Positions 1 to 64,000 of a stretch of 64,000 nt of DNA are shown here, piece by piece. This DNA is from Halosimplex litoreum. GTDB taxonomy: Archaea; Halobacteriota; Halobacteria; Halobacteriales; Haloarculaceae. The stretch covers positions 496,001 through 560,000 of the forward strand of contig NZ_CP065856.1 of NCBI RefSeq assembly GCF_016065055.1, read 5' to 3'. Position 1 is the first letter of the stretch, and every line of letters starts with the position of its first letter. The position numbers were made by a program, and so were the translations under genes. The notes beneath the pieces are model-generated. The model was given only the letters and a program-made list of their open reading frames with translations. It had not been told where the DNA came from and made no database searches.

Positions 1-624
1 GAGACCGCCCGACCGATCGGGATCTACTCGGACTACGTCTGCCCGTTCTGCTATCTCGGTCGCGAGTCACTCGCCCAGTACCAGGCCGAACGCGACGAAC
101 GCCTGGAGATCGACTGGTACCCCTTCGACCTGCGGGCGGACAAGCGCCGGCCCGACGGCTCGATCGACCACGACGTCGACGACGGCAAAGACGAGGACTA
201 CTTCGAGCAGGCGAAAGAGAACGTCGAGCGTCTGCAAGAGGAGTACGGCGTCGAGATGAGCCTCGACCTCTCGCGGGAGGTCGACTCGCTGCCCGCACAG
301 GTCGCCTCGTTCTACGTCGAGGAGACGTATCCCTACGAGCGGTGGCTCGCCTTCGACGAGGCGATCCTCGACGCGCTCTGGCAGGACGAGCGGGACATCG
401 GCGACCCGGACGTGCTCGCGGACCTGGCGAGCGACGTCGACCTCGACCCATCGGAGGTCCGGGACGTACTCGACGGCGAACAGTGGCGCGAACGAGTCAC
501 CGAGCGGTTCGACGCGGCGCGGCGCGAGGGCGTGACGGGCGTGCCGACGTTCACCTACGGCGAGTACGCCGCTCGCGGTGCCGTCCCGCCGGAACACCTC
601 CGACGGTTGGTCGAGGGGACGTGA
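1..624 (+). CDS. DsbA-family thiol oxidoreductase (5' end cut by window)
   Basis: The reading frame is open from base 1 and the start lies outside the window. The visible 207 residues begin in a thioredoxin-fold strand followed by a CPFC active site (residues about 14-17), as in FrnE/DsbA-like two-cysteine oxidoreductases. A GVTGVP segment near the C-terminus supplies the cis-proline loop that normally faces the CxxC. A helical insertion lies between the two, as in DsbA. It probably makes or rearranges disulfides, or acts as a glutathione-S-transferase-kappa-like redox enzyme; the substrate is unknown. No signal peptide can be judged because the N-terminus is missing. Confidence 0.85.
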   Translation, partial: ETARPIGIYSDYVCPFCYLGRESLAQYQAERDERLEIDWYPFDLRADKRRPDGSIDHDVDDGKDEDYFEQAKENVERLQEEYGVEMSLDLSREVDSLPAQVASFYVEETYPYERWLAFDEAILDALWQDERDIGDPDVLADLASDVDLDPSEVRDVLDGEQWRERVTERFDAARREGVTGVPTFTYGEYAARGAVPPEHLRRLVEGT

Positions 625-896
625 GGCCACTTCCCTCCTGACCGGTTTGCGGACTCACCGACTGCGGACGCCCACTCGCGACCGACCCGTCGCAGACATC
701 GGGCCCGAACGTCCGATCTGTGGGGACTGGCCCGAACGACACCACGGAGGATCTGTCGGTTCCGGTGTACGTCGCGTTCGTGGCCGAAGACGGCGATGAG
801 GCCGGAGAGATCCGGGCGGCCGTGGACCACCGATTCGAGCGAGAAACTGACCGACCGGACCGGTACCTTCATGTAGACGAGCGGACGGGATCGGGT

Positions 897-1214
897 ATGG
901 CGACCGCCCTCTCCAGCCCTCTCAGCGACCGGATCCGACGCGTCGACGTGCTCGCCTACGTGTTCGGTCTCATGGGCGCCGCGTACGTCGGCGAGTTCAC
1001 ACTGGCGACCCTCGCCGCCACCGCGACGACCTACGAGGCCGGTATGGCCGCCCTCGGTGGGTTCGCGCTCCTCGGGAGCGCACAGATGTACCGGAACCCG
1101 GAGACGCTCCGGAACGGGACCGAACCCGCGCCCGCCTACCTGTACGTCCTCCCCGTCGTCTCGACCGGCGCCGCCCTCGCGCTAGCCGTCGGCTGGGTCG
1201 CGGCCCTTCCGTAG
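897..1214 (+). CDS. Small membrane protein of unknown function
   Basis: This 105-residue protein has three likely membrane segments (about residues 16-44, 50-67 and 80-103) and a hydrophilic loop with a RNPETLRNG stretch between the second and third. The frame is open further upstream to a GTG at 720. That extension is hydrophilic, lacks a good ribosome site and reads through the probable promoter region, so the ATG at 897 is preferred. No family is recognised. The 272 bases upstream of 897 contain nothing else I can support. Confidence 0.55.
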   Translation: MATALSSPLSDRIRRVDVLAYVFGLMGAAYVGEFTLATLAATATTYEAGMAALGGFALLGSAQMYRNPETLRNGTEPAPAYLYVLPVVSTGAALALAVGWVAALP

Positions 1215-1312
1215 TCCGTCGGCCGACCCACCGGCTCGCGCGCCGGGCCGCAGTTTCCGAGTCGGAAAGCGTGTGGCGGCTTTTATAGTCTCGCCGGGGG
1301 AACCGTGGACCG

Positions 1313-1672
1313 ATGGCAGCCGGTCAGGATCCCGAGGAGTCGGGGGTGATCTCGTTGCTCGACGACGAGTACGCCCGTGCGATCCTGGTCGAGTCGAGCC
1401 GGGAGGCGCTGTCGGCCTCGGCGCTGGCCGATCGGTGTGACGCCTCCGAGCCGACGATCTACCGGCGCATCGAACAGCTCCGCGAGTACGACCTCATCGT
1501 CGAACAGCAGCAGCTGGACCCCGACGGCCACCACTTCAAGACGTACCAGACACGCGTCGAACGGGTCACCGTCGAGATCGAGGACGGCGAGTGCTCGATC
1601 GACGTGTCCCGACGCGAGGTGGACGCCGCCGACCGGTTCACGCGGCTGTTCGAGGGACTCTCAGAACCATGA
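1313..1672 (+). CDS. Winged-helix transcriptional regulator next to DUF7521 genes
   Basis: The 119-residue protein has an ArsR-like winged helix: residues 30-70 read as helix, ASALADRCDASEPTIYRRIEQL recognition region, then a short wing. The C-terminal part (LDPDGHHFKTYQTRVERVTVEI) is typical of the haloarchaeal HTH proteins that sit before DUF7521 membrane proteins. A TATA-like TTTTATAG lies at about 1281-1288, roughly 25-30 bases before the start, so the message is probably nearly leaderless. The stop codon overlaps the next start in an ATGA, so the regulator and the membrane proteins behind it are probably translated together. Ligand and targets are unknown. Confidence 0.85.
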   Translation: MAAGQDPEESGVISLLDDEYARAILVESSREALSASALADRCDASEPTIYRRIEQLREYDLIVEQQQLDPDGHHFKTYQTRVERVTVEIEDGECSIDVSRREVDAADRFTRLFEGLSEP

Positions 1673-2019
1673 CACCCGCGATCCCCCACCCCGCGCTCGC
1701 CCCCGTCCCCGCTCTGCAGGCCTCCGCGACCGGCGGCTCTGTCGTGATCGCGGTACTCGTCCTGCTCGGGCTGGCGGTCGCCGCCGGCCTGTCGCTGCTG
1801 ATCGCCTACGAGGCGCTGAAGGGCTACCGGGGCACCCACGACCGGGCGATGCTGTTGTTGGCGGTCGGGATCGTCCTCCTGACCGGCGGCCCCATCGCCC
1901 TCCGGATCGCCCTCCCGACGCTCACCGACACGCCCGAGTCCGTCCGCCTCCTGTCGACGACCGTCAGCGAACTGCTCGGGCTCGGGTGCATCCTCTACGC
2001 TATCTACGGACGACCATGA
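1669..2019 (+). CDS. DUF7521-type membrane protein, first copy
   Basis: This 116-residue protein has three membrane segments (about residues 22-48, 58-78 and 93-113) and the family-typical YEALKGYRG and TVSELLGLGCILYAIYG blocks. The start ATG at 1669 overlaps the stop of the HTH gene (ATGA) and is preferred over an ATG upstream in the same frame at 1591, which would overlap the HTH gene by 82 bases. Proteins of this type are almost always encoded behind a winged-helix regulator. They may be its membrane partner, but no function is established. Confidence 0.85.
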   Translation: MTPAIPHPALAPVPALQASATGGSVVIAVLVLLGLAVAAGLSLLIAYEALKGYRGTHDRAMLLLAVGIVLLTGGPIALRIALPTLTDTPESVRLLSTTVSELLGLGCILYAIYGRP

Positions 2020-2126
2020 CCGCACGCACGCCCCACCAGCCCGCCGACTGCGACACGGACGCCCACCGCGGAACCGCCCGACCGACGGCCGGACCCGACG
2101 ACCCCGCCCGGGAGGTGACACCGTGA
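2016..2126 (+). CDS. 36-residue ORF coupled between two DUF7521 genes
   Basis: The ATG at 2016 overlaps the stop of the first DUF7521 gene (ATGA), and its TGA overlaps the GTG start of the second (GTGA). The product is hydrophilic, rich in Thr, Pro, Asp and Arg, with no membrane segment. A strong ribosome site GGAGGTG for the next gene lies inside its last codons. It may be a real micro-protein or only a stretch that keeps ribosomes moving into the next gene. The double overlap is the only evidence. Confidence 0.4.
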   Translation: MTARTPHQPADCDTDAHRGTARPTAGPDDPAREVTP

Positions 2127-2470
2127 GCGACCCGTTCGCAGGCATCGCCGCGGCGCTGCTCGTTGCTCCCGCGCTACCGGGACCGAGTCAGGTCACCGTT
2201 TCGGTCTCGCCGGCGACGCTCGCGGGGTCGGTGACCGCCGCCGTCGGCCTGTTCGTCGCCTACCAGGCCTACCGCGGCTACCGGCGCAACGACAGCCGTC
2301 CGATGCTGTTTCTCGGTCTGGGGATCTTCCTCGTCACCGTCGTCCCGTTCCTCGTCACGACGGTACTCGGCGGGATCTCCGGCGTCAGCGACGCCGTCGT
2401 CCTCCTCTCGTGGACGGTGTTCGAGATCGTCGGCCTCGGGTCGATCCTCTACGCGCTCACCGGTGCGTGA
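2123..2470 (+). CDS. DUF7521-type membrane protein, second copy
   Basis: A 115-residue paralogue of the protein encoded at 1669-2019. It has the same three-helix plan and the matching blocks YQAYRGYRRNDSRPMLFLGLGIF and TVFEIVGLGSILYALTG. The first 30 residues are less conserved and hydrophobic. The GTG start is supported by GGAGGTG about eight bases upstream and by the GTGA overlap with the preceding small ORF. Two DUF7521 genes in one operon suggest a duplication after which both copies were kept. Confidence 0.85.
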   Translation: MSDPFAGIAAALLVAPALPGPSQVTVSVSPATLAGSVTAAVGLFVAYQAYRGYRRNDSRPMLFLGLGIFLVTVVPFLVTTVLGGISGVSDAVVLLSWTVFEIVGLGSILYALTGA

Positions 2471-2584
2471 CTCGGCCCCGTCTCGAACGGCGTCGTCCTC
2501 GAGACCGAGCCTACAGCCGGCGGCGGGGGCGACCGTCGCACCGGTACGATCACCTTTAGTACGCGGGCGGGCCAGGTGTCGACA

Positions 2585-3355
2585 ATGAGCCGACTGGTCT
2601 CCGCGCTCCAGTTCTCGGCCGGACCGCGCACCCTCCTCCGGCGGTTCCTCGGCGTGCCACTCCGCCTCCAGACGTACGCGAACCTGCTGTACCTCTCGGT
2701 ACAGTTCCCCCTGGGGATCGCGTACGCGGTCGCGCTGCCGCTGGGCTTCGGGCTCGGGATCGGACTGTCGGTGATACTCGTGGGCCTCCCGATACTCGTC
2801 GTGACGCTGCTGGGCGTCCGAGAACTGACCGCGCTCGAACGGTACACCGCCGATCGACTGCTCGTCGTCGACGTCGACGCGGGCGAGGCCGACGTCCCGT
2901 CGCTCGCCGACCCGGTCGACCACCTGAAACACGCGCTGACGAGCCTCTCGACGTGGAAGGGCGTCGTTTTCCTCCTGAGCAAGGTCCTCGTCGGGACCGC
3001 GGCGTTCACGCTGCTCGTCTCCCTGGGGGCGATCTCGCTGTCCCTGTTGCTCGTGCCGCTGTACTACCGGTCGGTCAACGTCGGCGTCCGACCGGTCTCC
3101 GGGGAGGTGAACGCCGAGCCGTCGGTCGAGTTCGCGCTCCAGACCTGGGAGATCGGACTCACCATCCCCTTCCGCCTGACGACGTGGTACGTCACGACGC
3201 TGCCGGAGGCGCTCGCCGTCTCTGCGTTCGGGCTAGTCGCGACGCTGGTCTCGCTACACGTCTGCAACGTCGCCGCGCGGGCCGCCGGCTGGTACGCGTC
3301 GCTGCTGGTCGGCGGAACCGACCGGTCGGCGATCCGCCGGATCGTCGACGCGTAG
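2585..3355 (+). CDS. Sensor-domain-type polytopic membrane protein
   Basis: This 256-residue protein resembles the putative sensor domain (PF13796 type) that precedes histidine kinases or stands alone in haloarchaea. It shows an amphipathic N-terminus (RTLLRRFLGVPLRLQTYANLLYL), a hairpin of two membrane helices (about 35-80), a soluble loop beginning RELTALERYTADRLL, a second helix pair (about 130-165) and a C-terminal helix (about 205-230). No kinase follows in frame. A histidine kinase starts 84 bases downstream and could be a partner. The ATG at 2585 is preferred over a GTG nine bases earlier. A TTTAG-type promoter element lies near 2552-2558. Confidence 0.7.
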   Translation: MSRLVSALQFSAGPRTLLRRFLGVPLRLQTYANLLYLSVQFPLGIAYAVALPLGFGLGIGLSVILVGLPILVVTLLGVRELTALERYTADRLLVVDVDAGEADVPSLADPVDHLKHALTSLSTWKGVVFLLSKVLVGTAAFTLLVSLGAISLSLLLVPLYYRSVNVGVRPVSGEVNAEPSVEFALQTWEIGLTIPFRLTTWYVTTLPEALAVSAFGLVATLVSLHVCNVAARAAGWYASLLVGGTDRSAIRRIVDA

Positions 3356-3439
3356 CCTGTGAGAGAGCCGATACCGGACTCGATCGACGGCCCCGGGGCC
3401 TTATTTACCTGCATCGCATACGGTGCGGGTAGCACCCCG

Positions 3440-5470
3440 ATGAGCCACCTCCTGGCGGACCCGACTGTCGCACTCGTCGTCGGCGGATCTGCCGGCGACC
3501 GGGACCGCGTCCGCACCGCGATATCCGACGGCGACGGCGAACTCGTCGCTGTCGCCGCCGCGGACCGCAGCGACCTGACCGAACGGCTCTCCACGCGGGA
3601 CGACGTGGGCTGTGTCGTCGCCGTGGGCGTCGACGAGGCGGCGTTCGACGACGCGTACGAGGCCGCCAGAGCGGTCAGCGACCACTTGCCCGTCGTCGCT
3701 TACACCGGCGAGGCGGCCGTGGCGGCGGCGGTCGCGGCCCGCGCCGACTGCCGATACCTGCCGCGGTCGGTCGCCGTCGAGACGCTCGCGAGTGTGGTCG
3801 GTGACGCGGTCGCGACCTATCGAGAGCGGCGGCAGGCGGCGGCCGACAGCAGCGTGCTGGGGACCCTTCTGGAGGAGACCGATCTGACGGTCTTCGCCAA
3901 GGACGAAGCGGGTCGCTACGTCCGGCTGGCGGGCGTGCCGTACTCGATCGGTCCGGGTCGCACCCACGGCAAGACGGACCCGGAGGTGTTCAGACACGAC
4001 ACCGACGCCGCGACCGAGGCCTACGAGGACGACCTGGCAGTGGTCGAGACCGGCGAACCGCTCCGGAACAAGGTCGAGCGGTTCGGCGGGCCCGGCGCCG
4101 ACCACTGGTCGGAGGTGACGAAGCTCCCCTGGCGGGACGGCGACGGCGAGATACAGGGGGTCGTCGGTTTCGCGCGCGAGGTGACCGGGCGGGTCAAGAC
4201 CGAACAGAAACTCGAAGAGCAGAAAGACCGGTTCGACCAGTTCGCCAGTTACGTCTCCCACGACCTGCGGACGCCCCTGCAGATCTCCGTCGGGGCGCTC
4301 GAACGCGCCCGGGAGGGCCACGACGAGGCGTTCGACCGGATCGAGCGGGCCAACGACCGCATCGAGGAGATCCTCGAAGACCTGAGCGCGCTGTCCAAGG
4401 GCGACCGTTCGGACGTGGACCTCTCCGACGAGGTGCTGGACGTTCTCAACGTCGGCGTGCCGACGACCGAGTTCACCCCGCTGGTCGAGCGCGTCTGGAG
4501 CGTCCACGGGACCGACGATGCGACGCTCGTGGTCGACGTGCCCACGGGAACCGAGATCATCACCGACGCCGAGACCGTTCGCCCGCTCGTCGAGAACCTG
4601 CTGAAGAACGCGCTCGACCACGCCGGCCCGGACGTGACCGTCCGGGTCGGGACGATGGACCGAGGCTTCTTCATCGAGGACGACGGTCCCGGCATCCCCG
4701 AGACCCAGCGCGAGAAGATCCTCGAAGCCGGGTACACCACCGCCGAGGACGGTACCGGGACGGGTCTCGCGATCGCCACGGAGACGATCGAACAGCAGGA
4801 GTGGGACATCGCCGTCGGCGAGAGCGCGTCGGGCGGCGCCAGGTTCGAGTTCACCGACTGTCCGGTCGTGGTGCCCACCGAGACGACGCCGACGCGCAGC
4901 CTGGAGCTCACCGACAGCGCCGACGTCGGCGACGTGTCGGTCGCCGGGTCGTCCCGCCGGAACGCAGCGGACGGCGGCTGGACGGTCGTCGGTGACGGCG
5001 AGGACATCTGGCAGGACATCGACGAGTTCCACATCTGTTACGGCGAGGCGACCGACCCCGTCAGGGTCGAGGGGCGACTCGCAGACTTCGAGGGCGTCCA
5101 CGACTACAGCAAAGCCGGCCTGATGATCCGCGATAGCCTCGACGAAGACGCGGCGTTCGGGTTCGTCGGCGCGACCAACAGCCACGGCACCGAGACGCTC
5201 TGGCGAGAGGAAGACGGCGCCTACGCGGCCAGCGACCAGCTCGAAGAGCCCTACGAGGCCTACCCGTGGTATCGCATCGAGACCGTCGACGGGACCGTCA
5301 CGATGTCGTGGTCGACCGACGGCGAGGAGTGGCAGGCGCTCGACCAGCGACCCGTCGCCACTCACGGCACGGTCGTGGTCGGACTCGCCGTCTGCAGTCA
5401 CAGCGTCGACGAGACCAGCGAAGCGGTCTTCGAGGACGTGACCGTGACCGAACTCGACGTCGACGACTGA
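3440..5470 (+). CDS. Soluble PAS histidine kinase with C-terminal concanavalin-like (DUF1349-type) domain
   Basis: The protein has 676 residues. Residues 1-125 form a receiver-like fold without a clear phospho-acceptor aspartate. Residues 145-255 look like a PAS domain (VFAKDEAGRYVRLAGVPYSIG). HisKA follows with SHDLRTPLQ, phospho-His at about 274. The ATPase domain has N-box VENLLKNALDHAG, G1 DDGPGI and G2 GTGTGLAI. After a linker, residues about 510-676 form a beta-rich domain with YSKAGLMIRDS, a WYRIE strand and FEDVTVTEL, matching DUF1349/LamG-like modules usually attached to secreted carbohydrate-active proteins. No signal peptide or membrane helix is seen, so the fusion appears cytoplasmic. 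The ATG at 3440 is chosen because the upstream in-frame codons cross the probable promoter. Confidence 0.88.
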   Translation: MSHLLADPTVALVVGGSAGDRDRVRTAISDGDGELVAVAAADRSDLTERLSTRDDVGCVVAVGVDEAAFDDAYEAARAVSDHLPVVAYTGEAAVAAAVAARADCRYLPRSVAVETLASVVGDAVATYRERRQAAADSSVLGTLLEETDLTVFAKDEAGRYVRLAGVPYSIGPGRTHGKTDPEVFRHDTDAATEAYEDDLAVVETGEPLRNKVERFGGPGADHWSEVTKLPWRDGDGEIQGVVGFAREVTGRVKTEQKLEEQKDRFDQFASYVSHDLRTPLQISVGALERAREGHDEAFDRIERANDRIEEILEDLSALSKGDRSDVDLSDEVLDVLNVGVPTTEFTPLVERVWSVHGTDDATLVVDVPTGTEIITDAETVRPLVENLLKNALDHAGPDVTVRVGTMDRGFFIEDDGPGIPETQREKILEAGYTTAEDGTGTGLAIATETIEQQEWDIAVGESASGGARFEFTDCPVVVPTETTPTRSLELTDSADVGDVSVAGSSRRNAADGGWTVVGDGEDIWQDIDEFHICYGEATDPVRVEGRLADFEGVHDYSKAGLMIRDSLDEDAAFGFVGATNSHGTETLWREEDGAYAASDQLEEPYEAYPWYRIETVDGTVTMSWSTDGEEWQALDQRPVATHGTVVVGLAVCSHSVDETSEAVFEDVTVTELDVDD

Positions 5471-5523
5471 GATCGACGCCGGCGAGCGGGCGCGAACGGA
5501 TCGTCGCGCCGACGACCGCCGCG

Positions 5524-5856
5524 TCAGTTCTCCTGTGTGACGAAGGTCTGGACCGCTTCGACACCGAGAACGCCGTCTTCGCGCGTCGCGACGAGGTCGC
5601 CGTCGACGAACAGGAGGAGCTTCGGGACGCTCCGCACGTCGTACTCGTCGATTAGCTCCGGGTCGTCGCGCGGGTTCACCGTCGCGACGACCGCCTCCGA
5701 CGACTTGGCGACTCCGCTCAAGACCGGTTCCATCGCCGCACACTTTCCACAGCCGTCGGTGTAGAACTCGACGAGGACCCGGTCGTGACTCCCGACGAGG
5801 TCCGCGAGTTCCGTGCTCGACGACAGCGTGATCGGTCGATCGTGTGTCGCGTCCAT
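5524..5856 (-). CDS. Thioredoxin-family protein
   Basis: This 110-residue protein has a complete thioredoxin fold: strand LVEFYTD, active site CGKC at about residues 36-39, helix, strand AVVATVN, cis-Pro loop RSVPKLLLF and a C-terminal helix. The CGKC site replaces the classical CGPC, which usually changes the redox potential. There is no signal peptide, so it is cytoplasmic. The ATG at 5856 is preferred; the open frame upstream to 5964 is Arg-rich and lies in the intergenic region. It probably acts as a protein disulfide reductant; its reductase is not in the window. Confidence 0.88.
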   Translation of the reverse strand: MDATHDRPITLSSSTELADLVGSHDRVLVEFYTDGCGKCAAMEPVLSGVAKSSEAVVATVNPRDDPELIDEYDVRSVPKLLLFVDGDLVATREDGVLGVEAVQTFVTQEN

Positions 5857-6029
5857 GGACGGAACAACGGGGCCGAGCCGGGTAAGTTTCCCGGCGGGAC
5901 GCGAGCGCGGGGCCGGCCTCCGGACGCGATGCCGACGATTCGGGGCGAAGAGTGTCGTCTCCACGGGCGACCGATCACTGAGACGACCGGACGGTGGCGC
6001 CGTCCAGCGGAACCGTCGGCGAAGATGAG

Positions 6030-6037
6030 AAGGTTAA
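6030..6037 (+). promoter_or_regulatory. TATA box for tRNA-Met
   Basis: GGTTAAAG sits about 30 bases before the first base of the mature tRNA, the expected distance for an archaeal TATA/BRE element. Confidence 0.55.
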
Positions 6038-6065
6038 AGACCGATAGCACGGTACGATTGAATGC

Positions 6066-6200
6066 GCCCGGGTGGCTTAGCTGGACATAGCGCCGCACTC
6101 ATAGGGTTTCCTTGCGCGGCAGCCGGCATGCGCCCACGGGGCCTGTCAGCCTCGGACCTGGGACATGCGGAGATCGAGGGTTCGGAGCCCTCCCCGGGCA
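6066..6200 (+). tRNA. Elongator tRNA-Met (CAT) with a 61-base intron
   Basis: The acceptor arm GCCCGGG (6066-6072) pairs with CCCGGGC (6193-6199), with A6200 as discriminator; CCA is not encoded. The anticodon stem CCGCA (6093-6097) pairs with TGCGG (6166-6170). The loop starts CT-CAT-A with anticodon 6100-6102. The intron is 6104-6164, between positions 37 and 38, the canonical archaeal site. The T arm GAGGG/CCCTC encloses TTCGGAG, which puts G rather than the usual A at position 58. Haloarchaeal elongator tRNA-Met genes are known to carry an intron here. The exact splice points are inferred from the stems and assume a bulge-helix-bulge structure. Confidence 0.93.
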
Positions 6201-6349
6201 TTTTCCCGACGCCGCGAACCTCGTGTGAGCGGTAGCTACGGAAAATGCCCGGAGAGGGCGGAGAGCCCGCAGGTCCTGCGCGAACGCCAGTGAGCACAGG
6301 GCAGGAAAATCGGTGATTTTCCGTGGTTCCGGAGCCCTCCCCGGGCATA
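6181..6349 (+). repeat. Three copies of the tRNA-Met 3' end, one inverted
   Basis: The tRNA 3' segment beginning TTCGGAGCCCTCCCC (6181-6205) recurs inverted at about 6241-6263 (GAAAATGCCCGGAGAGGGC) and in direct orientation at about 6327-6349 (TTCCGGAGCCCTCCCC, one inserted base). Between the last two lies a perfect hairpin, GGAAAATC-GGT-GATTTTCC (6304-6322). The stretch 6205-6459 holds no gene. It looks like the scar of integration or recombination at the tRNA 3' end, though no integrase is nearby. Confidence 0.7.
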
Positions 6350-6459
6350 CCTTGCCGTCGCCTACGTCGCCGAGTCGGGACTGTCTCCATATCGGGCAGT
6401 TACGCTGGTCGTCGCGCGTGGCGCGGCAAGATGGACCGTCGAACTCCGGGGAGCGGCGC

Positions 6460-7050
6460 TCAGGCGTCGCCGGGGAACTCCTGAAACAGCGTCTCGAAGT
6501 CTTCGGCCTCGCTGAGGTCCGAGACCGTCCGGTCGGCCTCCTCGCGGAGGTGTTCGACGTCGGACTCGAGTCGCTCGTACTCCTCGCTGTCCTGGAGTTC
6601 GACGAAGTCCTTCTCGGCTTCGAGGGTCGCCTTCTTCGAGGCGAGCGAGAAGAACTCCTGCATGCGCTCGTCGTAGCTCTCGCGGTCGAGCATCCGCTCG
6701 GCCGCGCCGTGGAGGTCGTCGAGCATCACCGGCTTCGTCAGGTAGTCGTCGAACGCCATCTCGACGATGTCGAAGTCGGGGTCGACGGCGGTCACCATCA
6801 CGACACGGCAGTCGAGCTGTCGCTCGCGAAGCGCCTCGAGAACCTCGTCGCCGTTCATCTCCGGCATCTGCCTGTCGAGGAAAACGATATCGAGCTCGCC
6901 GTCGGCCTGCTCGAGTGCCTCGTGGGGCCCGTACGCTGTCCTGACCTCGTACTCCTCGGCCAGCCAGGTCGAGTACAGGTCCGCGATGTCGCGCTCGTCG
7001 TCCACGACGAGGACGGTTTCGTCTTCGGAGTTGCGATTCGGCGTTGTCAT
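6460..7050 (-). CDS. Response regulator with HalX domain
   Basis: This 196-residue protein has a receiver domain (residues 11-125) with VVDDE, phospho-acceptor D59 in IVFLDRQMPEMNG, T/A switch MVTA and lysine in YLTKPV. A HalX domain (PF08663) follows, about 130-196: coiled, charged and starting RMLDRESYDERMQEFFSLASKKATLE. HalX regulators have no known DNA-binding motif and are thought to act through protein contacts. The ATG at 7050 is preferred; earlier in-frame codons run into the promoter shared with the divergent gene at 7224. The cognate kinase is unknown; the histidine kinase at 3440 is the closest candidate. Confidence 0.92.
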   Translation of the reverse strand: MTTPNRNSEDETVLVVDDERDIADLYSTWLAEEYEVRTAYGPHEALEQADGELDIVFLDRQMPEMNGDEVLEALRERQLDCRVVMVTAVDPDFDIVEMAFDDYLTKPVMLDDLHGAAERMLDRESYDERMQEFFSLASKKATLEAEKDFVELQDSEEYERLESDVEHLREEADRTVSDLSEAEDFETLFQEFPGDA

Positions 7051-7223
7051 CGTGAGTCCCGTGATTTGGACGGACCGATTATCGAATGTCGGGTGAACGA
7101 GCGCATAAAACCACCCCATCGATTATCATGTGTGAGAATAGATTCGGCCCAGCCTGGGGGATTCGACCCGTCCGGCCGGTGCTACCGACGGCGTTATACC
7201 GGCGAGCGCCTTGGTCTCCGTCG

Positions 7224-7655
7224 ATGGATGGAGCGTCTGACGACCCGCGGCGAATCCGGACGCTGGCGGTGACCGGCGAAGACGTGATCGCCGCGCTAGA
7301 AGCCCGAGCGCAGCGCGACCAGCCGGTCGTGTTGCGGGCGACGCCGCCGTTCAGCGGTCGGATGCGGGCCCGTCTGCACGTGGGGACCGGCGAGTACGAC
7401 GAATCGCCCGCGCCGCTGCACGTCGATCCGGGAACGCTGCTCGACGACGCGGCCCCGACGTACCCACGGCCGGCCGAGACGGAAGACGAGCTCCGGGCCG
7501 AGCCCGACACCGAGTACACCGTCGAACGCCACCGCGACCGCCACGAGAACGCCGTCGCGGCCTGGCGGGAGTCGGTCCTCGACCACGTCCGCGACACCGC
7601 TCCCGTCGAGACGCCGCGGGGCCCGCACGAAGTCGGGGTCTCGCTGCTCGGCTGA
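7224..7655 (+). CDS. Conserved haloarchaeal protein of unknown function
   Basis: This 143-residue soluble acidic protein starts with an ordered block (RRIRTLAVTGEDVIAALEARAQRDQPVVLRATPPFSGRMRARLHV). A Pro/Glu-rich middle follows, then a helical end (ENAVAAWRESVLDHVRD). No catalytic motif, metal site or membrane segment is visible. The phrase TPPFSGRMRARLH recalls a widespread single-copy haloarchaeal hypothetical family, but I cannot name it with certainty. The ATG at 7224 is chosen because upstream in-frame codons are of poor coding quality and overlap the promoter region. Confidence 0.7.
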   Translation: MDGASDDPRRIRTLAVTGEDVIAALEARAQRDQPVVLRATPPFSGRMRARLHVGTGEYDESPAPLHVDPGTLLDDAAPTYPRPAETEDELRAEPDTEYTVERHRDRHENAVAAWRESVLDHVRDTAPVETPRGPHEVGVSLLG

Positions 7656-7899
7656 GCCGACCGCCCGACGGATACGTTCGTCACTCTATCTCAGGGGACT
7701 CCTCGATCGATCGACGCGACCGGCGTTGCGCGTTCGATAAAACGTCTCGCCGCGTCTCAGTCGGCGATGAAAGGAAGTCGGGGATCCGTAAAACGTCCCT
7801 ACGCACGCGTCGTTCGTGTGAAACGTTGTGAAATAACCGGAAGACTCGGACGGTTATAAGGTAATACCGGGACACGGTGGAAGTACGAGGTTCCCCCGC
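7656..7899. promoter_or_regulatory. AT-richer intergenic region with a TATA box for the gene at 7900
   Basis: This 244-base gap is noticeably richer in A+T than its surroundings. It contains three related AAAACGT/GAAACGT motifs (about 7738-7745, 7791-7798 and 7821-7826) and a TATA-like GGTTATAAG at 7852-7860. The TATA box would start a transcript some 15-20 bases before the ATG at 7900. A weak minus-strand ORF here is not supported. Confidence 0.45.
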
Positions 7900-8151
7900 A
7901 TGTCAAGTCGCTCGTCCGACCTCACGTCCTCGCTGGACCAGGCCGATGCCGGCGTCGCAGACGTCGGCAGGAGTATCGTCGCACCGATCACCGGTGCCGC
8001 CTTCTGGGCGGCGATCGCACTCCCCTTCCTCCACTTGCCGCTGTTGCTGACGACGGGGCTGTCCGCCGAGCCCTACACCGACGCGTTCGTCGCCCTGCTG
8101 GCGTTGAACGTCGTCGCGCTCCTCGTCGGCCACCCGCACTACCGCGACTAA
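7900..8151 (+). CDS. Small two-helix membrane protein
   Basis: An 83-residue protein with a soluble N-terminus of about 27 residues, two membrane segments (about 28-52 and 61-77) and a short C-terminus ending in HPHYRD. The start is well placed behind the TATA box at 7852-7860. It is the type of small conserved haloarchaeal membrane protein to which no function has been given. Confidence 0.65.
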   Translation: MSSRSSDLTSSLDQADAGVADVGRSIVAPITGAAFWAAIALPFLHLPLLLTTGLSAEPYTDAFVALLALNVVALLVGHPHYRD

Positions 8152-8235
8152 CCACCCGAACGACCGCCCGGCGCCCCTCCAGCTGGCCGGTCTTCGGGAC
8201 CGTCCTCTCGCGGGACGGCTCCACCCGCCTCATCG

Positions 8236-9204
8236 TCACGTATCGGAGCCGGAGACCGCCGCTCGCAGCCGCGGTATCTCCCGTTCGAGCGCCCGGCGTT
8301 TGATCAGGACGAAACCGACGAAGATGCAGCAAAAGCCCGCCGCGGTCCAGCCGTCGACGACCTCTTCCAGGAACAGGAAGCCGGTGACGGCGGCGAACAG
8401 TGGCGCCACGTAGGAGACGAGGTTGATCTCGACGGGACCGAGCCGCTCCAACAGGTCGAAGTAGAGGAGGAAGCCGGCGGCGCTGGCCCCGAGCGAGAGA
8501 TACGTCAGCGACCATAGCGCGGTCGACGACCACGTTATCGCACCGAAGGACTCGCCCAGTCCGAAGCTGAGGAGGTGCATCAGGCCAGCGCCGCCGAGCA
8601 TCGACCACGCCTCCATGGTCTCGATCTCGACGCCCGCGTCGATGGACGTGGTCACGACGCTGCCGAGCGCGAACGAGAGCGCCGCGGCGAAGACGAGCAA
8701 CTGCGGTAGCGTCTCCCGGGCCAGAAAGGTCGCCGGGTCGGGCTGGGCGACGGCGACCACCCCGACGAGTCCGAGGACGATGCCCGCGACACCGACGGCC
8801 GACAGCCGCTCGTCGGGGAGCAGGCCGCGGGCGAACACCGTCGTCAGCACCGGCGAGAGGCTGACGATGACCGCCGCGGCGGCGCTGGTCGTGCCCTGCT
8901 CGCCGACGAACAGGAAGGCGTGATACGCGGCGATCAGCAGGACAGCACCGACGCCGACGGTCAGCCACTCGTCGCGACCGCGCGGACGCCAGCTGTCGGC
9001 CCGCAGGACCGCGTAGCCCAGCATCACGGCGCCGGCCACGTCGTAGCGCAGCGCCGCGAACAGGACCGGTGGGAACGCCGACAGCCCCGCCTTGATCGCC
9101 ACGAACGCGGAGCCCCACAGCGCCGACAGCGCCAGGAACAGCCCGAGGTTCCGGTACCTGGACACGCTCCGTGATTCGGGCGAGCGAGCCTGAAGCTTTC
9201 GCAT
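8236..9204 (-). CDS. EamA/DMT-family transporter
   Basis: This 322-residue protein has about ten membrane helices arranged as two EamA repeats. The first begins LGLFLALSALWGSAFVAIKAGL; the second begins LLVFAAALSFALGSVVTTSIDA. Conserved features are SPVLTTVFA and GPVEINLVSYVAPLFAAVTGFLFLEE, both typical of drug/metabolite exporters. The substrate cannot be predicted. The first 13 residues are charged, and a GTG at 9165 (VSRYRN) is an equally plausible start. Confidence 0.88.
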   Translation of the reverse strand: MRKLQARSPESRSVSRYRNLGLFLALSALWGSAFVAIKAGLSAFPPVLFAALRYDVAGAVMLGYAVLRADSWRPRGRDEWLTVGVGAVLLIAAYHAFLFVGEQGTTSAAAAVIVSLSPVLTTVFARGLLPDERLSAVGVAGIVLGLVGVVAVAQPDPATFLARETLPQLLVFAAALSFALGSVVTTSIDAGVEIETMEAWSMLGGAGLMHLLSFGLGESFGAITWSSTALWSLTYLSLGASAAGFLLYFDLLERLGPVEINLVSYVAPLFAAVTGFLFLEEVVDGWTAAGFCCIFVGFVLIKRRALEREIPRLRAAVSGSDT

Positions 9205-9315
9205 CTGGACCTGCGACGATTTCGGATCCGGGCCTGAGAGGTGGGCCCGACTCCGGTGTCAGAGCCGACCGCGCCGAGCGGCCCGTCTCGTTTCGGCCGG
9301 CCTAAAATCCGGAAC

Positions 9316-9347
9316 ACATTTATATTATTTAGGTTAGCCTAAAACCA
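9316..9347 (+). promoter_or_regulatory. TATA box with overlapping DtxR-type operator
   Basis: The promoter TTTATATTATT (9319-9329) is followed by TTAGGTTAGCCTAAAACCA at 9329-9347. The first 14 bases equal those of the classical 19-base DtxR box TTAGGTTAGCCTAACCTAA. A further CCTAAAATCC half lies just upstream at 9301. The box lies between the TATA element and the transcription start, where bound repressor would block TFB or polymerase. It fits iron- or manganese-dependent autoregulation by the DtxR-family protein encoded downstream. Confidence 0.75.
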
Positions 9348-9412
9348 TGGGGCTGGAGCCGTGCGCGTGGATCGACGGCGGCGAGCGGCGGGTCTCGGCG
9401 GAGGGACGATGA
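9347..9412 (+). CDS. 21-residue leader ORF coupled to the metalloregulator
   Basis: The ATG at 9347 lies about 25 bases after the TATA box, the spacing of a leaderless haloarchaeal transcript. The frame runs 21 codons (starting MGLEPCAWIDGGER) and its TGA overlaps the ATG of the regulator at 9409 (ATGA). A GGAGGG ribosome site for the regulator lies within the last codons. It could be a coupling leader or a real small peptide with one Cys and one Trp. Translation is not proven. Confidence 0.45.
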   Translation: MGLEPCAWIDGGERRVSAEGR

Positions 9413-9846
9413 GCGGGGCACCGCAGTATCTCCTGGCGATCTACATCGAAGAACACCGGCGCGGTCCGCCGATTCCGCCGGGACGTCTCGCGGAGATGCT
9501 GGAGCGGTCGCCGGCGGCGGCGACGGAGATGTGCCAGCGGCTCGCCGAGGACGGCCTCGTGTCCTACGAGGCCTACGAGGGCGCCACGCTGACCGAGTCG
9601 GGGCGCGACCGGGCAGCGCAGTTGCACGAGACGTACGTGACCGTCTCGTGGTTCTTCCGCGGCGTGCTCGACCTCGACGAGTACGAGACGGAGGCGATGG
9701 CGTTGGCCGGGCTGGTCAGCCCGACCGTCACCGAGCGGCTCGCGGCGGCGCTCCCCGCCGACGCCGCGGCCGAGTCCGGGGTCGGAGGGTCGGTCGATGG
9801 CACCGACACGACGGACTCCGACCCGGACGATCCCGACGACCGGTAG
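9409..9846 (+). CDS. DtxR/MntR-family metal-dependent transcriptional regulator
   Basis: The 145-residue protein has an N-terminal winged helix (residues 3-62: QYLLAIYIEEHRR, PPGRLAEMLERSPAAATEMCQRLAEDGLVSYE) with the family-typical SPAAATEM recognition helix. A dimerisation domain follows (residues 65-115) with LTESGR and H in QLHETYVTVSWFFRGVL. The last 35 residues are an acidic, disordered tail instead of an FeoA/SH3 domain. Metal ligands are only partly recognisable: C44, the E/H of the dimer helix and possibly D/E from LDLDEYETEAMAL. GTG at 9361 would add 16 residues; ATG at 9409 has a ribosome site and overlaps the leader ORF. Confidence 0.85.
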   Translation: MSGAPQYLLAIYIEEHRRGPPIPPGRLAEMLERSPAAATEMCQRLAEDGLVSYEAYEGATLTESGRDRAAQLHETYVTVSWFFRGVLDLDEYETEAMALAGLVSPTVTERLAAALPADAAAESGVGGSVDGTDTTDSDPDDPDDR

Positions 9847-10056
9847 CGCCGGGGCTCGCCCGGCTCGGCTCCGACGTCGACGACTGAACCATCGCCAGAG
9901 CGGATCGAACGCTCGCGACCGACGGGCCCGGACTTCGTGGTCGTCGTCCTCTTCGACGCGAGCACCCGGCGACTGACGGCGCTCGTCGGCGGCGACCGGG
10001 GGATCGAGGAGAACTTGCTCGACGAGCGATCCGGTGTCGGCGAGCGAAGCGGACCG

Positions 10057-11214
10057 TCAGAACGCCTCTCGGGTCCCGATCTCGACGCCGTCCCGGCGGA
10101 ACTGCAGCACGTGCGCGAAGTCTTCGGCGGAGACGAGCCCGACCACGTCGCCGCCGTCCTCGACGAACGCGTACCCCGACGGGTTGGTACTCAGCTCGAC
10201 GAACGCGTCGAAGGCGGGCGCGTCGAGCGCGATCCGCGGCAGGTCGTCGGCCGCGATATCGCGAACCCGCGTGGTGTCGTGGTCGTTCGAATCCGTCCGC
10301 CGGACGGCGTCGAGGGTGACGACCCCGACGGTCTCACCGGCGTCGGCGACCGGGTAGACGGTGCGGCGGTCGCGGATCATCCGGTCGGTGAACGCGGCGA
10401 CCGACTCGTCGGCGTCGATAGGGTCGACGTCGAGCCGTGCTACGTCGCGCACGGTCAGGTCGGTGAGCAGACCCTGGAGCATCACGGTCCGGGACTCCGT
10501 CGAGGCCGCCCCGTAGATGAACAGCGCGAGCAGGAGCAGCATCGGCGCGACACTGAGGACGCCGACGACGGCGAACAGCACGGCGAAGCCGGTGCCGAAG
10601 CGGGCGGCGGTCGCGGTCGCCGTCTCGTACGGTCGAGTGCGGGCCAGCAGCGCCCGGAGGATCCGCCCGCCGTCCATCGGGAACGCGGGCAGGAGGTTGA
10701 ACACGGCCAGCAGGAGGTTCGTGACGACGAGCCAGCCGAAGACGAACCCGACCACGGTAGCCGAGCCGGGGACGGCGAGCAGGAGCGCGTAGCAAGCCAC
10801 CCCGGTGAGGACGCTCGTGATCGGGCCGGCGATGGCGATCCAGAACTCGCGGTTCCACTCGCGGGGCATCTCCTCCAGGGCGGCGATGCCGCCGAGCAGC
10901 CAGAGAGTGATCGACTGCGTGCCGATGCCGTAGCGGCGGGCCGCCCAGGCGTGACCGAGTTCGTGGACGCCGACGCTGGCGAACAGGCCGACCGCGGCGC
11001 CGGCGCCGATCACCCACGGCGTCGACCCCGCGGTGAGCGTCGCCACGTCGAACGGCGCCGGCGCGAAGGTGTTGACGATATCGGCGTAGACGTCGATCTG
11101 GGTCCCGCTCCCGATGATCCACGCCAGGATCGGGAGGAAGACGACCAGAGAGACGTTGATCCGGATAGGGATCCCCCAGACCGAGCCGACCGTGAAATCT
11201 CGCATCGGTCCCAT
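10057..11214 (-). CDS. Site-2-protease-like M50 metallopeptidase with two CBS domains
   Basis: This 385-residue protein has an M50 core of about six membrane helices. The zinc site HELGH lies near residue 85 (GVHELGHAWAARRYG) and the second motif NLLPAFPMDGGR near residue 180. Residues about 245-380 carry two CBS motifs (VRDVARLDVDPIDADESVAAFTDRM and VRDIAADDLPRIALDAPAFDAFVEL). Such proteins cleave membrane-embedded substrates, with CBS domains presumably sensing adenosyl ligands. The start is ATG 11214 or ATG 11205. A gap of 210 bases on its 3' side (9847-10056) shows nothing recognisable. Confidence 0.93.
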   Translation of the reverse strand: MGPMRDFTVGSVWGIPIRINVSLVVFLPILAWIIGSGTQIDVYADIVNTFAPAPFDVATLTAGSTPWVIGAGAAVGLFASVGVHELGHAWAARRYGIGTQSITLWLLGGIAALEEMPREWNREFWIAIAGPITSVLTGVACYALLLAVPGSATVVGFVFGWLVVTNLLLAVFNLLPAFPMDGGRILRALLARTRPYETATATAARFGTGFAVLFAVVGVLSVAPMLLLLALFIYGAASTESRTVMLQGLLTDLTVRDVARLDVDPIDADESVAAFTDRMIRDRRTVYPVADAGETVGVVTLDAVRRTDSNDHDTTRVRDIAADDLPRIALDAPAFDAFVELSTNPSGYAFVEDGGDVVGLVSAEDFAHVLQFRRDGVEIGTREAF

Positions 11215-11347
11215 CGACGGGATGAACCCTCAAAAGACAGGGGGACACGCCGACGGAACCGGCGGGGGCGCGTCGACCAGCGGTTCGACGGGGCGCCGCC
11301 CGGCTGCCCGGTAGTTTTTCCTGGCTCCTCGGGAGACAGTACGGTCG

Positions 11348-12022
11348 ATGACGACAGCCTATCTCACCGTCGACGACGCTCCCTCGGCGACGCTCCCGGA
11401 GAAAGTCGCCGTCCTCGACGACTACGGCGTGCGGGCCCTCTTGTTCTGCGAGGGCCAGCGGCTGGCCGACCACGCCGACCACGCCCGCCGAGCCGTCGAG
11501 GCGGGCCACCTGCTCGGGAACCACGCCTATCACCACAACTCCGCCTCCGATATCGCCGTCGACGACTTCGCGGACGAACTCGACCGGACCGAAGCGGCCA
11601 TCGACGAGGTGTACGAGAGCGCGGGCGTCGACCGGCCCGCGAAGCTCTTCCGGTTCCCCTTCGGCGACAAGGGGGACGACCGCGCCCCGGCGTTCCAGAC
11701 CGTCCTCGCCGAGCGGGGCTTCCGCCCGCCCGCGGCCGACGCCATCGACTACGACTTCTGGGCCGACCACGCGGGCGACCGCGACTGGTTCTGGACCGTC
11801 GACGTGGAGGACTACAACGTCGACACGAAGGAAGCGCTCGCGGCGAACGTCGCCGACGCCGCCGACCGGCTCGACGCCGACTCGAACGACATCCTCCTCT
11901 TCCACGACGGCGGCAACTCCCCGGGACAGTTCGAACACTACCTGAAACTGCTCGACGAGCGCGGTGTCGCGTTCGGCGACCCGCTGGAACTGATCGGCGG
12001 CGACGCGTCCGCGGACGACTGA
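11348..12022 (+). CDS. Polysaccharide deacetylase-family protein
   Basis: This 224-residue protein has a NodB-type fold. The first motif is TVDDAPS (catalytic and metal Asp pair near residues 8-10), the second is GNHAYHH (metal histidines near 58-62), then FRFPFGDKG and a final LLFHDGGN. All four blocks are present, so the enzyme is probably an active carbohydrate esterase removing acyl groups from a glycan. There is no signal peptide, so it appears cytoplasmic. It stands three bases before a membrane protein gene that may be cotranscribed. Confidence 0.85.
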   Translation: MTTAYLTVDDAPSATLPEKVAVLDDYGVRALLFCEGQRLADHADHARRAVEAGHLLGNHAYHHNSASDIAVDDFADELDRTEAAIDEVYESAGVDRPAKLFRFPFGDKGDDRAPAFQTVLAERGFRPPAADAIDYDFWADHAGDRDWFWTVDVEDYNVDTKEALAANVADAADRLDADSNDILLFHDGGNSPGQFEHYLKLLDERGVAFGDPLELIGGDASADD

Positions 12023-12025
12023 CCG

Positions 12026-12484
12026 ATGGTGGGCAGCGAGCGAGCGATGGCCGACCTGCGCACCCGCGCACTCGCGACGGTGCTCGTCGGCGAGCGGTCG
12101 GCCGCGGTCGGCGCGATCACGGTCGCCGCGGGACTGTTCGGCGCCGCGACGGGTCTCCAAGCGCTCGCGGCGAGCGGTGCCGTCCCGGCGGTCGCAGTCA
12201 CACCCGTGACAGCGGTGCTGGCGACGACGACGGTCGCAGGGCCGGTGCTGGCGATCGGCGCCGCCTACCGGCGCGGCGGCCTCGCGGGCAGTCTGTCCCT
12301 CGCCGCCGCTCCGGTAGCAGGCCGGGTGGCCTACTTCGCGCTGTTCACCCCGAACGCGGTGGTCGCGCTCCCGGGATCGTTCGAGGGGTCCGGCGCCGCG
12401 ACGTTCTGGGCGCCGGTCGTCCTCGCGCTCGGGGTCGTCGGGTTCACCGTCGGAGCCGCCGCGCGGCGGCTCCTCGACGGGTGA
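12026..12484 (+). CDS. Membrane protein of unknown function
   Basis: This 152-residue Ala/Gly/Val-rich protein has about four membrane segments (residues 25-45, 50-75, 85-105 and 125-145). Its ATG is three bases after the preceding stop; a second ATG at 12047 is possible. No family is recognised. Confidence 0.6.
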   Translation: MVGSERAMADLRTRALATVLVGERSAAVGAITVAAGLFGAATGLQALAASGAVPAVAVTPVTAVLATTTVAGPVLAIGAAYRRGGLAGSLSLAAAPVAGRVAYFALFTPNAVVALPGSFEGSGAATFWAPVVLALGVVGFTVGAAARRLLDG

Positions 12485-12559
12485 GACCGGGACCGCCGTG
12501 TACTCGCGGGTGTGGCCGGGACCGAGTCGCTTTTGCCGACACCGACGCAATCGTCGCTC

Positions 12560-13246
12560 GTGCTTTCGGTCGAACTCCACGCGCACTCGGCGGCCTCCTA
12601 CGACGGCCGCGACTCCGTCGACATGCTGCTGGAGCGGGCGGCCGCGGTCGGCCTCGACGCGCTCGCAGTCACCGACCACGACGAGGTGTCGGCCAACGAC
12701 GTGCTCGTCGACCGTGCGCCGGAGTACGGCCTCGTCGGCATCCCCGGCGTCGAGGTCTCCAGCGCCGCGGGCCACGTCCTCGGGCTGAACGTCACCGACG
12801 CCATCGAGCCCGGCCTGCCGTTCGACGAGACGATCGAGCGGATCCGCGACCAGGGCGGGATCGCCGTCGTCCCCCACCCGTTCCAGGAGATGCGCAGCGG
12901 CGTCCTCGCGAACGTCGGGAAGGCCGAACTGCGGGCGGCCGACGCCGTCGAGGTGTACAACTCGCGACTGGTGACCGGCTACTCGAACCGGCAGGCCCGC
13001 CGGTTCGCCGAGCGTTACGACCTGCCGATCACCGCCGGCAGCGACGCCCACGTCAGCGACATGGTCGGTCGCGCGGTGACGCTCGTCGAGGCCGAGGACG
13101 CGACCGTCGAGTCGATCTGCGACGCCGTCGCCGACGGTCGGACGACGCTGCAGACGCGGCGCACACCGTGGCTCGTCAGCGCGCGACAGGCCTACGGGAA
13201 CACGCGACGGCGGATCCGCCTCGCGCTGGACGGGCTGTTCTCGTGA
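12560..13246 (+). CDS. PHP-domain metal-dependent phosphoesterase
   Basis: The protein has about 228 residues from a GTG start. It has the PHP motifs in order: HAHS near the N-terminus, TDHDE, IPGVEVSS, a PHPF motif and a C-terminal GSDAHV. These give the expected metal-binding His/Asp set. PHP proteins of this size hydrolyse nucleoside phosphates or bisphosphates; the substrate is unknown. The frame is open upstream to an ATG at 12512, but a TATA-like CTTTTG lies in that stretch and the fold starts at VLSVELHAHS, so GTG 12560 is preferred. The stop overlaps the next start (GTGA). Confidence 0.85.
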   Translation: MLSVELHAHSAASYDGRDSVDMLLERAAAVGLDALAVTDHDEVSANDVLVDRAPEYGLVGIPGVEVSSAAGHVLGLNVTDAIEPGLPFDETIERIRDQGGIAVVPHPFQEMRSGVLANVGKAELRAADAVEVYNSRLVTGYSNRQARRFAERYDLPITAGSDAHVSDMVGRAVTLVEAEDATVESICDAVADGRTTLQTRRTPWLVSARQAYGNTRRRIRLALDGLFS

Positions 13247-14379
13247 GCGACGCCCGCGCGTCGGACGCCGACGGCGACCGCCTCCGCGGCGCTGCATCCG
13301 ACCGCGTCCGTCGGGCGCTCGCAGACGGCGACCCACTTCCAGGGACCGCCGGGTTCGCCGGGAGCGTCGACGACCGGATCGTCCGCGACGTCCTCGGGCG
13401 CCAGCCCGTCTTCACCGAGGCGGACGACCCGTCGACGTGGAGTTTCGACCCCGCGGCCCTCTCGGATCCCAGCCCCGTCCCAGCCGGTCACGCCCGCGGC
13501 CAAGAGGGAGACGAACGGGTCTGGTCGCTGCCGAACCCGGCCCCCGCGACCGACGAGCGGGCGGCCGTGCGAGCGGTGCGGTCGGCGGTCCGCGGGGCGG
13601 TCGACGACACCGCGACCGAGGGGCTGGCGGTCGCGTTCTCCGGCGGCGTCGACTCGGCGGCGCTGGCCGCGCGGCTCGACGCACCGCTGTACGTCGCCGG
13701 CTTCCCCGAGAGTCACGACGTGGAAGCCGCCCGGACCGCCGCCGCGAAACTCGACCGCAACCTCCGGGTCGTCGAGGTGACTCACGGCGACATCGAGCGA
13801 GCGGTCCCCGACGTCGCGGCGGCGACGGGTCGGACCAACGCGATGGACGTGAGCATCGCCCTCTCCCTCTATCTCGTCGCCGAGCGAGCGGCGGCCGACG
13901 GCTACGACCGGCTCGCCGTCGGGCAGGGGGCCGACGAACTGTTCGGCGGCTACGCGAAGGTCGCTCGGGCGCCCGCGGACGACCGCGTCGCGGCCGACAC
14001 CGTCCGCGGCGCCCGTCGAGAGGTCGTCGGGACGCTCCCGGACCAGCTGGAGCGGGACGTGCTGGCGCTCCGGAGCGCGGGTGTCGAGCCCGTCGCGCCG
14101 CTGCTCGACGACCGCGTGGTCGCCGCCGCGCTCGACCTGCCCGGGGACCTCCTCGTGACCGACCGCGGCGAGCGCAAGTGTGCGCTGCGGCTCGCCGTCC
14201 GCGAGTGGGTCCCCGACCCGGTGGCCTTCCGCGAGAAGAAGGCCGTCCAGTACGGCAGCCTCGTCTCGCGGGAACTCGACCGGCTGGCTCGGCAAGCGGG
14301 GTTCAAACGGCGCATGGACGACCACGTGGGGCGGTACGTCGACTCGCTGTGTCGATCGCCGGAGGGAGACGGCGCGTGA
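13243..14379 (+). CDS. Asparagine synthase C-terminal-like ATP pyrophosphatase
   Basis: This 378-residue protein starts with GTG overlapping the PHP stop (GTGA). Residues 1-110 are not a glutamine amidotransferase domain; there is no catalytic Cys2. From about residue 125 the AsnB synthetase domain follows: PP-loop AFSGGVDSAALAAR, then GQGADELFGGYAKV and a KKAVQYGS stretch near the end. It should adenylate a carboxylate, but without the glutaminase domain it needs free ammonia or another amine donor. Coupling to the PHP enzyme suggests a shared pathway that cannot be named. Confidence 0.82.
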   Translation: MSDARASDADGDRLRGAASDRVRRALADGDPLPGTAGFAGSVDDRIVRDVLGRQPVFTEADDPSTWSFDPAALSDPSPVPAGHARGQEGDERVWSLPNPAPATDERAAVRAVRSAVRGAVDDTATEGLAVAFSGGVDSAALAARLDAPLYVAGFPESHDVEAARTAAAKLDRNLRVVEVTHGDIERAVPDVAAATGRTNAMDVSIALSLYLVAERAAADGYDRLAVGQGADELFGGYAKVARAPADDRVAADTVRGARREVVGTLPDQLERDVLALRSAGVEPVAPLLDDRVVAAALDLPGDLLVTDRGERKCALRLAVREWVPDPVAFREKKAVQYGSLVSRELDRLARQAGFKRRMDDHVGRYVDSLCRSPEGDGA

Positions 14380-14446
14380 CCTATCGGTCGGCTAACGACA
14401 GGAGCTAAGGCGGTCGACCCGGTAGCGGCAGTAGGACGAATCGGCG

Positions 14447-14998
14447 ATGACAGGACGCGTACTCGGGGCCGCCGACCGCGCCGTCTCTCAGGAGGGGATG
14501 GCCGCGCTCGGGTTCGGCCTCACGGTGTTGATGATCGCCGTCGCCGGCGGACTGTTGATGCAGTCCGGCGACTCGCTGTCCGACGGCGGGCCGATCCTCT
14601 CGACCAGCGCCGAGCCGGTCCACGCGACCGGACCGGACAGCGGGTGGGTCCGGGTCACACACGAGAGCGGCGACACCGTCGACGTGGCGGACGTCGACAT
14701 CGTCGTGAGTCTGCCCGACCACGACAAGCGGGCCAGGTTACACGGTCTCCCGACCGAGCGGCTCACGCAGGACGACTACAGCGGCAACCACGTCTTCACG
14801 CGCGGTCGCGCCGGTATCGACGGCGCGATCGCCGTCGCCAGCGGCGACGACGCGAAGCTGGAGGCCAGCGACGAGATCGCCTTCCGGATCGAGCAGCGGC
14901 GCGTCCCCCTCGAACCGGGCCAGACCGTGACGGTCACGCTCCGTCACACCGAATCCGAGACCCGACTCGCGAGGGAACGGATCGACGTCGTGGAGTGA
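14447..14998 (+). CDS. Type IV pilin-like exported protein
   Basis: The 183-residue protein begins with a short charged leader, then RAVSQEGMAALGFGLTVLMIAVAGGLL, one hydrophobic helix at residues 17-38. This matches the N-terminal plan of archaeal pilins and archaellins. The rest is a soluble, beta-rich domain ending in a TVTVTLRHTESETRL strand. It is probably membrane-anchored with the C-terminal domain outside, or assembled into a filament. No pilus assembly genes are nearby, so the link to pili rests on the N-terminus alone. Confidence 0.6.
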   Translation: MTGRVLGAADRAVSQEGMAALGFGLTVLMIAVAGGLLMQSGDSLSDGGPILSTSAEPVHATGPDSGWVRVTHESGDTVDVADVDIVVSLPDHDKRARLHGLPTERLTQDDYSGNHVFTRGRAGIDGAIAVASGDDAKLEASDEIAFRIEQRRVPLEPGQTVTVTLRHTESETRLARERIDVVE

Positions 14999-15019
14999 CG
15001 GTCCGGTCGGGCCGAGCCG

Positions 15020-15487
15020 CTACTCCCGGACCGTCTCGATCGCCCGTTTCCCGATCTCGGCGACGTCCGGGTCGAGCGCGTCGGTCGCTTCGAGGTCGTC
15101 GGCCGAGAACCAGCGCCAGGCGTCGGCGGGCTGTTCGCCGTCGGCGGGGTCGATCTCGCGGGTGTCGGCGCGGGCGTAGTAGACCAGATCGACGTGCTGG
15201 TGGCCGACGAAGTCGTCGTGGACGTTCACGTCGGCCAGCTGGAAGTGCTGTGGCTTGGGGAGCGCGTCGACGGTCGCCGAGCCGACGTCGTCGCGCTCGG
15301 CGACGAGGTCGGCGTCGAGACCGGTCTCCTCGCGGACCTCCCGGAGGCCCGCCTCGTGGGGGAGTTCGTCGCGGTCGACGTGGCCCCCGGGCGGGAGCCA
15401 CTTGCCGAGCCCGTCGTGTTCGTGGAGCGCGACGGCGCCGTCGCTGACGACGTAGACGGTCGTCGTGTAGTGTCGGGTCGTCTCCAT
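15020..15487 (-). CDS. Nudix hydrolase
   Basis: This 155-residue protein has a complete Nudix box (G-x5-E-x7-REVREETGL at about residues 34-56), preceded by GKWLPPGGHVDRDE. It should hydrolyse a nucleoside diphosphate linked to another moiety; specificity cannot be read. It reads towards the end of the tfb gene's strand neighbour, with 61 bases between the tfb stop and its start, so it may be cotranscribed with tfb. Confidence 0.9.
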   Translation of the reverse strand: METTRHYTTTVYVVSDGAVALHEHDGLGKWLPPGGHVDRDELPHEAGLREVREETGLDADLVAERDDVGSATVDALPKPQHFQLADVNVHDDFVGHQHVDLVYYARADTREIDPADGEQPADAWRWFSADDLEATDALDPDVAEIGKRAIETVRE

Positions 15488-15548
15488 GGGGGCCAGAGGG
15501 TCACCCGCGGCTTCGGTATTGTGAAAGCGACCGGCGCGAGACCGCGCT

Positions 15549-16523
15549 TCAGGGCGCGGTGAACTCCTCTTCGGCTTCGAGGAGCTCGTGGTAGCGGTTG
15601 CGGATGGTCACCTCGGAGATGTTGGCGACCTCGCTGACCTCGCTCTGTGTGACCTTCTCGTTGGCGAGCAGCGAGGCGGCGTAGACGGCCGCGGCGGCCA
15701 GGCCGACCGGGGACTTCCCGGAGTGGACGCCCTGCTCTTTGGCCGTGTTCAGGAGCTGGCGCGCCCGGCGCTCGACCTCGTCGGGCAGGTCGAGGTCGGA
15801 GACGAACCGGGGCACGTAGCTCTCGGGGTCGGCGGGCTGGATCTCCAGGGACAGCTCGCGGACGACGTAGCGGTAGGTGCGGGCGATCTCGTCCTTGTCG
15901 ACGCGGGAGACCGCGGCGATCTCGTCGAGGCTGCGCGGCGTGCCGGCCTGGCGGGCGGCGGCGTACAGCGCCGACGTGGCTACGCCCTCGATCGAGCGAC
16001 CGGGCAGCAGGTCCTCGTCGAGCGCGCGGCGGTAGATCACGGAGGCGGTCTCGCGGACGTTCTCGGGCAGGCCCAGCGCGCTGGCCATGCGGTCGATCTC
16101 GCCCAGCGCCTGCTTGAGGTTGCGCTCCTTGGAGTCGCGTGTGCGAAACCGCTCGTTCCAGGTACGCAGTCGCTGCATCTTCTCTCGCTGGCGCGAGGAC
16201 AGGGAGTTGCCGTAGGCGTCCTTGTCCTGCCAGCCGATGTTCGTGGAGAGGCCCTTGTCGTGCATCATGTTCGTCGTCGGCGCGCCGACGCGAGACTTCT
16301 CGTCTTTCTCGCTCGCGTCGAAGGCGCGCCACTCCGGACCGGGGTCGATCTCGTCTTCCTCGACGACCAACCCGCACTCCTCGCAGACCGTCTCGCCGTG
16401 CTCCGCGTCCGACGCGAGGTTCCCCCCACATTCCGGACAGACGAGCGCTTCGGACTCCCCCTCGTCTCGCTCGCGGGCCTCTTCGCGTTCGCTCGTGTGG
16501 CGTCTGATAGTGGTGTCGGTCAT
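15549..16523 (-). CDS. tfb: Transcription initiation factor IIB (TFB)
   Basis: This 324-residue protein has an N-terminal charged stretch, a zinc ribbon (CPECGG...CEECGLV, residues about 29-51), then the B-finger/linker (DPGPEWRAFDASEKDEKSRVGAPTTNMMHDKGLSTNIGWQDKD). Two cyclin repeats follow (residues about 125-220 and 225-320), the second with a helix-turn-helix (TQSEVSEVANISEVTIRNRYHELL). It recruits RNA polymerase to TATA-TBP. Haloarchaea have several TFBs, so this may be one of a set. ATG 16523 is chosen because the 11 codons upstream lie in the leader. A minus-strand TTTAAG promoter element is near 16592-16600. Confidence 0.95.
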   Translation of the reverse strand: MTDTTIRRHTSEREEARERDEGESEALVCPECGGNLASDAEHGETVCEECGLVVEEDEIDPGPEWRAFDASEKDEKSRVGAPTTNMMHDKGLSTNIGWQDKDAYGNSLSSRQREKMQRLRTWNERFRTRDSKERNLKQALGEIDRMASALGLPENVRETASVIYRRALDEDLLPGRSIEGVATSALYAAARQAGTPRSLDEIAAVSRVDKDEIARTYRYVVRELSLEIQPADPESYVPRFVSDLDLPDEVERRARQLLNTAKEQGVHSGKSPVGLAAAAVYAASLLANEKVTQSEVSEVANISEVTIRNRYHELLEAEEEFTAP

Positions 16524-16970
16524 TGGTTGCAAACTGTGCGGGGCGAACCCCGCCAAAACCGTCTCACCGGATTATGTGTTGAGTACCAGGCGACTTAAAT
16601 CTTTCCCAAAATTGGCCCAAGATCGAACGTCTCTGCTCGAAGGTACTTAATCTATCGATCCGGGCAGCCCACAACCGCGGACCCGATGGAAGGAAACGGC
16701 CAAAACGGACCGATACAGGCCGTAAGGGCAGCGTATTCGCGTACCGAACACGATCGTTCGTCGCCGGACAGATCCGGTCGTGTTCGTCGACGATCCGGCG
16801 ATCGGGGGTCGAAATCGGCGTTCTCGTCGGCAATCGCGGCTGGCGCGCGCGGCGGGGTCCGACCGCGATCCGGTGTGTGTGTGGGGCTCGGGGTCCCTCT
16901 ATCGCGAGCGCGCGGTCGGCAGAGGGCGGGCATCGAAACCCTTACCGCCGGCCCACGCATCGCGTCGGCC
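16524..16970. promoter_or_regulatory. Divergent intergenic region tfb / gatC
   Basis: 447 bases without a supported gene. The half next to tfb is AT-richer and carries TTAAAT/TTAAG elements (about 16593-16600 and 16646-16650) that could be TATA boxes for tfb. A GAAACCCTTACCG stretch just before gatC (about 16934-16946) could be its promoter. The frame of gatC stays open upstream to 16686, but the composition there is not protein-like and gatC proteins do not have such an extension. Confidence 0.5.
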
Positions 16971-17255
16971 ATGAGCGAGGAGGAGAACGCGGTCGAACCC
17001 GAGGAGGTGCGCCACGTCGCGGAGCTGGCGCGCATCGACCTCGACGACGAGGAGGTCGACCGCTTCACCGACAAGTTCGCCGACATCCTGGAGTACTTCG
17101 AGACGCTCGACGAGGTGCCCGAGGTCGACGCCGAGGAGGAGTTGGCCAACGTCATGCGCCCAGACGAGGTGCACGACGGGCTCTCCCAGGAGGAAGCGCT
17201 CGACAACGCCCCGGAGTCCGAGGACGGCTACTTCAAGGGCCCGAACGTCTCGTGA
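16971..17255 (+). CDS. gatC: Asp-tRNA(Asn)/Glu-tRNA(Gln) amidotransferase subunit C
   Basis: This 94-residue protein has the family helix VRHVAELARIDLDDEEVDRFTDKFADILEYFETLDEVP followed by the extended belt ending in EDGYFKGPNVS. GatC wraps around GatA and GatB in the transamidosome that makes Gln-tRNA(Gln) and/or Asn-tRNA(Asn) from the misacylated tRNAs. gatA follows after 26 bases; gatB is not in the window. Confidence 0.95.
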   Translation: MSEEENAVEPEEVRHVAELARIDLDDEEVDRFTDKFADILEYFETLDEVPEVDAEEELANVMRPDEVHDGLSQEEALDNAPESEDGYFKGPNVS

Positions 17256-17281
17256 GGACCGACCGCCAGCGATAGTTACAC

Positions 17282-18574
17282 ATGAGCACGGAGTACAACG
17301 GCTACATCACGACGGAGCGAATCGACGGCGCGAACGACGGTCCCCTCGCCGGGACGACCGTCGCCGTCAAGGACAACATCTCGACCGAGGGCGTCCGCAC
17401 GACCTGCGGGTCGGCGATGCTCGACGATTACGTCCCACCGTTCGACGCGACGGTCGTCGAGCGGATCAAAGATGCGGGCGCGACCATCCCCGGCAAGACC
17501 AACATGGACGAGTTCGGGATGGGCACGACCACCGAGACTTCGGCCTTCGGCCCCACCGAGAATCCCGTCGCCGAGGGCCACGTCCCCGGCGGCTCCTCCG
17601 GCGGGTCGGCCGCGGTCGTCGCCGCCGGGGACGCCGACATGGCGCTGGGAACGGACACCGGCGGCTCGGTCCGCGCGCCCGCCGCCTTCTGTGGCGTCGT
17701 CGGCATCAAGCCCACCTACGGCCTGGTTTCGCGGTACGGCATCGTCGCCTACGCCAACTCCCTGGAGCAGGTCGGACCGATCGCGCCCACGGTCGAGGAG
17801 GCGGCGCAACTGCTGGAAGTCGTCGCCGGCCCCGACGAGCGCGACGCCACCACGCGCGACGCCACCGAGGAGGTCGGCGAGGGTGCCTACGACTACACAG
17901 CCGCCGCGGACGGCGACGTGGACGGCCTCGACATCGGCGTTCCCACCGAACTCCTCGACGGCGCCGACGAGCGCGTCACCGAGGTGTTCTGGGACGCCGT
18001 CGACGAGCTGGAGTCGCGGGGCGCCAGCTACCACGAGGTCGACCTGGAGTGTCTGCGGTACGCGGTGGAGGCGTACTACGTGACCGCCATGAGCGAGGCC
18101 TCCTCGAACCTCGCGCGCTTCGACGGCGTCCGGTACGGACAGTCGGGCGGCTACGACGGCAACTGGAACGAGACCTTCGCCCGGGCCCGCGAGGAGGGCT
18201 TCGGCGAGGAGGTCAAGTCCCGTATCCTGCTCGGTACCTACGCCCTCTCGGCTGGCTACCACGACAAGTACTACAAGAAGGCCCAGGACGCCCGCGCCTG
18301 GATCAAACGGGACATCAACGACGCGCTGGAGGACGCCGACGTGCTCGCCTCGCCGACGATGCCCGTCCCGCCGATGGAGATGGGCGAGAGCCTCTCGGAC
18401 CCGCTGACGATGTACCTCGCCGACGCCAACACGACGCCGGTCAACCTGGCGAACCTGCCGGCCGTCTCCGTGCCCGCCGGCGAGACGGACGAGGGACTGC
18501 CCGTCGGGCTGCAGCTCGTCGGACCGGCCTTCGGGGAGAAGGAGATCATCCGCGCGGGCAGCGCGCTGGCCTGA
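17282..18574 (+). CDS. gatA: Asp-tRNA(Asn)/Glu-tRNA(Gln) amidotransferase subunit A
   Basis: This 430-residue amidase-family protein has the Ser-cisSer-Lys triad: Lys in TTVAVKDN (about residue 29), cis-Ser and nucleophile Ser in VPGGSSGGSAAVVAAG and TDTGGSVRAPAAFCGVVG. It hydrolyses glutamine and channels ammonia to GatB for tRNA-dependent amidation. Length is slightly below bacterial GatA (about 480), which is usual in haloarchaea. It is cotranscribed with gatC. Confidence 0.96.
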   Translation: MSTEYNGYITTERIDGANDGPLAGTTVAVKDNISTEGVRTTCGSAMLDDYVPPFDATVVERIKDAGATIPGKTNMDEFGMGTTTETSAFGPTENPVAEGHVPGGSSGGSAAVVAAGDADMALGTDTGGSVRAPAAFCGVVGIKPTYGLVSRYGIVAYANSLEQVGPIAPTVEEAAQLLEVVAGPDERDATTRDATEEVGEGAYDYTAAADGDVDGLDIGVPTELLDGADERVTEVFWDAVDELESRGASYHEVDLECLRYAVEAYYVTAMSEASSNLARFDGVRYGQSGGYDGNWNETFARAREEGFGEEVKSRILLGTYALSAGYHDKYYKKAQDARAWIKRDINDALEDADVLASPTMPVPPMEMGESLSDPLTMYLADANTTPVNLANLPAVSVPAGETDEGLPVGLQLVGPAFGEKEIIRAGSALA

Positions 18575-18644
18575 GTTCGGGCGAGCGGAGCGAAAGACGG
18601 TCGGACACGAATTTTCAAGCCGCTGTAGCGACGACACCACCCGT

Positions 18645-19517
18645 ATGAGCGACGGCGACGGCGGATCGACCGACCCGAGCGAAGCGTTCGGGCTGGTCGC
18701 GAACGAGACTCGTTTCTCGATCCTGCGGGCGCTGTGGGACCGCTCGGAGTGGGGCGACAGGGCGGAGTCGTTCGCGGCGATCCGTTCGGAAGCAGGCGTG
18801 CGCGACTCCGGACAGTTCAACTACCACCTCGACAAGCTCACCCCGGAGTTCGTCCGAGAGGTCGAGGAGGGGTACCGACTGACCGAGGCCGGCCGGCGGG
18901 TCGTCGGCGCGGCGGTCTCCGGCGTCTACACCGACCCCGACGTGACCGTCGGACCCGAGCCCGCCGGGGAGTGCCCCGGTTGCGGCGGCGGCCTCGAACT
19001 CCGCTACGAGGACGGGTACGTCCGCGTCGAGTGCGGCGACTGCGACGCGATGCTGTTCGACATGTCGACGCCGCCGGTGGTTGCCGCCGAGCGCGACGAC
19101 GAGGCGGTCGGCGACGCGCTGGTCCGCCACGCGACCGCCGCGTTCCAGCGGATGAACCGCGGCTTCTGTATCTACTGCGACGGGCCGCTCGACCCGGTCG
19201 TCGAACCCCCGGACGACGCCGACGACGCGTCGGACCTCCGCGCCGAACTGTCCTGCCGAGCCTGCGGGCGGACCTTCGGCTGGAGCGTGGTCGCGGGGCT
19301 GCTCGACCATCCCGCCGTCGTCGCCATGCTCTACGAGGCGGGCATCGACGCCCGGGAGTTCCCCGTCTGGGGCGTCTACACCCGTCTCGACCGGGAAGTC
19401 GCCGTCGCGAGCGAGGACCCGATCCGGATCGAGGCGTCCATCGGCGTCGGAGACTACCGGATGGACCTTGTCGTAGACGGGGACCTGACGGTCGTCGACC
19501 ACGAGCGAGCGCGGTGA
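18645..19517 (+). CDS. HTH/zinc-ribbon regulator (DUF7351 type), copy 1
   Basis: The 290-residue protein has an ArsR-like winged helix at residues 10-90 (EAFGLVANETRFSILRALW, SGQFNYHLDKL). The C-terminal region carries two CxxC pairs (CPGCGG...CGDCD and CIYCDG...CRACG) with RMNRGFCIYC and LLDHPAVVAMLYEAGID, a layout known in haloarchaea as DUF7351. It probably binds DNA through the N-terminus and zinc through the cysteines. A paralogue follows 85 bases downstream on the same strand. Confidence 0.85.
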   Translation: MSDGDGGSTDPSEAFGLVANETRFSILRALWDRSEWGDRAESFAAIRSEAGVRDSGQFNYHLDKLTPEFVREVEEGYRLTEAGRRVVGAAVSGVYTDPDVTVGPEPAGECPGCGGGLELRYEDGYVRVECGDCDAMLFDMSTPPVVAAERDDEAVGDALVRHATAAFQRMNRGFCIYCDGPLDPVVEPPDDADDASDLRAELSCRACGRTFGWSVVAGLLDHPAVVAMLYEAGIDAREFPVWGVYTRLDREVAVASEDPIRIEASIGVGDYRMDLVVDGDLTVVDHERAR

Positions 19518-19602
19518 CTCGGCGGACCGGCCGCGGCCCACGTGCGACCGGCGGGCGGCGGCGGGGGTAACAATCAAGTCGGGGCTCGCGTACACCTCGC
19601 CC

Positions 19603-20505
19603 ATGAGCGACGGCGAAGACCGGGCGACCGACCCGGGCGAGGTGTTCGCGGCGGTCGCCAACGAGACCCGCTTCGACATCTTGCGGGCGCTGTGGCACCT
19701 GACGAGGGCCTCGGAGGGCGAAGCGGCGTCGTTCGCGGAGATCCGCTCGGAGGCGGGCGTGCGTGACTCCGGACAGTTCAACTACCACTTGCAGGAGCTG
19801 ATGCCCCGGTTCGTCGCCGAGGCCGACGACGGGGGGTACGTCGTCACGTACGCCGGAGCGCGACTCGTCGGCGCCGTGGTCTCGGGCGTCTACACCGACG
19901 ACGGGACGAGCGTCGAGCCGCGTCCGGTCGGCGAGTGCCCGAACTGCGGCGGAACCGTCGAGGCGGGCTACGAAACCGAGCAGATGCGCATCGAGTGCGT
20001 CGATTGCGAGGTGACGGTCACGGACATGCCCGCCCCGCCGGTGGTCGCCGCGGGCCACGACCCGCAGGATCTCCCCTCGGTCTACAGCCAGTACCTCTAC
20101 ACGGAGACCGAACGGATGAACCGCGGCTTCTGTCCCTCCTGTAGCGGGCGGATCGACACCACCATCCGCGAACCTGACGGGGACGGCTCGGGGCTCGAAG
20201 CGTACCTCGACGTGGTCCACGAGTGTCGCGAGTGCGGCGCCCGCTCGCACTCGGCGCTGGGCGCGACGGTCATCGACCATCCCGCTGTCGTCTCCCTGTA
20301 CCACGACGCCGGCATCGACGTGCGGGAGACGCCGATCTGGGAGCTGGGCGAACTGTTCGACACCCCCGGCGAGATCCTCGGCGAGGACCCGCTCAGAGTC
20401 GAGACGACGGTCGAAGTCGACGGCGAGGCGGTCGACCTCCTGCTCGACGGGTCCTCGAACGTGATCGAGTCCGAGCGCCGTCCGGTCGAGGCGGAGGACG
20501 ACTGA
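19603..20505 (+). CDS. HTH/zinc-ribbon regulator (DUF7351 type), copy 2
   Basis: A 300-residue tandem paralogue of the preceding gene, with the same domain order and the shared blocks NETRFDILRALW, RSEAGVRDSGQFNYHL, CPNCGG, RMNRGFCPSC, CRECG and DHPAVVSLYHDAGIDVRE. Divergence is highest in the last 60 residues, which may be the ligand-sensing part. Each copy has its own upstream region, so they may respond to different signals. Confidence 0.85.
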   Translation: MSDGEDRATDPGEVFAAVANETRFDILRALWHLTRASEGEAASFAEIRSEAGVRDSGQFNYHLQELMPRFVAEADDGGYVVTYAGARLVGAVVSGVYTDDGTSVEPRPVGECPNCGGTVEAGYETEQMRIECVDCEVTVTDMPAPPVVAAGHDPQDLPSVYSQYLYTETERMNRGFCPSCSGRIDTTIREPDGDGSGLEAYLDVVHECRECGARSHSALGATVIDHPAVVSLYHDAGIDVRETPIWELGELFDTPGEILGEDPLRVETTVEVDGEAVDLLLDGSSNVIESERRPVEAEDD

Positions 20506-20556
20506 CCGGATCGGTTCGGTCAGGGCGCTTTTGTCGGTGCCCGCCCTTGCGCAGGT

Positions 20557-22122
20557 GTGACGCGGTCGATTCTCGTCTGGCACCGCGACGACCTGCGGAC
20601 CGTCGACAACGCGGCGCTCGCCGCCGCCGCAGCGGACGGCGAGCCCGCGCCGCTGTTCGTCTTCGATCCGCGGTACTACGGCGATCGGTCGCTGGCCTGC
20701 GACGCGCGACTGCGCTTTCTCCACGAGTGTCTCGACGACCTCGACCGCCAGTACCGCGACCGCGGGTCGACACTCGCGCTCCGGCAAGGAGATCCACGCG
20801 AGGTACTGCGGTCGCTGCTGGACGCGGGCGTCGTCGACGAGATCTACTGCAACCGGTCGACGACGGCTCGGTACGGCCGCGAGGTCGGGGAGACGATCCG
20901 CTCGTGGGACGCGGTCCGGACGTTCTCTGACGACGGGATCCGGCGGACGGACGAGCGCCACCGCGACGGCACGGTCGCGGTCGACACCCGCGAGGGACGG
21001 GGCGACGGGGGCGAGAACGCCGTTCCGTGGCAGGACCACTGCGAGGCGTACTTCGAGCGCGAGCCGGCCGAGCGGCCCGAGGGTCTCCCGGACAACCCGG
21101 TCGATTCGACGACGAGCGTCGAGGCGGTCGAGGAGCGCTACGACGTGGCGCCGGAGAAGACGGACGTGCCTCGCGGCGGGACGATGGCGGGGAACGAGCG
21201 CCTCTCGGCCTTCTGTGACCGGATCAGCGATTATCCGAGGGTCGTCTCGCCGCCGGCGGCCGCCGCCGAGCGCTCCTCGCGGCTGTCCCCGTATCTGGCC
21301 TTCGGCGCGCTGTCGGTTCGGCAGGTGTACCGGGCCGTCGAGGCCGCACCGGACTGCCGCGGGAAATCGATGTACCGTTCGCGGCTGTTCTGGAACCGCC
21401 ACTACACCCAGAAACTCGCCGACTGGCCGGGCTGGGCCGACCGCGCGGTCAACCCGGTGATGCGCGGCTTGTTCCGCGACGAACACGACCTCGAACTCGT
21501 CGCAGCCTGGAAGGAGGGGCGCACGGGCTTCCCGATGGTCGACGCGGCGATGCAGGCGCTGGTCGAGACCGGATACCTGAACTTCCGCATGCGGGCGATG
21601 GTCGCCTCCGTCTTCCACTACGTCCTCCGCGAGTGGTGGCGCCGGGGCGCCGACTTCATGTATCGACAGCTGATCGACGCCGACCCGGCGATCAACTACA
21701 CGCAGTGGCAGTCCCAGTGCAACCTCACCGGCGTCCACCCGGTGCGGATCTACGACCCCGCCAAGCAGGTCCGCGAGTACGACCCCGACGGCGAGTTCGT
21801 CCGCGAGTACGTCCCCGAGTTGGCGCCGCTGCCGGACGAACACCTGGCGAAGCCCGAGAAAGCGCCGCTGGCGGTCCAGGCGGAGGCCGGCGTCCGGATC
21901 GGCGAGGACTACCCCCGCCCGGTCGTCGACTTCGAGCGACGCGCGGCCGAGACGCGGGCGCAGTACGCCGACTTGGCCGACCGAGCCGAGGAAGCGCTGT
22001 CGGACGCGCGCGTCCGGCGGCGCGGGTCGTTCTCCAACCGGCGACGCGAGGAGGGAGGGGCCGACGAGGGCGACAGCGACGAGGCGACGGGCGGGGAGCA
22101 GTCGTCGCTGGACGATTTCTGA
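20557..22122 (+). CDS. phr: Photolyase/cryptochrome-family flavoprotein
   Basis: This 521-residue protein has an N-terminal alpha/beta domain (ILVWHRDDLRTVDNAAL) and a C-terminal FAD-binding domain (SRLFWNRHYTQKL, GRTGFPMVDAAMQALVETGYLNFRMRAMVAS, DADPAINYTQWQSQCNLTG). The expected role is light-driven repair of UV lesions with FAD. In the active-site blocks, the asparagine of the common HNRMR motif aligns with Phe (NFRMR), and the usual GWQW stretch reads TQWQS, so lesion preference may differ from class I CPD photolyases. The C-terminus is an Arg/Glu-rich tail. The GTG start at 20557 lies behind a CTTTTG promoter element near 20527. Confidence 0.88.
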   Translation: MTRSILVWHRDDLRTVDNAALAAAAADGEPAPLFVFDPRYYGDRSLACDARLRFLHECLDDLDRQYRDRGSTLALRQGDPREVLRSLLDAGVVDEIYCNRSTTARYGREVGETIRSWDAVRTFSDDGIRRTDERHRDGTVAVDTREGRGDGGENAVPWQDHCEAYFEREPAERPEGLPDNPVDSTTSVEAVEERYDVAPEKTDVPRGGTMAGNERLSAFCDRISDYPRVVSPPAAAAERSSRLSPYLAFGALSVRQVYRAVEAAPDCRGKSMYRSRLFWNRHYTQKLADWPGWADRAVNPVMRGLFRDEHDLELVAAWKEGRTGFPMVDAAMQALVETGYLNFRMRAMVASVFHYVLREWWRRGADFMYRQLIDADPAINYTQWQSQCNLTGVHPVRIYDPAKQVREYDPDGEFVREYVPELAPLPDEHLAKPEKAPLAVQAEAGVRIGEDYPRPVVDFERRAAETRAQYADLADRAEEALSDARVRRRGSFSNRRREEGGADEGDSDEATGGEQSSLDDF

Positions 22123-22127
22123 CGGGC

Positions 22128-22904
22128 TCAGACCGTCGCGAGGTAGTCCTCGACGGGCACGGCGCGGTCCCAGAAGTGGGTGTGGATGTCGCGGCCGAGT
22201 TCGACGGCACCCTCCCCGGAGCCGACGAGGACGGCGTCCAGATCCGAGACGCCGTCGCGTGTCGGGAGCGACAGGGCGACCAGGTCGGCGGTGACGGTGA
22301 AGGAGAAGGGCAGATCGGCGACGCGCTCGTCGATGCAGGAGGGCGCGTCGCCGTCGGCGTAGCGCTCGATGGCCTCGTCGACGAGGCGGTCGTCGGCGAC
22401 GACCTGGGCGTCGAGGACGCCCCGGTCGGCGAGTTCGTCGACCATGCGTGCGAAACGTGGGTAGTACACCTGCGCGCCGACGCGGAGCCAGTCGGCCTCG
22501 CGGAACAGCTCGACCGCCCAGCGTTCGAGGTACTGGGGGTTCCGGGCGGGGTTGCGGTACAGCTCCCACTCGCCCGCGCCGGCGAGGCGCTGTCTGAATC
22601 GCCGCGGCAGCGCCGACACGTCGTGGTCGTCCCAGAACTCGTCGTCGAGCAGGTCCTCGACCGCGTCCTGACGGGCCAGTTCGTCCGCGACCAGGCGACC
22701 GCGGGCGGACAGTTCCCACCGGTCGGACTCGCGGACGAGCCCGCGATCGGCCAGTTCGTCGAGCGTCTTGTAGACGCCCGACTGGCTCACGTCGAGGTCC
22801 GCGTGGAGGGCGGCCGTCGTGCGGGGGTCGCGCTCGACGGCGCGGAGGAGGTCCGAGCGCAACGCCGACCGCGCCACGAAGGTGACCAGGGAATCACCGT
22901 TCAT
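22128..22904 (-). CDS. HTH regulator, FilR1-like
   Basis: The 258-residue protein has a winged helix at residues 8-75 (ALRSDLLRAVERDPRTTAALHADLDVSQSGVYKTLDELADRGLV). The C-terminal two thirds resemble the middle domain of the methanogen regulator FilR1 (LRVGAQVYYPRF, DAQVVADDRLVDEAI, VTADLVALSLPTRDG). Such HTH proteins are abundant in haloarchaea and their ligands are unknown. On the minus strand ATTAAAAG (about 22930-22937) precedes the ATG at 22904 by some 27 bases, so the mRNA is probably leaderless; the GTG two codons upstream is less likely. It converges with phr, five bases apart. Confidence 0.82.
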   Translation of the reverse strand: MNGDSLVTFVARSALRSDLLRAVERDPRTTAALHADLDVSQSGVYKTLDELADRGLVRESDRWELSARGRLVADELARQDAVEDLLDDEFWDDHDVSALPRRFRQRLAGAGEWELYRNPARNPQYLERWAVELFREADWLRVGAQVYYPRFARMVDELADRGVLDAQVVADDRLVDEAIERYADGDAPSCIDERVADLPFSFTVTADLVALSLPTRDGVSDLDAVLVGSGEGAVELGRDIHTHFWDRAVPVEDYLATV

Positions 22905-23062
22905 ACCCACAAAACTGGGGATGGACGACTTTTAATCCGTGCGGTTCGTTCACGGACAGGTCCGTCCGAAGGCCCCGATTTCCCACCGTTCCGGCCTTCA
23001 CACACCGTAGTACGTTACACGGCCCGTGGAACCGTCCAGCGACCGTCCGCGATTCCACAGAA

Positions 23063-23081
23063 AATTTAATATAATTTATAC
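23063..23081 (+). promoter_or_regulatory. Strong TATA region for the Rieske gene
   Basis: A run of A+T (TTTAATATAATTTATA, 23065-23080) in otherwise GC-rich DNA, about 25-40 bases before the ATG at 23105, is the strongest-looking promoter in this part of the window. Confidence 0.6.
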
Positions 23082-23104
23082 TTCCGGGCGCGCCACTCGA
23101 TGCC

Positions 23105-23926
23105 ATGGACGAGGACAAGTATCCGGCGCCGTCGAGTCGCCGTCGCTTCGTGAAGGGGATGGTCGGCAGCGCGGCACTGGGGTCGCTCGGCGTCGCTGGG
23201 TCCGGGGTGACGACGGTGCCGACGAATCGCAGCGGCGTCGGTGGCGGGAACGTCGAGGCGAAGGTCATCAAGAACACGGACGGTCCGGCGCCACGGGGGA
23301 TGTCCCAGATCCCGGTGACCGTCGAGGACGGCTATCTCAAGGGCGTCTGGCCGACGGCGACCGAGAGCGGGGAGGTCGCCGACGGTGCGGCGAAGACGAC
23401 GCTGGGCGGCGTGACCTACTCCAGCAAGTGGTTCCAGTACTGCGGCATCCAGACCCACCCGAAGCTCGTCCCCGACAGCGAGGCGGACAACTTCCTGCGG
23501 GCCGACCCCGGCGGCCGGTACGACTGGGAAGCTGACCTGGAGCCGGGGACGAAACTCGCCGTCGAACTGTTCGACGACTACGAGGAGTGGGGCAACGGCG
23601 TCGGCGACGACGGTCTCGGCAAGCCCGCGGCGGCCACCTGGCGCTCGGTCGAACCCGAGTCGACGCTCCCGGTGCAAGTCATCCGCAGCCCCGAGATCGA
23701 GCGCCTCGCGCAGGACGACGAGTGGCTCGCCGCGAGCACCGACCGGGGGTTTCTCGCCTGGCTCAACAAGTGTACGCATCTGTGCTGTGTCCCTTCGGGA
23801 TTCAAGCAGTCGGCCACCGTCGACGGCGCCGAGAACGCCGTCTACTGTCAGTGTCACCAGTCGATCTACGACCCCTTCGACGTGGTCTCGAAGGTCGTCA
23901 CCGCCTTTCCCCGCCCATCGAACTGA
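23105..23926 (+). CDS. Tat-exported Rieske [2Fe-2S] protein
   Basis: This 273-residue protein starts with a twin-arginine signal (SSRRRFVKGMVGSAALGSLGVAG). A C-terminal Rieske domain has box 1 CTHLCC and box 2 CQCHQS. These give the two Cys and two His ligands plus the cysteine pair that normally forms a disulfide; the usual Gly of CTHLGC is Cys here. The middle of the protein (GMSQIPVTVEDGYLKGVWP, WFQYCGIQTHPKL) is longer than in bc1 Rieske subunits. It is probably anchored outside the membrane and carries electrons, but no cytochrome b is beside it. It is distinct from the Rieske protein of the nitrate reductase operon at 61372. Confidence 0.87.
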   Translation: MDEDKYPAPSSRRRFVKGMVGSAALGSLGVAGSGVTTVPTNRSGVGGGNVEAKVIKNTDGPAPRGMSQIPVTVEDGYLKGVWPTATESGEVADGAAKTTLGGVTYSSKWFQYCGIQTHPKLVPDSEADNFLRADPGGRYDWEADLEPGTKLAVELFDDYEEWGNGVGDDGLGKPAAATWRSVEPESTLPVQVIRSPEIERLAQDDEWLAASTDRGFLAWLNKCTHLCCVPSGFKQSATVDGAENAVYCQCHQSIYDPFDVVSKVVTAFPRPSN

Positions 23927-24037
23927 CCGGTCGACGGACGGTCGGGTCCCGATCGAGACCACCGCGGTCCCGCGAAAACGTTTACTCGCTCGCGACTCAC
24001 AGGAGGTTTTTCAGTATCTACCGTGTAGAATGAGGTG

Positions 24038-24175
24038 ATGCCCCAGATCGAGGTTTCCGAAGACCTGTACCGCCAGATCGAGACGGAGTCGGTCGAGGGC
24101 GACATCGATACGGCCCTCTGGAAGATGGTCGGTGCCTACCGCCGCGCGAACAACCCCGAAGCCGACAGGACCTGA
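24038..24175 (+). CDS. 45-residue conserved haloarchaeal protein (DUF7557-like)
   Basis: A short but convincing gene: GAGGTG lies directly before the ATG and the product reads as an ordered small protein (MPQIEVSEDLYRQIE, then TALWKMVGAYRRANN). The beta strand followed by a helix resembles the small antitoxin-like DUF7557 proteins of haloarchaea. There is no toxin gene next to it. It may bind DNA or a partner protein; the function is unknown. Confidence 0.7.
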   Translation: MPQIEVSEDLYRQIETESVEGDIDTALWKMVGAYRRANNPEADRT

Positions 24176-24252
24176 TCGACCGGCCGATTGTTCGGCTCGG
24201 CGCTCGCCGCACCGACAGCGACAGTTATCCCTGCGGTGGTCGTCGTGTCCCC

Positions 24253-24495
24253 ATGGTCGAGGACGCGAGCGGTGGCGAGGAGACCGGGAGGGACCGAACT
24301 GACACGGACGAAGCCGACGGCGACGAGGTCGACGGGTCCGGAATGGGAGTGGGGATCGCACTCGGCTCGGGGATCGGCGTGGCGCTGGGGACGGCGATGG
24401 ACGACCTCGCGCTCGGTATCGCTATCGGGATGGGAATCGGTGTCGCCATCGGTGCGGGGCTGAGCCAGTCCGGCTTCGGCGGAGACGAGGGGTAA
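24253..24495 (+). CDS. Small glycine-zipper membrane protein
   Basis: An 80-residue protein with an acidic soluble N-terminus of about 30 residues, then two Gly-rich hydrophobic segments (GMGVGIALGSGIGVALG and LGIAIGMGIGVAIGAG) separated by a short TAMDDLA turn. The GxxxG spacing allows tight helix packing. A CAGTTAT promoter-like element lies near 24220-24226. No function is known. Its stop is one base from the convergent glycosyltransferase stop. Confidence 0.65.
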   Translation: MVEDASGGEETGRDRTDTDEADGDEVDGSGMGVGIALGSGIGVALGTAMDDLALGIAIGMGIGVAIGAGLSQSGFGGDEG

Positions 24496-24496
24496 G

Positions 24497-25600
24497 TCAG
24501 CGCAACTGGTCGTAGACGCCCGCGAGGCGGTCGACGGAGTGTTCGACGCTGATCGCGTCGCGGCGGGCGAGACACTCCTCGCCGAGTCGGTCGCGTTCGG
24601 CGAGCGTCCGCGCGATCACGTCTTGGAACGCCGCCACGTCGTCCGGTGGCGCCTTGTAGCCGGTCTCGCCCTGGTCGATGGTGTCGGCCAGCGCCGCGCT
24701 GGCGACGCCCGCGACCGGCGTCCCGCAGGCGTTGGCTTCCAGCGCCGCGATCCCCTGGGTCTCGACCGGGCTGGGGAACGCGAACACGTCCAGGGCCGAG
24801 TAGAAGGAGGGCAGTTCCTCGCGGTCGAGCCAGCCGAGAAAGTGCGCGTCGAGGTCCGCGTCGGCAGCCGCTCGTTCGACGTCTTCGCGGGCCGGCCCGT
24901 CCCCGCTGAAGACGAGGGTCACGTCCAGGCCCTCGACCGCTTCGACGATGGCGGACAGGTTCTTCTCGTAGCCGTGGCGTCCGGTGTAGCCGACCAGCGG
25001 TCCCTCGGGGAGGTCGTGGCGGTCGCGGAACCGTTCGGTCTCGACGGGGCGGAAGAAGTCCACGTCGACGCCGTTGGAGACGACTTCGACCGTCGTCGCC
25101 GTGCCCACGGTATCGCGGACGTGGTCGGCGGTCCGCTCGCTGGGCGCGACGACCACGTCCGTCCGGTCGAGGAATCGCCGTTCGTACTCCTCGGCGCTGC
25201 GCTCGACCGCCCGCTCGATCGGGCGCGTGAAGGCGAGGTACTCCGCGTACTCGCTGGTGGGGGTGTGATACGAGGCGACCATCGGCAGGTCGTGTTTGCG
25301 GGCGAGGCGCAGGCCGGCGAGACCCAGGCTAAAGGGCGAGTGAGCGTGGACCACCTCGGCGCTGTCGACCGCCTCCGGGACGCCCGGGACGCCGACGCGG
25401 AACCCCTCGTAGAACGGGAACGGGAGGCTGCTGACGGGGTACTCCCCCTCCACGGGCTCGTGGTCGCTGCCGGGATACACCACGTCCATCCGACCGCCGC
25501 GGCGGTGCCAGCGGTCCCGCCAGGTCTGGATCGTGTAGGTGACGCCGTTGTGAGTGGGCAGGTAGGAGTCGGTGAACGCGGCCACCCTCGGCAGGTCCAT
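24497..25600 (-). CDS. GT4-family glycosyltransferase
   Basis: The 367-residue protein is a GT-B retaining glycosyltransferase. The N-terminal domain begins RVAAFTDSYLPTHNGVTYTIQ; the middle carries VVSNGVDVDFFRP. The C-terminal donor-binding domain has VGYTGRHGYEKNLS and FAFPSPVETQGIAALEANACGTPV with the E-x7-E pair. It transfers a nucleotide sugar, perhaps to a lipid or another glycan. ATG 25600 is chosen: an ATTAAAT element (about 25625-25631, minus strand) sits about 25 bases upstream, and the longer frame to 25777 crosses this promoter and the divergent rnp4 gene. Confidence 0.92.
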   Translation of the reverse strand: MDLPRVAAFTDSYLPTHNGVTYTIQTWRDRWHRRGGRMDVVYPGSDHEPVEGEYPVSSLPFPFYEGFRVGVPGVPEAVDSAEVVHAHSPFSLGLAGLRLARKHDLPMVASYHTPTSEYAEYLAFTRPIERAVERSAEEYERRFLDRTDVVVAPSERTADHVRDTVGTATTVEVVSNGVDVDFFRPVETERFRDRHDLPEGPLVGYTGRHGYEKNLSAIVEAVEGLDVTLVFSGDGPAREDVERAAADADLDAHFLGWLDREELPSFYSALDVFAFPSPVETQGIAALEANACGTPVAGVASAALADTIDQGETGYKAPPDDVAAFQDVIARTLAERDRLGEECLARRDAISVEHSVDRLAGVYDQLR

Positions 25601-25745
25601 GCGCCCACCGTATGCCGAGCGGGATTTAATGCGTTGCCATCTCCGCGCGCCGCCGAGACCGGCGACGGACTCCGCCACCGGATCCGGAACGGCTCGACGC
25701 CGCCCGAACGCAAAGTATACCTGCCGCTCGGGGACATCTCGGAAC

Positions 25746-26030
25746 GTGGACACCGAGGCCATCGCTCGCGAGCGCATCGACCGCCTGTGCGACCTCGCCA
25801 GGGAGGCGACCGTCGACGGCGAGGACGACCGCGCCCGTCGCTACGTCCGCCGCGCCCGCCGCATCGCCGAGCGCAACCGCCTCGCGCTCCCCCGCGAGTT
25901 CACCCGCTTCACCTGCGACCGCTGTGACGCCTACCTCCGCCCCGGGAAGAACGCCCGCGTCCGCCTGGGCGACGGCCACGTCGTCGTCACCTGCGACTGC
26001 GGCGCCCAGGCCCGCTACCCCTACGACTGA
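25746..26030 (+). CDS. rnp4: Ribonuclease P protein component 4 (Rpr2/Rpp21)
   Basis: This 94-residue protein has an N-terminal helical region (IARERIDRLCDLAREATVDGEDDRARRYVRRARRIAERNRLALP). A zinc ribbon with CDRC and CDCG follows, the typical Rpr2 layout. It binds the RNase P RNA and helps process tRNA 5' ends. The GTG start at 25746 begins the conserved fold. It heads a probable cluster with the YhbY and MscS genes. Confidence 0.92.
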   Translation: MDTEAIARERIDRLCDLAREATVDGEDDRARRYVRRARRIAERNRLALPREFTRFTCDRCDAYLRPGKNARVRLGDGHVVVTCDCGAQARYPYD

Positions 26031-26130
26031 CCGATCGCGAGCCGCCACCGCCCGCGGACTGTCCGTGCCGCCGAGCCCCGGCCGCGCCCACCCGTAACCT
26101 TTGAACGGCTTCACTCCTACTGGTGGGTAC

Positions 26131-26379
26131 ATGAGCGATTCCACACGTGCACAGCGGATCCACGAACTCGACGTGACGGTCTGGGTCGGCAAGAAGGGCC
26201 TCGACCCCGTCGAGGCCGAACTCAACGACCAGCTGGCCGAGCGTGAGTTCGTCAAGGCGAAGTTCCACCGGTCGGCCCGCGGGGGGACCACCACCGAGGA
26301 GCTGGCCGACGACCTCGCCGACCGCGTCAACGCCGAGGTGGTCCGCACCCGCGGACACACGGCGGTGTTCGAGCGATGA
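26131..26379 (+). CDS. YhbY-like (CRM-domain) RNA-binding protein
   Basis: The 82-residue protein has the CRM fold: helix AQRIHELDVTVWVGKKGLDPVEAELNDQLAE, strand VKAKFH and the final VVRTRGHTAVFER. The GKKG turn matches the GxxG RNA contact of this family. It probably acts in ribosome assembly or RNA processing, which fits its position beside rnp4. The stop overlaps the start of the mechanosensitive channel gene (ATGA). Confidence 0.9.
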   Translation: MSDSTRAQRIHELDVTVWVGKKGLDPVEAELNDQLAEREFVKAKFHRSARGGTTTEELADDLADRVNAEVVRTRGHTAVFER

Positions 26380-27314
26380 TCGGCGGCTTCGGCCCGCTCC
26401 AACAGACCGACCCGGAAGTCCTCCCGAACGGTGTCGTCGCCGAGTTCCTCGCCGACTCGTTCGGTCTCGAAGCCACGCTGGCCAACGCCGTCGGCTCGGC
26501 GGTCACCTTCGTCGTCGCGTTCGTCGCGCTGTACGTGCTCGGCCGCGTCGTCATCAGCCCCATCGTCGGTCGTTTCCTCTCCTCGCGCGACCTCGACGAG
26601 CACGCGCGCAAGCCGCTCCGGAAGCTCACCAACTTCCTCATCGCGTTCGGCGCGCTCGGCGTCGCCTTCGCGTTCGCCGACTACGGCAACATCCTCACCT
26701 CCATCGCCACCGTCGCCGCCGCGGCCACGCTCGCCATCGGCTTCGCGCTCCAGGACGTGCTGAAGAACTTCGTCGCCGGCATCTTCATCTACACCGACAA
26801 GCCGTTCCGCATCGGCGACTGGATCGAGTGGGACGGCTACGCCGGCGTCGTCGAGGACATCAGCCTCCGCGTCTCCCGCGTGCGCACCTTCGACAACGAA
26901 CTGCTGACGGTCCCTAACTCCCAGCTCACCGACGGCGTCATCAAGAACCCCGTCGCGAAAGAGGAACTCCGCCTGAAGTTCCTGTTCGGCATCGGCTACG
27001 AGGACGACATCGACAAAGCCACCGAGATCATCGTCGAGGAGGCCGACGACCACCCCGACATCCTCGACGACCCGGCGCCGTCCGTGCGACTGACCGAACT
27101 CGGCGACTCCTCGGTCGGCCTCCAGTCGCGGATCTGGATCTCGAATCCCAGTCGCGCGGACTTCGTCAAGACCCGCGGCGAGTACGTCACCGCGGTCAAG
27201 GAACGCTTCGACGAGGAGGACATCAACATCCCCTACCCGAACCGCACCATCGGCGGCGGCATCGAACTCTCGAACGTCGAGGGAGTCGTCGAACCGACGG
27301 CCGGCGACGACTAG
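26376..27314 (+). CDS. MscS-family mechanosensitive channel
   Basis: This 312-residue protein has three N-terminal membrane helices (about residues 25-55, 75-100 and 105-130), the last being the pore helix (ATLAIGFALQDVLKNFVAGIFIYTDKPFRIGDWIEW). The beta domain (GVVEDISLRVSRVRTFDNELLTVPNSQLTD) and the C-terminal alpha/beta domain follow. It opens on osmotic downshock. The ATG overlaps the yhbY stop (ATGA), so the two are coupled. Confidence 0.95.
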   Translation: MIGGFGPLQQTDPEVLPNGVVAEFLADSFGLEATLANAVGSAVTFVVAFVALYVLGRVVISPIVGRFLSSRDLDEHARKPLRKLTNFLIAFGALGVAFAFADYGNILTSIATVAAAATLAIGFALQDVLKNFVAGIFIYTDKPFRIGDWIEWDGYAGVVEDISLRVSRVRTFDNELLTVPNSQLTDGVIKNPVAKEELRLKFLFGIGYEDDIDKATEIIVEEADDHPDILDDPAPSVRLTELGDSSVGLQSRIWISNPSRADFVKTRGEYVTAVKERFDEEDINIPYPNRTIGGGIELSNVEGVVEPTAGDD

Positions 27315-27325
27315 CCACTTTTTAC

Positions 27326-27665
27326 TGCGAGGGGTTTCCTCGCTCGCTTCGCTCACGGCGCTTCGCGCCGTTCGCACCGAGGTGCTCCCCTCGGTCGCAC
27401 CTCGCTCCGCTCGCTGCGGGAAACCCCTCGTTACAAAAACGTGGGGAAAAACTGCCGGTCGCTCCCTGTAGTCGCGACCGGTGAATCGCGCTCGCACGGC
27501 TCGCGCGAATGCTGGCCGCAGACCAGCCTGTCCCCGGGTCGCCGACGGAACGACCTCCCGGCCACCGCAACAGCACCGCTCTGCTCTGCAACAGCACCGC
27601 TCTGCTCTGCAACAGCACCGCTCTGCTCTGCAACAGCACCGCTCCGCCACCGCAACCGCCGCGAC
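27326..27665. repeat. Left arm of the inverted repeat around the hydrolase gene
   Basis: The arm contains an outer hairpin (GCGAGGGGTTTCC at 27327-27339 paired with the stretch ending AAACCCCTCGT near 27430), then GTTACAAAAACGTGGGGAAAAAC. A stretch around CAGACCAGCCTGTCCCCGGG (27519-27539) follows, then a run of short tandem repeats. In reverse complement it matches 28577-28815 over long parts with scattered substitutions. No coding function is seen. Confidence 0.75.
27567..27643. repeat. 21-base tandem repeat, three full copies and a part
   Basis: The unit begins GCAACAGCACCGCTCTG and is repeated exactly at 27567-27587, 27588-27608 and 27609-27629, with a partial fourth copy to 27643. The length is a multiple of three, so frames stay open across it, which explains spurious ORFs here. 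It lies just beyond the stop of the hydrolase gene on the minus strand. Confidence 0.9.
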
Positions 27666-27669
27666 CGAG

Positions 27670-28536
27670 CTACGCTCCGCTTCCGTCCGACACCTCGGCC
27701 GTTTCCGCTGTCTCGCCCGGATAGACCTCCGCCAGCAGTTCGTGGACGGCGTCGGTGACGAACTCGAGGTTGTCGAGGTTCGAGGCGTGGCCGCCGCCCG
27801 GAACCGCGAGGAGGGTCGCGCCGCCGATCTCAGTCGCGAGACGACGGGCCTGCCGGCGCATGAACGGCGCCTCGTGCTCACCGTAGCAGACGAGCGTCGG
27901 CGCGGAGATCGCTGGGAAGCGGACCTCGGTGCGGTGGAACCCCGCCACCGCACCGATCACCTTCGCGAACTCGTCGGTCGACATCTTGGGTCCCGTCTCG
28001 CGGATCCGTTCGATGTTTTCGTAGTCGCCGCTGACGCCCTCGCCGGAGATCCGCTCCTGCAAGCGGACCAGCCAGCGCTCGACGCGTTCGTAGCCGAACA
28101 GGCGGACGAACGGCACCGTCGCACGGAGCAACAGCGACCGCTGGAGCCGTTCGCCGACGGAGAGATAGTCGGGTGCGAACGTGTCGGCCAGCACCAGCCC
28201 GGCGACCCGGTCGGGGTGGCGCGCGGCGTACACCTGGGCGATACAGCCGCCGGTCGAGAGCCCACAGATGACGGCCTCGTCGAATTCGAGCGCGTCCAGC
28301 AAGGCGTCCAGATCGTCGGCGAACAGGTCCACGGAGTAGCGACCGCGCTGGGACCCGCCGGTCCGACCGTGACCCCGTACGTCGTAGGCGATCGTCGTGT
28401 ACTGGTCGCTCAGCGCTTCGAGCTGGGGGTCCCACTGGGAGTGGTCGACGATGGCGCCGTGGACGAACACGACCGGCGGGCCCTCACCGCGGCGCTCGTA
28501 GTACGTCTCGATATCGTTGGTTCGGACGGTGGGCAT
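27670..28536 (-). CDS. Alpha/beta-fold hydrolase
   Basis: This 288-residue protein has the full alpha/beta hydrolase order: oxyanion loop VFVHGAIVDHSQW, AYDVRGHGRTG, nucleophile elbow GLSTGG (Ser near residue 94), an Asp/Glu region VCYGEHEAPF and the catalytic His in GGGHASN. A cap of helices lies between. The substrate is unknown. ATG 28536 starts at MPTVRTNDIETYY; the open frame beyond it runs into the inverted repeat and is not protein-like. The gene lies between two inverted-repeat arms and may have arrived with them. Confidence 0.93.
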   Translation of the reverse strand: MPTVRTNDIETYYERRGEGPPVVFVHGAIVDHSQWDPQLEALSDQYTTIAYDVRGHGRTGGSQRGRYSVDLFADDLDALLDALEFDEAVICGLSTGGCIAQVYAARHPDRVAGLVLADTFAPDYLSVGERLQRSLLLRATVPFVRLFGYERVERWLVRLQERISGEGVSGDYENIERIRETGPKMSTDEFAKVIGAVAGFHRTEVRFPAISAPTLVCYGEHEAPFMRRQARRLATEIGGATLLAVPGGGHASNLDNLEFVTDAVHELLAEVYPGETAETAEVSDGSGA

Positions 28537-28576
28537 ACCCCCGAATACGCCCTCGGCGGGGATACGGTCGTCGTCG

Positions 28577-28815
28577 GTCGCGGTGCTGAGCGGGGCGGTT
28601 GCGGTTCGGCGCAGTGGTGGTCGCGATGGCCGGGAGGCCGCTCCGTCGGCCGACCCGGGGACAGGCTGGTTTGCATCCAGCATCCGGCGCGAAGCGCCGG
28701 TTCACCGCATCGAGGCCGGAGGCCGAGATGCGGCTTTTTCACCCATGTTTTTCGACGAGGGGTACCCGCAGCGAGGCCGAAGGCCGAGCGAGGATACCCC
28801 TCGTCGAAAAAGATG
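28577..28815. repeat. Right arm of the inverted repeat around the hydrolase gene
   Basis: The reverse complement of this arm follows the left arm in order: the GCGGTTGCGG and GTGGTCGC part, GGGAGGCCGCTCCGTCGG, CCCGGGGACAGGCTGGTTTG, CATCCAGCATCC and CTTTTTCACCCATGTTTTTCG. It ends in a perfect hairpin, TTTTTCGACGAGGGGTA (about 28749-28765) with TACCCCTCGTCGAAAAA (about 28795-28811). The SRP RNA gene starts 13 bases beyond. Confidence 0.75.
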
Positions 28816-28827
28816 GTTGCGTGATGA

Positions 28828-29143
28828 ATGGACGGACTCCCGGGGTTGCCCGGTCGTTCGAGCGCGGGGAATCCCGCTTGCCTCCTCCACCCCGCGACCC
28901 TGCGAGCGACGGGTGTCCGAGGGTCCGCTGCTCGCTTCCGCGCCTGACGGAGTGCCCTCGATCAACCGCGGCCGCGCGTCCCTGCAGACGCGAAGCCGCG
29001 GACCGCCGTCCCCGCAGGACGAGGCTTCCACGTTGGCTCGCGGGGCCCACGCCCGTCGGACCGGACGCCACCGGTGTTCGGCCCCTGCTAAAGGCCATAC
29101 CGCAGGTGACGAGCAGGGCCTAGCTGCCCGGCCTAGTCCATCC
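28828..29143 (-). ncRNA. ffs: Signal recognition particle (7S) RNA
   Basis: On the minus strand the sequence has the SRP helix 8 signature GTCAGG-CGCG-GAAGCGAGCAGC (28925-28950): GGAA tetraloop flanked by the asymmetric loop that SRP54/Ffh binds. The 5' part (GGACTAGGCCGGGCAGC ... CCTTTAGCAGGGGCCGA) matches the haloarchaeal 7S RNA Alu domain as I know it. The ends pair, GGATGGACT with AGTCCGTCC, as helix 1. Length is about 316 bases. A minus-strand CTTATGA (29161-29167) lies about 20-25 bases before the proposed 5' end. The ends are estimates from pairing, good to a few bases. Confidence 0.88.
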
Positions 29144-29223
29144 CAACGTACCCCCGTCCATCATAAGGGCCTTTCGGGTCACTCCGACGCGGCGGTCCCG
29201 AGATCGAACGATAGCGGTGGGAT

Positions 29224-29643
29224 TCAGAGCAACCCCAGCGTCCGCGACCACCAGAGACTGGCGACCGGGATCAACGCGGCGACCACGAGCGTCGCCCATC
29301 GGTGGGAACTCAGCGCCGCCGGTCCGTCCATGCCGCCGATAACCCCAACAGGAACGGTCACCGCCCACACCGCGACGACGACGACCACGAAGAAGCCGAG
29401 CGCGATGCCGACGCCGGCCGCCAGCGGCGGGTCCGTGCGCTCGTCTCGACCCGCGGCGAGGACGATCGCGGCTACCAGCGCGAAGAACCCGCCGACGAGC
29501 GGGTTCAGGGCGCCCTCACCGTAGTAGGTCCCCACGGCCGACCCGACCGCGGTCCTGACCAACACGTAGGGGAGACCCAGCGACACGAGCACGAGCAGGC
29601 ACCCGACGACGCCGACCAGCGGCGCGAGCCGCGTCTGCTTCAT
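29224..29643 (-). CDS. Four-helix membrane protein of unknown function
   Basis: This 139-residue protein has about four membrane segments (residues 7-28, 48-65, 73-97 and 115-136) and few charges. It resembles small haloarchaeal membrane proteins of the DUF7548 kind, though I cannot confirm the family. ATG 29643 is preferred since the longer frame overlaps the divergent gene. An ATTAAAC element on the minus strand near 29668-29675 fits a short-leader promoter. Confidence 0.65.
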   Translation of the reverse strand: MKQTRLAPLVGVVGCLLVLVSLGLPYVLVRTAVGSAVGTYYGEGALNPLVGGFFALVAAIVLAAGRDERTDPPLAAGVGIALGFFVVVVVAVWAVTVPVGVIGGMDGPAALSSHRWATLVVAALIPVASLWWSRTLGLL

Positions 29644-29779
29644 GTCCCCGACTCCGCACGCTCCGGGTTTAATCGCCCCGGTCTCGGTCCGCGTGCGCCC
29701 GCTCGTCCGACCCCGAGACGACCCGGTGACCGGCCGCCGAGCCGAAACACCGACAACGGGGGGGCCCGAACCCGCGGGC

Positions 29780-30163
29780 ATGGGATTCGGTGACACCGCG
29801 AAGAAGATCCAGCGCGTGACCGACATCGCGGAGAAGCTCTACGAGCGACTCAACCAGGTGATCGAGCAGGTACAGGACCTCAAGGAACGCGTCGAGTCGA
29901 CAAGCGACCAGCTCGACTCGATGGACCGGGAACTGGCCGAACAGCGCGCTATCGTCGAGGCGCTCGCCGAACAGCAGGGCGTCGACGCCGAGGCCGTCGT
30001 CGCCGAGCAGCTTCCCGACCCCGACGGCGACGGCCAGCCCGCCGAAACCGCGGCGGAGGGGAGCGGCGACGAAACGGCGTCGAACACCGGCTCGGCTGCA
30101 GCCGACGCCGCGAGCAGCGGTGACGCGACCGGTTCGGGCGACTCCGCAGCGACCAACGACTGA
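29780..30163 (+). CDS. Coiled-coil protein (DUF5798-like)
   Basis: The 127-residue protein has a helix MGFGDTAKKIQRVTDIAEKLYERLNQVIEQVQ that continues as a coiled coil to about residue 75. A disordered tail rich in Ala, Ser, Gly and Asp follows. The N-terminal block is characteristic of DUF5798, a haloarchaeal family without known function. There is no membrane segment. It might act as a structural or adaptor protein. Confidence 0.75.
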   Translation: MGFGDTAKKIQRVTDIAEKLYERLNQVIEQVQDLKERVESTSDQLDSMDRELAEQRAIVEALAEQQGVDAEAVVAEQLPDPDGDGQPAETAAEGSGDETASNTGSAAADAASSGDATGSGDSAATND

Positions 30164-30201
30164 GACAGCCGCTCGCTCGTGGTGTCGCCACCGACCCGAC
30201 G

Positions 30202-30612
30202 CTAGCCGAACAGCCGTCCGTGTTCTACCTTCAGACAGCGGTCCTGCACGAAGTGCCGACCGGCAGCCTCGGCGCGCTCACCGGCGTCGTCGTGGATGAT
30301 TCCCAGCTGGAGCCAGACGGTCCCGACGTCGTCGCGCCCCAGCGCTTCGTCGACGATCCCCGGTACCTCGTCGGTCGGCCGGAACACGTCGACGATATCG
30401 ACCGTCTCCTCGACCTCGGTGAGCGAGTCGTACGGTTCGCGGCCGAATATCTCCTCGGCGTAGGGGTTGACCGGTATCACCTCGTAGCCCTGCTCGCGCA
30501 TGTACGCCGGGACGTCGTGGGCGGCCTTTCCCGGCGTACTCGACAGGCCGACGACGGCGATCGTGTCCCCGTCGAGTATCTCGCGAAGCGTGTCGTCGGA
30601 GTCGACTGGCAT
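30202..30612 (-). CDS. CoA-binding domain protein
   Basis: This 136-residue single-domain protein has a Rossmann-type CoA-binding fold: TIAVVGLSSTPGKAAHDVPAYMREQGYEVIPVNP, VDIVDVFRPTDEVP, VWLQLGI and a final RCLKVEHGR. It resembles the N-terminal domain of succinyl-CoA synthetase alpha and the YccU family. Function beyond CoA or nucleotide binding is unknown. ATG 30612 is chosen over an upstream codon at 30639 that precedes the fold by nine residues. Confidence 0.9.
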   Translation of the reverse strand: MPVDSDDTLREILDGDTIAVVGLSSTPGKAAHDVPAYMREQGYEVIPVNPYAEEIFGREPYDSLTEVEETVDIVDVFRPTDEVPGIVDEALGRDDVGTVWLQLGIIHDDAGERAEAAGRHFVQDRCLKVEHGRLFG

Positions 30613-30650
30613 ACTCGGACCGTGGGCCGAGACGCGCAAAAGACTGCCGG

Positions 30651-31286
30651 CTACCGCTCCAGGGGGCCGGGTTCCGCGTCGGGGATCGTCGTCGACACCG
30701 AGCCGTCCACCTCGACGGCGACGGCGTGGTCGAACAGTTGCTGGAGCGTGTTCAGCGTCTCGTCGTCGTGAGCCGTCGACTCGATGACGTGGATACCCAT
30801 CGCGTCGGCGTTCTCGATCCGGCTCGTGAACACGTGCATGAACCGGAAGACGGTCTGGACGTCCGAATACATCAACAGCGTCGACAGCGAGTCCACCAGC
30901 ACGCGGACGTTCTCGACCCCCCGCTCCTGACGAAACTCCTCGACGAACTCGGAGAACTTGATCCCGATCCCGGTCATGTCCTCGGGCGAAGAAGCGTACT
31001 TGACGATGTCCGTATCGCGGGCGCTCCGTCCCTGGTGTTTGGTCACGCAGTCGACGATGCCGATGTCGACCGACCCAGGGTCGGAGACCAGCGCCTCGTA
31101 GTCGTTGAGGACGCGACTCGCGCTGTCGCGGGTAGTGACCACGATCACTCCTTCTCCGCGTTCGGAACCGTGGGCCAGCACGTCGAGCGCCATGCGACGC
31201 TTGCCCGACAGCGGCGGCCCAGAGACCAGCAGGTTCGTACCTGGGGCCACCGTCGCGTTTCCGAACATCGATCCGAGGTCGTACAT
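30651..31286 (-). CDS. RecA-like ATPase domain protein (DUF7504 type)
   Basis: The 211-residue protein has a KaiC/RecA-like core: Walker A GPPLSGKRRMALDVL, a strand GVIVVTTRDSAS, a Walker B-like VRVLVDSLSTLLMYSD and a C-terminal MGIHVIESTAHDDETLNTLQQLFDHAVAVE. Haloarchaea carry many such single-domain proteins, often near signalling genes, with proposed regulatory roles. The ATG at 31286 (MYDLGSMFG) matches the family start; the longer frame to 31424 includes an ATAATAAAGATTTTAA promoter stretch (about 31363-31380). Confidence 0.82.
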   Translation of the reverse strand: MYDLGSMFGNATVAPGTNLLVSGPPLSGKRRMALDVLAHGSERGEGVIVVTTRDSASRVLNDYEALVSDPGSVDIGIVDCVTKHQGRSARDTDIVKYASSPEDMTGIGIKFSEFVEEFRQERGVENVRVLVDSLSTLLMYSDVQTVFRFMHVFTSRIENADAMGIHVIESTAHDDETLNTLQQLFDHAVAVEVDGSVSTTIPDAEPGPLER

Positions 31287-31482
31287 TCCTACGGGAGACA
31301 CCACCGTTTCGCCACGAACCGCGACCGGTCCGTTCGATACATGTCGATTAGTCACGGCGGTCGTTAAAATCTTTATTATGCCCCCGGCCTCGCGGGTCGC
31401 TCCCACGGACGACCCAATCCACACGAACGTTCGGTATCGTCGAACCGGGTCGTGACCGCACTCCCCAGCACGGATCGGGACG

Positions 31483-31488
31483 TTTAAA
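31483..31488 (+). promoter_or_regulatory. TATA box for tRNA-Arg
   Basis: TTTAAA in CGTTTAAACA stands about 30 bases before the tRNA. Confidence 0.55.
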
Positions 31489-31515
31489 CATCGATGCTCG
31501 TGTAGAAGTTTGTGA

Positions 31516-31590
31516 GGGCGCTTAGCTCAGTTTGGACAGAGTGCTTGGCTTCGGACCAAGCTGTCGCGGGTTCAAATCCTGCAGCGCCCA
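31516..31590 (+). tRNA. tRNA-Arg (anticodon TCG)
   Basis: Acceptor GGGCGCT (31516-31522) pairs with AGCGCCC (31583-31589), discriminator A31590. Anticodon stem CTTGG/CCAAG encloses CTTCGGA, anticodon TCG, reading CGA. T arm GCGGG-TTCAAAT-CCTGC. No intron and no encoded CCA. Its 3' end is the apparent attachment site of the cassettes downstream. Confidence 0.97.
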
Positions 31591-31591
31591 T
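31578..31591 (+). repeat. Attachment core, copy 1 (inside tRNA-Arg 3' end)
   Basis: CCTGCAGCGCCCAT covers the 3' half of the T stem and the acceptor strand. The same 14 bases recur at 32872-32885 and 33810-33823. The bases after it (TGTTTTCGAAGGGTGTAATC) continue to resemble those after copy 2 for about 80 bases. Confidence 0.85.
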
Positions 31592-31780
31592 GTTTTCGAA
31601 GGGTGTAATCACCAGACAGCAGCGGAGTGACCCTCCTATCGAACGGAGCGCCGTTGCTTTCGTTCGATGGACGAGCGGGGGTGTGATTCCAACCAGGGTT
31701 CGCGCACAGCAACCGGGGTTCACGTACAGCCAATCGGGTATCCACGGAAAGAATCAATCGTCGATTTGGGCGCTGGCGAG

Positions 31781-31921
31781 TTACTCGCCTTCGAGGGCGT
31801 CGTAGATGTCCCGGTTAACATTCCGGTCCTCAGCCGCGACCCGCCTGACAAGTTCCCGACGAATGTCCTCCATCACCTCGTCGAGCGGAGAGGTCGTTTC
31901 CGTCCCTTCCTCGGTGGCCAT
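31781..31921 (-). CDS. 46-residue ORF downstream of doc
   Basis: It starts 25 bases after the doc stop on the same strand and ends in TAA. The product is charged and probably helical (PLDEVMEDIRRELVRRVAAED, then NVNRDIYDALEGE), like a small antitoxin or regulator. A TATATA run at 31927-31932 lies just upstream; a transcript from it would start inside the ORF, where the second Met (residue 17) could serve. It might be the partner of the Doc toxin, since the RHH antitoxin next door looks matched to VapC. Confidence 0.55.
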   Translation of the reverse strand: MATEEGTETTSPLDEVMEDIRRELVRRVAAEDRNVNRDIYDALEGE

Positions 31922-31946
31922 ATCTGTATATATGCTTCCACCGTCG

Positions 31947-32435
31947 TTAATCGTTCGGATCCGACGAATCGCCGGTCAACTGGTCGATCCCGTACTGGAT
32001 CAGATCGTCTCGCCACTCCTCGATTTCACCGGATAGATCCAGCTCTTCGGTGTGGGAGAGGAGATACTGGACGGTTTTTTCCTCATCGACGGCCGCCTCG
32101 TCAGTACCGAACCGTTTCAGGATCGTCCTGATTTCGTCGTCGTATTCGAACCGATAGCCGTTGAGGAAGTAGAAGACGACAGTCGAGTTGAGGGCGGTAC
32201 GCTTGTTCGCATCGACGAAGGGGTGATTTGCGACGAGAAGCCGGAGGAGGTGAAACGCCTTCTGGTGGATCGTCTCGGGTGCCGTACCGAAGCTCCCCTC
32301 TTCGATGCAGTTCAGCGCGAACTCGATGTCTCCTCGATTCTGGACACCGGCGGGTGTATCGGGGTACTCCGAAACGATGTCGTCGTGGATGGTCACAACG
32401 TCCTCGACCGACGGGTACCACAACGAGTCAGCCAT
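31947..32435 (-). CDS. doc: Doc/Fic-family toxin
   Basis: The 162-residue protein has the Fic core with H-P-F-V-D-A-N-K-R (residues 71-79). The lysine in place of the AMP-transferase glycine is the Doc signature; Doc phosphorylates EF-Tu. Upstream helices (VEDVVTIHDDIVSEYP, GDIEFALNCIEEG) also match death-on-curing proteins. The last 35 residues (LLSHTEELDLSGEIEEWRDDLIQYG) are an extra acidic helix pair. Its start is 37 bases after a vapC stub, in the position where the second cassette has a PIN toxin. Confidence 0.9.
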   Translation of the reverse strand: MADSLWYPSVEDVVTIHDDIVSEYPDTPAGVQNRGDIEFALNCIEEGSFGTAPETIHQKAFHLLRLLVANHPFVDANKRTALNSTVVFYFLNGYRFEYDDEIRTILKRFGTDEAAVDEEKTVQYLLSHTEELDLSGEIEEWRDDLIQYGIDQLTGDSSDPND

Positions 32436-32472
32436 TCGGTTCCACGTCGATGCCGGAGACGTGTAGGGTTTA

Positions 32473-32529
32473 CTATGAACCAGACTGATGAACGAGACCA
32501 GGGTCGCTTACGTCGCTGGTCAGCTTCAT
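32473..32529 (-). pseudogene. Truncated vapC start (18 codons)
   Basis: The sequence AGCTTCATTCGTCGAGTTTAGGCCGA, read on the minus strand from the antitoxin stop into the toxin start, is present in both cassettes. In cassette 2 it leads into the 138-residue PIN toxin MKLVIDANVV. Here the frame reads MKLTSDVSDPGLVHQSGS and stops. So a vapC gene once stood here and lost all but its first codons. Confidence 0.7.
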
Positions 32530-32538
32530 TCGTCGAGT

Positions 32539-32769
32539 TTAGGCCGACTCCTGGTCAACGCGCTTGCGTCCGCTCTGGTTGATCTTGTCGGCGATCTCCT
32601 GCACGTCGCGCTCGGTAGGTTCGCTCTCGTTTGTGAGTTCGTCCATCACTTCGAGCGCTTCGATTTTCTCTTGGATGGCCTGTCGCGTGACCTCACTCCA
32701 GTTGATCTCGGGGTGTTCGTCCATACGCTCTTTGAGGTCGTCGTCTACGTTGACCGTGATAGTCGGCAT
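32539..32769 (-). CDS. vapB: Ribbon-helix-helix antitoxin, cassette 1
   Basis: This 76-residue protein has a beta strand MPTITVNVDDDLKERM, helix-turn-helix INWSEVTRQAIQEKIEALEVM and a C-terminal tail (ERDVQEIADKINQSGRKRVD) of the kind that blocks a toxin active site. It differs from the antitoxin of cassette 2 at about nine of 76 positions. It should bind the palindrome just upstream. Its toxin contact region still resembles that of a VapC partner, although the cognate vapC is gone. Confidence 0.87.
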   Translation of the reverse strand: MPTITVNVDDDLKERMDEHPEINWSEVTRQAIQEKIEALEVMDELTNESEPTERDVQEIADKINQSGRKRVDQESA

Positions 32770-32777
32770 CTATGGAT

Positions 32778-32793
32778 ACACAGAACACTGTGT
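32778..32793. promoter_or_regulatory. Palindromic operator before antitoxin, cassette 1
   Basis: ACACAG-AACA-CTGTGT lies nine bases before the antitoxin start. The same half-sites with AATA between them precede the antitoxin of cassette 2. RHH antitoxins bind such palindromes to repress their own operon. Confidence 0.65.
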
Positions 32794-32871
32794 CTTTGGG
32801 TGTATCTGAGATCCGCTGATTTTGGCGGCCCCACGCCTGAAAGGGCGATTCGTTCGACAGTCGAACCGGAG

Positions 32872-32885
32872 CCTGCAGCGCCCAT
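32872..32885 (+). repeat. Attachment core, copy 2
   Basis: Second exact copy of CCTGCAGCGCCCAT, preceded by GTTCGACAGTCGAAC (a perfect inverted repeat) rather than by tRNA sequence. About 80 following bases resemble those after copy 1. The rest of a tRNA is absent. Confidence 0.85.
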
Positions 32886-33042
32886 ATTTTCGAGGGGTGT
32901 AATCGCCAGACAACGTCGGGGTGACCCGTTACTCGAACGGAGCGTCGTTGCTTTCGTTCGATGGTCGAACGACGGGGGATTTCGACGGGGGTCCGCGTAC
33001 GTTCAAGCCGGTGGCAATAGCGAAAATCAATCGTTCATTGAG

Positions 33043-33459
33043 TCAGTGTGTATCGAACGACTCGATCACGTCACTCGTCGAGTGCGCCTCGACGAGGTCC
33101 TGTTCGTCGAAGTCGGAATCGTCGCTCCAGATGGCTGCATCGCTGGCTATCGCACACGCCAGATAGAGCACATCATCCGGATCTGTGTCACCGATCGCGT
33201 CATCCGCGCTCTCGATAGCCGGATAGAAATCGTCGGCAGGAACGACCTCGATGTACTGGAACAGGAGGTCGATGAACTGTGCCACTCGGTCCGGTTCCAT
33301 CCCGGACTTCTCCACGATCAGATCTTCGTAGTTCTCGATCTCGTCGTAGACGAACGCGGGTGTCAAGAGCTCGGGTTCGAGCGTGACGATGAGTTCCCGC
33401 GTTTTCGAATCGGCGATGAGTGCGGAGATGACGACGTTGGCGTCGATGACCAGCTTCAT
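33043..33459 (-). CDS. vapC: PIN-domain toxin (VapC-like ribonuclease)
   Basis: This 138-residue protein has the acidic PIN residues in order: D6 in MKLVIDANVV, E40 in FVYDEIENY, D95/D96 in DTDPDDVLYLACA and D113/D114 in IWSDDSDF. It is an Mg-dependent ribonuclease by family, usually cutting tRNA or rRNA. It starts nine bases after the antitoxin stop on the same strand, a standard VapBC operon. Confidence 0.93.
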   Translation of the reverse strand: MKLVIDANVVISALIADSKTRELIVTLEPELLTPAFVYDEIENYEDLIVEKSGMEPDRVAQFIDLLFQYIEVVPADDFYPAIESADDAIGDTDPDDVLYLACAIASDAAIWSDDSDFDEQDLVEAHSTSDVIESFDTH

Positions 33460-33468
33460 TCGTCGAGT

Positions 33469-33699
33469 TTAGGCCGATTCTTCGTCGACGCGCTTGCGTC
33501 CGCTCTCGTTGATCTTGTCGGCGATCTCCTGCACGTCACTCTCGGTGAGCTCGCTCTCGCTGGTGAGTTCGTCCATCACTTCGAGCGCCTCAATTTTCTC
33601 CTGGATGGCCTGTCGCGTTACCTCACTCCAGTTGATTTCGGGATGCCGCTCCATACGCTCCTTGAGGTCGTCGTCCACGTTGACCGTGATACTCGGCAT
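33469..33699 (-). CDS. vapB: Ribbon-helix-helix antitoxin, cassette 2
   Basis: A 76-residue protein nearly identical to the antitoxin of cassette 1 (MPSITVNVDDDLKERMERHPEINW). ATG 33699 is chosen by that comparison; six more codons upstream are open but absent from the paralogue. It is the antitoxin of the PIN toxin downstream and probably binds the palindrome at 33716-33731. Confidence 0.9.
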   Translation of the reverse strand: MPSITVNVDDDLKERMERHPEINWSEVTRQAIQEKIEALEVMDELTSESELTESDVQEIADKINESGRKRVDEESA

Positions 33700-33715
33700 A
33701 TAGAATTCTATGGAC

Positions 33716-33731
33716 ACACAGAATACTGTGT
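33716..33731. promoter_or_regulatory. Palindromic operator before antitoxin, cassette 2
   Basis: ACACAG-AATA-CTGTGT, 17 bases before the antitoxin start. The extra eight bases relative to cassette 1 are an AT-rich TATAGAATTC insertion next to the start codon. Confidence 0.65.
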
Positions 33732-33809
33732 TTTTCGGTGCGCGTAGAATCCGCTGATTTTGGCCGCCTCAGGCCGCAGAGGTCGATTCGTTCGACAGTC
33801 GAACCGGAG

Positions 33810-33823
33810 CCTGCAGCGCCCAT
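33810..33823 (+). repeat. Attachment core, copy 3
   Basis: Third exact copy of CCTGCAGCGCCCAT, with the same upstream GTTCGACAGTCGAAC as copy 2 but a different downstream flank. Confidence 0.85.
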
Positions 33824-34156
33824 TTCTCGACGGTCGCCGTGGCTCGATACCGACGAGACAGCTGTAGACTGTTCGTCTCGTGTGGATACGCCGCACGAGA
33901 TGGGGGGGAACCACTTTCACTGCGGGGTAGGCTGGCGTATAAGTACCCGCCGTCGAATGGCGGACACACGGATGAGCAGTGTCCGATGGTGGACCCTGAC
34001 GTGACGTATCTGGCCGACACGCGCGATGCGACGCTGTCGTCGTTCGGCAACTGACGGCGGGGCCGGGTCGATTCCGCGGGTGTGCATACGGGCCGAATCC
34101 GGCGGCACGACGTTGCCGGGCGTACGCTCTCGTGGCGCGCGAGTGTAGTCGGTCGC
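33824..34156. other. Intergenic region right of the cassettes, possible gene remnant
   Basis: 333 bases without a firm gene. A GCGTATAAG promoter-like element (33933-33941) precedes two short plus-strand frames: 10 codons from 33972 and 22 codons from 33986 to 34054 (starting MVDPDVTYLADTRD). The second has protein-like composition and may be the tail of a decayed gene. I see no family. Confidence 0.35.
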
Positions 34157-34801
34157 ATGCCGCCAACGCTTCGGGGTGAGGTCGAGGAGACGGACCGATT
34201 GCTCGCGCTCTCGGACGGCGTCGTCGCGATCGCGATCACGCTGTTGGTGCTCGATATCTCCGTGCCCGAGGTGCCGCCCGGGACGCCGTCGGCGACCGTG
34301 GAGACGCTCGTCTTCGACCAGTGGGACGATTTCGTCGGCTACGTGCTGGGGTTCCTCGTGATCGGGCTGTACTGGACGCTCCATCGGCGCGTGTTCACTC
34401 AGATCGAGGCACACGACCGCGGCGTCGTCTGGCTGAATCTGGTCTTCCTGCTGTTCGTGGCGTTCGTCCCGTTCGGGACGAGCGTGTTCAGCGCGCATCC
34501 GAACCGCTTCGGCGTCTCGTTCGTCGCCGGGGTGCTGGCGCTCACTGGTCTCAGCCTCGCGTTCCTGTGGCTGTACGCCTCGCGCAAGCGCTTACTTCGC
34601 GCGGGACTGGGGTCACGCGCCGTCAGGATCCAAGCGACCCGATTTCTCGTCTCCCCGCTGGTGTTCGCGTGTTCGATCGGCGTCGCGGCGTTCGACCCCG
34701 TGTGGGGGATGGCCACCTGGACGCTGCTCGTCCCGATCAACGCAGCCCTGAACTCGCGACTGGTCGAGAGCGCGGAGGCGGCGTCCCGGGCGGCGGAGTG
34801 A
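34157..34801 (+). CDS. TMEM175-family (DUF1211) membrane channel-like protein
   Basis: The 214-residue protein has about six membrane helices. The first carries LSDGVVAIAITLLVLDI, matching the F/LSDGVxAIAxTLL signature of TMEM175, whose bacterial and archaeal members form potassium channels. WTLHRRVF and a VPFGTSVFS helix follow. A potassium-conducting role would suit a salt-in organism, but ion specificity is inferred only from the family. ATG 34157 is preferred over an upstream in-frame codon at 34082. Confidence 0.85.
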   Translation: MPPTLRGEVEETDRLLALSDGVVAIAITLLVLDISVPEVPPGTPSATVETLVFDQWDDFVGYVLGFLVIGLYWTLHRRVFTQIEAHDRGVVWLNLVFLLFVAFVPFGTSVFSAHPNRFGVSFVAGVLALTGLSLAFLWLYASRKRLLRAGLGSRAVRIQATRFLVSPLVFACSIGVAAFDPVWGMATWTLLVPINAALNSRLVESAEAASRAAE

Positions 34802-34855
34802 GTCCGCGGCCCGACTCACCCCACGCTTAACCGGTCGCGGACCAAGTACCGACCG

Positions 34856-36718
34856 ATGACTACGGGCAAGCAGTCGGCGCGGCTCCTCCTCGTCGACGGC
34901 TCGGCGTCGGCCGCGGAGACCGGCGACCGGCTGACCGAACGAGTCGGGACGGTCGAGACGGCGGCGACCGTCGACGAGGCGCGGGACTCGCTGACCGGCG
35001 AGGGGTTCGACTGTGTCGTCGCGAACCGCGAACTGTCGGGGCGGGACGGGATCGACCTGCTGGCGGCAGTCAGAGAGACACATCCGAGAGTACCGGTCGT
35101 CCTGTACGCGCGAGAAGAGGGCGAAGTGACGGCGAGCGAGGCGGTCGTCGTCGGCGCGAGCGACGCCGCCCGGGGATCGAACGAAGCGGACCGTCGCGAG
35201 AGCCTGGTGGCCCGAGTCGAGAGCGCCGTCGAGGCGAGCCGTTCGGGCCGCTCCGGCGCGGCCGGTTCGGAGCGCTCCGAGACGGCTCACGACAGGGAGC
35301 GACATCTCTACGAGCAGATCCTCGCGGGGATGGAGGAGGGGGCGTGTCTGTACGACCGGGACGGTCGGTTCAGGGTCGTCAACGACTACCTGGCGGAGCT
35401 GTACGGGACGAGTCGGGACCGGCTGGAGGGCCGGGAGAGCGAGTTGGTCGAGGCGGTGCGCCGCGAGCAGTCGGGCGACCGGTATCGCGAGCTGCTCGAC
35501 GGCGAGCGCGACGTGGTCAGGGGTGAGACGGAGATCGAGGTGCCCGGTGCGGGTCGGATAGCCGTGGACTACCGGCTCAGTCCGCTGCGAGTGGAGGGGC
35601 GGGTCGAAGGAGTCGTCGGCGTCGCGCGGGACGTCACGGACCAGCGAGCGCGCGAGCGGCAACTGGAACGCGCTCGCGAGGAACAGCAGGCGCTGATCGA
35701 CGGGATGAACGACACCGCGTGGGTCATCGACACCGACGGGGAGTTCCTAGCGGCGAACGACACGGCCGTCGAGAGGCTGGGGTACTCGCGGGCGGAGCTG
35801 CTCGACATGCGGCCCCACGACATCGACGCGGGGCTCGACGACGAGGAGATAACGGGACTGATCGAGGACATGCCCGAGGACGGGCGACAGGTGTTCGAGA
35901 CGGTCCACCGGACGAGCGACGGCGAGGAGATCCCCGTCGAGATAAGCTCCAGCCTGATACCGTACCACGGCGAGTCGGCGATCCTGAGCGTCGCTCGCGA
36001 TATCACCGAGCGCAAGCGCTACGAGACGGAACTGCGCGAGCAGAACGAACTCCTCGAGCAGCAACGCGACGAGCTGGACGTACTGAACCAGGTCCTCCGT
36101 CACGACTTCAGGAACGACCTGCAGCTCGTGACCGCCTACGCCGAGGTGCTCGCCGAGCGCGTCGAGGGCGAGGAGGCCGAGTACGTCGAGACGATACGCG
36201 AGCGGGCCAACCACGCGGTCGAACTGACGCGGACGGCCAGGGACACCGCCGAGATGATGCAGACTCGCGAGGTCGACGACAAGCGGGTCGCACTTCGGCC
36301 TGTCTTCGAAGACGAGATCGCGGACCTACGGGAGATGTACCCCGGTGCGATCATCACCGTGGAATCGCCACCGCCGGCGAGTTCGGTCCGGGCCAACGAG
36401 ATGCTCGGTTCCGTGTTCAGGAACCTCCTGACGAACGCGGTCCAGCACAACGACGCGGACGTGCCCGAGGTGACCGTCTCCGTAGTTGACCGTGACGAAC
36501 GTGTGGCCGTCCGGGTGGCCGACAACGGGCCCGGCGTGGCCGACGAGCAGAAGTCGCAGATCTTCGGGAAAGGCGAGAAAGGGCTCGACAGCCCCGGGAC
36601 CGGCCTCGGGCTCCACCTCGTTCGGACGCTCGTCGAGGGCTACGGCGGGAGCGTGGACGTGACTGACAACGACCCGAACGGGGCCGTCTTCACCGTCGAA
36701 CTCCCGAAGGCCGACTAA
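34856..36718 (+). CDS. PAS-domain sensor histidine kinase with receiver-like N-terminus
   Basis: This 620-residue soluble protein begins with a receiver-like domain (residues 6-95, LLLVDGSASAAETGDRLTERVG). Two PAS domains follow (about 150-265, GMEEGACLYDRDGRFRVVNDYLAELYG, and 280-395, INDTAWV-like block DTDGEFLAANDTAVERLGYSRAELL). Next is a coiled linker and HisKA-type LRHDFRNDLQLVTAYAEVL. The ATPase domain has VFRNLLTNAVQHND, DNGPGV and GTGLGLHLV. The receiver part lacks a clear DD pair. No membrane helix is seen, so a cytoplasmic signal such as redox or a small ligand is likely. No dedicated response regulator is adjacent. Confidence 0.93.
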   Translation: MTTGKQSARLLLVDGSASAAETGDRLTERVGTVETAATVDEARDSLTGEGFDCVVANRELSGRDGIDLLAAVRETHPRVPVVLYAREEGEVTASEAVVVGASDAARGSNEADRRESLVARVESAVEASRSGRSGAAGSERSETAHDRERHLYEQILAGMEEGACLYDRDGRFRVVNDYLAELYGTSRDRLEGRESELVEAVRREQSGDRYRELLDGERDVVRGETEIEVPGAGRIAVDYRLSPLRVEGRVEGVVGVARDVTDQRARERQLERAREEQQALIDGMNDTAWVIDTDGEFLAANDTAVERLGYSRAELLDMRPHDIDAGLDDEEITGLIEDMPEDGRQVFETVHRTSDGEEIPVEISSSLIPYHGESAILSVARDITERKRYETELREQNELLEQQRDELDVLNQVLRHDFRNDLQLVTAYAEVLAERVEGEEAEYVETIRERANHAVELTRTARDTAEMMQTREVDDKRVALRPVFEDEIADLREMYPGAIITVESPPPASSVRANEMLGSVFRNLLTNAVQHNDADVPEVTVSVVDRDERVAVRVADNGPGVADEQKSQIFGKGEKGLDSPGTGLGLHLVRTLVEGYGGSVDVTDNDPNGAVFTVELPKAD

Positions 36719-36751
36719 AGGGCGGTCTCGCCACCCGGGTCGACGAACCGG

Positions 36752-36817
36752 CCGAGCGGGGTCCGAATCGGACGGGGTGGCTGAGCGGGGTCCGAATCGG
36801 ACGGGGTGGCCGAGCGG
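36752..36817. repeat. 29-base tandem repeat containing a palindrome
   Basis: Two full copies (36752-36780 and 36781-36809, one base different) and eight bases of a third. Each holds GTCCGAATCGGAC, a perfect inverted repeat around one base. It lies between the converging ends of the kinase and glycerol dehydrogenase genes and could act as a bidirectional terminator or protein site. Confidence 0.85.
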
Positions 36818-36828
36818 TGCGCTCGGCT

Positions 36829-37911
36829 TCAGTCGGCGCGTCGCTCCCGGATCAGCTCGTCGGCCGTCCTGACGGCGTCGGCGACTCGTCGGGACGTGGC
36901 GTCGACGGGCTCGAGGTCCATCCCGTGGTCGCAGGCGACCTCGCCGACGGCCGTCAGGTGGGCGTCTTCGACGCCCAGTTCGGCCAGGCTCACGTCTAGG
37001 TCGAGCGCGAACAGGAGATCGAGCACCTCGGAGACCACGTCGGGGTCGGCGTCGCGAACGAGGAGTTCGGCGACGGTGCCGAAGCCGACGAGCAGGCCGT
37101 GAGGTTCGCGGACACCGGCGTTGGTGAGGCCGATCTGGACGGCGTGGGCGCCGGCGGTGCCGCCGCTCTCGAAGCCCAGCCCCGACAGGAGGGTGTTGGC
37201 CTCGACGACGCGCTCGACGGCGGGCGTCACGGCGTCGCGGCGGACGGCGGCCAGCGCGTCGGGTCCGTGCTCGCGGACGCGCCCGTACGCTTCCTCGGCG
37301 AGCGCTCGGGCGGCGAAGCTCGACGCCCCGTCCGCGTCGGTGCGGCCGCCGGTGGCGGCGACGGCCTCGGCCTCGAAGCGGGTCGCGATAGCGTCGCCCA
37401 TGCCGTAAGCGAGGAAGCGGGCGGGGGCCTGGGCGACGACGGCGGTGTCGACGAGGACGAGTTCGGGGTTGCGGTCGCGATAGCGGACCTCGCGGAAGTT
37501 CCCGGCGTCGTCGTAGACGACGGCGACGGTACTCGTGGGCGCGTCGGTGCTGGCGATGGTGGGGACGACCGCGAGGCTCGCGTCGATGCGGTCGGCGACG
37601 GCGGTGGCAACGTCCATCGCGACGCCGCCGCCGACGCCGACGACCAGATCCGCGTCGGCGGCCGTCGCGGCGTCGACGTGGTCGTCGAGGACCGGGTCGG
37701 TACAGCGGTCGACGCCTGCGGCGGTGTGGGAGACCTCGACTCCGGCGTCGGCGAGCCCTGCCGAGACGGTGTCGCCGACGGCTGTGAGCGCGGTGTCGCC
37801 ACCGAGTATAGCGGCGTGCTCGGCGTCGAAACGGTCGAATTCGGCACTGGCGTCGGCGAGGGCGCCGGCGCCCTGAACGTAGGCGCGAGGGGAGACGAAT
37901 CGTCGGTGCAT
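36829..37911 (-). CDS. gldA: Glycerol dehydrogenase-like, iron/zinc alcohol dehydrogenase family
   Basis: This 360-residue protein has the NAD-binding GVGGGVAMDVATAVA near residue 93 and VPTIASTDAPTSTVAVVYDDAG. The metal ligands are Asp in GMGDAIATRFEAE and His in GTAGAHAVQIGLT and REPHGLLVGFG. The order and spacing match GldA better than the glycerol-1-phosphate dehydrogenase of archaeal lipid synthesis. It should interconvert glycerol and dihydroxyacetone, relevant where glycerol from algae is the main carbon source. Confidence 0.87.
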   Translation of the reverse strand: MHRRFVSPRAYVQGAGALADASAEFDRFDAEHAAILGGDTALTAVGDTVSAGLADAGVEVSHTAAGVDRCTDPVLDDHVDAATAADADLVVGVGGGVAMDVATAVADRIDASLAVVPTIASTDAPTSTVAVVYDDAGNFREVRYRDRNPELVLVDTAVVAQAPARFLAYGMGDAIATRFEAEAVAATGGRTDADGASSFAARALAEEAYGRVREHGPDALAAVRRDAVTPAVERVVEANTLLSGLGFESGGTAGAHAVQIGLTNAGVREPHGLLVGFGTVAELLVRDADPDVVSEVLDLLFALDLDVSLAELGVEDAHLTAVGEVACDHGMDLEPVDATSRRVADAVRTADELIRERRAD

Positions 37912-38047
37912 GGGCGGCGCTGGGGCGGGGAAGGGGTAAAGCGTTCGGGGGACGCGGTCGCCGGGGTGGTTCGATGGTCGTCGGGGACGAGCCGGCGAGT
38001 TCCTCGGTCGCGCGAACGCTTATGCGGGCCACGGACGAGGCGAGAGC

Positions 38048-39028
38048 ATGGCCGGATCAGACCGGATCGTCGTGTTGAACCAGCCCGCACACGGGGTCCC
38101 GGCGAGCGAGTACGCCGCGGAACTTCGCTCGCGACTCCCGAGCTATCACGTCAAGCTCCCGCGGACGGAGGGGGAGACCCACGAGACGATCGGGACGGCC
38201 CGGATCGTCACGGGGATGCACATGGACGAGGAACTGCTCGCGCGCGCCGACGACCTCGAACTGTTCGCCTGTGGGTCGGCCGGGGTCGGGCACCTGCCGC
38301 TGGACGCCTTCCGCGAACGCGGCGTGGCGGTGACGAACGCCTCCGGCGTCCACGGTCCGAACATCGCCGAGCAGGTGATCGGCTGGCTGCTCGCGTTCGC
38401 CCGACGGCTCGACGAGGGATGGCGCCGCGAGCGGACCGGCACCTGGCAGCACTTCCGGGCCGACGAGTTCCAGGGCTCGACGGTGACGGTCGTCGGGATG
38501 GGCGCGATCGGCGAGGCCGTCGTCGAGCGCCTGGCGGGGTTCGGCGTCGAGACGATCGGTGCCCGCTACAGCCCGGAGAAAGGCGGTCCGACGGACGAAG
38601 TCGTCGGGTTCACCGACGAGGAGGCGTTCCAGGGAGCGCTGTCGCGTTCGGAGTACGTCGTCGTCGCGGCGCCGCTGACCGACGAGACGCGGGGACTCGT
38701 CGGTGACGACGAACTCTCGGCGATGCCGACCGACGCCGTCCTCGTGAACGTCGGCCGCGGGCCGATCGTCGACACCGACGCGCTGGTCGACGCGATCCGC
38801 GGGAACGAGCTGGGTGGTGCGGCGCTGGACGTGACCGACCCCGAGCCGCTCCCGGCCGACCACCCGCTCTGGGAGTTCGACAACGTCAGGATCACTCCCC
38901 ACAACGCCGGATCGACACCGAAGTACTGGGAGCGACTGGCCGATATCCTGGCCGAGAACGTCGAGCGGACCGACGACGGACACACCGACGGCCTCCGGAA
39001 CCAGGTCGTCGTCCCCGGCGGGGAGTGA
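38048..39028 (+). CDS. D-2-hydroxyacid dehydrogenase
   Basis: The 326-residue protein has the NAD-binding core VTVVGMGAIGEAVVERLAGFG, VVAAPLTDETRGLV and VNVGRGPIVD with the catalytic Arg region. The Glu (DVTDPEPLPADHPLW) and His (ITPHNAGSTPKYW) follow. All catalytic residues of the family are visible. Haloarchaeal relatives reduce 2-ketocarboxylic acids. Substrate preference cannot be read. ATG 38048 lies directly after a short leader. Confidence 0.93.
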   Translation: MAGSDRIVVLNQPAHGVPASEYAAELRSRLPSYHVKLPRTEGETHETIGTARIVTGMHMDEELLARADDLELFACGSAGVGHLPLDAFRERGVAVTNASGVHGPNIAEQVIGWLLAFARRLDEGWRRERTGTWQHFRADEFQGSTVTVVGMGAIGEAVVERLAGFGVETIGARYSPEKGGPTDEVVGFTDEEAFQGALSRSEYVVVAAPLTDETRGLVGDDELSAMPTDAVLVNVGRGPIVDTDALVDAIRGNELGGAALDVTDPEPLPADHPLWEFDNVRITPHNAGSTPKYWERLADILAENVERTDDGHTDGLRNQVVVPGGE

Positions 39029-39199
39029 CCGCGCCGACCGAACGGCACCCCGGTAGAGCGCGGCGGATCGGTTCTCCCGTCGCTATCTCGCCTCCTGTGA
39101 ACACGGTGTCTCCACGGTTGCCGTGAGTATTGGTAACACATGTATAAGTCGATCCAGTCCCAAGCTGGTGTCGAGGGTGCGACACCCGGAGGACAACAG

Positions 39200-39373
39200 A
39201 TGTCGAGCAACGCAGACAACGACGGGGAACTGCCGGTGACCGCCGACGACGACGTGACCGTGGGTCGGTACCGCGCCGTGTTCACGGGCGCGGACCTCAT
39301 CATCTACGACGACGAGGCCACCGACGGTTGGATCCAGAGCTCGGTTCCGCTGTGGCTCGACCATTGGCGGTAG
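39200..39373 (+). CDS. 57-residue conserved protein (DUF7331-like)
   Basis: A short soluble protein with the core VGRYRAVFTGADLIIYDDEATDGWIQSSV, which resembles the haloarchaeal DUF7331 pattern (YRxxx...IYDxxxxxAWIxS). ATG 39200 is preferred: the frame is open to 39140, but those codons overlap a GTATAAGT promoter element (39141-39148). No function is known. Confidence 0.7.
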   Translation: MSSNADNDGELPVTADDDVTVGRYRAVFTGADLIIYDDEATDGWIQSSVPLWLDHWR

Positions 39374-39489
39374 GCGGCCGGCGGTCGCGCCGACACAGCA
39401 CGCCCGGGATCGCCCCCGCTGCGCGTCGGTCGCGCGTCGGCCGGACACGCCACCAGCAGGTATTTTCCCGGACGGTCCCTGGCGGAGGT

Positions 39490-40836
39490 ATGACCGACGG
39501 TGACGAGGCGCGGCTGTATCCGAACCGCGGAGAGCGCGGCGGAGCGGCGGACGGCGCCGGTGACGGGCGGGCGAGCGTCTCTCGGCGCGGCCTGCTCGCG
39601 GGCTCGGCGACCGCGGGTGCCGCGCTCACCGCAGGGTGTTCGAGCGGCCCCGGCGACGGCGCGACGGACACCGGAACGGCGACCGCGAGCGAGCGCGCCG
39701 ACGGCGACACGGTCGTCGTCTTCAACACGGGCGACGCGACGGTGAGCCTGATCGACCCCGCCCGCGACGCGGTGGTCGACACCCAGCACGTCGGGCTTTC
39801 CTCGTCGTTCCCGTCGAACCAGTACGCCCCCGACCTGACCGCCGCTGCCGAGGATCCGCTGTGGCTGAACGTCGGCCGCGGCGTCCGCGCGGTCGCGGCG
39901 GGGTCGCTGTCGGAGGTCGCCCGCGTCGAGACTGGCTCCGGGTCGAACTGGCAGGAACTGACGCCCGACGGGGCGAACGTGGTCGTCAGCGCCCGCGAGC
40001 CCGCCCACCGGAACCTCCTGGTCGACGCCGACCGCGAGTCGGAGACGTTCGGCGAAGTGACCGCCGAACTCGACCGGACCGACGAGGGCGGCCGCGGCGA
40101 CCGGGAGGGACCGGGGCCCTGCGACGTGACGGTCCACCCCGGTGGCACCGTCGCCTACGTCCCCGATCTGTTCGGCGACACGCTGACCGTCCTCCGACTC
40201 GACCCGTTCGAGATCGCGACGCAGATCGACGTGCCCGCGGCAGCGAGCGACGCGACCGGCGACTCGACGGACGGTGAGGCCGCGTCGGCACCGTGGATGG
40301 GGACGGTCGCGCCGAGCGGCGACCGCCTGATCGTCGAGCATCGGACCGGTGCCGAGAGCGTCTGGGACACGAGCGACCCGGCGAGTCCGGAGTTCCTGGG
40401 GCAGCTCACCCCCGGCGCCGACGGGCTCGGCGAGGGCGCGCTCACCAGCGAAGTCGGGCCGCGATCGCGCTACGGCTACGTGTTCACGCCGGGGACGAAC
40501 GACGTATCGGTCGTCGATATCGAAGCACGGGAGGTGTCCGGCCGCATCGACATCGGCGGGTCGGCGTTCGCGGGCACGTGGGACCCCGCCCGCGAGGAAC
40601 TGTACGTGCCGGTCCAGACGAACGACGAGGTGGCGGTGATCGACGCGGCTTCGCGGGAACTGGTCGAGCGGATCTCGGTCGGGTCGGCGCCCTACGGCGC
40701 GACGGCGGCGCGAGTTCGGCCCGAACCGGACGGGACGGCGAGCCTGCTCGCAGCGATGGCCGCCGTCGGACTCGACGTGGGCGAGGCCGACACGACCTAC
40801 TGCATCGGTAACTGCGCCTGTGGCCACCGGCTGTGA
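39490..40836 (+). CDS. Tat lipoprotein with YncE-like beta-propeller and Cys-rich C-terminus
   Basis: This 448-residue protein has a twin-arginine motif (SRRGLLAGSATAGAALTAGC) with a lipobox ending in Cys, so it is exported folded and lipid-anchored outside. Six to seven propeller-like repeats follow (VVVFNTGDATVSLIDPARDAVV, VTVHPGGTVAYVPDLFGDTLTVLRL, YVFTPGTNDVSVVDI, ELYVPVQTNDEVAVIDAAS). The last residues are CIGNCACGHRL, three cysteines and a histidine that could bind metal. Possible roles are a periplasmic binding or redox scaffold. The frame upstream of 39490 is open but not protein-like. Confidence 0.82.
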   Translation: MTDGDEARLYPNRGERGGAADGAGDGRASVSRRGLLAGSATAGAALTAGCSSGPGDGATDTGTATASERADGDTVVVFNTGDATVSLIDPARDAVVDTQHVGLSSSFPSNQYAPDLTAAAEDPLWLNVGRGVRAVAAGSLSEVARVETGSGSNWQELTPDGANVVVSAREPAHRNLLVDADRESETFGEVTAELDRTDEGGRGDREGPGPCDVTVHPGGTVAYVPDLFGDTLTVLRLDPFEIATQIDVPAAASDATGDSTDGEAASAPWMGTVAPSGDRLIVEHRTGAESVWDTSDPASPEFLGQLTPGADGLGEGALTSEVGPRSRYGYVFTPGTNDVSVVDIEAREVSGRIDIGGSAFAGTWDPAREELYVPVQTNDEVAVIDAASRELVERISVGSAPYGATAARVRPEPDGTASLLAAMAAVGLDVGEADTTYCIGNCACGHRL

Positions 40837-40887
40837 CGACGCGGTCGCGACGCGAGAGCGCCGGCGTGCGACGGGGCCGCTCGCGGC

Positions 40888-41433
40888 TCAGTGGACGGTG
40901 ACTTCGCCGTCCTCGACGGTGATGTCGAGCAGGCTGGTCGCCTCGTAGTCGGTGTCGTCGAGGGCGCTGTCGCCGACCTTGTTGAGGACGACGACGATGT
41001 CGGCCACGTCGGCGCCGATGTCGTCGAGCGCTTCCGTGATCGCGGCGAGGGTGCCACCGGTCGACAGCAGGTCGTCGACGATCAGGACGCGGTCGCCGTC
41101 CTCGATATCGTTGATGTACATCTCCGAGGAGGAGTACCCCGTCGACTTCTCCAGGGAGACCTCTTCTGGGAGCCCGTACTCGCGCTTGCGGATGACGACC
41201 AGGGGGATGTCGGTCTGCAGGGAGAGGGCGGTTGCGACGTGGATGCCCATCGCTTCGGGCGCGACGATCTTGTCGACGTCCAGATCCGCGTTGCGGACGA
41301 TGCCGACGACGACCTCGCGCAACAGTGCGGGGTCTAACATCGGTACGCCGTTGCTGATCGGGTGGACGAGGTACTCGTAGCCGTCCTTGTCGATGATAGG
41401 TGCCTCGTGCAGGGACTCGCGGAGCCGTTCCAT
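40888..41433 (-). CDS. hpt: HGPRTase-like purine phosphoribosyltransferase
   Basis: This 181-residue type I phosphoribosyltransferase has the PRPP loop [17 protein letters not shown], an N-terminal hood ([21 protein letters not shown]) and the [18 protein letters not shown] strand-loop. It matches the archaeal hypoxanthine/guanine (or adenine) PRTase family. It would convert imported purine bases to nucleotides, which fits the nucleoside-type ABC importer next to it. Confidence 0.9.
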
Positions 41434-41517
41434 GCCTGGCGGTATCCGAGCGACGGGAAAAAGCTCATCATTCGCCGGTCGCCTCGCGGCGGCCGACGGA
41501 CGGTTCGGGGTCCGGGT

Positions 41518-42618
41518 CTACTCCGGAACGGAGCCCTCGACGCCCTCGACGTAGCTGCCCATGTCCTGGAACAGCGTCGCGTCGTCGGCGTCGGCGAACT
41601 TGCTGTCGGCCCACACGTCCGCGTCGCCGCTCTCGATGGCCGAGTGTGTCTCCTCGACGCTCGATTTCACGTCGTCGGGCACCTCCGGCCCCCACTCGGA
41701 GAGACCGATGACACCGGAGTCGAGCCCGTCGAAGTAGAAGTCCGACTCCCACGAGCCGTCGTGGACGGCTTCCAGCGTGGGGCCGTAGAACTCCTCCCAG
41801 TGCCAGATCGGGGAGGTGACGTAGTTGTCACCGCCCTGTTCGAGCATCGGCGCGTCGTAGCCGGTCGCCCAGATGTCCGCGTCGGCCGCGGCCTGGACCG
41901 CCGCCGCCGAGTCCTGATGCTGGGCCATCACGTCGACGCCCTGGTCGATGAGCGCGTTGGCCGCCTCCTGCTCGGTCGGCGGGTCGTACCACGTGTTCGT
42001 CCAGCGAACTTTCGTCGTCGCCTCGGGGTTGACCGAGCGCGCCCCGAGCGTGAAGGCGTTGATGCCGCGGACGACCTCCGCGATGGGCAGCGCCGCGACG
42101 TAGCCCAGGGAGTTCGCCTCCGTCAGCATGCCCGCGGCGATGCCGGCGAGATAGCGCGCCTGGTACATCCGGCCGAAGTACCGGCCGAGGTTCTCGCTCG
42201 TCTGGTAGCCCGAGCAGTGCTCGAAGAGGGTGTCGGGGCTCTCCTCGGCGACCGACACCATCGTGTCCATGTAGCCGAAGGTGTTGCCGAAGACGACGTC
42301 GTAGTCCTCCTGGACGTACTGCTCGAAGACGGTCCGCGAGTCGGCCGGCGCGACCGCCTCGGTGTAGGCCGTCTCCAGCCAGTCGTACTCCTCGGCGACC
42401 GCCTGTCGCCCCTGGTCGTGCGCCCACGACCAGCCCTGGTCGCCGACCTCGGAGTTGTAGACGAACGCGGCGCGCACGGAGTCGCTGCCGTCCGTGCCGC
42501 TGCCGCCGTCGCCGCTGGTGGCCGTGCCGTCGCCGCCCGACGAACAGCCGGCCAGTCCGGTCGCGCCCGCGAGTCCCAGTGCCTTGATCGCCCGTCGTCG
42601 TGTGATGTCTGTCGCCAT
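41518..42618 (-). CDS. BMP-family substrate-binding lipoprotein (nucleoside type)
   Basis: The 366-residue protein has a Tat signal and lipobox (DITRRRAIKALGLAGATGLAGCSSG), a short Gly/Ser/Thr/Asp linker, then a PnrA/BMP periplasmic-binding fold (VRAAFVYNSEVGDQGWSWAHDQGR, YDVVFGNTFGYMDT, DVMAQHQDSAAAVQAA, ATGYDAPM). BMP proteins bind purine nucleosides. It is transcribed divergently from the ATPase and permease genes and should deliver ligand to them. Confidence 0.92.
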   Translation of the reverse strand: MATDITRRRAIKALGLAGATGLAGCSSGGDGTATSGDGGSGTDGSDSVRAAFVYNSEVGDQGWSWAHDQGRQAVAEEYDWLETAYTEAVAPADSRTVFEQYVQEDYDVVFGNTFGYMDTMVSVAEESPDTLFEHCSGYQTSENLGRYFGRMYQARYLAGIAAGMLTEANSLGYVAALPIAEVVRGINAFTLGARSVNPEATTKVRWTNTWYDPPTEQEAANALIDQGVDVMAQHQDSAAAVQAAADADIWATGYDAPMLEQGGDNYVTSPIWHWEEFYGPTLEAVHDGSWESDFYFDGLDSGVIGLSEWGPEVPDDVKSSVEETHSAIESGDADVWADSKFADADDATLFQDMGSYVEGVEGSVPE

Positions 42619-42753
42619 TGTGTGTCCCGTGACTGTCGCCGCCGGCCCGCGACCCGTCGACTGGGTCCCGGCCGACCGCTCCTGTCCGATACGGATCGGT
42701 GATGGTCTATAAGGCTGCCTATAGCGGACTACAGAGTTCTATTAGGACTATCG

Positions 42754-42769
42754 AGACCCTCTAGGGTCT
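42754..42769. promoter_or_regulatory. Palindrome between the divergent importer genes
   Basis: AGACCCT-CT-AGGGTCT has seven-base arms. It lies in the 243-base divergent region, with CTTATAGAC (minus-strand TATA, about 42704-42712) on one side and GGTATATTC (plus-strand TATA, 42825-42833) on the other. It could be the operator of a regulator controlling both directions. Confidence 0.5.
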
Positions 42770-42861
42770 GGCGTCTGCGACCGCCTACCCCGCGAACCTG
42801 TCCCACGGCGGCGGTCGCGGAACGGTATATTCAAGGACGTTCGAAGCCGTCCGGTATCGTA

Positions 42862-44586
42862 ATGGACGAGGACCCGTTCCTCCGGATGTCGGGCGTCCGA
42901 AAAGAGTTCCCGGGCGTCGTCGCCAACGACGACGTCGACTTCTCCGTCCGCCGCGGCGAGATCCACGGCCTCCTCGGCGAGAACGGCGCCGGCAAGAGCA
43001 CCCTGATGAAGATTCTCTACGGCCTCTACGACGCCGACGCCGGGAGCGTCCACCTCGGCGGCGAGCCCCTCGATCTGGACTCGCCCCAGGACGCCATCGA
43101 TCGGGGCATCGGCATGGTCCACCAGCACTTCAAGCTCATCCCGCGCCTGTCGGTCGCCGAGAACGTCGTCCTCGGCGAGCGCGAACCCGCCGGGCCGTTC
43201 CGCGATCGAGGTGGAGACGGTGGAACTGCCGGGGACGCCTCCGACAGTTGGCTCCCCGACTCGATCCGACAGAATCGCCTCGCCCGCGGCCTCGCCGAGC
43301 GGTTCACCATCGGCCTGGACGCCTCGGCGGCGGAGATCGAGGCGCTGGCCGACGACTACGGCTTCGGCGTGGACGTGCGCGCGCCGGTCGCCGAACTCGA
43401 CGTGGGCGAGCGCCAGCGCGTCGAGATCCTCAAGGCGCTGTATCGCGACGTCGATCTCCTCATCCTCGACGAGCCGACGGCCGTGCTCACGCCGACGGAG
43501 GCCGAGCGGCTGTTCGAGACGCTGCGGACGCTGGCCGACAGCGGCATCTCGATCATCTTCATCACGCACAAGCTCGCCGAGGCGACGGCGATCACCGACC
43601 GGGTGACCGTCCTCCGCGAGGGCGAGACCGTCGGCACCGTCGAGACGGGGTCGGTCGACCAGGCGGAACTCGCGCGGCTGATGGTCGGCCGCGAGGTCCT
43701 CTTTTCGCTGGACAAAGAGCGCGTCGAACCCGGCGATCCGGTGCTGAACGCGAACGGATTGCGCGCCGAGGACGACCGCGGCATCGAGGCGCTGTCGGGG
43801 ATCGATTTGTCCGTTCGGGCCGGCGAGATCGTCGGCATCGCCGGCGTGAGCGGTAACGGCCAGCGCGAACTGGCCGAGGCGCTCGCGGGCGTCCGCGACC
43901 CGACCGGGGGGACCATCGCGGTCGACGGCCGAGACCTGACCGGCGAGCCGGCGCGGGCGTTCGTCGACGGCGGCGTCTCGTTCGTCCCGGAGGACCGCCA
44001 CGAGTACGGCTGCGCCGAGGAGCTGTCGGTGATGCACAACGCGGCGCTGAAGGAACTGCGCGACGACCGCTTCGACGACGGTCCGTTCCTCGACTACGAC
44101 GAACTCGCCCGCTACGCCGAGGAGATCGTCGACGAGTTCGACGTGCGCGGCGTCCACGACGTGCGAGAGGTGCCCGCCGGCGACCTATCCGGCGGCAACC
44201 TCCAGAAGCTCATCCTCGGGCGTGAACTCACGCGGGACCCGGATCTGCTGGTCGCTCACCAGCCGACACGCGGCGTCGACGTGGGCGCCATCGAGTTCCT
44301 CCGCGAGGCGATCTTGGACCAGCGCGCCGAAGGCACCGGCACCGTCCTCATCTCCGAGGACCTGGACGAACTGTTCGATCTGTCGGACCGGCTGCTCGTG
44401 ATCTACGAGGGCGAGATCGTCCACGAGACGACGCCCGAGGCGGCCGACCGCGAGCGCGTCGGCATGCGGATGACCGGCGGCGTCGACGACGCCACCGAAG
44501 CGAGGAGCGGCGGGGACGGTGACGCCGCCGATCGCGCGATGACGGACGGCGGGACCGGATCGTCGTCCGGAGGTGACCGTCGGTGA
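42862..44586 (+). CDS. ABC transporter ATPase with two nucleotide-binding domains
   Basis: This 574-residue protein has two ABC domains. In the first, Walker A is GENGAGKST, the signature is the degenerate LDVGERQRVEIL and Walker B is LLILDEP. In the second, the Walker A position reads GVSGNGQRE (no Lys), the signature is LSGGNLQK and the Walker B region is LLVAHQPTRGVD. This pairing is normal for the RbsA/YufO-type nucleoside and sugar importers. A 17-residue insert rich in Gly/Asp follows the first Q-loop. The last 30 residues are a Gly/Asp tail overlapping the next gene (GTGA). Confidence 0.93.
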   Translation: MDEDPFLRMSGVRKEFPGVVANDDVDFSVRRGEIHGLLGENGAGKSTLMKILYGLYDADAGSVHLGGEPLDLDSPQDAIDRGIGMVHQHFKLIPRLSVAENVVLGEREPAGPFRDRGGDGGTAGDASDSWLPDSIRQNRLARGLAERFTIGLDASAAEIEALADDYGFGVDVRAPVAELDVGERQRVEILKALYRDVDLLILDEPTAVLTPTEAERLFETLRTLADSGISIIFITHKLAEATAITDRVTVLREGETVGTVETGSVDQAELARLMVGREVLFSLDKERVEPGDPVLNANGLRAEDDRGIEALSGIDLSVRAGEIVGIAGVSGNGQRELAEALAGVRDPTGGTIAVDGRDLTGEPARAFVDGGVSFVPEDRHEYGCAEELSVMHNAALKELRDDRFDDGPFLDYDELARYAEEIVDEFDVRGVHDVREVPAGDLSGGNLQKLILGRELTRDPDLLVAHQPTRGVDVGAIEFLREAILDQRAEGTGTVLISEDLDELFDLSDRLLVIYEGEIVHETTPEAADRERVGMRMTGGVDDATEARSGGDGDAADRAMTDGGTGSSSGGDRR

Positions 44587-45683
44587 ACCTCTCGGTCGAG
44601 CTGGAGGCCAGGGAGGACGTGCCGGCGTGGCTGGTCTACGGGACGCCCGTGTTCACCGTGGTCGGCGCGCTGGCGCTGTCGGCGGTCGCGCTGGTCGCGC
44701 TGTCGGTCAACCCCGTCGCGGCCTACGGGACGATGTTCGTCGAGACGCTGACCAACCCCTTCGGACTGCGCCAGACCGCGACGCGGACCGTGCCCCTCGT
44801 GCTGACCGGGCTCGCCGTCTACCTTCCGCTGCGGGCAGGTCTGTGGAACGTCGGCGCCGAGGGACAGCTGTACATGGGCGCGATCGTCGGCACGTGGATC
44901 GGTATCAACGTCTCCCTGCCGATGGTCGCGCTGATCCCCCTCGCCATTCTGGGCGCGGGAGTCGCCGGCGGCCTCTGGGCGGGGATCCCCGCCTACCTGC
45001 GGGCCAAGTGGGACGTCAACGAGATCATCACGACGCTGCTGTTGACGTTCGTCGCCGTCCAGATCGCCAGCTATCTCGTCCGCGGGCCGATGCAGGGCGG
45101 CCTCGGCAACATCCCGGGGAGCGCGGAGCTACTCGACGCGGCGACGTATCCCACCGTCCCCGTTCTGGAGGTCCACGCGGGCTTCCTCGTCGCTCTGCTG
45201 GCGGTCGCGGTTACGGCGGTCCTCGTCGCCCGGACGCGGATGGGCTTCGAGGTCACCTTCGTCGGCTCGAACCCCCTCGCGGCCGCCCAGGCCGGGATGA
45301 GCACGGCCCGCGTCTACCTGTTCGTCTTCCTCGTTGGCGGCGCGTTCGCCGGGATCGGCGGCTTCAGCGAGATATCCGGCGTTCAGGGGCGGCTCCGGCC
45401 CGCGTTCTCGCCGGACTACGGGTTCACGGCGATCCCGATCGCCCTGCTCGGGCGGAACGGCGCCGTTCGCGTCCTGCTCGCGGCGGTATTCTTCGCCGTG
45501 CTGTTCGTCGGCGGGTCGCGACTGGAGGTGTCTTACGGCGTCCCGGCGGCGCTGATCGACGTGATCCAGGCGCTGGTCATCCTCTGTCTGATCACCGCGG
45601 AGTTCTTCAAACGCTACAGCGTCGACGTGGAACTCGACGACGAACCGGCGCCGACCGACGGCGAGCCCGGAGGTGCGGCCTGA
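44583..45683 (+). CDS. ABC importer permease 1 (YufP/nucleoside type)
   Basis: A 366-residue permease with about nine to ten membrane helices and the family marks LRAGLWNVGAEGQLYMGAI, DVNEIITTLLLTFVAVQ and GFEVTFVGSNPLAAAQAGMS (coupling region). The GTG start overlaps the ATPase stop (GTGA). It pairs with the following permease. Confidence 0.93.
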   Translation: MNLSVELEAREDVPAWLVYGTPVFTVVGALALSAVALVALSVNPVAAYGTMFVETLTNPFGLRQTATRTVPLVLTGLAVYLPLRAGLWNVGAEGQLYMGAIVGTWIGINVSLPMVALIPLAILGAGVAGGLWAGIPAYLRAKWDVNEIITTLLLTFVAVQIASYLVRGPMQGGLGNIPGSAELLDAATYPTVPVLEVHAGFLVALLAVAVTAVLVARTRMGFEVTFVGSNPLAAAQAGMSTARVYLFVFLVGGAFAGIGGFSEISGVQGRLRPAFSPDYGFTAIPIALLGRNGAVRVLLAAVFFAVLFVGGSRLEVSYGVPAALIDVIQALVILCLITAEFFKRYSVDVELDDEPAPTDGEPGGAA

Positions 45684-46675
45684 TGGTCGGGTTCGCCGCG
45701 GGGCTGCTCGACGCGGCCGTCCGGGCGTCGACCGTCTTCATCTTCGCCGCGCTGGGCGAGATCATCAGCGAACGCGGGGGCGTCCTCAACCTCGGCGTCG
45801 AGGGGATGATGCTCGTCGGCGCGCTCGGCGGGTTCGCGACGACGGTCGTCACCGGCAGCTACTGGCTCGGCTTCGCCGCCGGCATGGCGATGGGCGCGGC
45901 GCTGGCGCTCATCCACGCGTTCCTCTGTATCACGCTCAAGTCCAGCCAGGTCATCAGCGGCGTCATGCTGACGCTCTTGGGGACCGGGCTGACGACCTAC
46001 TTCGGGACCGACTGGGTCAACAGGTCGATCGACGGCTTCCCTCAGACGACCCTGCCCGTCGTCGGTCGGTACCTCGTCGAGATCCCGATCGTCGGCGAGG
46101 CGCTGTTCCGCTCGACCGCGCCGGACTTCATCGCGCTCGCGCTGGTCCCGGCGGTGTGGTGGTTCCTCTTCCGGACGAACCTCGGCCTCGAAGTCATCTC
46201 GGTCGGCGAGGACCCCGAGACCGCCGACACCATGGGCGTCGACGTGTTCAAGATGCGCTATCTCTGCGTGTTGCTGGGCGGCGCCTTCGCCGGCGCGGCG
46301 GGCGCGCACCTCTCGCTGGCGTTCTCGCAGCTGTGGGCGACCGGGATGGTCGCCGGGCGCGGCTGGATCGCGGTCGCGCTGGTCATCTTCGCGCAGTGGC
46401 GGCCCGAGCGGGCGCTGGTCGGCGCGTACCTGTTCGGCCTGCTCGACGCGCTCCAGTTGCGCTCGCAGGGCATCGACCTGGCGCTCGACGCCGGCGCACC
46501 GCTGGCGGGCGTCGTCAATCCCGTACTGGAGCTGTTGATGCACCCGACGATCATGTCGACGTACCCCTACCTCGCGACCATCGTCGTGCTGGTCGTGACG
46601 GTCGTCCGCTTCGACGACTCGCGACTGGGCGCGCCGTCGGCGCTGCTTGAGCCCTACAGCCGCGAGACGGACTGA
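45683..46675 (+). CDS. ABC importer permease 2 (YufQ/nucleoside type)
   Basis: A 330-residue permease with eight to nine helices, LGEIISERGGVLNLGVEGMMLVGA near the N-terminus and the coupling stretch LEVISVGEDPETADTMGVDV. The ATG shares its A with the preceding TGA (TGATG), a one-base overlap that implies coupled translation. Together the BMP protein, ATPase and two permeases form a complete importer. Confidence 0.93.
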   Translation: MVGFAAGLLDAAVRASTVFIFAALGEIISERGGVLNLGVEGMMLVGALGGFATTVVTGSYWLGFAAGMAMGAALALIHAFLCITLKSSQVISGVMLTLLGTGLTTYFGTDWVNRSIDGFPQTTLPVVGRYLVEIPIVGEALFRSTAPDFIALALVPAVWWFLFRTNLGLEVISVGEDPETADTMGVDVFKMRYLCVLLGGAFAGAAGAHLSLAFSQLWATGMVAGRGWIAVALVIFAQWRPERALVGAYLFGLLDALQLRSQGIDLALDAGAPLAGVVNPVLELLMHPTIMSTYPYLATIVVLVVTVVRFDDSRLGAPSALLEPYSRETD

Positions 46676-46702
46676 CAGGGCACCCGCTCGCTACAGGCCG
46701 AC

Positions 46703-47257
46703 TCAGACCTTCTGGATCCGGTAGGGGTGGTCGAGCTTGAACGCGCTGTAGGCCAGCACGCCGTGGGCGACGACCATGACGGCGAGGAAGACCACGTTCC
46801 ACAGCGGGTCGTTGTACCAGATCAGGTCGATCCCCCAGGAGCCGTCGATAACGGGCCACAGCGGCTCGATCGGCGTCGAGATGTCCGGCGCCGAGAGCAT
46901 GTCGGCGAAGACGTGGCTCAGCCAACCGACGAGGACGGCGCCGGTGGCGAACACGAACGTGCTCGAGCCGTCGAAGTGCTCGTTGTCGACCCACTCGTCG
47001 ACCCTGTCCGTGAGCAGCCAGGCGGCGAGCGCGCCGACGACGAGCGCCGCAGCGACGGCGAACACGACGGTGTGGGTGAGCCCGTGGTGGTGAAACGCGT
47101 CCGGGAACGCCATCGCGAGGTACTTGTCCCCGTCGGGTATCGGTGCCACGAAGACGGCGAAGGCGACGAAGACGGCGCCCACGCGGTCGTGCCAGACGAA
47201 CCACGCCGGGAGCGCCCAGAGCAGTGCCATCGCCAGATGTCCCATCACGTCGACCAT
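46703..47257 (-). CDS. YdjM-type membrane-bound metal-dependent hydrolase-like protein
   Basis: A 184-residue membrane protein with four to five helices and histidines in VMGHLAMALLWA, DAFHHHGLTHTVVFA and WLSHVFADMLSAPDI, the pattern of the DUF457/YdjM family. Members are annotated as metal-dependent hydrolases from the conserved His/Asp set; their substrate is unknown. It converges with the importer operon. Confidence 0.85.
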   Translation of the reverse strand: MVDVMGHLAMALLWALPAWFVWHDRVGAVFVAFAVFVAPIPDGDKYLAMAFPDAFHHHGLTHTVVFAVAAALVVGALAAWLLTDRVDEWVDNEHFDGSSTFVFATGAVLVGWLSHVFADMLSAPDISTPIEPLWPVIDGSWGIDLIWYNDPLWNVVFLAVMVVAHGVLAYSAFKLDHPYRIQKV

Positions 47258-47340
47258 TGCGCCCGCGTTTGGCCGTCGAGCCGAATAGCCCGGCGGCCTG
47301 CAGGCGCAACCGACTCGCCGGAGATTCCGGCTCAGAAACC

Positions 47341-48000
<660 letters not shown>

Positions 48001-48115
48001 ACTTCCCCTGGGACGGCCCCGGATTTGTGGCTGTCCATCGGACCCGTCGCTCGCGGTCACCGCGGTCGAACCGGTGACGCGGAATTTACAAGCCGCCGGG
48101 CCGCCGAGTTCGGGT

Positions 48116-48949
48116 ATGCAGGTCCTGGGGATCGTCGGGCCGTCGGACTCGGGCAAGACGACGCTGGTCGAGCGCCTCGTGGGGCGCCTCGCCGACCGCG
48201 GAGCCGTCGCGACGGTCAAACACCTCAAAACCGAACCGACCGTCGACACGGAGGGGAAAGACACCGCCCGCCACCGCGCCGCCGGTGCGGCGGCGACCTA
48301 CGGGATCACCGACGACGCCGGCTGGTTCGCCACCGGCGCCGACCGCTCGCTCGCGGCGACGCTCGACGACCTGGCCGCCGACTTCGACTACTGCCTCGTG
48401 GAGGGGTACAGCGACCGGCCGCTCCCGACCGTCGCGCTCGCCGGCCGCGACCACGACGGCGAGACCGTGGCGACGGCCGCCGGCGCCGACGCCGTCGATC
48501 TCGACTCGCTCGTCGACGCCCTCGACGCCCTCGAACCGTACGAGTCGCTGGCCTCGCTGGTCGCCGAAGTGACGCGCTCGCCCGACGCCCGCTACGCCGG
48601 CGCCGTCGCCACCTTCACCGGTCGCGTTCGGACCCAGGAGGACGCCGACGACGAGCCGACCGAGTATCTCGAATTCGAGAAGTACGACGGCGTCGCCGAG
48701 GACCGGATGGCGACCATCCGCGCGGAGCTGGAGGCCCGCGACGGGGTCCAGGAGGTCCGCATGCACCACCGCACCGGCGTCGTCGAGGCCGGCGAGGACA
48801 TCGTCTTCGTGGTCGTCCTCGCGGGCCACCGACGGGAGGCCTTCGAGACCGTCGAGGACGGCATCGACCGCCTGAAAGACGAAGTGCCGCTGTTCAAGAA
48901 GGAGGTCACCGTCGACGACGCGTTCTGGTCGCACGAGCGACCGGAGTAG
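48116..48949 (+). CDS. MobB-MoaE fusion protein
   Basis: This 277-residue protein has an N-terminal MobB domain (residues 1-130) with Walker A GPSDSGKTTLVERL and CLVEGYSDRPLPTV. The C-terminal MoaE domain (about 140-277) has GAVATFTGRVR, EYLEFEKYDGVAEDRM, VRMHHRTGVVEAGEDIVFVVVLAGHRREAF and PLFKKEV with the catalytic lysines. It joins molybdopterin synthase large subunit to the cofactor-delivery GTPase. The small subunit MoaD is not in the window. ATG 48116 lies about 25 bases after a TTTACAAG element. Confidence 0.9.
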   Translation: MQVLGIVGPSDSGKTTLVERLVGRLADRGAVATVKHLKTEPTVDTEGKDTARHRAAGAAATYGITDDAGWFATGADRSLAATLDDLAADFDYCLVEGYSDRPLPTVALAGRDHDGETVATAAGADAVDLDSLVDALDALEPYESLASLVAEVTRSPDARYAGAVATFTGRVRTQEDADDEPTEYLEFEKYDGVAEDRMATIRAELEARDGVQEVRMHHRTGVVEAGEDIVFVVVLAGHRREAFETVEDGIDRLKDEVPLFKKEVTVDDAFWSHERPE

Positions 48950-48976
48950 CGGAACGCTGGCCGAGCGCGAGCGACG

Positions 48977-50170
48977 TCAGTGGTGGGGTTCCCAGCGCTC
49001 GACGGCGACGGACTCGTCGGCGGTCACGCCTTCGAGGCTCTCGGGGACGACGACCCAGCCGTCCGCCGCGGCGACCGAGGAGAGGGCGCCCGCCCCGCCG
49101 CGTACCGGTTCGACCGTCCCCCCGCCGGTCTCCCGAACGCGGACGAACGAGCGCACGCCGACCTCGCTCGCGATCTTGCGGTCCAGCGTCGCTTCGAACG
49201 TCGGGAACGGCTCGGGGTCGAACCCGCCCGCCGTCGCGACGGCGGGCCGAAGCAGCTGCACGGCGGTCACGAGACAGGAGACCGGATACCCGGGCAGCGT
49301 CAGCACGGGCGTGTCGTCGACGACGCCGTAGCCGACGGGGTGGCCGGGCTTGAGCGCGAGGCCGTGACCCAGCACCTCGCCGAGGTCGGCCACCACGTCG
49401 GCGATGAGGTCGCGTTCGCCGACCGAAGAACCGCCGGTCGTCACCACGAGATCGTGGTCGGTGTCGCGTTCGACCGCCTCGCGGAGCGCGGCCTCGTCGT
49501 CGCCGACGATGTCGCGATACGTGGTCTCGCCACCCCAGCGCTCGACCAGTCGCGAGACGGTCAGGCCGTTGGTCTCGGTCGTCTCGCCGTAGCCGGGATC
49601 GAAGTCGACGAGTTCCTCGCCGGTCGGGATCACGCTCACCGTCGGCCGCTCGCGGACGGCCACCGAGCGGTGACCGCCGGCCTTCAGCAGTCCCAGGTCG
49701 GAGGGGCGCAGTCGGCGACCCGCGTCGACCAACTGGTCGCCCGCTTCGACGTCCTCGCCGGCCGGCGCGACGTTTTCGCCGGGCGGGACGGCGGCGAACA
49801 CCTCCACGCGGTCCCCTCGCGTCTCGGTCTCCTCGACTTTCACGACGGCGTCGGCGCCGTCGGGCATCGGGCTCCCCGTGTGGACGTAGCGGGCCAGTCC
49901 GGCGCTGACCTCCCCGTCGGTCTCGTCGAGGACGGCCGGTGAGCGGCCGCTCGCGTCGTGTGTGTCGGTCGCTCGGACGGCGTAGCCGTCCATCGCCGCG
50001 CGGTCGAACCCCGGTACGTCGCGGCCGGCGGCGACCGGCTCGGCGAGCGTCCGGCCGTCGGCCTCGGCGAGGGGGAGAGACTCGACCCCCTCGGGCGGGT
50101 CGACGACCGACAGCAGTGCCTCGCGCGCGGCGCCCAGCCGCGTCACCTCCGTGAAGCCCTCGTGTCCCAT
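48977..50170 (-). CDS. moeA: Molybdopterin molybdotransferase
   Basis: The 397-residue protein has the MoeA order: PLAEADGRTLAEPVAAGRDVPGFDRAAMDGYAVRA, GENVAPAGEDVEAGDQLVDAGRRLRPSDLGLL, VSVIPTGEELVD, then TTGGSSVGERDLIADV and LTLPGYPVSCLV. The C-terminal domain IV is present. It inserts molybdate into adenylated molybdopterin. Three cofactor genes lie within 3 kb here, next to the nitrate reductase operon that needs the product. Confidence 0.94.
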   Translation of the reverse strand: MGHEGFTEVTRLGAAREALLSVVDPPEGVESLPLAEADGRTLAEPVAAGRDVPGFDRAAMDGYAVRATDTHDASGRSPAVLDETDGEVSAGLARYVHTGSPMPDGADAVVKVEETETRGDRVEVFAAVPPGENVAPAGEDVEAGDQLVDAGRRLRPSDLGLLKAGGHRSVAVRERPTVSVIPTGEELVDFDPGYGETTETNGLTVSRLVERWGGETTYRDIVGDDEAALREAVERDTDHDLVVTTGGSSVGERDLIADVVADLGEVLGHGLALKPGHPVGYGVVDDTPVLTLPGYPVSCLVTAVQLLRPAVATAGGFDPEPFPTFEATLDRKIASEVGVRSFVRVRETGGGTVEPVRGGAGALSSVAAADGWVVVPESLEGVTADESVAVERWEPHH

Positions 50171-50235
50171 TGCCGGCGGTTCGGCGGCGGGGACCTAAAG
50201 GAGTCCGGGACCGGCCGCCGGACACCGTCCGGTCC

Positions 50236-50472
50236 CTACCGCATCGACGCGGCGTCGACCACGAGGCTGCGGTCGACGGAGATCCACGTCGACATGCGCT
50301 CGATCCCCGTGGTGTCGGGCGGATGGATCGTACACCGGTCGGGCCGGTCGGCGTACTTGACGAGCACGAGTTCCAGCGTCGGCGGGTGGGCGCGACCGGG
50401 CTGGGCGGGGTCGGTCGAGGGGGTTCGGGGCTCGGAAGGGGAGTCGTCCGCTGACCGCGTGCGTCCCGACAT
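50236..50472 (-). CDS. DUF7511-like haloarchaeal protein
   Basis: A 78-residue protein with a disordered Ser/Pro/Asp N-terminus and a conserved core LELVLVKYADRPDRCTIHPPDTTGIERMSTWISVD, which matches DUF7511. Its function is unknown. The frame extends four codons to a GTG at 50484, but ATG 50472 is preferred. The 153-base gap towards 50626 contains a GAGGGCT/AGCCC hairpin-like stretch and nothing else I recognise. Confidence 0.8.
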   Translation of the reverse strand: MSGRTRSADDSPSEPRTPSTDPAQPGRAHPPTLELVLVKYADRPDRCTIHPPDTTGIERMSTWISVDRSLVVDAASMR

Positions 50473-50625
50473 CGTGTTACTCACTCGATGGATGGCCGCT
50501 AGCCCACAAGAGGGCTGCTATGAACTCACAATAGCCCAACGTAGCGGCCCGGAACCGACGGAACCGCTGGGAGGCCGGGACCGGGTCCGACCGGCCCTCC
50601 CGGAAGATGGCCGGCGGTGACCCAC

Positions 50626-51939
50626 CTACGGCCGGACGGTCCGGAGGACCCAGGTCTCGGGGTTGCGCCGCTCGACCTCGAAGGGATCGAGGTCGCCGGG
50701 ACCGTCGGCCGCGGCCGACAGCGAAGCGATAAAGGAGCGGACCGGCGTCGGGTCGCGGTCGGAGACGAGGACGAACGCCTCGCCGCGGTCGGTCGCGTCG
50801 AAGGCCTCGCGGACTCGGTCGTGGCGACCGTCTGCGTCGACGCCGCGCAGGTCGACCGCCTCGTCCGGCGCGTCGACCGACCACACCTCCTCGACGCGGT
50901 CGCGCGCGTCCGCGCCCAGTCGCTGCATCTGTTCCGGGAGGTCGCCGGGCCGTGGCGTCGCCTGAACGCTCGGGTCGAAGTCCAGCTCGGCGAGGACCGG
51001 CGCGTCGAGGTCCGAAAGCGGCTCGCCGTGTTCGAACAGGTCGTGCTCGTCGCCGCAGGTCGGACAGGTGAACCCCGCCATGTTGACGGCGACGCCGAGG
51101 ACGGGCACGTCGTTCTCCTCGAACAGGTCCAGCGAGCGCGCGGTGTCGGTCACGGCCGCGTGGAACGGGGTCGTGACGAAGACGACCCCGTCGAGGTGGA
51201 CCTCCTGCAGCGTCGTGAGCACCACGTCGCCGGTCCCGGGCGGGAGGTCGACCACGAGGGTGTCCAGGTCGCCCCAGGCGGTGTCCTCGAAGAGTTCGGA
51301 AAGGGCGTCGTGGGCCATCGCGCCCCGCCAGGCCAGCGGCGCGCCCGACTCCATGAGCCCGACGCTCATCACGTCGAGCGCGCCCGCCTCGACGGGCAGC
51401 GGGTTGCCGTCGTCGTCGGAGTAGACCGGCCCCGACACTTCCAGTACCTCCGGGACGTTCGGCCCGTGGATGTCCGCGTCGAACAGCCCCACGTCCTGCC
51501 CGGCTCCGGCCATCGCGCAGGCGACGTGGGTCGCCACCGTCGTCTTGCCGACGCCGCCCTTCGCGCTGGCGACGGCGATCACTCGGTCGACGTCGGCCAG
51601 CCCCGGCGACCGATCCTCGTCGGCGCCGTGAGCCGTCTCGCGCTCGACGTGGGCGTGTTCGACGCCTGGCACCTCCGAGACCGCCCGCAGCATCGCGCTC
51701 GTGACCTGCTCGCCCTCCTGGGGGCGGAAGTCGGTCAGGTCGGCGACGACCGTGACCGCGCCCTCGGAGACGGCGACGTCGGAGACGAGGCCGGCCTCGA
51801 AGACGTCCTTGCCCGCGTCGGGGTCGCGGACCTGCCGGAGCGCGGCTTCGACCTCCTCGGTCAGGTCGTCGTCGGTGGTCGTCCGCTCGGTACCGTCGGC
51901 GTCGTCCGTCGGTCGGTCGTGGTCGGTGTGTTCGGACAT
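50626..51939 (-). CDS. Mrp-family Fe-S cluster carrier ATPase with DUF59 and DUF2249 domains
   Basis: This 437-residue protein has three parts. Residues about 22-100 form a DUF59/MIP18 domain (EEVEAALRQVRDPDAGKDVFEAGLVSDVAV). Residues 115-345 form the Mrp/NBP35 ATPase with deviant Walker A SAKGGVGKTTVATHVA, VDLPPGTGD and the cluster-binding CPTC. Residues about 355-437 (EAVDLRGVDADGRHDRVREAFDATDRGEAFVLVSDRDP) match DUF2249, not usual in Mrp. It probably carries or inserts Fe-S clusters; the nitrate reductase complex upstream contains many. It starts 24 bases after the HEAT gene, so it is probably the last gene of the operon. Confidence 0.9.
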   Translation of the reverse strand: MSEHTDHDRPTDDADGTERTTTDDDLTEEVEAALRQVRDPDAGKDVFEAGLVSDVAVSEGAVTVVADLTDFRPQEGEQVTSAMLRAVSEVPGVEHAHVERETAHGADEDRSPGLADVDRVIAVASAKGGVGKTTVATHVACAMAGAGQDVGLFDADIHGPNVPEVLEVSGPVYSDDDGNPLPVEAGALDVMSVGLMESGAPLAWRGAMAHDALSELFEDTAWGDLDTLVVDLPPGTGDVVLTTLQEVHLDGVVFVTTPFHAAVTDTARSLDLFEENDVPVLGVAVNMAGFTCPTCGDEHDLFEHGEPLSDLDAPVLAELDFDPSVQATPRPGDLPEQMQRLGADARDRVEEVWSVDAPDEAVDLRGVDADGRHDRVREAFDATDRGEAFVLVSDRDPTPVRSFIASLSAAADGPGDLDPFEVERRNPETWVLRTVRP

Positions 51940-51963
51940 GAGTGGGGAGACAGCGAGAGGGAG

Positions 51964-52803
51964 TCAGAGGTCGGGCTGGCGGTTGAGGTGGTCCTCGCCG
52001 GGCAAGGTGGTGTCGCCGCGGTCGAGCGCGCCGGTGAACTGTCGGCGGAAACGGCCGGGGTCAGCTTCCAGCGCCCGCGCGGCCGTGCCGCGGACGATCC
52101 TGGGTTCGGACTCGTCGTCGGCGACCGCTTGCAGGGTCCGGCGGGCGCGGTCGTCGTCGACGCCCGCGAGCAGGTGGACGGCCCACTCTCGCACCCGCTC
52201 GCTGTCGTCGTCGACGGCCGCCAGCAGCGGCTCCAGCGCGTCCTCGCCGCGGCGCTTGAACACCGAGACGAGGGCGTTGCGCCGGACCGCGTGGTGGTCG
52301 GCGTCGAGGGCGTCCTCGATCCGGTCGGCGTAGGCCTCGCGGTCGATACGGTCGAGCGCGACGACGGCCTCCGCGCGGACCCACGGGTCGTCGTCCTCTG
52401 CGATCTCGGCGGCCGCGGGCCCGGCGCGCTCGCCGCCGAGCTTCGCCAGCGCTTCGACGGCGAACTGACGCACGTCGGCGTCGTCGTCCTCCAGCCCGGC
52501 GGTGATCAGCGCCTCGACGACGGCCGGGTCGCGCTCCTCCTCGGCCAGCGAGAGCGCCGCCCGCTGGCGCTCGACCGCGTCGCCGGTCGCCAGGCGTTCG
52601 AGCTTCTCCGTGGCCGTCTCGCTGGCGATCAGCGACGTGTCGGCCGCCGAGAGCTCCCGCGGCGTCGCCTCGCCGATGGTCACGTCCTCGCGGCTCACTT
52701 CGATGTCCTCCAGCCCGGCGTGGTCGACGTCGAATCCGGGGCTCTGCTCTGGGTGGACCCGCGGGTCGGTCGGCCCGTCGGTCGCTTCCTCGGGGTCACG
52801 CAC
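51964..52803 (-). CDS. HEAT-repeat protein of the nitrate reductase operon
   Basis: This protein has about 279 residues. After an acidic N-terminus it shows about six HEAT repeats (RQRAALSLAEEERDPAVVEALITAGLEDDDADVRQFAVEALAKLG, DDDPWVRAEAVVALDRID, DADHHAVRRNALVSVFKRRGEDALEPLLAAV and so on). It forms a helical solenoid for protein binding and may act as an assembly or scaffold factor for the Nar complex. The GTG at 52803 is preferred: GGAGGTG lies eight bases before it and it overlaps the preceding gene by eight bases. The frame stays open far upstream, but there it is a shadow of the membrane protein gene. Confidence 0.8.
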   Translation of the reverse strand: MRDPEEATDGPTDPRVHPEQSPGFDVDHAGLEDIEVSREDVTIGEATPRELSAADTSLIASETATEKLERLATGDAVERQRAALSLAEEERDPAVVEALITAGLEDDDADVRQFAVEALAKLGGERAGPAAAEIAEDDDPWVRAEAVVALDRIDREAYADRIEDALDADHHAVRRNALVSVFKRRGEDALEPLLAAVDDDSERVREWAVHLLAGVDDDRARRTLQAVADDESEPRIVRGTAARALEADPGRFRRQFTGALDRGDTTLPGEDHLNRQPDL

Positions 52804-53824
52804 CGGGACCACCTCCGTCGGTCGCGGTGCGGTCGCGGTCGGCCGTCGCGGTGCGGTCGGCGGGTGCGAGGTCCTCGCTCGCGGCCGGGCGACCGGCCGG
52901 CGCCCACTCGCGGACGAGCACGAGGAGCCCGAGCGCGAACGCGACGGCTCGGGGGAGCGTCGCCGGGACGCCGGCGCACAGGAGCAGCGCCGCGGCGATC
53001 GCGGGGCCGAACGCCCGCCGCCGCGCGTCGGCCGCGACCGTGGCGAGGGCGCCGCCGATCCCCAGCGCGAGCAGCGAGAGGGGAACCGTCCCGGCGTCGA
53101 ACGCCACGAGCGCGACGGCGCCGGCGACGAACGGTGCGCTCGCCGCGGCGACGACCACCGCGAACGCGGCGACGACCCACAGCCCCAGATCGACCGTCCC
53201 GTCGAGCCGGCGGGCCAGCGGGAGCGCCGCCAGCGTCGCGAACACGAGCGCGGCCCCCGCCGGCCGGAGCGTCGTCGTCCCGAAGCCGGCCGACGCCGCG
53301 AGTGAGCACGCGAGCGCGAGCGTCCCCAGCGCGGCGACCGCACTCGGACGGGCGATCGGCGCGAACGCGGCCCGAAGCGAGTCGACGGCGCCGACGCGAG
53401 CGTGCGCTCGCTCGGCGAGCGCGACCGCGAGCCCGGCGGTGGTTCCGACGAGAACCGCAGCCGCGGCCGGGAACCACGCCGCGGCGTCGGCCGCGCCGAC
53501 GAGCCCGAAGGCGCCGACCGCCGCCAGCGCCACCCGCTCGGCGCGGGCGTCGGCCTCGGTCGCGAGTCCCAGGACCGCCAGCGCCGGGACGACCGCCGCC
53601 AGCGTCGTCACCGCGGGGGCGACGGCGTGGCCGACCAGCGGGAGTCCGCCGAGCGCGTTCCGCAGGAGCCGCAGGGCCAGCACGCCGGCAGTCGAGACGA
53701 ACGCGACGGCACCGAGGACCGTCGCGAGCGACGGCGCGACCGCGGCGTCGAAGCGGTCCCGGACCGCGGCGAGTCCGGTCGGATTCGCGGCCCGGTCGCC
53801 GGCGTCGGTGGTCGGCCGGCTCAC
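52796..53824 (-). CDS. Polytopic membrane protein of the nitrate reductase operon
   Basis: This protein of about 342 residues, extremely rich in Ala, Val and Leu, has eight to ten membrane segments from residue 35 onward and a hydrophilic acidic tail (ASEDLAPADRTATADRDRT). The GTG start overlaps the narJ stop (GTGA). It is not NarK: it is too short and the major-facilitator motifs are absent. The position among assembly genes suggests a role with the complex, but no family is recognised. Confidence 0.75.
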   Translation of the reverse strand: MSRPTTDAGDRAANPTGLAAVRDRFDAAVAPSLATVLGAVAFVSTAGVLALRLLRNALGGLPLVGHAVAPAVTTLAAVVPALAVLGLATEADARAERVALAAVGAFGLVGAADAAAWFPAAAAVLVGTTAGLAVALAERAHARVGAVDSLRAAFAPIARPSAVAALGTLALACSLAASAGFGTTTLRPAGAALVFATLAALPLARRLDGTVDLGLWVVAAFAVVVAAASAPFVAGAVALVAFDAGTVPLSLLALGIGGALATVAADARRRAFGPAIAAALLLCAGVPATLPRAVAFALGLLVLVREWAPAGRPAASEDLAPADRTATADRDRTATDGGGPGA

Positions 53825-54582
53825 GGGTCGCTCCCCTCCAGCCGGTCGGCCAGGTCGTCGGTGTCGGCGGCGACCAGTCGCCGACAGAAGTCGGCGAGTT
53901 CGCCGTAGTATCCCGTTCCGGGTTCGCCGTCGAGGGCGTCGGCGACCCCCTCGGAGAGGACCGCCAGGTGCCGGTCGAGGAAGTCCAGCCGCGCGCGGGC
54001 GGCGTCGGGGTCGACCGCCGCTTCGCGCCGACAGAGGTAGCCGGCGAACTCCAGCTCCAGCCGGTAGTGGTCGTGGTTCTCCCGGCGTTGCTCGTCGACC
54101 TCGACGCCGAAGTAGTCGTAGGCCCGTGCCAGGTCGAGGTTCACGTCGTTCCACGACGCCTCGGGCCGATATCCAGACTCGTACAGCGACACGCTCGGGC
54201 CCTCCGCGTCGATACTGCCGTCGGTGCGGTCCTCGACGGTCGTGTGGCCGAGCACGAACAGGTCGTTGAACCGGGCACACACCGTCTCGCGGTCGTCGTC
54301 GGTGGTCAGGTCGGGCGGCTCGACGTCGAGCGTCGTCCGGTCGAGCAGGCGCCGACACTCCCGGTCGAGCGCGCCGGATTCGAGCGCCTCGTGGAGCCGT
54401 TCGTCCGGTTCGGTCAGCGCTCGCGCGGCAAGCGCGTACAGCCCGCCCCGGGCCGCGGCGTCGGGGTCGGCGTCGGCCGGCGGCTCGTCGCCGACGGCCC
54501 GGCGGTCGCGCTCGGAGGTCCCCTCGTCGCCGGCCGCGCGGTATTCGGCCGTCGCGTCGTCGGTGGGTTCGGCGTCGCTCAC
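53821..54582 (-). CDS. narJ: NarJ/TorD-family nitrate reductase chaperone
   Basis: The 253-residue protein has an acidic disordered N-terminus (about 45 residues), then the all-helical TorD/DmsD/NarJ fold: GLYALAARALTEPDERLHEAL, FNDLFVLGHTTVEDRT, VSLYESGYRP, AYDYFGVEVDEQRRENHDHYRLELEFAGYLCRREA and HLAVLSEGVADAL. The YDYFGV...E..DH..EL block is diagnostic. It probably holds NarG until Mo cofactor is inserted and export is permitted. GTG 54582 overlaps the preceding stop (GTGA). Confidence 0.88.
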   Translation of the reverse strand: MSDAEPTDDATAEYRAAGDEGTSERDRRAVGDEPPADADPDAAARGGLYALAARALTEPDERLHEALESGALDRECRRLLDRTTLDVEPPDLTTDDDRETVCARFNDLFVLGHTTVEDRTDGSIDAEGPSVSLYESGYRPEASWNDVNLDLARAYDYFGVEVDEQRRENHDHYRLELEFAGYLCRREAAVDPDAARARLDFLDRHLAVLSEGVADALDGEPGTGYYGELADFCRRLVAADTDDLADRLEGSDP

Positions 54583-55421
54583 GCCGGCTCACCTCGGGTT
54601 CGGCGGACGCCTTCGATGGTCACGACCGACACGAACAGGACCGCGAGCCCGGCGACCGTCCAGAGGATGGTCTCGTAGGGCGGCCCCTGCGGACCGGGTC
54701 CCATCGCGAGGTACTGCCACTCGCTGACGGCCTTGCGACCGGCGCGCTCGCCGTAGGAACCGTTCCACACCGCGACGGCGACATCCACGTCCCGTTCGCC
54801 CGACAGATCGGTGCGGTTGCCGCCCATCTCGGCTTCGCGCGTGAACGCGACGTGCCACTCGCCGTCCTCGCGGACCGCCTCGGTGTCGACGGCCGACCGG
54901 TCGAACGAGGTGGTGGTCCCCGCGCCGCCGGCGAGCAGCTCCTCGGTCCGGCTGGTCCCGGTCCAGTACCAGACGTTGACGCGGTTGCTCGTCCCGCCCA
55001 TCGCGATGGGCGGGCGGGCGCTCTCGTTCTCGGGCAGCTGGACGGCGACCGCGTCGGGGAACTCGCGGAGGTCGCTGGCGTTGCGGTCGGCCGTCGCGTC
55101 CGGCCAGGAGACCCGGACGAACACGTGCGAGTCGTTGGTCGCCGTCCGGACCTGCGCCGTCGTGGTCGAGACGTTGCTCGCGCCCGGCAGCCCGCTCGGC
55201 GCGCTCGCCAGCGCCAGTTCCACGCTCGGCACCCCCGTCCACGACTCCGCCGTCGGATCCGTCGCGTTCGCCCCCACGTCGCCGACCGGCACCTCGTTAG
55301 CCGGCCGCGCGCTCGTCAGCGTCGGCAACACGGCCGCCCCGACGACCGCGAGGACGACCAGTGCGACGACGCCGAGCCAGGAGCGGTCCGGCGAGTTCGA
55401 GGGCCGCCGCTCCGGCGCCAT
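54579..55421 (-). CDS. Heme-binding gamma-like subunit (ethylbenzene-dehydrogenase-related)
   Basis: This 280-residue protein has an N-terminal membrane helix (WLGVVALVVLAVVGAAVLPTLTSA), an outside domain and a C-terminal helix (TILWTVAGLAVLFVSVVTIEGV). The domain (VELALASAPSGLPGASNVSTTTAQVRTATNDSHVFVRVSWPD ... FPDAVAVQLPENES ... NVWYWT ... DVDVAVAVWNGSYGERAGRKAVSEW) matches the heme-b gamma subunit of ethylbenzene dehydrogenase and related reductases, with a Met in PPIAMGG as a possible ligand. It would pass electrons to NarH on the outer face. The ATG overlaps the narH stop (TGATG). Confidence 0.8.
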   Translation of the reverse strand: MAPERRPSNSPDRSWLGVVALVVLAVVGAAVLPTLTSARPANEVPVGDVGANATDPTAESWTGVPSVELALASAPSGLPGASNVSTTTAQVRTATNDSHVFVRVSWPDATADRNASDLREFPDAVAVQLPENESARPPIAMGGTSNRVNVWYWTGTSRTEELLAGGAGTTTSFDRSAVDTEAVREDGEWHVAFTREAEMGGNRTDLSGERDVDVAVAVWNGSYGERAGRKAVSEWQYLAMGPGPQGPPYETILWTVAGLAVLFVSVVTIEGVRRTRGEPA

Positions 55422-56488
55422 CAGTCGAACACCCCCAGCCGGTACTGCTGTGCGGGGTTCTTGTCCTGAAGTATCTCCATGAGTTCGCTGTCCTCGCCGC
55501 GACTCACCCGGTCGCGATGGCGCTCGATCGTGTCGAGCGCCCCGTTGACGCGGTCGCCGAACAGCTCTTCGAGGTACTCCCGGGGGATGCGGTCGACCCC
55601 CTCGATGCTCTCGCCGTCTTCCGAGTGCTGGGGCGGCGCGTACGGCGGGATGTAGTAGACGTTCGGCACCGTCTCGAACTCCGGATGCAACGGCAGCGCC
55701 ACCTCGTACTCCTCGACGAGCTTGTAGATGGGACCGTCCTCGTCGTCGAGATACCCGACCAGCCGGAGCTGGGGCGGACATTCCTCGGCGCAGGCGGTGG
55801 CGTGGACCTCCTCGTCCGGGCCGTCGCCCTCGATGCGGGGGTAGCAGAAGATGCACTTCTCCGATTTCTTCTTGGCGGCGTTGTAGTACACCTTCTTGTA
55901 GGGACAGCCCTCGACGCAGTAACGGTAGCCCCGACAGCGCTCCTGGTCGACGAGGACGATGCCGTCCTCCTCGCGCTTGTACAGCGCCTGGCGCGGGCAG
56001 GCCTCGACGCAGGAGGGGTGGGTGCAGTGATTGCAGATCCTGGGGAGATAGAAGTAGTAGCTGTTGGGGTACTCCCCGGCGCCCTGGTCCTCGTCCCAGT
56101 TGGGGCCCCACTCGGGGTCGACGTTCTGCGGCCGCAGCGGCTCGTCGCTGCCGTCGTACATGATCTCCGAGTGGTTGAACTCCCAGTCGCCGCCGTAGCG
56201 CTCCTTCTCGGGGATCTCGCCGGGCTGGCGCTCGCCGTGGTCGTCCGATTTCCAGCCGCCGCCGGACTCCTCCCAGTTTTTCGGGTAGCCCTCGCCGGGC
56301 TTGGTCTCGACGTTGTTCCAGTACATGTAGTCGCGGCCGCCGCCCTCCGTCCAGAGGGTCTTGCACGCGACCGTGCAGGTCTGACAGCCGATGCACTTGT
56401 TCAGATCCATCACCATCGCGACCTGGTGGTCGATCCCGTCCGCGATGTCGATGTTCGTGTCTTCCTGGGCGGCGTCGTCGGTACTCAC
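55421..56488 (-). CDS. narH: Nitrate reductase beta subunit (Fe-S)
   Basis: The 355-residue protein has four ferredoxin-like cysteine groups: CIGCQTCTVAC, CNHCTHPSCVEACP, CRGYRYCVEGCP and CIFC...CAEECP. In the third, Tyr stands where a fourth Cys would be, as the Trp does in E. coli NarH, indicating a [3Fe-4S] cluster. There is no signal peptide, so it should be exported together with the Tat-bearing NarG. GTG start overlaps the narG stop (GTGA). Confidence 0.96.
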   Translation of the reverse strand: MSTDDAAQEDTNIDIADGIDHQVAMVMDLNKCIGCQTCTVACKTLWTEGGGRDYMYWNNVETKPGEGYPKNWEESGGGWKSDDHGERQPGEIPEKERYGGDWEFNHSEIMYDGSDEPLRPQNVDPEWGPNWDEDQGAGEYPNSYYFYLPRICNHCTHPSCVEACPRQALYKREEDGIVLVDQERCRGYRYCVEGCPYKKVYYNAAKKKSEKCIFCYPRIEGDGPDEEVHATACAEECPPQLRLVGYLDDEDGPIYKLVEEYEVALPLHPEFETVPNVYYIPPYAPPQHSEDGESIEGVDRIPREYLEELFGDRVNGALDTIERHRDRVSRGEDSELMEILQDKNPAQQYRLGVFD

Positions 56489-59400
56489 GCCGAATCACCT
56501 CCCGGCGCCGCGTCCGGGCCACCGTCGTCGACTGGCCCGTCCGCCGGCGGACCGCCACCGTCGGCCAGCCGCAGGTCGGCCGCCGCCTCCTCGCTCTCGT
56601 CGCTCGATTCGCCTTCGGCGTCGTCTACGCCCTGGTCGGCCGGGCGCACGTCGACGCGCACGTCGGAGTTGACGCCGGTCGGCCCCCAGTAGTTGGGGAA
56701 GAAATAGAGGTGTTCGCCGGTGTCTTCGGGGTACTGGACGAGCTGAGTGGGCTTCATGTACATCGGGACGAGCGTGTTGAAGTTGTCCCGGTCGGGGTAC
56801 TGGAACTTCTCCCAGGAGAAGAAGTGCCGAACCGTCCCCGGTTCGCTGGACGGGTAGATCTTCGCCTGCACCTCGACGCTGCCCAGGTCGTTGAACACCT
56901 CGACCGTGTCCCCGTCCTCGATGCCCCGCTCGGCGGCGTCCTCGGGGTTGAGGAAGACGGTGGGTTCGCCGCGCTGGAGGTTGAGCATCGTCTCGTTGTC
57001 GCGCCAGGTCGAGTGGATCGACCACCGGCTGTGGGGCGTGCTGTACGACAGCGGGTAGCTCCCGCCGGTGTTCGCCGGGCCGTCCTTGTGGGTCGGTAGC
57101 TCCTCGCCGAGTTCGAGGAACCAGTCGTGGTCGACGTAGTACTGCTGGCGCCCGGTGAACGTGGGCCAGGCCTGTTTGTCCTGCACGTAGTTCTTCCAGG
57201 GGGCGTAGGCCTCGCCGTCCTCGACGTCCGACGACCAGTGGCTCCCCGCTTCGAGCAGGCGCTGGGGCTGGTCGATCGTGTCGTCGAGCGTGATCTGCTC
57301 GTCGGTCCCCTCGGGGTTGGACTCCTCGGAGTGTTCGAGGATGTACTCGCAGGCCGCCCGATCCTCGGCGAGGGCGCCTTCCTCCCCCGATTCCCAGTCG
57401 CGCACGTAGTCGTCGTAGATAGTCGTGAGGTCGATCTCCCGGTCGAACTTCCGGTCGTCGATAGGCTCGACGCCCCGTTCGGTCGCGACTTCCTGGATCG
57501 TCTCGGCCAGATCCCGGAAGATCTGCCAGTCGGTCCTGGCCTCGCCCAGCGGCTCGACCGCGGGCGTGAACGGATGCACGTAGCTGTGCATGTCCGTCAT
57601 GTTCAGGTCGTACTTCTCGTAGTGACTCGCCGCGGGGAGGACGATGTCCGAGTACAGCGCCGTCGAATCCATCCGGAAGTTGATGTCCACGACGAGGTCG
57701 AGTTTCGGCCACAGCTCCTCCTCGACGGCGACGTTGCCCTTGGCCTGGTTGAAGTAGTTGCCCCGCCAGACGAACATCGTCGAGGGGTCCGGGCGGGAGC
57801 CGTCCTCGCGCTCGGAGGGGTAGACCGGCATCCAGTCGTTGTCGATGGACTCGCGGATCTTCGCGGCGGTGTCGTCGTCGGTGTTGTCGAGGATGCCCGC
57901 GTGGAAGTACGTCCACAGCGTGGTGGGGACCCCGCGAACGCTGCCGGTCGGGAACGAGAGGGTCTGCCAGCCGTGGAACGTCCAGATCTTCTCCTGGCCG
58001 ACGTAGTGGTCGAGGCCGGTGCCCTGCTCGCCGAGGTTGCCCGTAAGGGTGACGAGCAGCTGGATCGCCCGATTCCCGAGGTCGTTGTGGTACCAGTCGT
58101 TGACGCCCTTGCCGTGGATGATCTTCGCCTTGTCGGCCTCGGCGAACTCGCGGGCGACCCGCTGGTAGGTCTCCTCGCCGACGGTCGTCTCCTCTGCCAC
58201 GAACTCGGGCGTGTACTCGGCGAGTTCGTCCCGGAGGTTGAGCCAGACCGAACGCACAGCGACGCTGTCGGCGTCGGCGCCGTCGCCGTCCGCCGACTCC
58301 GCGATGTCGACGTCGCGCTCGACCGCCAGTCGGGGGTCGAAGTCGAGCTCGATCGACGAGTCGGGGTCGTTCTGGCCGTCCCGATCCCCGAGCGATCCGG
58401 GCGCCATCCGCAGGCTCCCCTCGCTGTCGACCATCACGAAGGTCTTCTCGGGTCGGTCGACGCCCTCGCCGACGCCGGGTACCTCGCTCGCGCGGAGGAA
58501 CTTCCCGGTGTCCTCGCGGACGAGCAGCGGCATGTCGGTCTGCTCTTTGAGGTGCGCTTCGTCGTACAGCTCCTCGTCGACGATGGTCCGTGCCATCCCG
58601 AGGGCGAGTGCGGTATCGGTGCCGCCCTCCGGGGAGACCCACTCGTCGGTGTGGATGGCCGTCTGGGAGTAGTCGGTGAAGACGCCGACGCGTTTCGTCC
58701 CGTTGTACCCCGCGTCGAGGAAGAACTTCGCGTCGGGGATGCGCGTGACGTTGATGTTCGACCCCCAGGCGATGATGTAGTCGGCGTTGTACCAGTCGGC
58801 GCTCTCGGCGTTGTCCGTCTGGGTACCCCAGGTGATCGGCTGGCCTGGCGGCAGGTCCGAGTACCAGTCGTAGAAGCTGTGAGAGACGCCGCCCAGGAGG
58901 TTGATCAGCCGAGAGCCGGAGGCGAAGCTCACCGGCGACATGGCCGGGATCGGCGTGAACCCGGAGATGGCGTCGTAGCGGCCCGCCTGCACCTCGTCGA
59001 CGACGTGCTCGGCGATCTCCGTCAGCGCCTCGTCCCAGCTGATCCGCTGCCACTTGCCCTCGCCGCGCTCGCCGGTGCGGCGCATCGGGTACTTGATCCG
59101 CTGGTCGGCGTTGACGTAGTCGGTGTAACAGGCGCCCTTCTGACAGCCCCGCGGGTTCGGGTCGGGCAGGCTCTCGTCGACGGTTGGGTAGTCGCCGGCC
59201 TGCTCCTCGCGCCACACCTGGCCGTTCTTGACGTAGACGTTCCACGAGCAGGACCCGGTGCAGTTGACCGAGTGGGTCGAGCGGTGTTTGGAGTCCCAGT
59301 CCCACTCTTCCCGATAGAGGTCCTCCCACTCCCGGTAGGGGTAGTCGCCGATCGGATCGTTGACGACCTGCAGCCGCGTCATCTGGAGGAAGTCCTGGGC

Positions 59401-59610
59401 GAGGCCCGTCTGCGTCGCGCCCGCGCCGGCGACGCCGGCCGCGCCGACGCCCTTGAGGAAGTCCCGGCGGGACACGTCCACGTCGGAACCCCCGTCCGTC
59501 GCGGCTCCGTCGGCGGTTCCCTCGGCGAGGCCGTCGGTCGGTTCGCTGTCGGTGCTGTCGGTCGGCGGGTCGTCGGCTCGGTCGCGGTCGGTCGAGTAGT
59601 CGTCGGTCAT
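56485..59610 (-). CDS. narG: Nitrate reductase alpha subunit, Tat-exported (pNarG type)
   Basis: The 1041-residue protein has an acidic N-terminus, a twin-arginine signal SRRDFLKGVGAAGVAGAGA (about 47-65), then the FS0 motif HSVNCTGSC (113-121) with the fourth ligand at C156. The molybdopterin-binding DMSO-reductase fold follows (GWQTLSFPTG, FVWRGNYFNQAKGN, VLPAASHYEKYDLN, ending YWGPTGVNSDVRVDVR). It reduces nitrate to nitrite on the outer face, as in other archaeal Nar enzymes. The last 50 residues are an acidic, Gly/Pro-rich tail after the canonical end. ATG 59610 overlaps the preceding small ORF (ATGA). Confidence 0.96.
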   Translation of the reverse strand: MTDDYSTDRDRADDPPTDSTDSEPTDGLAEGTADGAATDGGSDVDVSRRDFLKGVGAAGVAGAGATQTGLAQDFLQMTRLQVVNDPIGDYPYREWEDLYREEWDWDSKHRSTHSVNCTGSCSWNVYVKNGQVWREEQAGDYPTVDESLPDPNPRGCQKGACYTDYVNADQRIKYPMRRTGERGEGKWQRISWDEALTEIAEHVVDEVQAGRYDAISGFTPIPAMSPVSFASGSRLINLLGGVSHSFYDWYSDLPPGQPITWGTQTDNAESADWYNADYIIAWGSNINVTRIPDAKFFLDAGYNGTKRVGVFTDYSQTAIHTDEWVSPEGGTDTALALGMARTIVDEELYDEAHLKEQTDMPLLVREDTGKFLRASEVPGVGEGVDRPEKTFVMVDSEGSLRMAPGSLGDRDGQNDPDSSIELDFDPRLAVERDVDIAESADGDGADADSVAVRSVWLNLRDELAEYTPEFVAEETTVGEETYQRVAREFAEADKAKIIHGKGVNDWYHNDLGNRAIQLLVTLTGNLGEQGTGLDHYVGQEKIWTFHGWQTLSFPTGSVRGVPTTLWTYFHAGILDNTDDDTAAKIRESIDNDWMPVYPSEREDGSRPDPSTMFVWRGNYFNQAKGNVAVEEELWPKLDLVVDINFRMDSTALYSDIVLPAASHYEKYDLNMTDMHSYVHPFTPAVEPLGEARTDWQIFRDLAETIQEVATERGVEPIDDRKFDREIDLTTIYDDYVRDWESGEEGALAEDRAACEYILEHSEESNPEGTDEQITLDDTIDQPQRLLEAGSHWSSDVEDGEAYAPWKNYVQDKQAWPTFTGRQQYYVDHDWFLELGEELPTHKDGPANTGGSYPLSYSTPHSRWSIHSTWRDNETMLNLQRGEPTVFLNPEDAAERGIEDGDTVEVFNDLGSVEVQAKIYPSSEPGTVRHFFSWEKFQYPDRDNFNTLVPMYMKPTQLVQYPEDTGEHLYFFPNYWGPTGVNSDVRVDVRPADQGVDDAEGESSDESEEAAADLRLADGGGPPADGPVDDGGPDAAPGGDSA

Positions 59611-59786
59611 TGTTTGGAAACGAAGATAGTCGCGAGTCCGCAGGCGACGCCGGCGGCGGCGAAGGCGATACCCGCCGGCGTGTGGCCGCCGGTGTCGAGA
59701 CCGGCGGCTATCAGCGCGACGCCCAGCAGCTTGCTCAGTCGGTCGATCCAGCGATAGGAGCGCGCGGAGACGGTAACGGCGCTCAT
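59607..59786 (-). CDS. 59-residue membrane protein between cytochrome b and narG
   Basis: The ATG at 59786 overlaps the cytochrome b stop (ATGA), and its TGA overlaps the narG start (ATGA). The product has a short basic N-terminus ([14 protein letters not shown]) and two hydrophobic stretches ([15 protein letters not shown] and [19 protein letters not shown]). It is probably a small membrane subunit or assembly factor of the Nar complex; no family is known to me. Both overlaps and good hydrophobic pattern make it a real gene. Confidence 0.78.
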
Positions 59787-61372
59787 TCCTCGCCCTCCGC
59801 GTCGTCACCGTCGGCACTCGACGCGCCAGGTCCGTCGGCCGGCGCGGCCGAACCGTCGCCGCCGTCGGGCTCGTCGGCGTCGTCGCCGCGCAGCAGGCCG
59901 TAGGTGATGGCGGCACAGAGCGTCGGCCAGCCGACGAGCGCCCACCAGAGCACGGCGTTGACCGGGCCGGTGCTGGTTCCGAGCGCGTCCGCGGCGATGT
60001 TGTTCATGCCCGCGACGGAGGCGACCATGATGAACGTGACGCCGAAGACGCCGACAGCCGTCTGTTTCGGGCGGTCGAGCGGGTTCAACGCGAAGTGCTC
60101 GGGGTCGCGGTAGTAGTCGACGAACGGCCACGCCGCGACGGCCCCGAACACGAGCCCGGGCATGAGGATGCCGCCGACGAACTCGGCGTTGACCTCGCCG
60201 AGGATCGGGACGTGGAACGCGAGCCACGACGGCAGCAGCTTCAGGAAGCCGTACACCCACATCAGGAACCAGTCGGGCATGATGAGCGCCGGCGTGCCCG
60301 CGGGGTCGTTGGGGCCGTACTCGGCGACGTTGTGGACCGGGAGGAACCCGGCCAACAGCGACAGGGTCGCCAGCGTCAGGAAGAAGACGACCGCGCTCAC
60401 CGCCGCCTGGTTCGGGAAGGCGGGCAAGCCGACGATGACGCCGTCGTCGTCGCGGTCGACGGCACCGACCACTTTCGCGCGGACCGTCCCGGCGACGCCG
60501 CCATCGGTGGCGGCACCGCTGCCGGCGGGGGTCGCGCCCTCTCCGGCGCCGTCGGCCGCCACACCGTCACCGCCGTCGGCCGCGGCCGTCCCACCGCTCG
60601 CGGCCGCGCCTTCGGCCGGCGGGGCCGGGCCGGGTACGTCGCCCTCGCGCTCGGCCTCGGTGTGTTTCTGGCGCATCAGGATCAGCATGTGGACGCCGAT
60701 CAGCCCCGCGATGGCCAGCGGTATCACGAGCACGTGCAGGAAGTAGAACCTGGGGATGGTGGCCGAGGACGGGAACGACCCACCGAAGACGAGCTTCGCG
60801 AGCGCGTCGCCGGCGAGCGGGATCGATTTGGCGAGGTTGTACCCGATCCCCGTCGCGGTGCTGGCGAACTCGTCGAACGGCAGCGCGTAGCCGGTGTAGG
60901 CGGCGCCCATCGACAGGCCGGCCAGTCCGGTCCCGACGAGCCAGTTGGGTTCGCGGGGGTTGCGGTAGGCGCCGGTGAAGAAGACCCTGAGCATGTGCAA
61001 CGCCATGGAGGCGATGAAGAGGTGGGCCGCCCAGTGGTGCATCCGGCGCAGGAGCATGCCGAAGGGCACGTCGTAGGTGATGTTCAGGACGCTCGCGAAC
61101 GCCTCGGGCACCTCCTGGCCCTGGAAGCGCTCGACGCTGCCCTGGTACTCGACCTCGCTCGTCGAGGGCTCGAAGAAGAAGCCGAGGAACGTGCCAGTCA
61201 GCACGAGCACGAGGAAACAGAACAGGGCGACCTCGCCGAGCAGGAAGGAGTCCTCGGCGGGGAACGCCTTGCCGAGGATCTCCCTGTCGGAGTCGAGGTC
61301 GAGGCGGGCGTCGACCCAGTCGTAGGCGCGGGTGAGGCGACCGGTCCCGTCGCCGTCGTCGCTGGTCGCCAT
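59783..61372 (-). CDS. narC: Cytochrome b (b6 and subunit IV fused) of the Nar electron chain
   Basis: The 529-residue protein has an N-terminal four-helix cytochrome b domain with heme ligands in [16 protein letters not shown] and [17 protein letters not shown] linker of about 60 residues rich in Ala, Gly and Asp follows. The C-terminal part ([44 protein letters not shown]) corresponds to subunit IV with the PDW quinol-site motif. With the Rieske protein it would oxidise menaquinol and feed NarGH. The symbol follows Haloferax usage as I recall it. The ATG overlaps the Rieske stop (TGATG). Confidence 0.92.
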
Positions 61373-62004
61373 CACTCGCCCCCCGGGCCGACCGGCCCCT
61401 CGAAGTCCCCGGTCGCGACGAGATAGCCGTCCGAGGAGAGCGTGAGCGGGAGTTGCGGGAGCGCCCGCGGCGGCGGGCCGCCGACGACCGAGGCGCCGCT
61501 GGTCGGGTCGAACTTCCCGAAGTGACACGGGCAGACCAGCGTCTCGCCCTCGGTGTCCGAGACCATACAGCCCGCGTGCGTGCAGACCTTCGAGTAGGCG
61601 GCGTAGCCGCCGACGGTCGACTCCATGCTCGTCTCGCCGCCGTAGGCGTCCTCGGGGTAGCGGACGAGCAACGTCGGCGCGTCCGCGATGCCCGGCCGGG
61701 GCTCGGGGAAGACGGTGAGCTGTTCGCCCTCGGCGAGGGTGTCCTCGGTCACGCGCTCGCCCTGGCCGTCGACCAGCGCGACGCCGTCGGAGTAGACCGG
61801 GCCGGAGTAGCCCCGCTCGAAGACGCGGGTCAGGCCCATCAGCGGCGCCGCGAGGCTGCCGACGGCGGTCAGTCCGCCCATCGTCGCCAGCACCTTCGCG
61901 TAGTCCCGCCGCTCCATCTCGGCGCGAGCGTCGGTGTAGATGCTCGGACGGGTCGGTTCCTCGTCGCCGCAGCAGCCGTCACAGGTGTCACAGTCGTCGC
62001 TCAT
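61372..62004 (-). CDS. narB: Rieske iron-sulfur protein of the Nar operon
   Basis: This 210-residue protein has a Cys-rich N-terminus ([33 protein letters not shown]), one membrane helix ([25 protein letters not shown]) and a Rieske domain with CTHAGC and [10 protein letters not shown]. Partner of the cytochrome b downstream. The four to five cysteines before the helix are unusual and might bind a metal on the cytoplasmic side. The symbol follows Haloferax usage as I recall it. Confidence 0.92.
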
Positions 62005-62051
62005 GGGTGGCTCCCTCCGCGAACCGCGGTGCTGTCCGTCGTGCGATACAT
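62001..62051 (-). CDS. 16-residue micro-ORF coupled on both sides
   Basis: [16 protein letters not shown]. Its ATG overlaps the stop of the upstream gene (TGATG) and its stop overlaps the Rieske start (ATGA). GGAGGG, the ribosome site of the Rieske gene, lies inside it. It may serve only to carry ribosomes to the next start. Confidence 0.4.
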   Translation of the reverse strand: MYRTTDSTAVRGGSHP

Positions 62052-62704
62052 CAGTGGTCCCTCCGTTCGGCGACTTCGATGTGGGGCATGAACCAGGCGT
62101 AGTAGGCGACGGTCGAGCCGGCCAGCGAGAGGAACATCCCCGCGGCGTAGACGCCGAAGTACTGCGTGCGCGCCAGCGTGAGGTACTCGCCGGTGAACAG
62201 CGCCGCGAAGACGATCGCGAGGACGGTCAACCCGCCCATCACGACCAGCCCCTCGATGGCCCCGCTGGCGTCGTGGTACTCGACGACCCAGCGCTCCTCG
62301 GTCGAGAGCCACGGGAAGCCGACCTGTCCGCCGTCGGGCCGGGCGTCGGCCGACCGCCCGTCGCTCCCGGTGGCCGCCCGTCCGCCGTCGGCGACGGCCG
62401 CGTCGTCGGCCGCGGTCCCGCCTGCAGCCGCCGGTTCGTCGGGCCTGACGGCACGGTTCATGAAGCGGTGTGCCGCCGAGAGGACGGCGACCAGCGCCAG
62501 CAGCGCCACCCAGACGATGACGCCCACCTGGCTGGGCGAGAGCTTGTTCGGGGTGTCGAGGAAACCGTCGAGCGGCCGCAGCTCGGAGACGCTCTGGTCG
62601 ATGGCGATCTCCTCGCTCGGCGGCTCACCCTGGAGCCCGACGTACCACATCGGTAGCAGCGTCATCACGACCAGCAGGACGATGAGGTAGCCGTTGCGTC
62701 TCAT
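62051..62704 (-). CDS. Four-helix membrane protein heading the Nar operon
   Basis: The 217-residue protein has an N-terminal helix (GYLIVLLVVMTLLPMWYVGLQ), an outside loop, a second helix (VGVIVWVALLALVAVLSAAHRF), an Ala/Gly/Asp-rich cytoplasmic stretch and two further helices (GLVVMGGLTVLAIVFAALFTG and YFGVYAAGMFLSLAGSTVAYYAWF). A protein of this kind is the first gene of haloarchaeal nar operons; its function is not established. It might take part in quinol oxidation or complex assembly. The ATG overlaps the stop of the 38-codon ORF (ATGA). Confidence 0.82.
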   Translation of the reverse strand: MRRNGYLIVLLVVMTLLPMWYVGLQGEPPSEEIAIDQSVSELRPLDGFLDTPNKLSPSQVGVIVWVALLALVAVLSAAHRFMNRAVRPDEPAAAGGTAADDAAVADGGRAATGSDGRSADARPDGGQVGFPWLSTEERWVVEYHDASGAIEGLVVMGGLTVLAIVFAALFTGEYLTLARTQYFGVYAAGMFLSLAGSTVAYYAWFMPHIEVAERRDH

Positions 62705-62817
62705 CGGTGACGCGACCCTCCGTGTCGGTCCGACCCGCGGTCGGTGTCCTCGTCGTCGTCGGCGGTCGCGTCCACGGATCCACCGGACCGCTGTCGGGCG
62801 ATTCGAGAGCGGGTCAT
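62701..62817 (-). CDS. 38-residue leader ORF of the Nar operon
   Basis: It begins at ATG 62817, some 45 bases after a TATA-like GTATTTTGG, and its TGA overlaps the next ATG (ATGA). The product is Arg/Asp/Ser-rich (MTRSRIARQRSGGSVDATAD), hydrophilic and probably disordered. GGAGG lies near its end, 14 bases before the next start. It could be a coupling leader of the operon. Confidence 0.4.
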   Translation of the reverse strand: MTRSRIARQRSGGSVDATADDDEDTDRGSDRHGGSRHR

Positions 62818-62820
62818 CGC

Positions 62821-62865
62821 GTCGAATATGCGACACCCCACCGCAAAGCGATACGGCCAAAATAC
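62821..62865 (-). promoter_or_regulatory. Promoter region of the nitrate reductase operon
   Basis: The minus strand has GTATTTTGG (62857-62865) as TATA candidate and, downstream towards the gene, the imperfect palindrome GTCGCATATTCGAC (62821-62834). It resembles the CGAA-N4-TTCG elements reported before haloarchaeal denitrification genes but is not an exact match. The rest of the 101-base gap to the regulator gene has a CCCCC/GGGGG hairpin (about 62881-62903). Confidence 0.5.
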
Positions 62866-62918
62866 TCCGGTCGTTTTTGTACCCCCCGGCGGTCTCGGGG
62901 GTCGCTCGCGGGCGACGA

Positions 62919-63572
62919 TCACGCCGACCCCTCCAGCAGCGAGTCGAGCACCTTCGACTGGGCCGACGCGAGGTGTTCGGCGAACGTCGAGGGAGAGATG
63001 TCCAGTCGTTCGGCCACTTGAGTGGCGTTGGCCGAGCGCGGGCGCTCGAAGTAGCCCATCTCCATGGCCGTCTCCAGCACCTCCTGCTGGCGGTCGGTGA
63101 GCCGCCCGCGGTCGACGAGCACCAGGTCGTCACCGTCCCCGTCGCCGGTGCGGGCCAGCCGGTCGATGCGGACCGACCCGAAGGCGGCGTCGAGGTCGTC
63201 GACGGCCGCCCGGACCGTCTCCACGTCGGTCGCGTGGAAGCTCAACCGGAGCGTGCCTCGCGAGGCGCTCACGTCGGTGACCGGCACGTCCAGTCGCTCG
63301 ACGGCCTCGCAGACGCAGTCGCCGGACTCGCGAGTGAATCGCACCCGCTCGGCGCGGTCGGTCTCGAAGACGACCGATGCCTCGTCGGGGAGGTCGGTCG
63401 CCGTCGCGTCGCCGACGAGGTCGAACTCCTCGACGACCTCGCCCTCCCCGGCCGTGCTCCACCTGGCCGACCGGGCGATCGTGTCGCCACCGGTCGACGC
63501 CGCCACGGGACAGGCGTCGGCCGCCTCGACCGCGAGCCTGACCCGGATACCGCGTGCCGATTTGGCTCCCAT
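62919..63572 (-). CDS. HTH-10 (Bat-like) regulator, NarO-type
   Basis: This 217-residue protein has an N-terminal region with cysteines C21, C86 and C88 (DACPVAAS and GDCVCEAVERL). A C-terminal HTH-10 domain follows (LTDRQQEVLETAMEMGYFERPRSANATQVAERLDISPSTFAEHLASAQSKVL). NarO and DmsR of Haloferax are HTH-10 proteins with an N-terminal CXnCXCX7C motif that control anaerobic respiration genes. The position where the last Cys would be (residue 96) is Val here. Lying directly upstream of the nar operon, it is its likely oxygen- or redox-responsive regulator. Confidence 0.85.
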   Translation of the reverse strand: MGAKSARGIRVRLAVEAADACPVAASTGGDTIARSARWSTAGEGEVVEEFDLVGDATATDLPDEASVVFETDRAERVRFTRESGDCVCEAVERLDVPVTDVSASRGTLRLSFHATDVETVRAAVDDLDAAFGSVRIDRLARTGDGDGDDLVLVDRGRLTDRQQEVLETAMEMGYFERPRSANATQVAERLDISPSTFAEHLASAQSKVLDSLLEGSA

Positions 63573-63664
63573 GTGCGGCGGGTGGGAGGCTCGGCAATAG
63601 AACCCCGTTCGGCGCTCTCAGTGTCCGGGAACCCCCGGCGAACACGTTCGTCTGGCTTCTGTCG

Positions 63665-64000
63665 TCAGTCGGAGTCGAGGACCATCGACAGGACCGTCCG
63701 CTGGGCGGTCGCGAGGTGTTCGCAAGCGGTCGACAGCGCGACGCCGAGTTCCTCGGCCACCTCGCCGGCGTTGGCGCGCTTGGGCGTCTCGAAGTACCCC
63801 ATCTCGAAGGCCGTCTCCAGCACCTCCCGCTGGCGGTCGGTCAGCTCGGCTCGGTCGACGGCCACGGGATCGTGGTCGGTCAGGTCGCAGTCGCGTTCGA
63901 GCCCGACCACGGCGACGCCGCCGAAGCGCGAGCGCAACACCTCGACGACTTCCTCCAGTCGGTCGGCGTCGGGGGTGAAAAAGGAGAGCCTGACCGCGTC
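63665..64000 (-). CDS. HTH-10 regulator (N-terminus beyond the window)
   Basis: The visible 111 residues are the C-terminal part of a second HTH-10 protein (LTDRQREVLETAFEMGYFETPKRANAGEVAEELGVALSTACEHLATAQRTVL). A stretch like that of its neighbour precedes it (VRLSFFTPDADRLEEVVEVLRSRFGG). The frame is open to the window edge, so the start lies outside. It is a close paralogue of the preceding regulator; 92 bases separate them. Whether it has the N-terminal cysteines cannot be seen. Confidence 0.85.
   Translation of the reverse strand, partial: DAVRLSFFTPDADRLEEVVEVLRSRFGGVAVVGLERDCDLTDHDPVAVDRAELTDRQREVLETAFEMGYFETPKRANAGEVAEELGVALSTACEHLATAQRTVLSMVLDSD

Follow-up and report, generated by a model that had tools for sequence, protein, structure and literature searches.

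The alpha/beta hydrolase gene located between an mscS-type gene and the SRP RNA gene of the stretch of DNA analysed here (64,000 nt, referred to as the window; all coordinates without a genome label are those of the window) is flanked by two copies of a dispersed, structured non-coding element that occurs mainly in a single family of the order. Judging from their position and sequence, these arms are most likely terminator-type 3'-end modules that act in both directions, and the hydrolase is most likely an ordinary gene, gained by the ancestor of the genus and then kept. Taken as a whole, the explanation that dispersed, docked terminator copies surround an ordinary gained hydrolase is in our opinion a reasonably probable one. 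A suspected gene cassette thus gives way to a family of modules placed at gene ends in many genomes of a single archaeal family.

Structure of the locus and of its inverted arms

The window covers positions 496001-560000 of a 4.16 Mb contig; its SRP RNA is archaeal, and the DNA is presumably haloarchaeal. The order of genes and arms is mscS (+), left arm, hydrolase (-), right arm, SRP RNA (-) and a DUF7548 gene (-), with the following features:

26376..27314, + strand: mscS-type mechanosensitive channel gene (PF00924/PF21082), whose stop codon TAG abuts the left element
27315..27444, + strand: hairpin 1 of the left element, a CCAC-TTTTT ... AAAAA-C-GTGG palindrome (fold z -7.46), with a stem that covaries across copies
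27351..27405 (approximate, by eye), + strand: extra palindromes inside the loop of hairpin 1, seen in the arm alignment and missing from most sister arms
27435..27451, + strand: spacer of the left element, AAAAACGTGGGGAAAAA, from the sequence
27454..27507, + strand: hairpins 2 and 3 of the left element, no more stable than shuffles (z -0.26)
27508..27566, + strand: conserved 'type II' tail of the left element, directed at the hydrolase, from sequence and alignment
27567..27647, + strand: 21-nt tandem repeat behind the left tail, about 3.9 copies, from the sequence
27670..28536, - strand: alpha/beta hydrolase CDS (PF00561), in the same place and orientation in 6 sister species
28577..28626, - strand: ACCGC-rich low-complexity stretch ending the right tail, upstream of the start of the hydrolase gene
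28627..28683, - strand: 'type II' tail of the right element, identical to the left tail in 51 of 57 alignment columns
28684..28700, - strand: hairpin 3 of the right element, from folding
28705..28734, - strand: hairpin 2 of the right element, from folding
28735..28752, - strand: spacer of the right element, AAAAACATGGGTGAAAAA, from the sequence and the spacer pattern
28748..28816, - strand: hairpin 1 of the right element (fold z -7.56), with its outer CCATC-TTTTT end towards the SRP RNA
28830..29143, - strand: archaeal SRP RNA gene (RF01857, 204.6 bits)

Each arm, read from its outer end inward, is composed of CCATC or CCAC, TTTTT, hairpin 1, a spacer of the AAAAACATGGGTGAAAAA or AAAAACGTGGGGAAAAA type, hairpin 2, TGAACC or TGAATC, hairpin 3, a tail with ACCAGCCTGTCCCCGGGTCG .. 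CTCCCGGCCA, and finally ACCGC-rich sequence. An earlier reading of the sequence alone had described inverted arms of common internal order, each ending in a strong hairpin, and both observations hold: the two arms, which align at 74% over some 200 nt (E 5.6e-22 when their own genome was searched), are copies of one multi-hairpin element in opposite orientations, and none of 200 dinucleotide shuffles folded as well as either terminal hairpin. The hydrolase gene and the 21-base tandem repeat reported by that reading are likewise present, and its arms need only slightly wider limits, the left starting at 27315 and the right ending at 28816. Hairpins 2 and 3 of the right arm are also more stable than shuffles (z -4.60), whereas the corresponding part of the left arm was equalled by 66 of 200 shuffles. 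The left arm has, in addition, the tandem repeat and the extra palindromes in the loop of hairpin 1. Small palindromes recur in or between element hairpins elsewhere (G000:C1 near 297138, 375037 and 2318243), as if hairpins attracted further hairpins; in Haloquadratum walsbyi, small repeats are described as inserting into the palindromes of others (PMC3119063).

The hydrolase was the only tested open reading frame of the block with a Pfam match (its protein began one codon after the ATG in this search), five further ones having none. Rfam matches in the window were confined to the SRP RNA and one tRNA, and neither the arm block nor seven other element loci gave a match above the gathering score, a lax-threshold search included. 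The outer 40-nt flanks of the block share no word longer than 5 nt, i.e. there is no target duplication.

The element stems covary among copies. In the 8 columns of hairpin 1 beside the T/A runs, 75% of cells are paired (88 distinct copies) as against 50.5% when the 3' sides were shuffled among copies, a control that ignores relatedness and reached a maximum of 54.4% in 500 shuffles. The corresponding values for hairpin 3 are 95% and 75% (shuffle maximum 84%; 42 distinct copies). Each of the 53 copies with a CCAT start has a spacer of the ATGG or ATGA type, and 29 of the 31 with a CCAC start have one of the GTGG or TTGG type, the other two having the same partner one base out of register and GATGG, respectively; four copies have other starts. 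Even orthologous places have different stems, so that this covariation is poorly explained by common descent alone. At odds with the preferred explanation, the outermost of the 8 columns, beside the T5/A5 runs, shows a C-C mismatch in 54 of the 88 copies.

A dispersed family docked behind gene ends

The arms occur as single copies across the genome. Searches of this genome gave at least 29 matches for the left arm and at least 45 for the right (arms themselves included; 40 candidates scored for each). The spacer pattern, with at most one mismatch, was found at 43 places there and at 43 and 26 places in two sisters (no match to the reversed pattern in any of the three). The exact pattern is present in 43 of 97 genomes, our own included, i.e. 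in 40 of 57 genomes of the same family and 3 of 40 of other families of the order, and the reversed control gave one match in all. The sequence-only reading held that arms which were common low-complexity spacers throughout the genome would speak against it; this applies in part, in that the arms form a genome-wide family, but its members are not low-complexity spacers. The right arm had no plasmid match in PLSDB. Two exact spacer matches in IMG/VR, considered as viral copies, were AT-rich chance hits without hairpins.

We studied 119 copies in three genomes, which include every one of the 43 spacer places of the own genome (G000), 42 of the 43 in G003 and 20 of the 26 in G006, together with weaker copies in the fetched stretches; copies too near the end of a stretch were dropped. 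The end of hairpin 3 was recognised in 91 copies, and tails were viewed for 25. As a separate observation, 33 of the 119 copies (in 32 cases of the CATGGGT subtype) run into a conserved 3' domain of 150-369 nt (GGCTGGGGAGG ... GAGGGCTTTCATC; e.g. L080:2730-2900), for which 44 pairs are predicted; 1415 of the 1445 cells are paired, and in 8 pairs both sides have changed. This domain is possibly an undescribed structured RNA or the core of a mobile element.

In 54 of the 119 copies a co-directional stop codon is found no more than 40 nt from the end of hairpin 1 (at 0-3 nt in 33 of these), compared with 3, 4, 2, 10 and 4 of 119 at control positions shifted 100, 200, 300, 400 and 500 nt upstream. 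The left arm begins 0 nt after the mscS stop codon, and 13 nt separate the right arm from the 3' end of the SRP RNA; the arms are therefore inverted because mscS and the SRP RNA gene point at each other, each with a copy behind it. At two further docked genes a copy lies no more than about 20 nt from the same stop codon in all 6 sisters, and stems and even subtypes differ among them. At a third, G004 and G005 share the element with G000, and G002, G003, G006 and G007 are without it (300 nt shown). Such patchy sites show that copies have been gained or lost. Two counts do not suit the preferred explanation: 65 of the 119 copies have no co-directional stop codon within 40 nt, and in 26 the left neighbour, at a distance of at most 150 nt, points in the direction leading away from the copy.

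The T-run of the element is followed by C in 95 of 115 copies, and the spacer supplies two T-runs on the opposite strand. In Haloferax volcanii the intergenic terminator motif, confirmed in vivo, is a T stretch followed by C, and hairpins are reported upstream of 503 termination sites (PMC7237163). In the explanation that we prefer, each copy docks, T5-hairpin end first, behind the 3' end of a gene that reads into the element, the left copy behind mscS and the right one behind the SRP RNA gene; as these genes converge, the two copies are inverted and enclose whatever lies between them. That the arms belong to a family, where its copies dock, that their stems covary and that the synteny is fixed are direct observations; termination, the gain of the hydrolase and the way in which copies spread are inferences from them. 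The outer T-run would terminate the transcript of the docked gene, and the spacer T-runs would terminate transcripts coming from the other side. If the elements do terminate transcription, these archaea spread ready-made terminators as repeats, which orthologous gene ends can exchange.

Direct repeats (score of at least 20) flank 21 of the 119 copies, compared with 65 of 14006 flank pairs from different stretches. They are concentrated in two related subtypes, CGTGGGC and CGTGGGT, where 16 of 22 copies have them, versus 3 of 84 of the CATGGGT subtype (Fisher p 1.6e-11, a value that ignores tandem and orthologous copies; 17 of 101 stretches hold a repeat-flanked copy). The repeats are 28-200 nt long and in 18 of 21 cases end 4-7 nt outside the CCA end. 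In 14 of the 21 copies the stop codon of a convergent gene lies within 60 nt of the hairpin 3 end, and the repeat is the end of that gene (read in several). Some of these loci are tandem arrays, and several of the repeats form part of an array whose outer copy has decayed; arrays of the element plus a copied gene 3' end occur at G000:C1:1631386-1631737, 1072547-1072817 and 3339769-3339923. Two pairs of orthologous loci have the same repeat boundary. At one locus, the repeat is present in G006, and G000 and G003 have the element at the same gene without it; the repeat need not, therefore, arise with insertion. Given this locus and the tandem arrays, an interpretation as plain target duplications is only partly tenable, and the repeats may result from (i) insertion with long duplication, (ii) tandem duplication by strand slippage at hairpins, or (iii) gene conversion.

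It is conceivable, and we suggest it only tentatively, as a doubtful idea, that the family inserts 0-3 nt from stop codons, possibly via host transcript ends, and that the CGTGGG subtypes copy 28-200 nt of the target 3' end to the far side and can build arrays of element plus gene end. We know of no description of such a way of moving for prokaryotic repeats. If the flanking copies of gene ends do reflect insertion, the mechanism would be a new one, tied to stop codons or transcript ends. The hydrolase arms have no such repeats (left score 15.5, i.e. chance level; right below 15).

History of the interval and of the hydrolase

Six of the seven examined relatives of the genus carry the hydrolase (80-90% identical); the seventh, G001, represented by a 71% complete genome, gave no close match. 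The order and orientation of mscS, hydrolase, SRP RNA and DUF7548 are unchanged in all 6 sisters with the hydrolase, whose orientation is identical in the 7 of 7 species of the genus where it was found. The downstream, mscS-side arm is recognisable in 6 of 6 sisters, in a decayed form in G004. The upstream, SRP-side arm has lost its tail in G004 and is absent from G005, where the gap between SRP RNA and hydrolase is 89 nt including the ATG. The sequence-only reading held that relatives with the hydrolase at this place and no arms would speak against it, and G005 goes half of this way, with one arm missing and the other present.

Outside the genus, 23 SRP loci with 1.5 kb on each side (out of 49 SRP matches) were available, and in none of the 23 is the hydrolase near the SRP RNA. 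The mscS gene is present at 11 of these loci and in 10 converges on the 3' side of the SRP RNA; G015, in which it lies on the 5' side, was excluded from the interval counts. At seven of the 10 convergent loci the interval is short, with 43 to 444 nt between the SRP RNA and the end of the mscS match; in one of these, G027, a single hairpin element of like build follows directly behind the SRP RNA (noticed by eye; the motif search did not pick it up). The other three (G014 L051, G008 L063 and G047 L072) have about 1.1-1.2 kb with a different gene inside and no spacer motif; a short hairpin-1-like stretch beside mscS in G014 (by eye) may be an element remnant. In G033 and G027, which share their genera with G014 and G008, the interval is short; together with the different genes in G014, G008 and G047, this indicates that the spot repeatedly gains or loses genes. 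The hydrolase was thus most likely gained in the genus, at an interval that accepts genes, and would then have been retained. Of 13 loci with hydrolase homologs outside the genus, 12 have no spacer motif within 1.5 kb, and in G021 there is one about 0.9 kb away.

The type II tail is uncommon: beyond the hydrolase arms, there are none to two more per genome among the matches listed, two of the further matches being weak and partial and five lying at one orthologous place, flanked by an archaellum-assembly-like gene and a co-directional one. In named genomes, a 19-nt tail pattern matched once, in a Nocardioides contig, which we take as chance. Likeness between the tails of the two arms of one genome is 0.91, 0.93, 0.93 and 0.99 in four genomes (the 51 of 57 columns of the own genome refer to a slightly different segment), as against means of 0.85 (10 pairs) and 0.83 (15 pairs) for orthologous arms of different genomes. 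A third, distant tail copy is 0.96-0.97 like both arms in G003 and 0.79-0.90 in other genomes. That same-genome tails are more alike than orthologous ones suggests gene conversion or replacement between copies, or common origin. An uncommon tail on both arms is unexpected under two independent arrivals and thus counts against the preferred explanation; gene conversion could, on the evidence of these comparisons, also explain it.

The same tail, the equal ends that both face outward and the 0 of 23 outside loci are what one would expect of a composite mobile cassette, i.e. two inverted mobile-element copies that brought the hydrolase into the interval in the genus ancestor, and to this extent the sequence-only reading, which proposed a non-autonomous element carrying one gene, is partly supported. 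We nevertheless regard such a cassette as unlikely. Among the matches listed for 7 genomes (40 candidates scored in each) there is no second inverted tail pair, the other type II copies being single, nor does any element lie within 1.5 kb of the four homologs elsewhere that are nearest to the hydrolase. The arms are individually missing (G005) or decayed (G004), the site is the same in all 6 sisters, other genes occupy the same interval without the spacer motif, and the block has neither a transposase among its tested reading frames nor a target duplication. The second proposal of the sequence-only reading, a repeatedly inverted hot spot, which might flip by recombination between the arms, would suit their inversion and the unusual likeness of same-genome arms, as from gene conversion, but is hardly credible given the single hydrolase orientation in 7 of 7 species.

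Two other explanations concern the elements themselves. Their palindromes near the ends, the absence of coding capacity and the scarcity of flanking repeats in the main subtype (CATGGGT) would fit PATEs, relics or satellites of IS605-type transposons mobilised by TnpA, which have been reported from Haloquadratum (PMC3119063). We consider this quite improbable because, among 35 IS605-type genes retrieved from three genomes (35 of 53 matches covered), only one has the spacer within 1.5 kb, with one 40-nt similarity there, and because of the docking at stop codons and the long flanking repeats of the CGTGGG subtypes. TnpB-type matches number 10, 21 and 17, and TnpA-type matches 1, 2 and 2, in G000, G003 and G006, respectively. 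It is very unlikely, too, that instead of terminating transcription the hairpin behind the stop codon lowers translation or protects mRNA ends, as has been reported of some E. coli REPs. The 33 of 119 copies at 0-3 nt behind a stop codon would allow this, and ribosome stalling is reported for E. coli REPs that lie no more than 15 nt from a stop codon (PMC12306157), but one element here follows the untranslated SRP RNA gene, and the T-run precedes the hairpin.

Comparison with known systems

Inverted arms around a gene are typical of composite transposons and MITEs, from which the present block differs in that no transposase was found in it and no target duplication at its ends. Its elements are of a kind already known, i.e. 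dispersed palindromic haloarchaeal repeats and REP-like repeats near stop codons, and our literature search of open-licence papers found no description of this particular element. The intergenic terminators of H. volcanii (PMC7237163) resemble it in having a T stretch with C behind genes, but no dispersed family is described for them, the word 'repeat' being absent from the main text of that report.

REPs are likewise palindromic extragenic repeats, some of which are situated just behind stop codons (PMC3733652; PMC12306157). They are reported across bacteria and archaea (PMC12306157, in whose main text 'haloar' and 'Halobacter' do not occur), with a length of 20-40 bp (PMC3733652), and a REP-finding tool takes palindromes of 5-32 nt (PMC12306157). 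The element described here, in contrast, measures about 140 nt or more, outside the 20-40 bp range, and has three ordered hairpins and a near-constant spacer.

The PATEs and small mobile repeats of H. walsbyi, as described in PMC3119063, are likewise short, non-coding, palindromic, dispersed and variable among lineages. PATEs have palindromes near both termini and lack terminal inverted repeats; in our element hairpins 1-3 are present, but hairpin 1 is itself the terminus, and the tails vary. PATEs also lack target duplications; here, repeat-flanked copies number 3 of 84 in the CATGGGT subtype and 16 of 22 in CGTGGGC/T. Unlike PATEs, the element does not have its ends in common with IS605-type genes (35 of 53 loci sampled), docks at stop codons and, in two of its subtypes, is bordered by long repeats consisting of the 3' ends of host genes.

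Follow-up and report, generated by a model that had tools for sequence, protein, structure and literature searches.

A Probable Deletion Between Two Toxin–Antitoxin Cassettes Places an Orphan VapB-Type Antitoxin Before a Complete Doc Module in Halosimplex litoreum

Introduction

Near a tRNA-Arg gene of Halosimplex litoreum, an antitoxin gene of the kind suited to VapC stands before a gene for the unrelated toxin Doc, and a frame of 18 codons lies between the two. How did this arrangement arise, and which protein holds Doc in check? A sequence-only reading of the locus had seen a toxin replacement, with a stub of vapC left behind, and offered two alternatives: either the antitoxin was re-purposed for Doc, or another protein neutralises Doc. 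Our analysis points to a different history. A deletion probably fused a first vapBC cassette (vapBC1) with a complete doc-ORF46 module; ORF46 would hold Doc, and the antitoxin RHH1 would be an orphan that does not serve Doc.

All coordinates given for this DNA are positions in the window, the whole stretch of 64,000 nucleotides that was analyzed. L-numbers denote loci fetched from relatives and G-numbers denote genomes.

The Two Cassettes and Their Junction

The genes follow one another on the minus strand in the order RHH2 and vapC (cassette 2, 33699-33043), RHH1, the 18-codon frame, Doc, and ORF46. The features are as follows.

31516..31590, plus strand: tRNA-Arg (anticodon TCG), the insertion site (ARAGORN)
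31578..31591, plus strand: attachment-like repeat, copy 1, the tRNA 3' end plus one base, CCTGCAGCGCCCAT
31592..31677, unstranded: downstream end of cassette 1, common to cassette 2 (repeat D3, 31578-31677 / 32872-32971, 85%)
31781..31921, minus strand: ORF46, 46 codons, candidate Doc antitoxin (constant gene 3' of Doc)
31947..32435, minus strand: Doc toxin, 162 amino acids, Fic motif HPFVDANKR (profile and fold matches)
32436..32496, minus strand: Doc's own upstream region, probable promoter (61 nt, 83.6% to L037)
32473..32529, minus strand: 18-codon frame, called a vapC stub by the sequence-only reading
32497..32520, minus strand: junction segment, of which the first 10 nt are possibly vapC (7/10)
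32521..32529, minus strand: sure vapC remnant, ATGAAGCTG
32539..32769, minus strand: RHH1, orphan VapB-type antitoxin by profile (NF050799) and by the vapC context of its relatives, 76 amino acids
32769..32885, unstranded: upstream end of cassette 1, including a copy of the tRNA-end repeat, 32872-32885 (repeat D2, 85% to 33707-33823)
32778..32793, unstranded: palindrome ACACAGAACACTGTGT, probable RHH1 operator
33043..33459, minus strand: intact VapC (PIN_2) of cassette 2 (PF10130, 1.4e-34)
33469..33699, minus strand: RHH2, VapB of cassette 2 (262-nt repeat, profile, relatives)
33707..33823, unstranded: upstream end of cassette 2, including a copy of the tRNA-end repeat, 33810-33823
33716..33731, unstranded: palindrome ACACAGAATACTGTGT, probable cassette 2 operator

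A 262-nt direct repeat with 89% identity contains RHH1 and RHH2, and the homology that the two cassettes show as far as the ATG greatly exceeds what chance would give. As the sequence-only reading had noticed, the junction between antitoxin and toxin is common to both cassettes down to the toxin start: 26 nt are identical (CGGCCTAAACTCGACGAATGAAGCTG), ending in ATGAAGCTG. In cassette 2 this start opens an intact PIN toxin adjoining RHH2, as expected of a VapBC system. In cassette 1 the frame (MKLTSDVSDPGLVHQSGS, then a stop) does end after 18 codons and is followed by an intact Doc gene.

The claim that these 18 codons are a vapC stub is not borne out beyond their beginning. Compared with the intact vapC, nt 1-9 match at 9/9 positions and nt 10-19 at 7/10 (shuffle P 0.004); for nt 20-57 the figure is only 13/38. 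Since vapC opens with nearly the same codons at the same place after vapB in the relatives examined, the remnant can be put at 9 to 19 nt, of which 9 nt are certain and 19 nt are perhaps the most that vapC left. Homology thus essentially ends after a few bases, an outcome that the sequence-only reading had itself named as counting against its proposal. RHH1 has no intact PIN toxin adjoining it and in this respect differs from the antitoxin of a VapBC pair.

The remainder of the frame is not vapC. Eight of its 19 triplets (stop included) fall inside the region upstream of Doc. This region (32436-32496) aligns without gaps to the 61 nt 5' of Doc in a plain Doc cassette of a relative (L037; E 2e-13), and 12 of 55 Doc upstream regions scored above all 2000 shuffles, implying that Doc brought its own upstream region. 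The 24-nt segment between these parts (32497-32520) was compared with both parents, vapC and the Doc upstream region, and fits neither well, so the exact breakpoint is not fixed.

Doc and Its Downstream Partner

Doc carries the marks of a Fic/Doc toxin. It matches the Fic family of Pfam (3.5e-9) and the Doc subfamily profile TIGR01550 (65 bits, cut-off 38.65), the catalytic motif HxFx[DN][AG]NKR is intact, and the fold matches that of phage P1 Doc (3dd7; Foldseek E 3e-4, TM-score 0.84 by target length). Fic/Doc toxins are known for phosphorylating a translation elongation factor and arresting growth. By analogy with P1 Doc, the target here is presumably an elongation factor.

The neighborhoods of Doc were compared in two overlapping sets, namely 29 loci (56-84% identity) fetched from 195 related genomes and 30 loci from named genomes (Halorubrum, Halosimplex, Halapricum, Natrinema, and others). 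The viral contigs searched contain no relative of either Doc or VapC. The gene 5' of Doc is not constant among relatives, and vapB is its immediate 5' neighbor in 0/29 genome-wide and 0/30 named-genome loci. The sequence-only reading had also named a standing association of Doc with this antitoxin in other genomes as an outcome against it, and no such case appeared. In one relative only, Halapricum hydrolyticum (G054), does a vapBC lie close to Doc, and there it forms a separate cassette.

The constant partner is on the other side. A homolog of ORF46 lies directly 3' of Doc in all 29 genome-wide and all 30 named-genome loci; in the latter, Doc occupies 4001-4486 and ORF46 starts at 4515 in every locus except the frameshifted L157. 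A small acidic ORF with a conserved C-terminal Y..L..E follows most of the more distant Docs sampled (about 48-57% identity); at a few sampled Doc loci no ORF of this kind passed the filters used. Residues R21, D32, Y40, L43, and E46 of ORF46 are invariant in an alignment of 16 sequences. Two loci (L143 and L157) have a broken Doc next to an intact ORF46, which is the order in which a toxin–antitoxin pair would be expected to decay. The ORF46 product is a helical acidic protein of 46 residues with no recognizable DNA-binding domain, and its AlphaFold model consists of two helices (pLDDT 85). It gave nothing significant against Pfam, NCBIfam, PADLOC, or solved structures.

From this genomic association, ORF46 is likely the antitoxin of Doc, and the suggestion that another protein neutralises Doc becomes the better of the two earlier alternatives. 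By a published criterion (PMC2701414), conserved pairing of a small gene with a known toxin family is strong evidence for an antitoxin. It is nevertheless conceivable that ORF46 is something else, such as a regulator or a second subunit, and that Doc is inactive at this locus or is neutralised in another way: ORF46 resembles no known antitoxin family, and association alone does not demonstrate neutralisation. The intact catalytic motif, the lack of a constant gene 5' of Doc, and the pairing criterion itself all speak against this, and we judge it quite unlikely.

That RHH1 was re-purposed to neutralise Doc, so that RHH1 and Doc form a hybrid module, seems very improbable. The antitoxin-toxin order, the single direction of transcription, and the intact RHH1 would suit it, and toxin swapping by antitoxin families has been described (PMC10440598, PMC8832971). 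However, Doc retains its usual partner and its own upstream region, RHH1 is still close to VapB (89% to RHH2), and the pairing of RHH1 with Doc occurs in no other genome searched.

RHH1, an Antitoxin Without Its Toxin

RHH1 resembles VapB (NF050799, 1.1e-8), yet scores under the curated cut-off, and gave no significant match to solved structures. Its assignment comes from context. A search of the 195 related genomes, its own left out, yielded 29 fetched loci, and in all 29 the gene following the RHH1-like gene is vapC; 26 of these vapC genes are essentially full length. The description of RHH1 as an antitoxin suited to VapC that now precedes an unrelated toxin is therefore borne out, and RHH1, as judged from its relatives, is an orphan VapB-type antitoxin that retains its palindromic operator. 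The other three vapC genes (L013, L025, and L027) are truncated at nt 140, 106, and 78; there vapB is intact and the vapC homology stops abruptly, and these appear to be further orphan antitoxins.

Loss of the toxin from a toxin–antitoxin system is tolerable, and loss of the antitoxin first is not. This rule fits the four cases in which vapB has outlived vapC, that is, the present locus and the three just mentioned.

What RHH1 still does is a separate matter. It is predicted still to bind the operator type shared by the two cassettes, and it may counteract the intact VapC encoded in cassette 2, either by neutralising or by repressing it. Whether it is instead a nonfunctional relic that leaves the neighboring VapC unaffected concerns RHH1 only and is compatible with the deletion; we regard this as possible rather than probable. 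Eight base pairs are absent at 32770-32777, between operator and start codon, in comparison with RHH2 and relatives, and a leucine nearly invariant among relatives is replaced (L51P). With this substitution and the shortened leader, RHH1 may be decaying. On the other side, its reading frame and operator are intact, and it differs from RHH2 by 9 nonsynonymous and 16 synonymous changes (dN/dS 0.11). A recent duplication producing RHH1 and RHH2 was also considered, and the vapB gene tree does not resolve it.

The tRNA-Arg Insertion Site and Shared Cassette Ends

The only tRNA gene in the window is that for tRNA-Arg(TCG). Its last 14 nt occur in three copies (at 31578, 32872, and 33810) with cassettes 1 and 2 between them, and only toxin–antitoxin genes were recognized between these repeats. 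No recombinase is encoded within the units. In the Halosimplex relatives examined, KaiC-like and CoA-binding genes adjoin the 5' side of tRNA-Arg and the 3' side varies; the latter is a variable insertion site.

In relatives, modules of the vapBC, Doc, and DUF433/DUF5615 kinds are bounded by similar tandem copies of the tRNA end, and in some of these genomes they lie beside tRNA-Arg itself. The DUF433/DUF5615 module with the same cassette ends (L064, 9363-9993) is a third kind of toxin–antitoxin module at this site. The 68-nt upstream end of cassette 2 scored above all shuffles 5' of 16/29 vapB loci and 29/55 doc loci, and the downstream end is also common to Doc cassettes (72% over 175 nt in L040). 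These matches imply that cassette ends are common to unrelated toxin–antitoxin modules. When the upstream end was used as a query, 26 of 116 genomes, the own genome included, proved to have it. The idea that such modules are the sole cargo of the shared ends was dropped, since neither Doc nor VapBC adjoins several of them; the upstream ends in L174, L192, and L171 lie near other or no recognizable genes.

In Halosimplex pelagicum R2 (G003), a plain Doc cassette adjoins the same downstream neighbor gene as in the window. It is followed by a tRNA-end repeat and a tyrosine integrase (L071, 8071-10261), and the tRNA lies about 60 kb away; this is probably an integrated element that uses the same tRNA site. 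Elsewhere (L103, L111, L115, and L121), units of about 112-123 nt with inverted copies of the tRNA T-arm follow tRNA-Arg and look like empty attachment units.

Fusion by Deletion or Replacement

The preferred history begins with two cassettes, vapBC1 and doc-ORF46, that would have lain side by side as tandem insertions behind the 3' end of tRNA-Arg(TCG). A loss of roughly 0.65 kb, a size estimated from the geometry of cassette 2, would have run from codon 3-7 of the first vapC to a point about 60-85 nt short of doc. Almost the whole of vapC1 would have gone, together with the boundary between the cassettes and the tRNA-end repeat. Two things would remain: RHH1, an orphan vapB that still has its operator, and the Doc module, complete with its own upstream region, in toxin-first order and with ORF46 as the likely antitoxin. 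Gene content, junction, the constant partners in relatives, and the shared cassette ends are observed; the deletion is what we infer. An intermediate with vapC1 adjacent to this Doc was not found among close relatives.

A true replacement, with doc-ORF46 moving into a vapBC cassette through illegitimate recombination and displacing vapC, would give the same end product with the same function today, and cassette ends common to both types would be compatible with it. A single deletion is enough, however, and in G054 a vapBC cassette and a separate doc-ORF46 cassette lie next to each other in just the order that the deletion requires. We therefore consider replacement unlikely; the upstream region that Doc brought with it and the overall layout are best explained by cassettes fused through deletion, contrary to the earlier proposal.

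As a replacement the locus would be ordinary. Its interest lies in recombining toxin–antitoxin cassettes and in a possible new family of antitoxins for toxin-first Docs. It illustrates how an orphan antitoxin can originate, with recombination inside tandem cassettes dropping the toxin and leaving the antitoxin, and it marks tRNA-Arg 3' ends as places where unrelated modules have cassette ends in common. The ORF46 family, which has no name, probably supplies the antitoxin for a group of Docs found widely among haloarchaea; the public records inspected either overlook it or list it as hypothetical (without annotation in a Natrinema plasmid, "hypothetical protein" in Halorubrum ezzemoulense). The open-access titles and abstracts surveyed contained no description of the cassettes or of a downstream Doc partner. 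Going further, haloarchaeal Docs might be governed by a new family of downstream antitoxins of about 45-60 residues that have no DNA-binding domain, and here the orphan VapB might have been recruited as the DNA-binding repressor, so that neutralisation (ORF46) and transcription control (RHH1) are split between two modules. We offer this as speculation and think it distinctly unlikely.

Comparison with Known Systems

The toxin resembles that of Phd-Doc of phage P1 in fold and Fic motif. In Phd-Doc, phd lies directly 5' of doc; here RHH1 holds that position, the toxin comes first, and its 46-residue partner lies downstream, with no Phd similarity detectable in the searches run and, unlike Phd, no recognizable DNA-binding domain. 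Cassette 2 is an ordinary vapBC, and RHH1 is a VapB relative whose probable operator is of the same type; cassette 1 departs from VapBC in that its vapC is reduced to 9-19 nt and its vapB is orphaned.

For the arrangement as a whole, the closest parallel is with CIMEs and with tandem accretion at tRNA 3' ends, which have been described for bacterial ICEs and IMEs (PMC5704250). As in CIMEs, integrase-free units lie in tandem between copies of a tRNA 3' end at one site, and a relative carries an integrase gene beside the same repeat. In contrast to CIMEs, the present units are haloarchaeal, are only about 1 kb long, and often hold a single toxin–antitoxin module.
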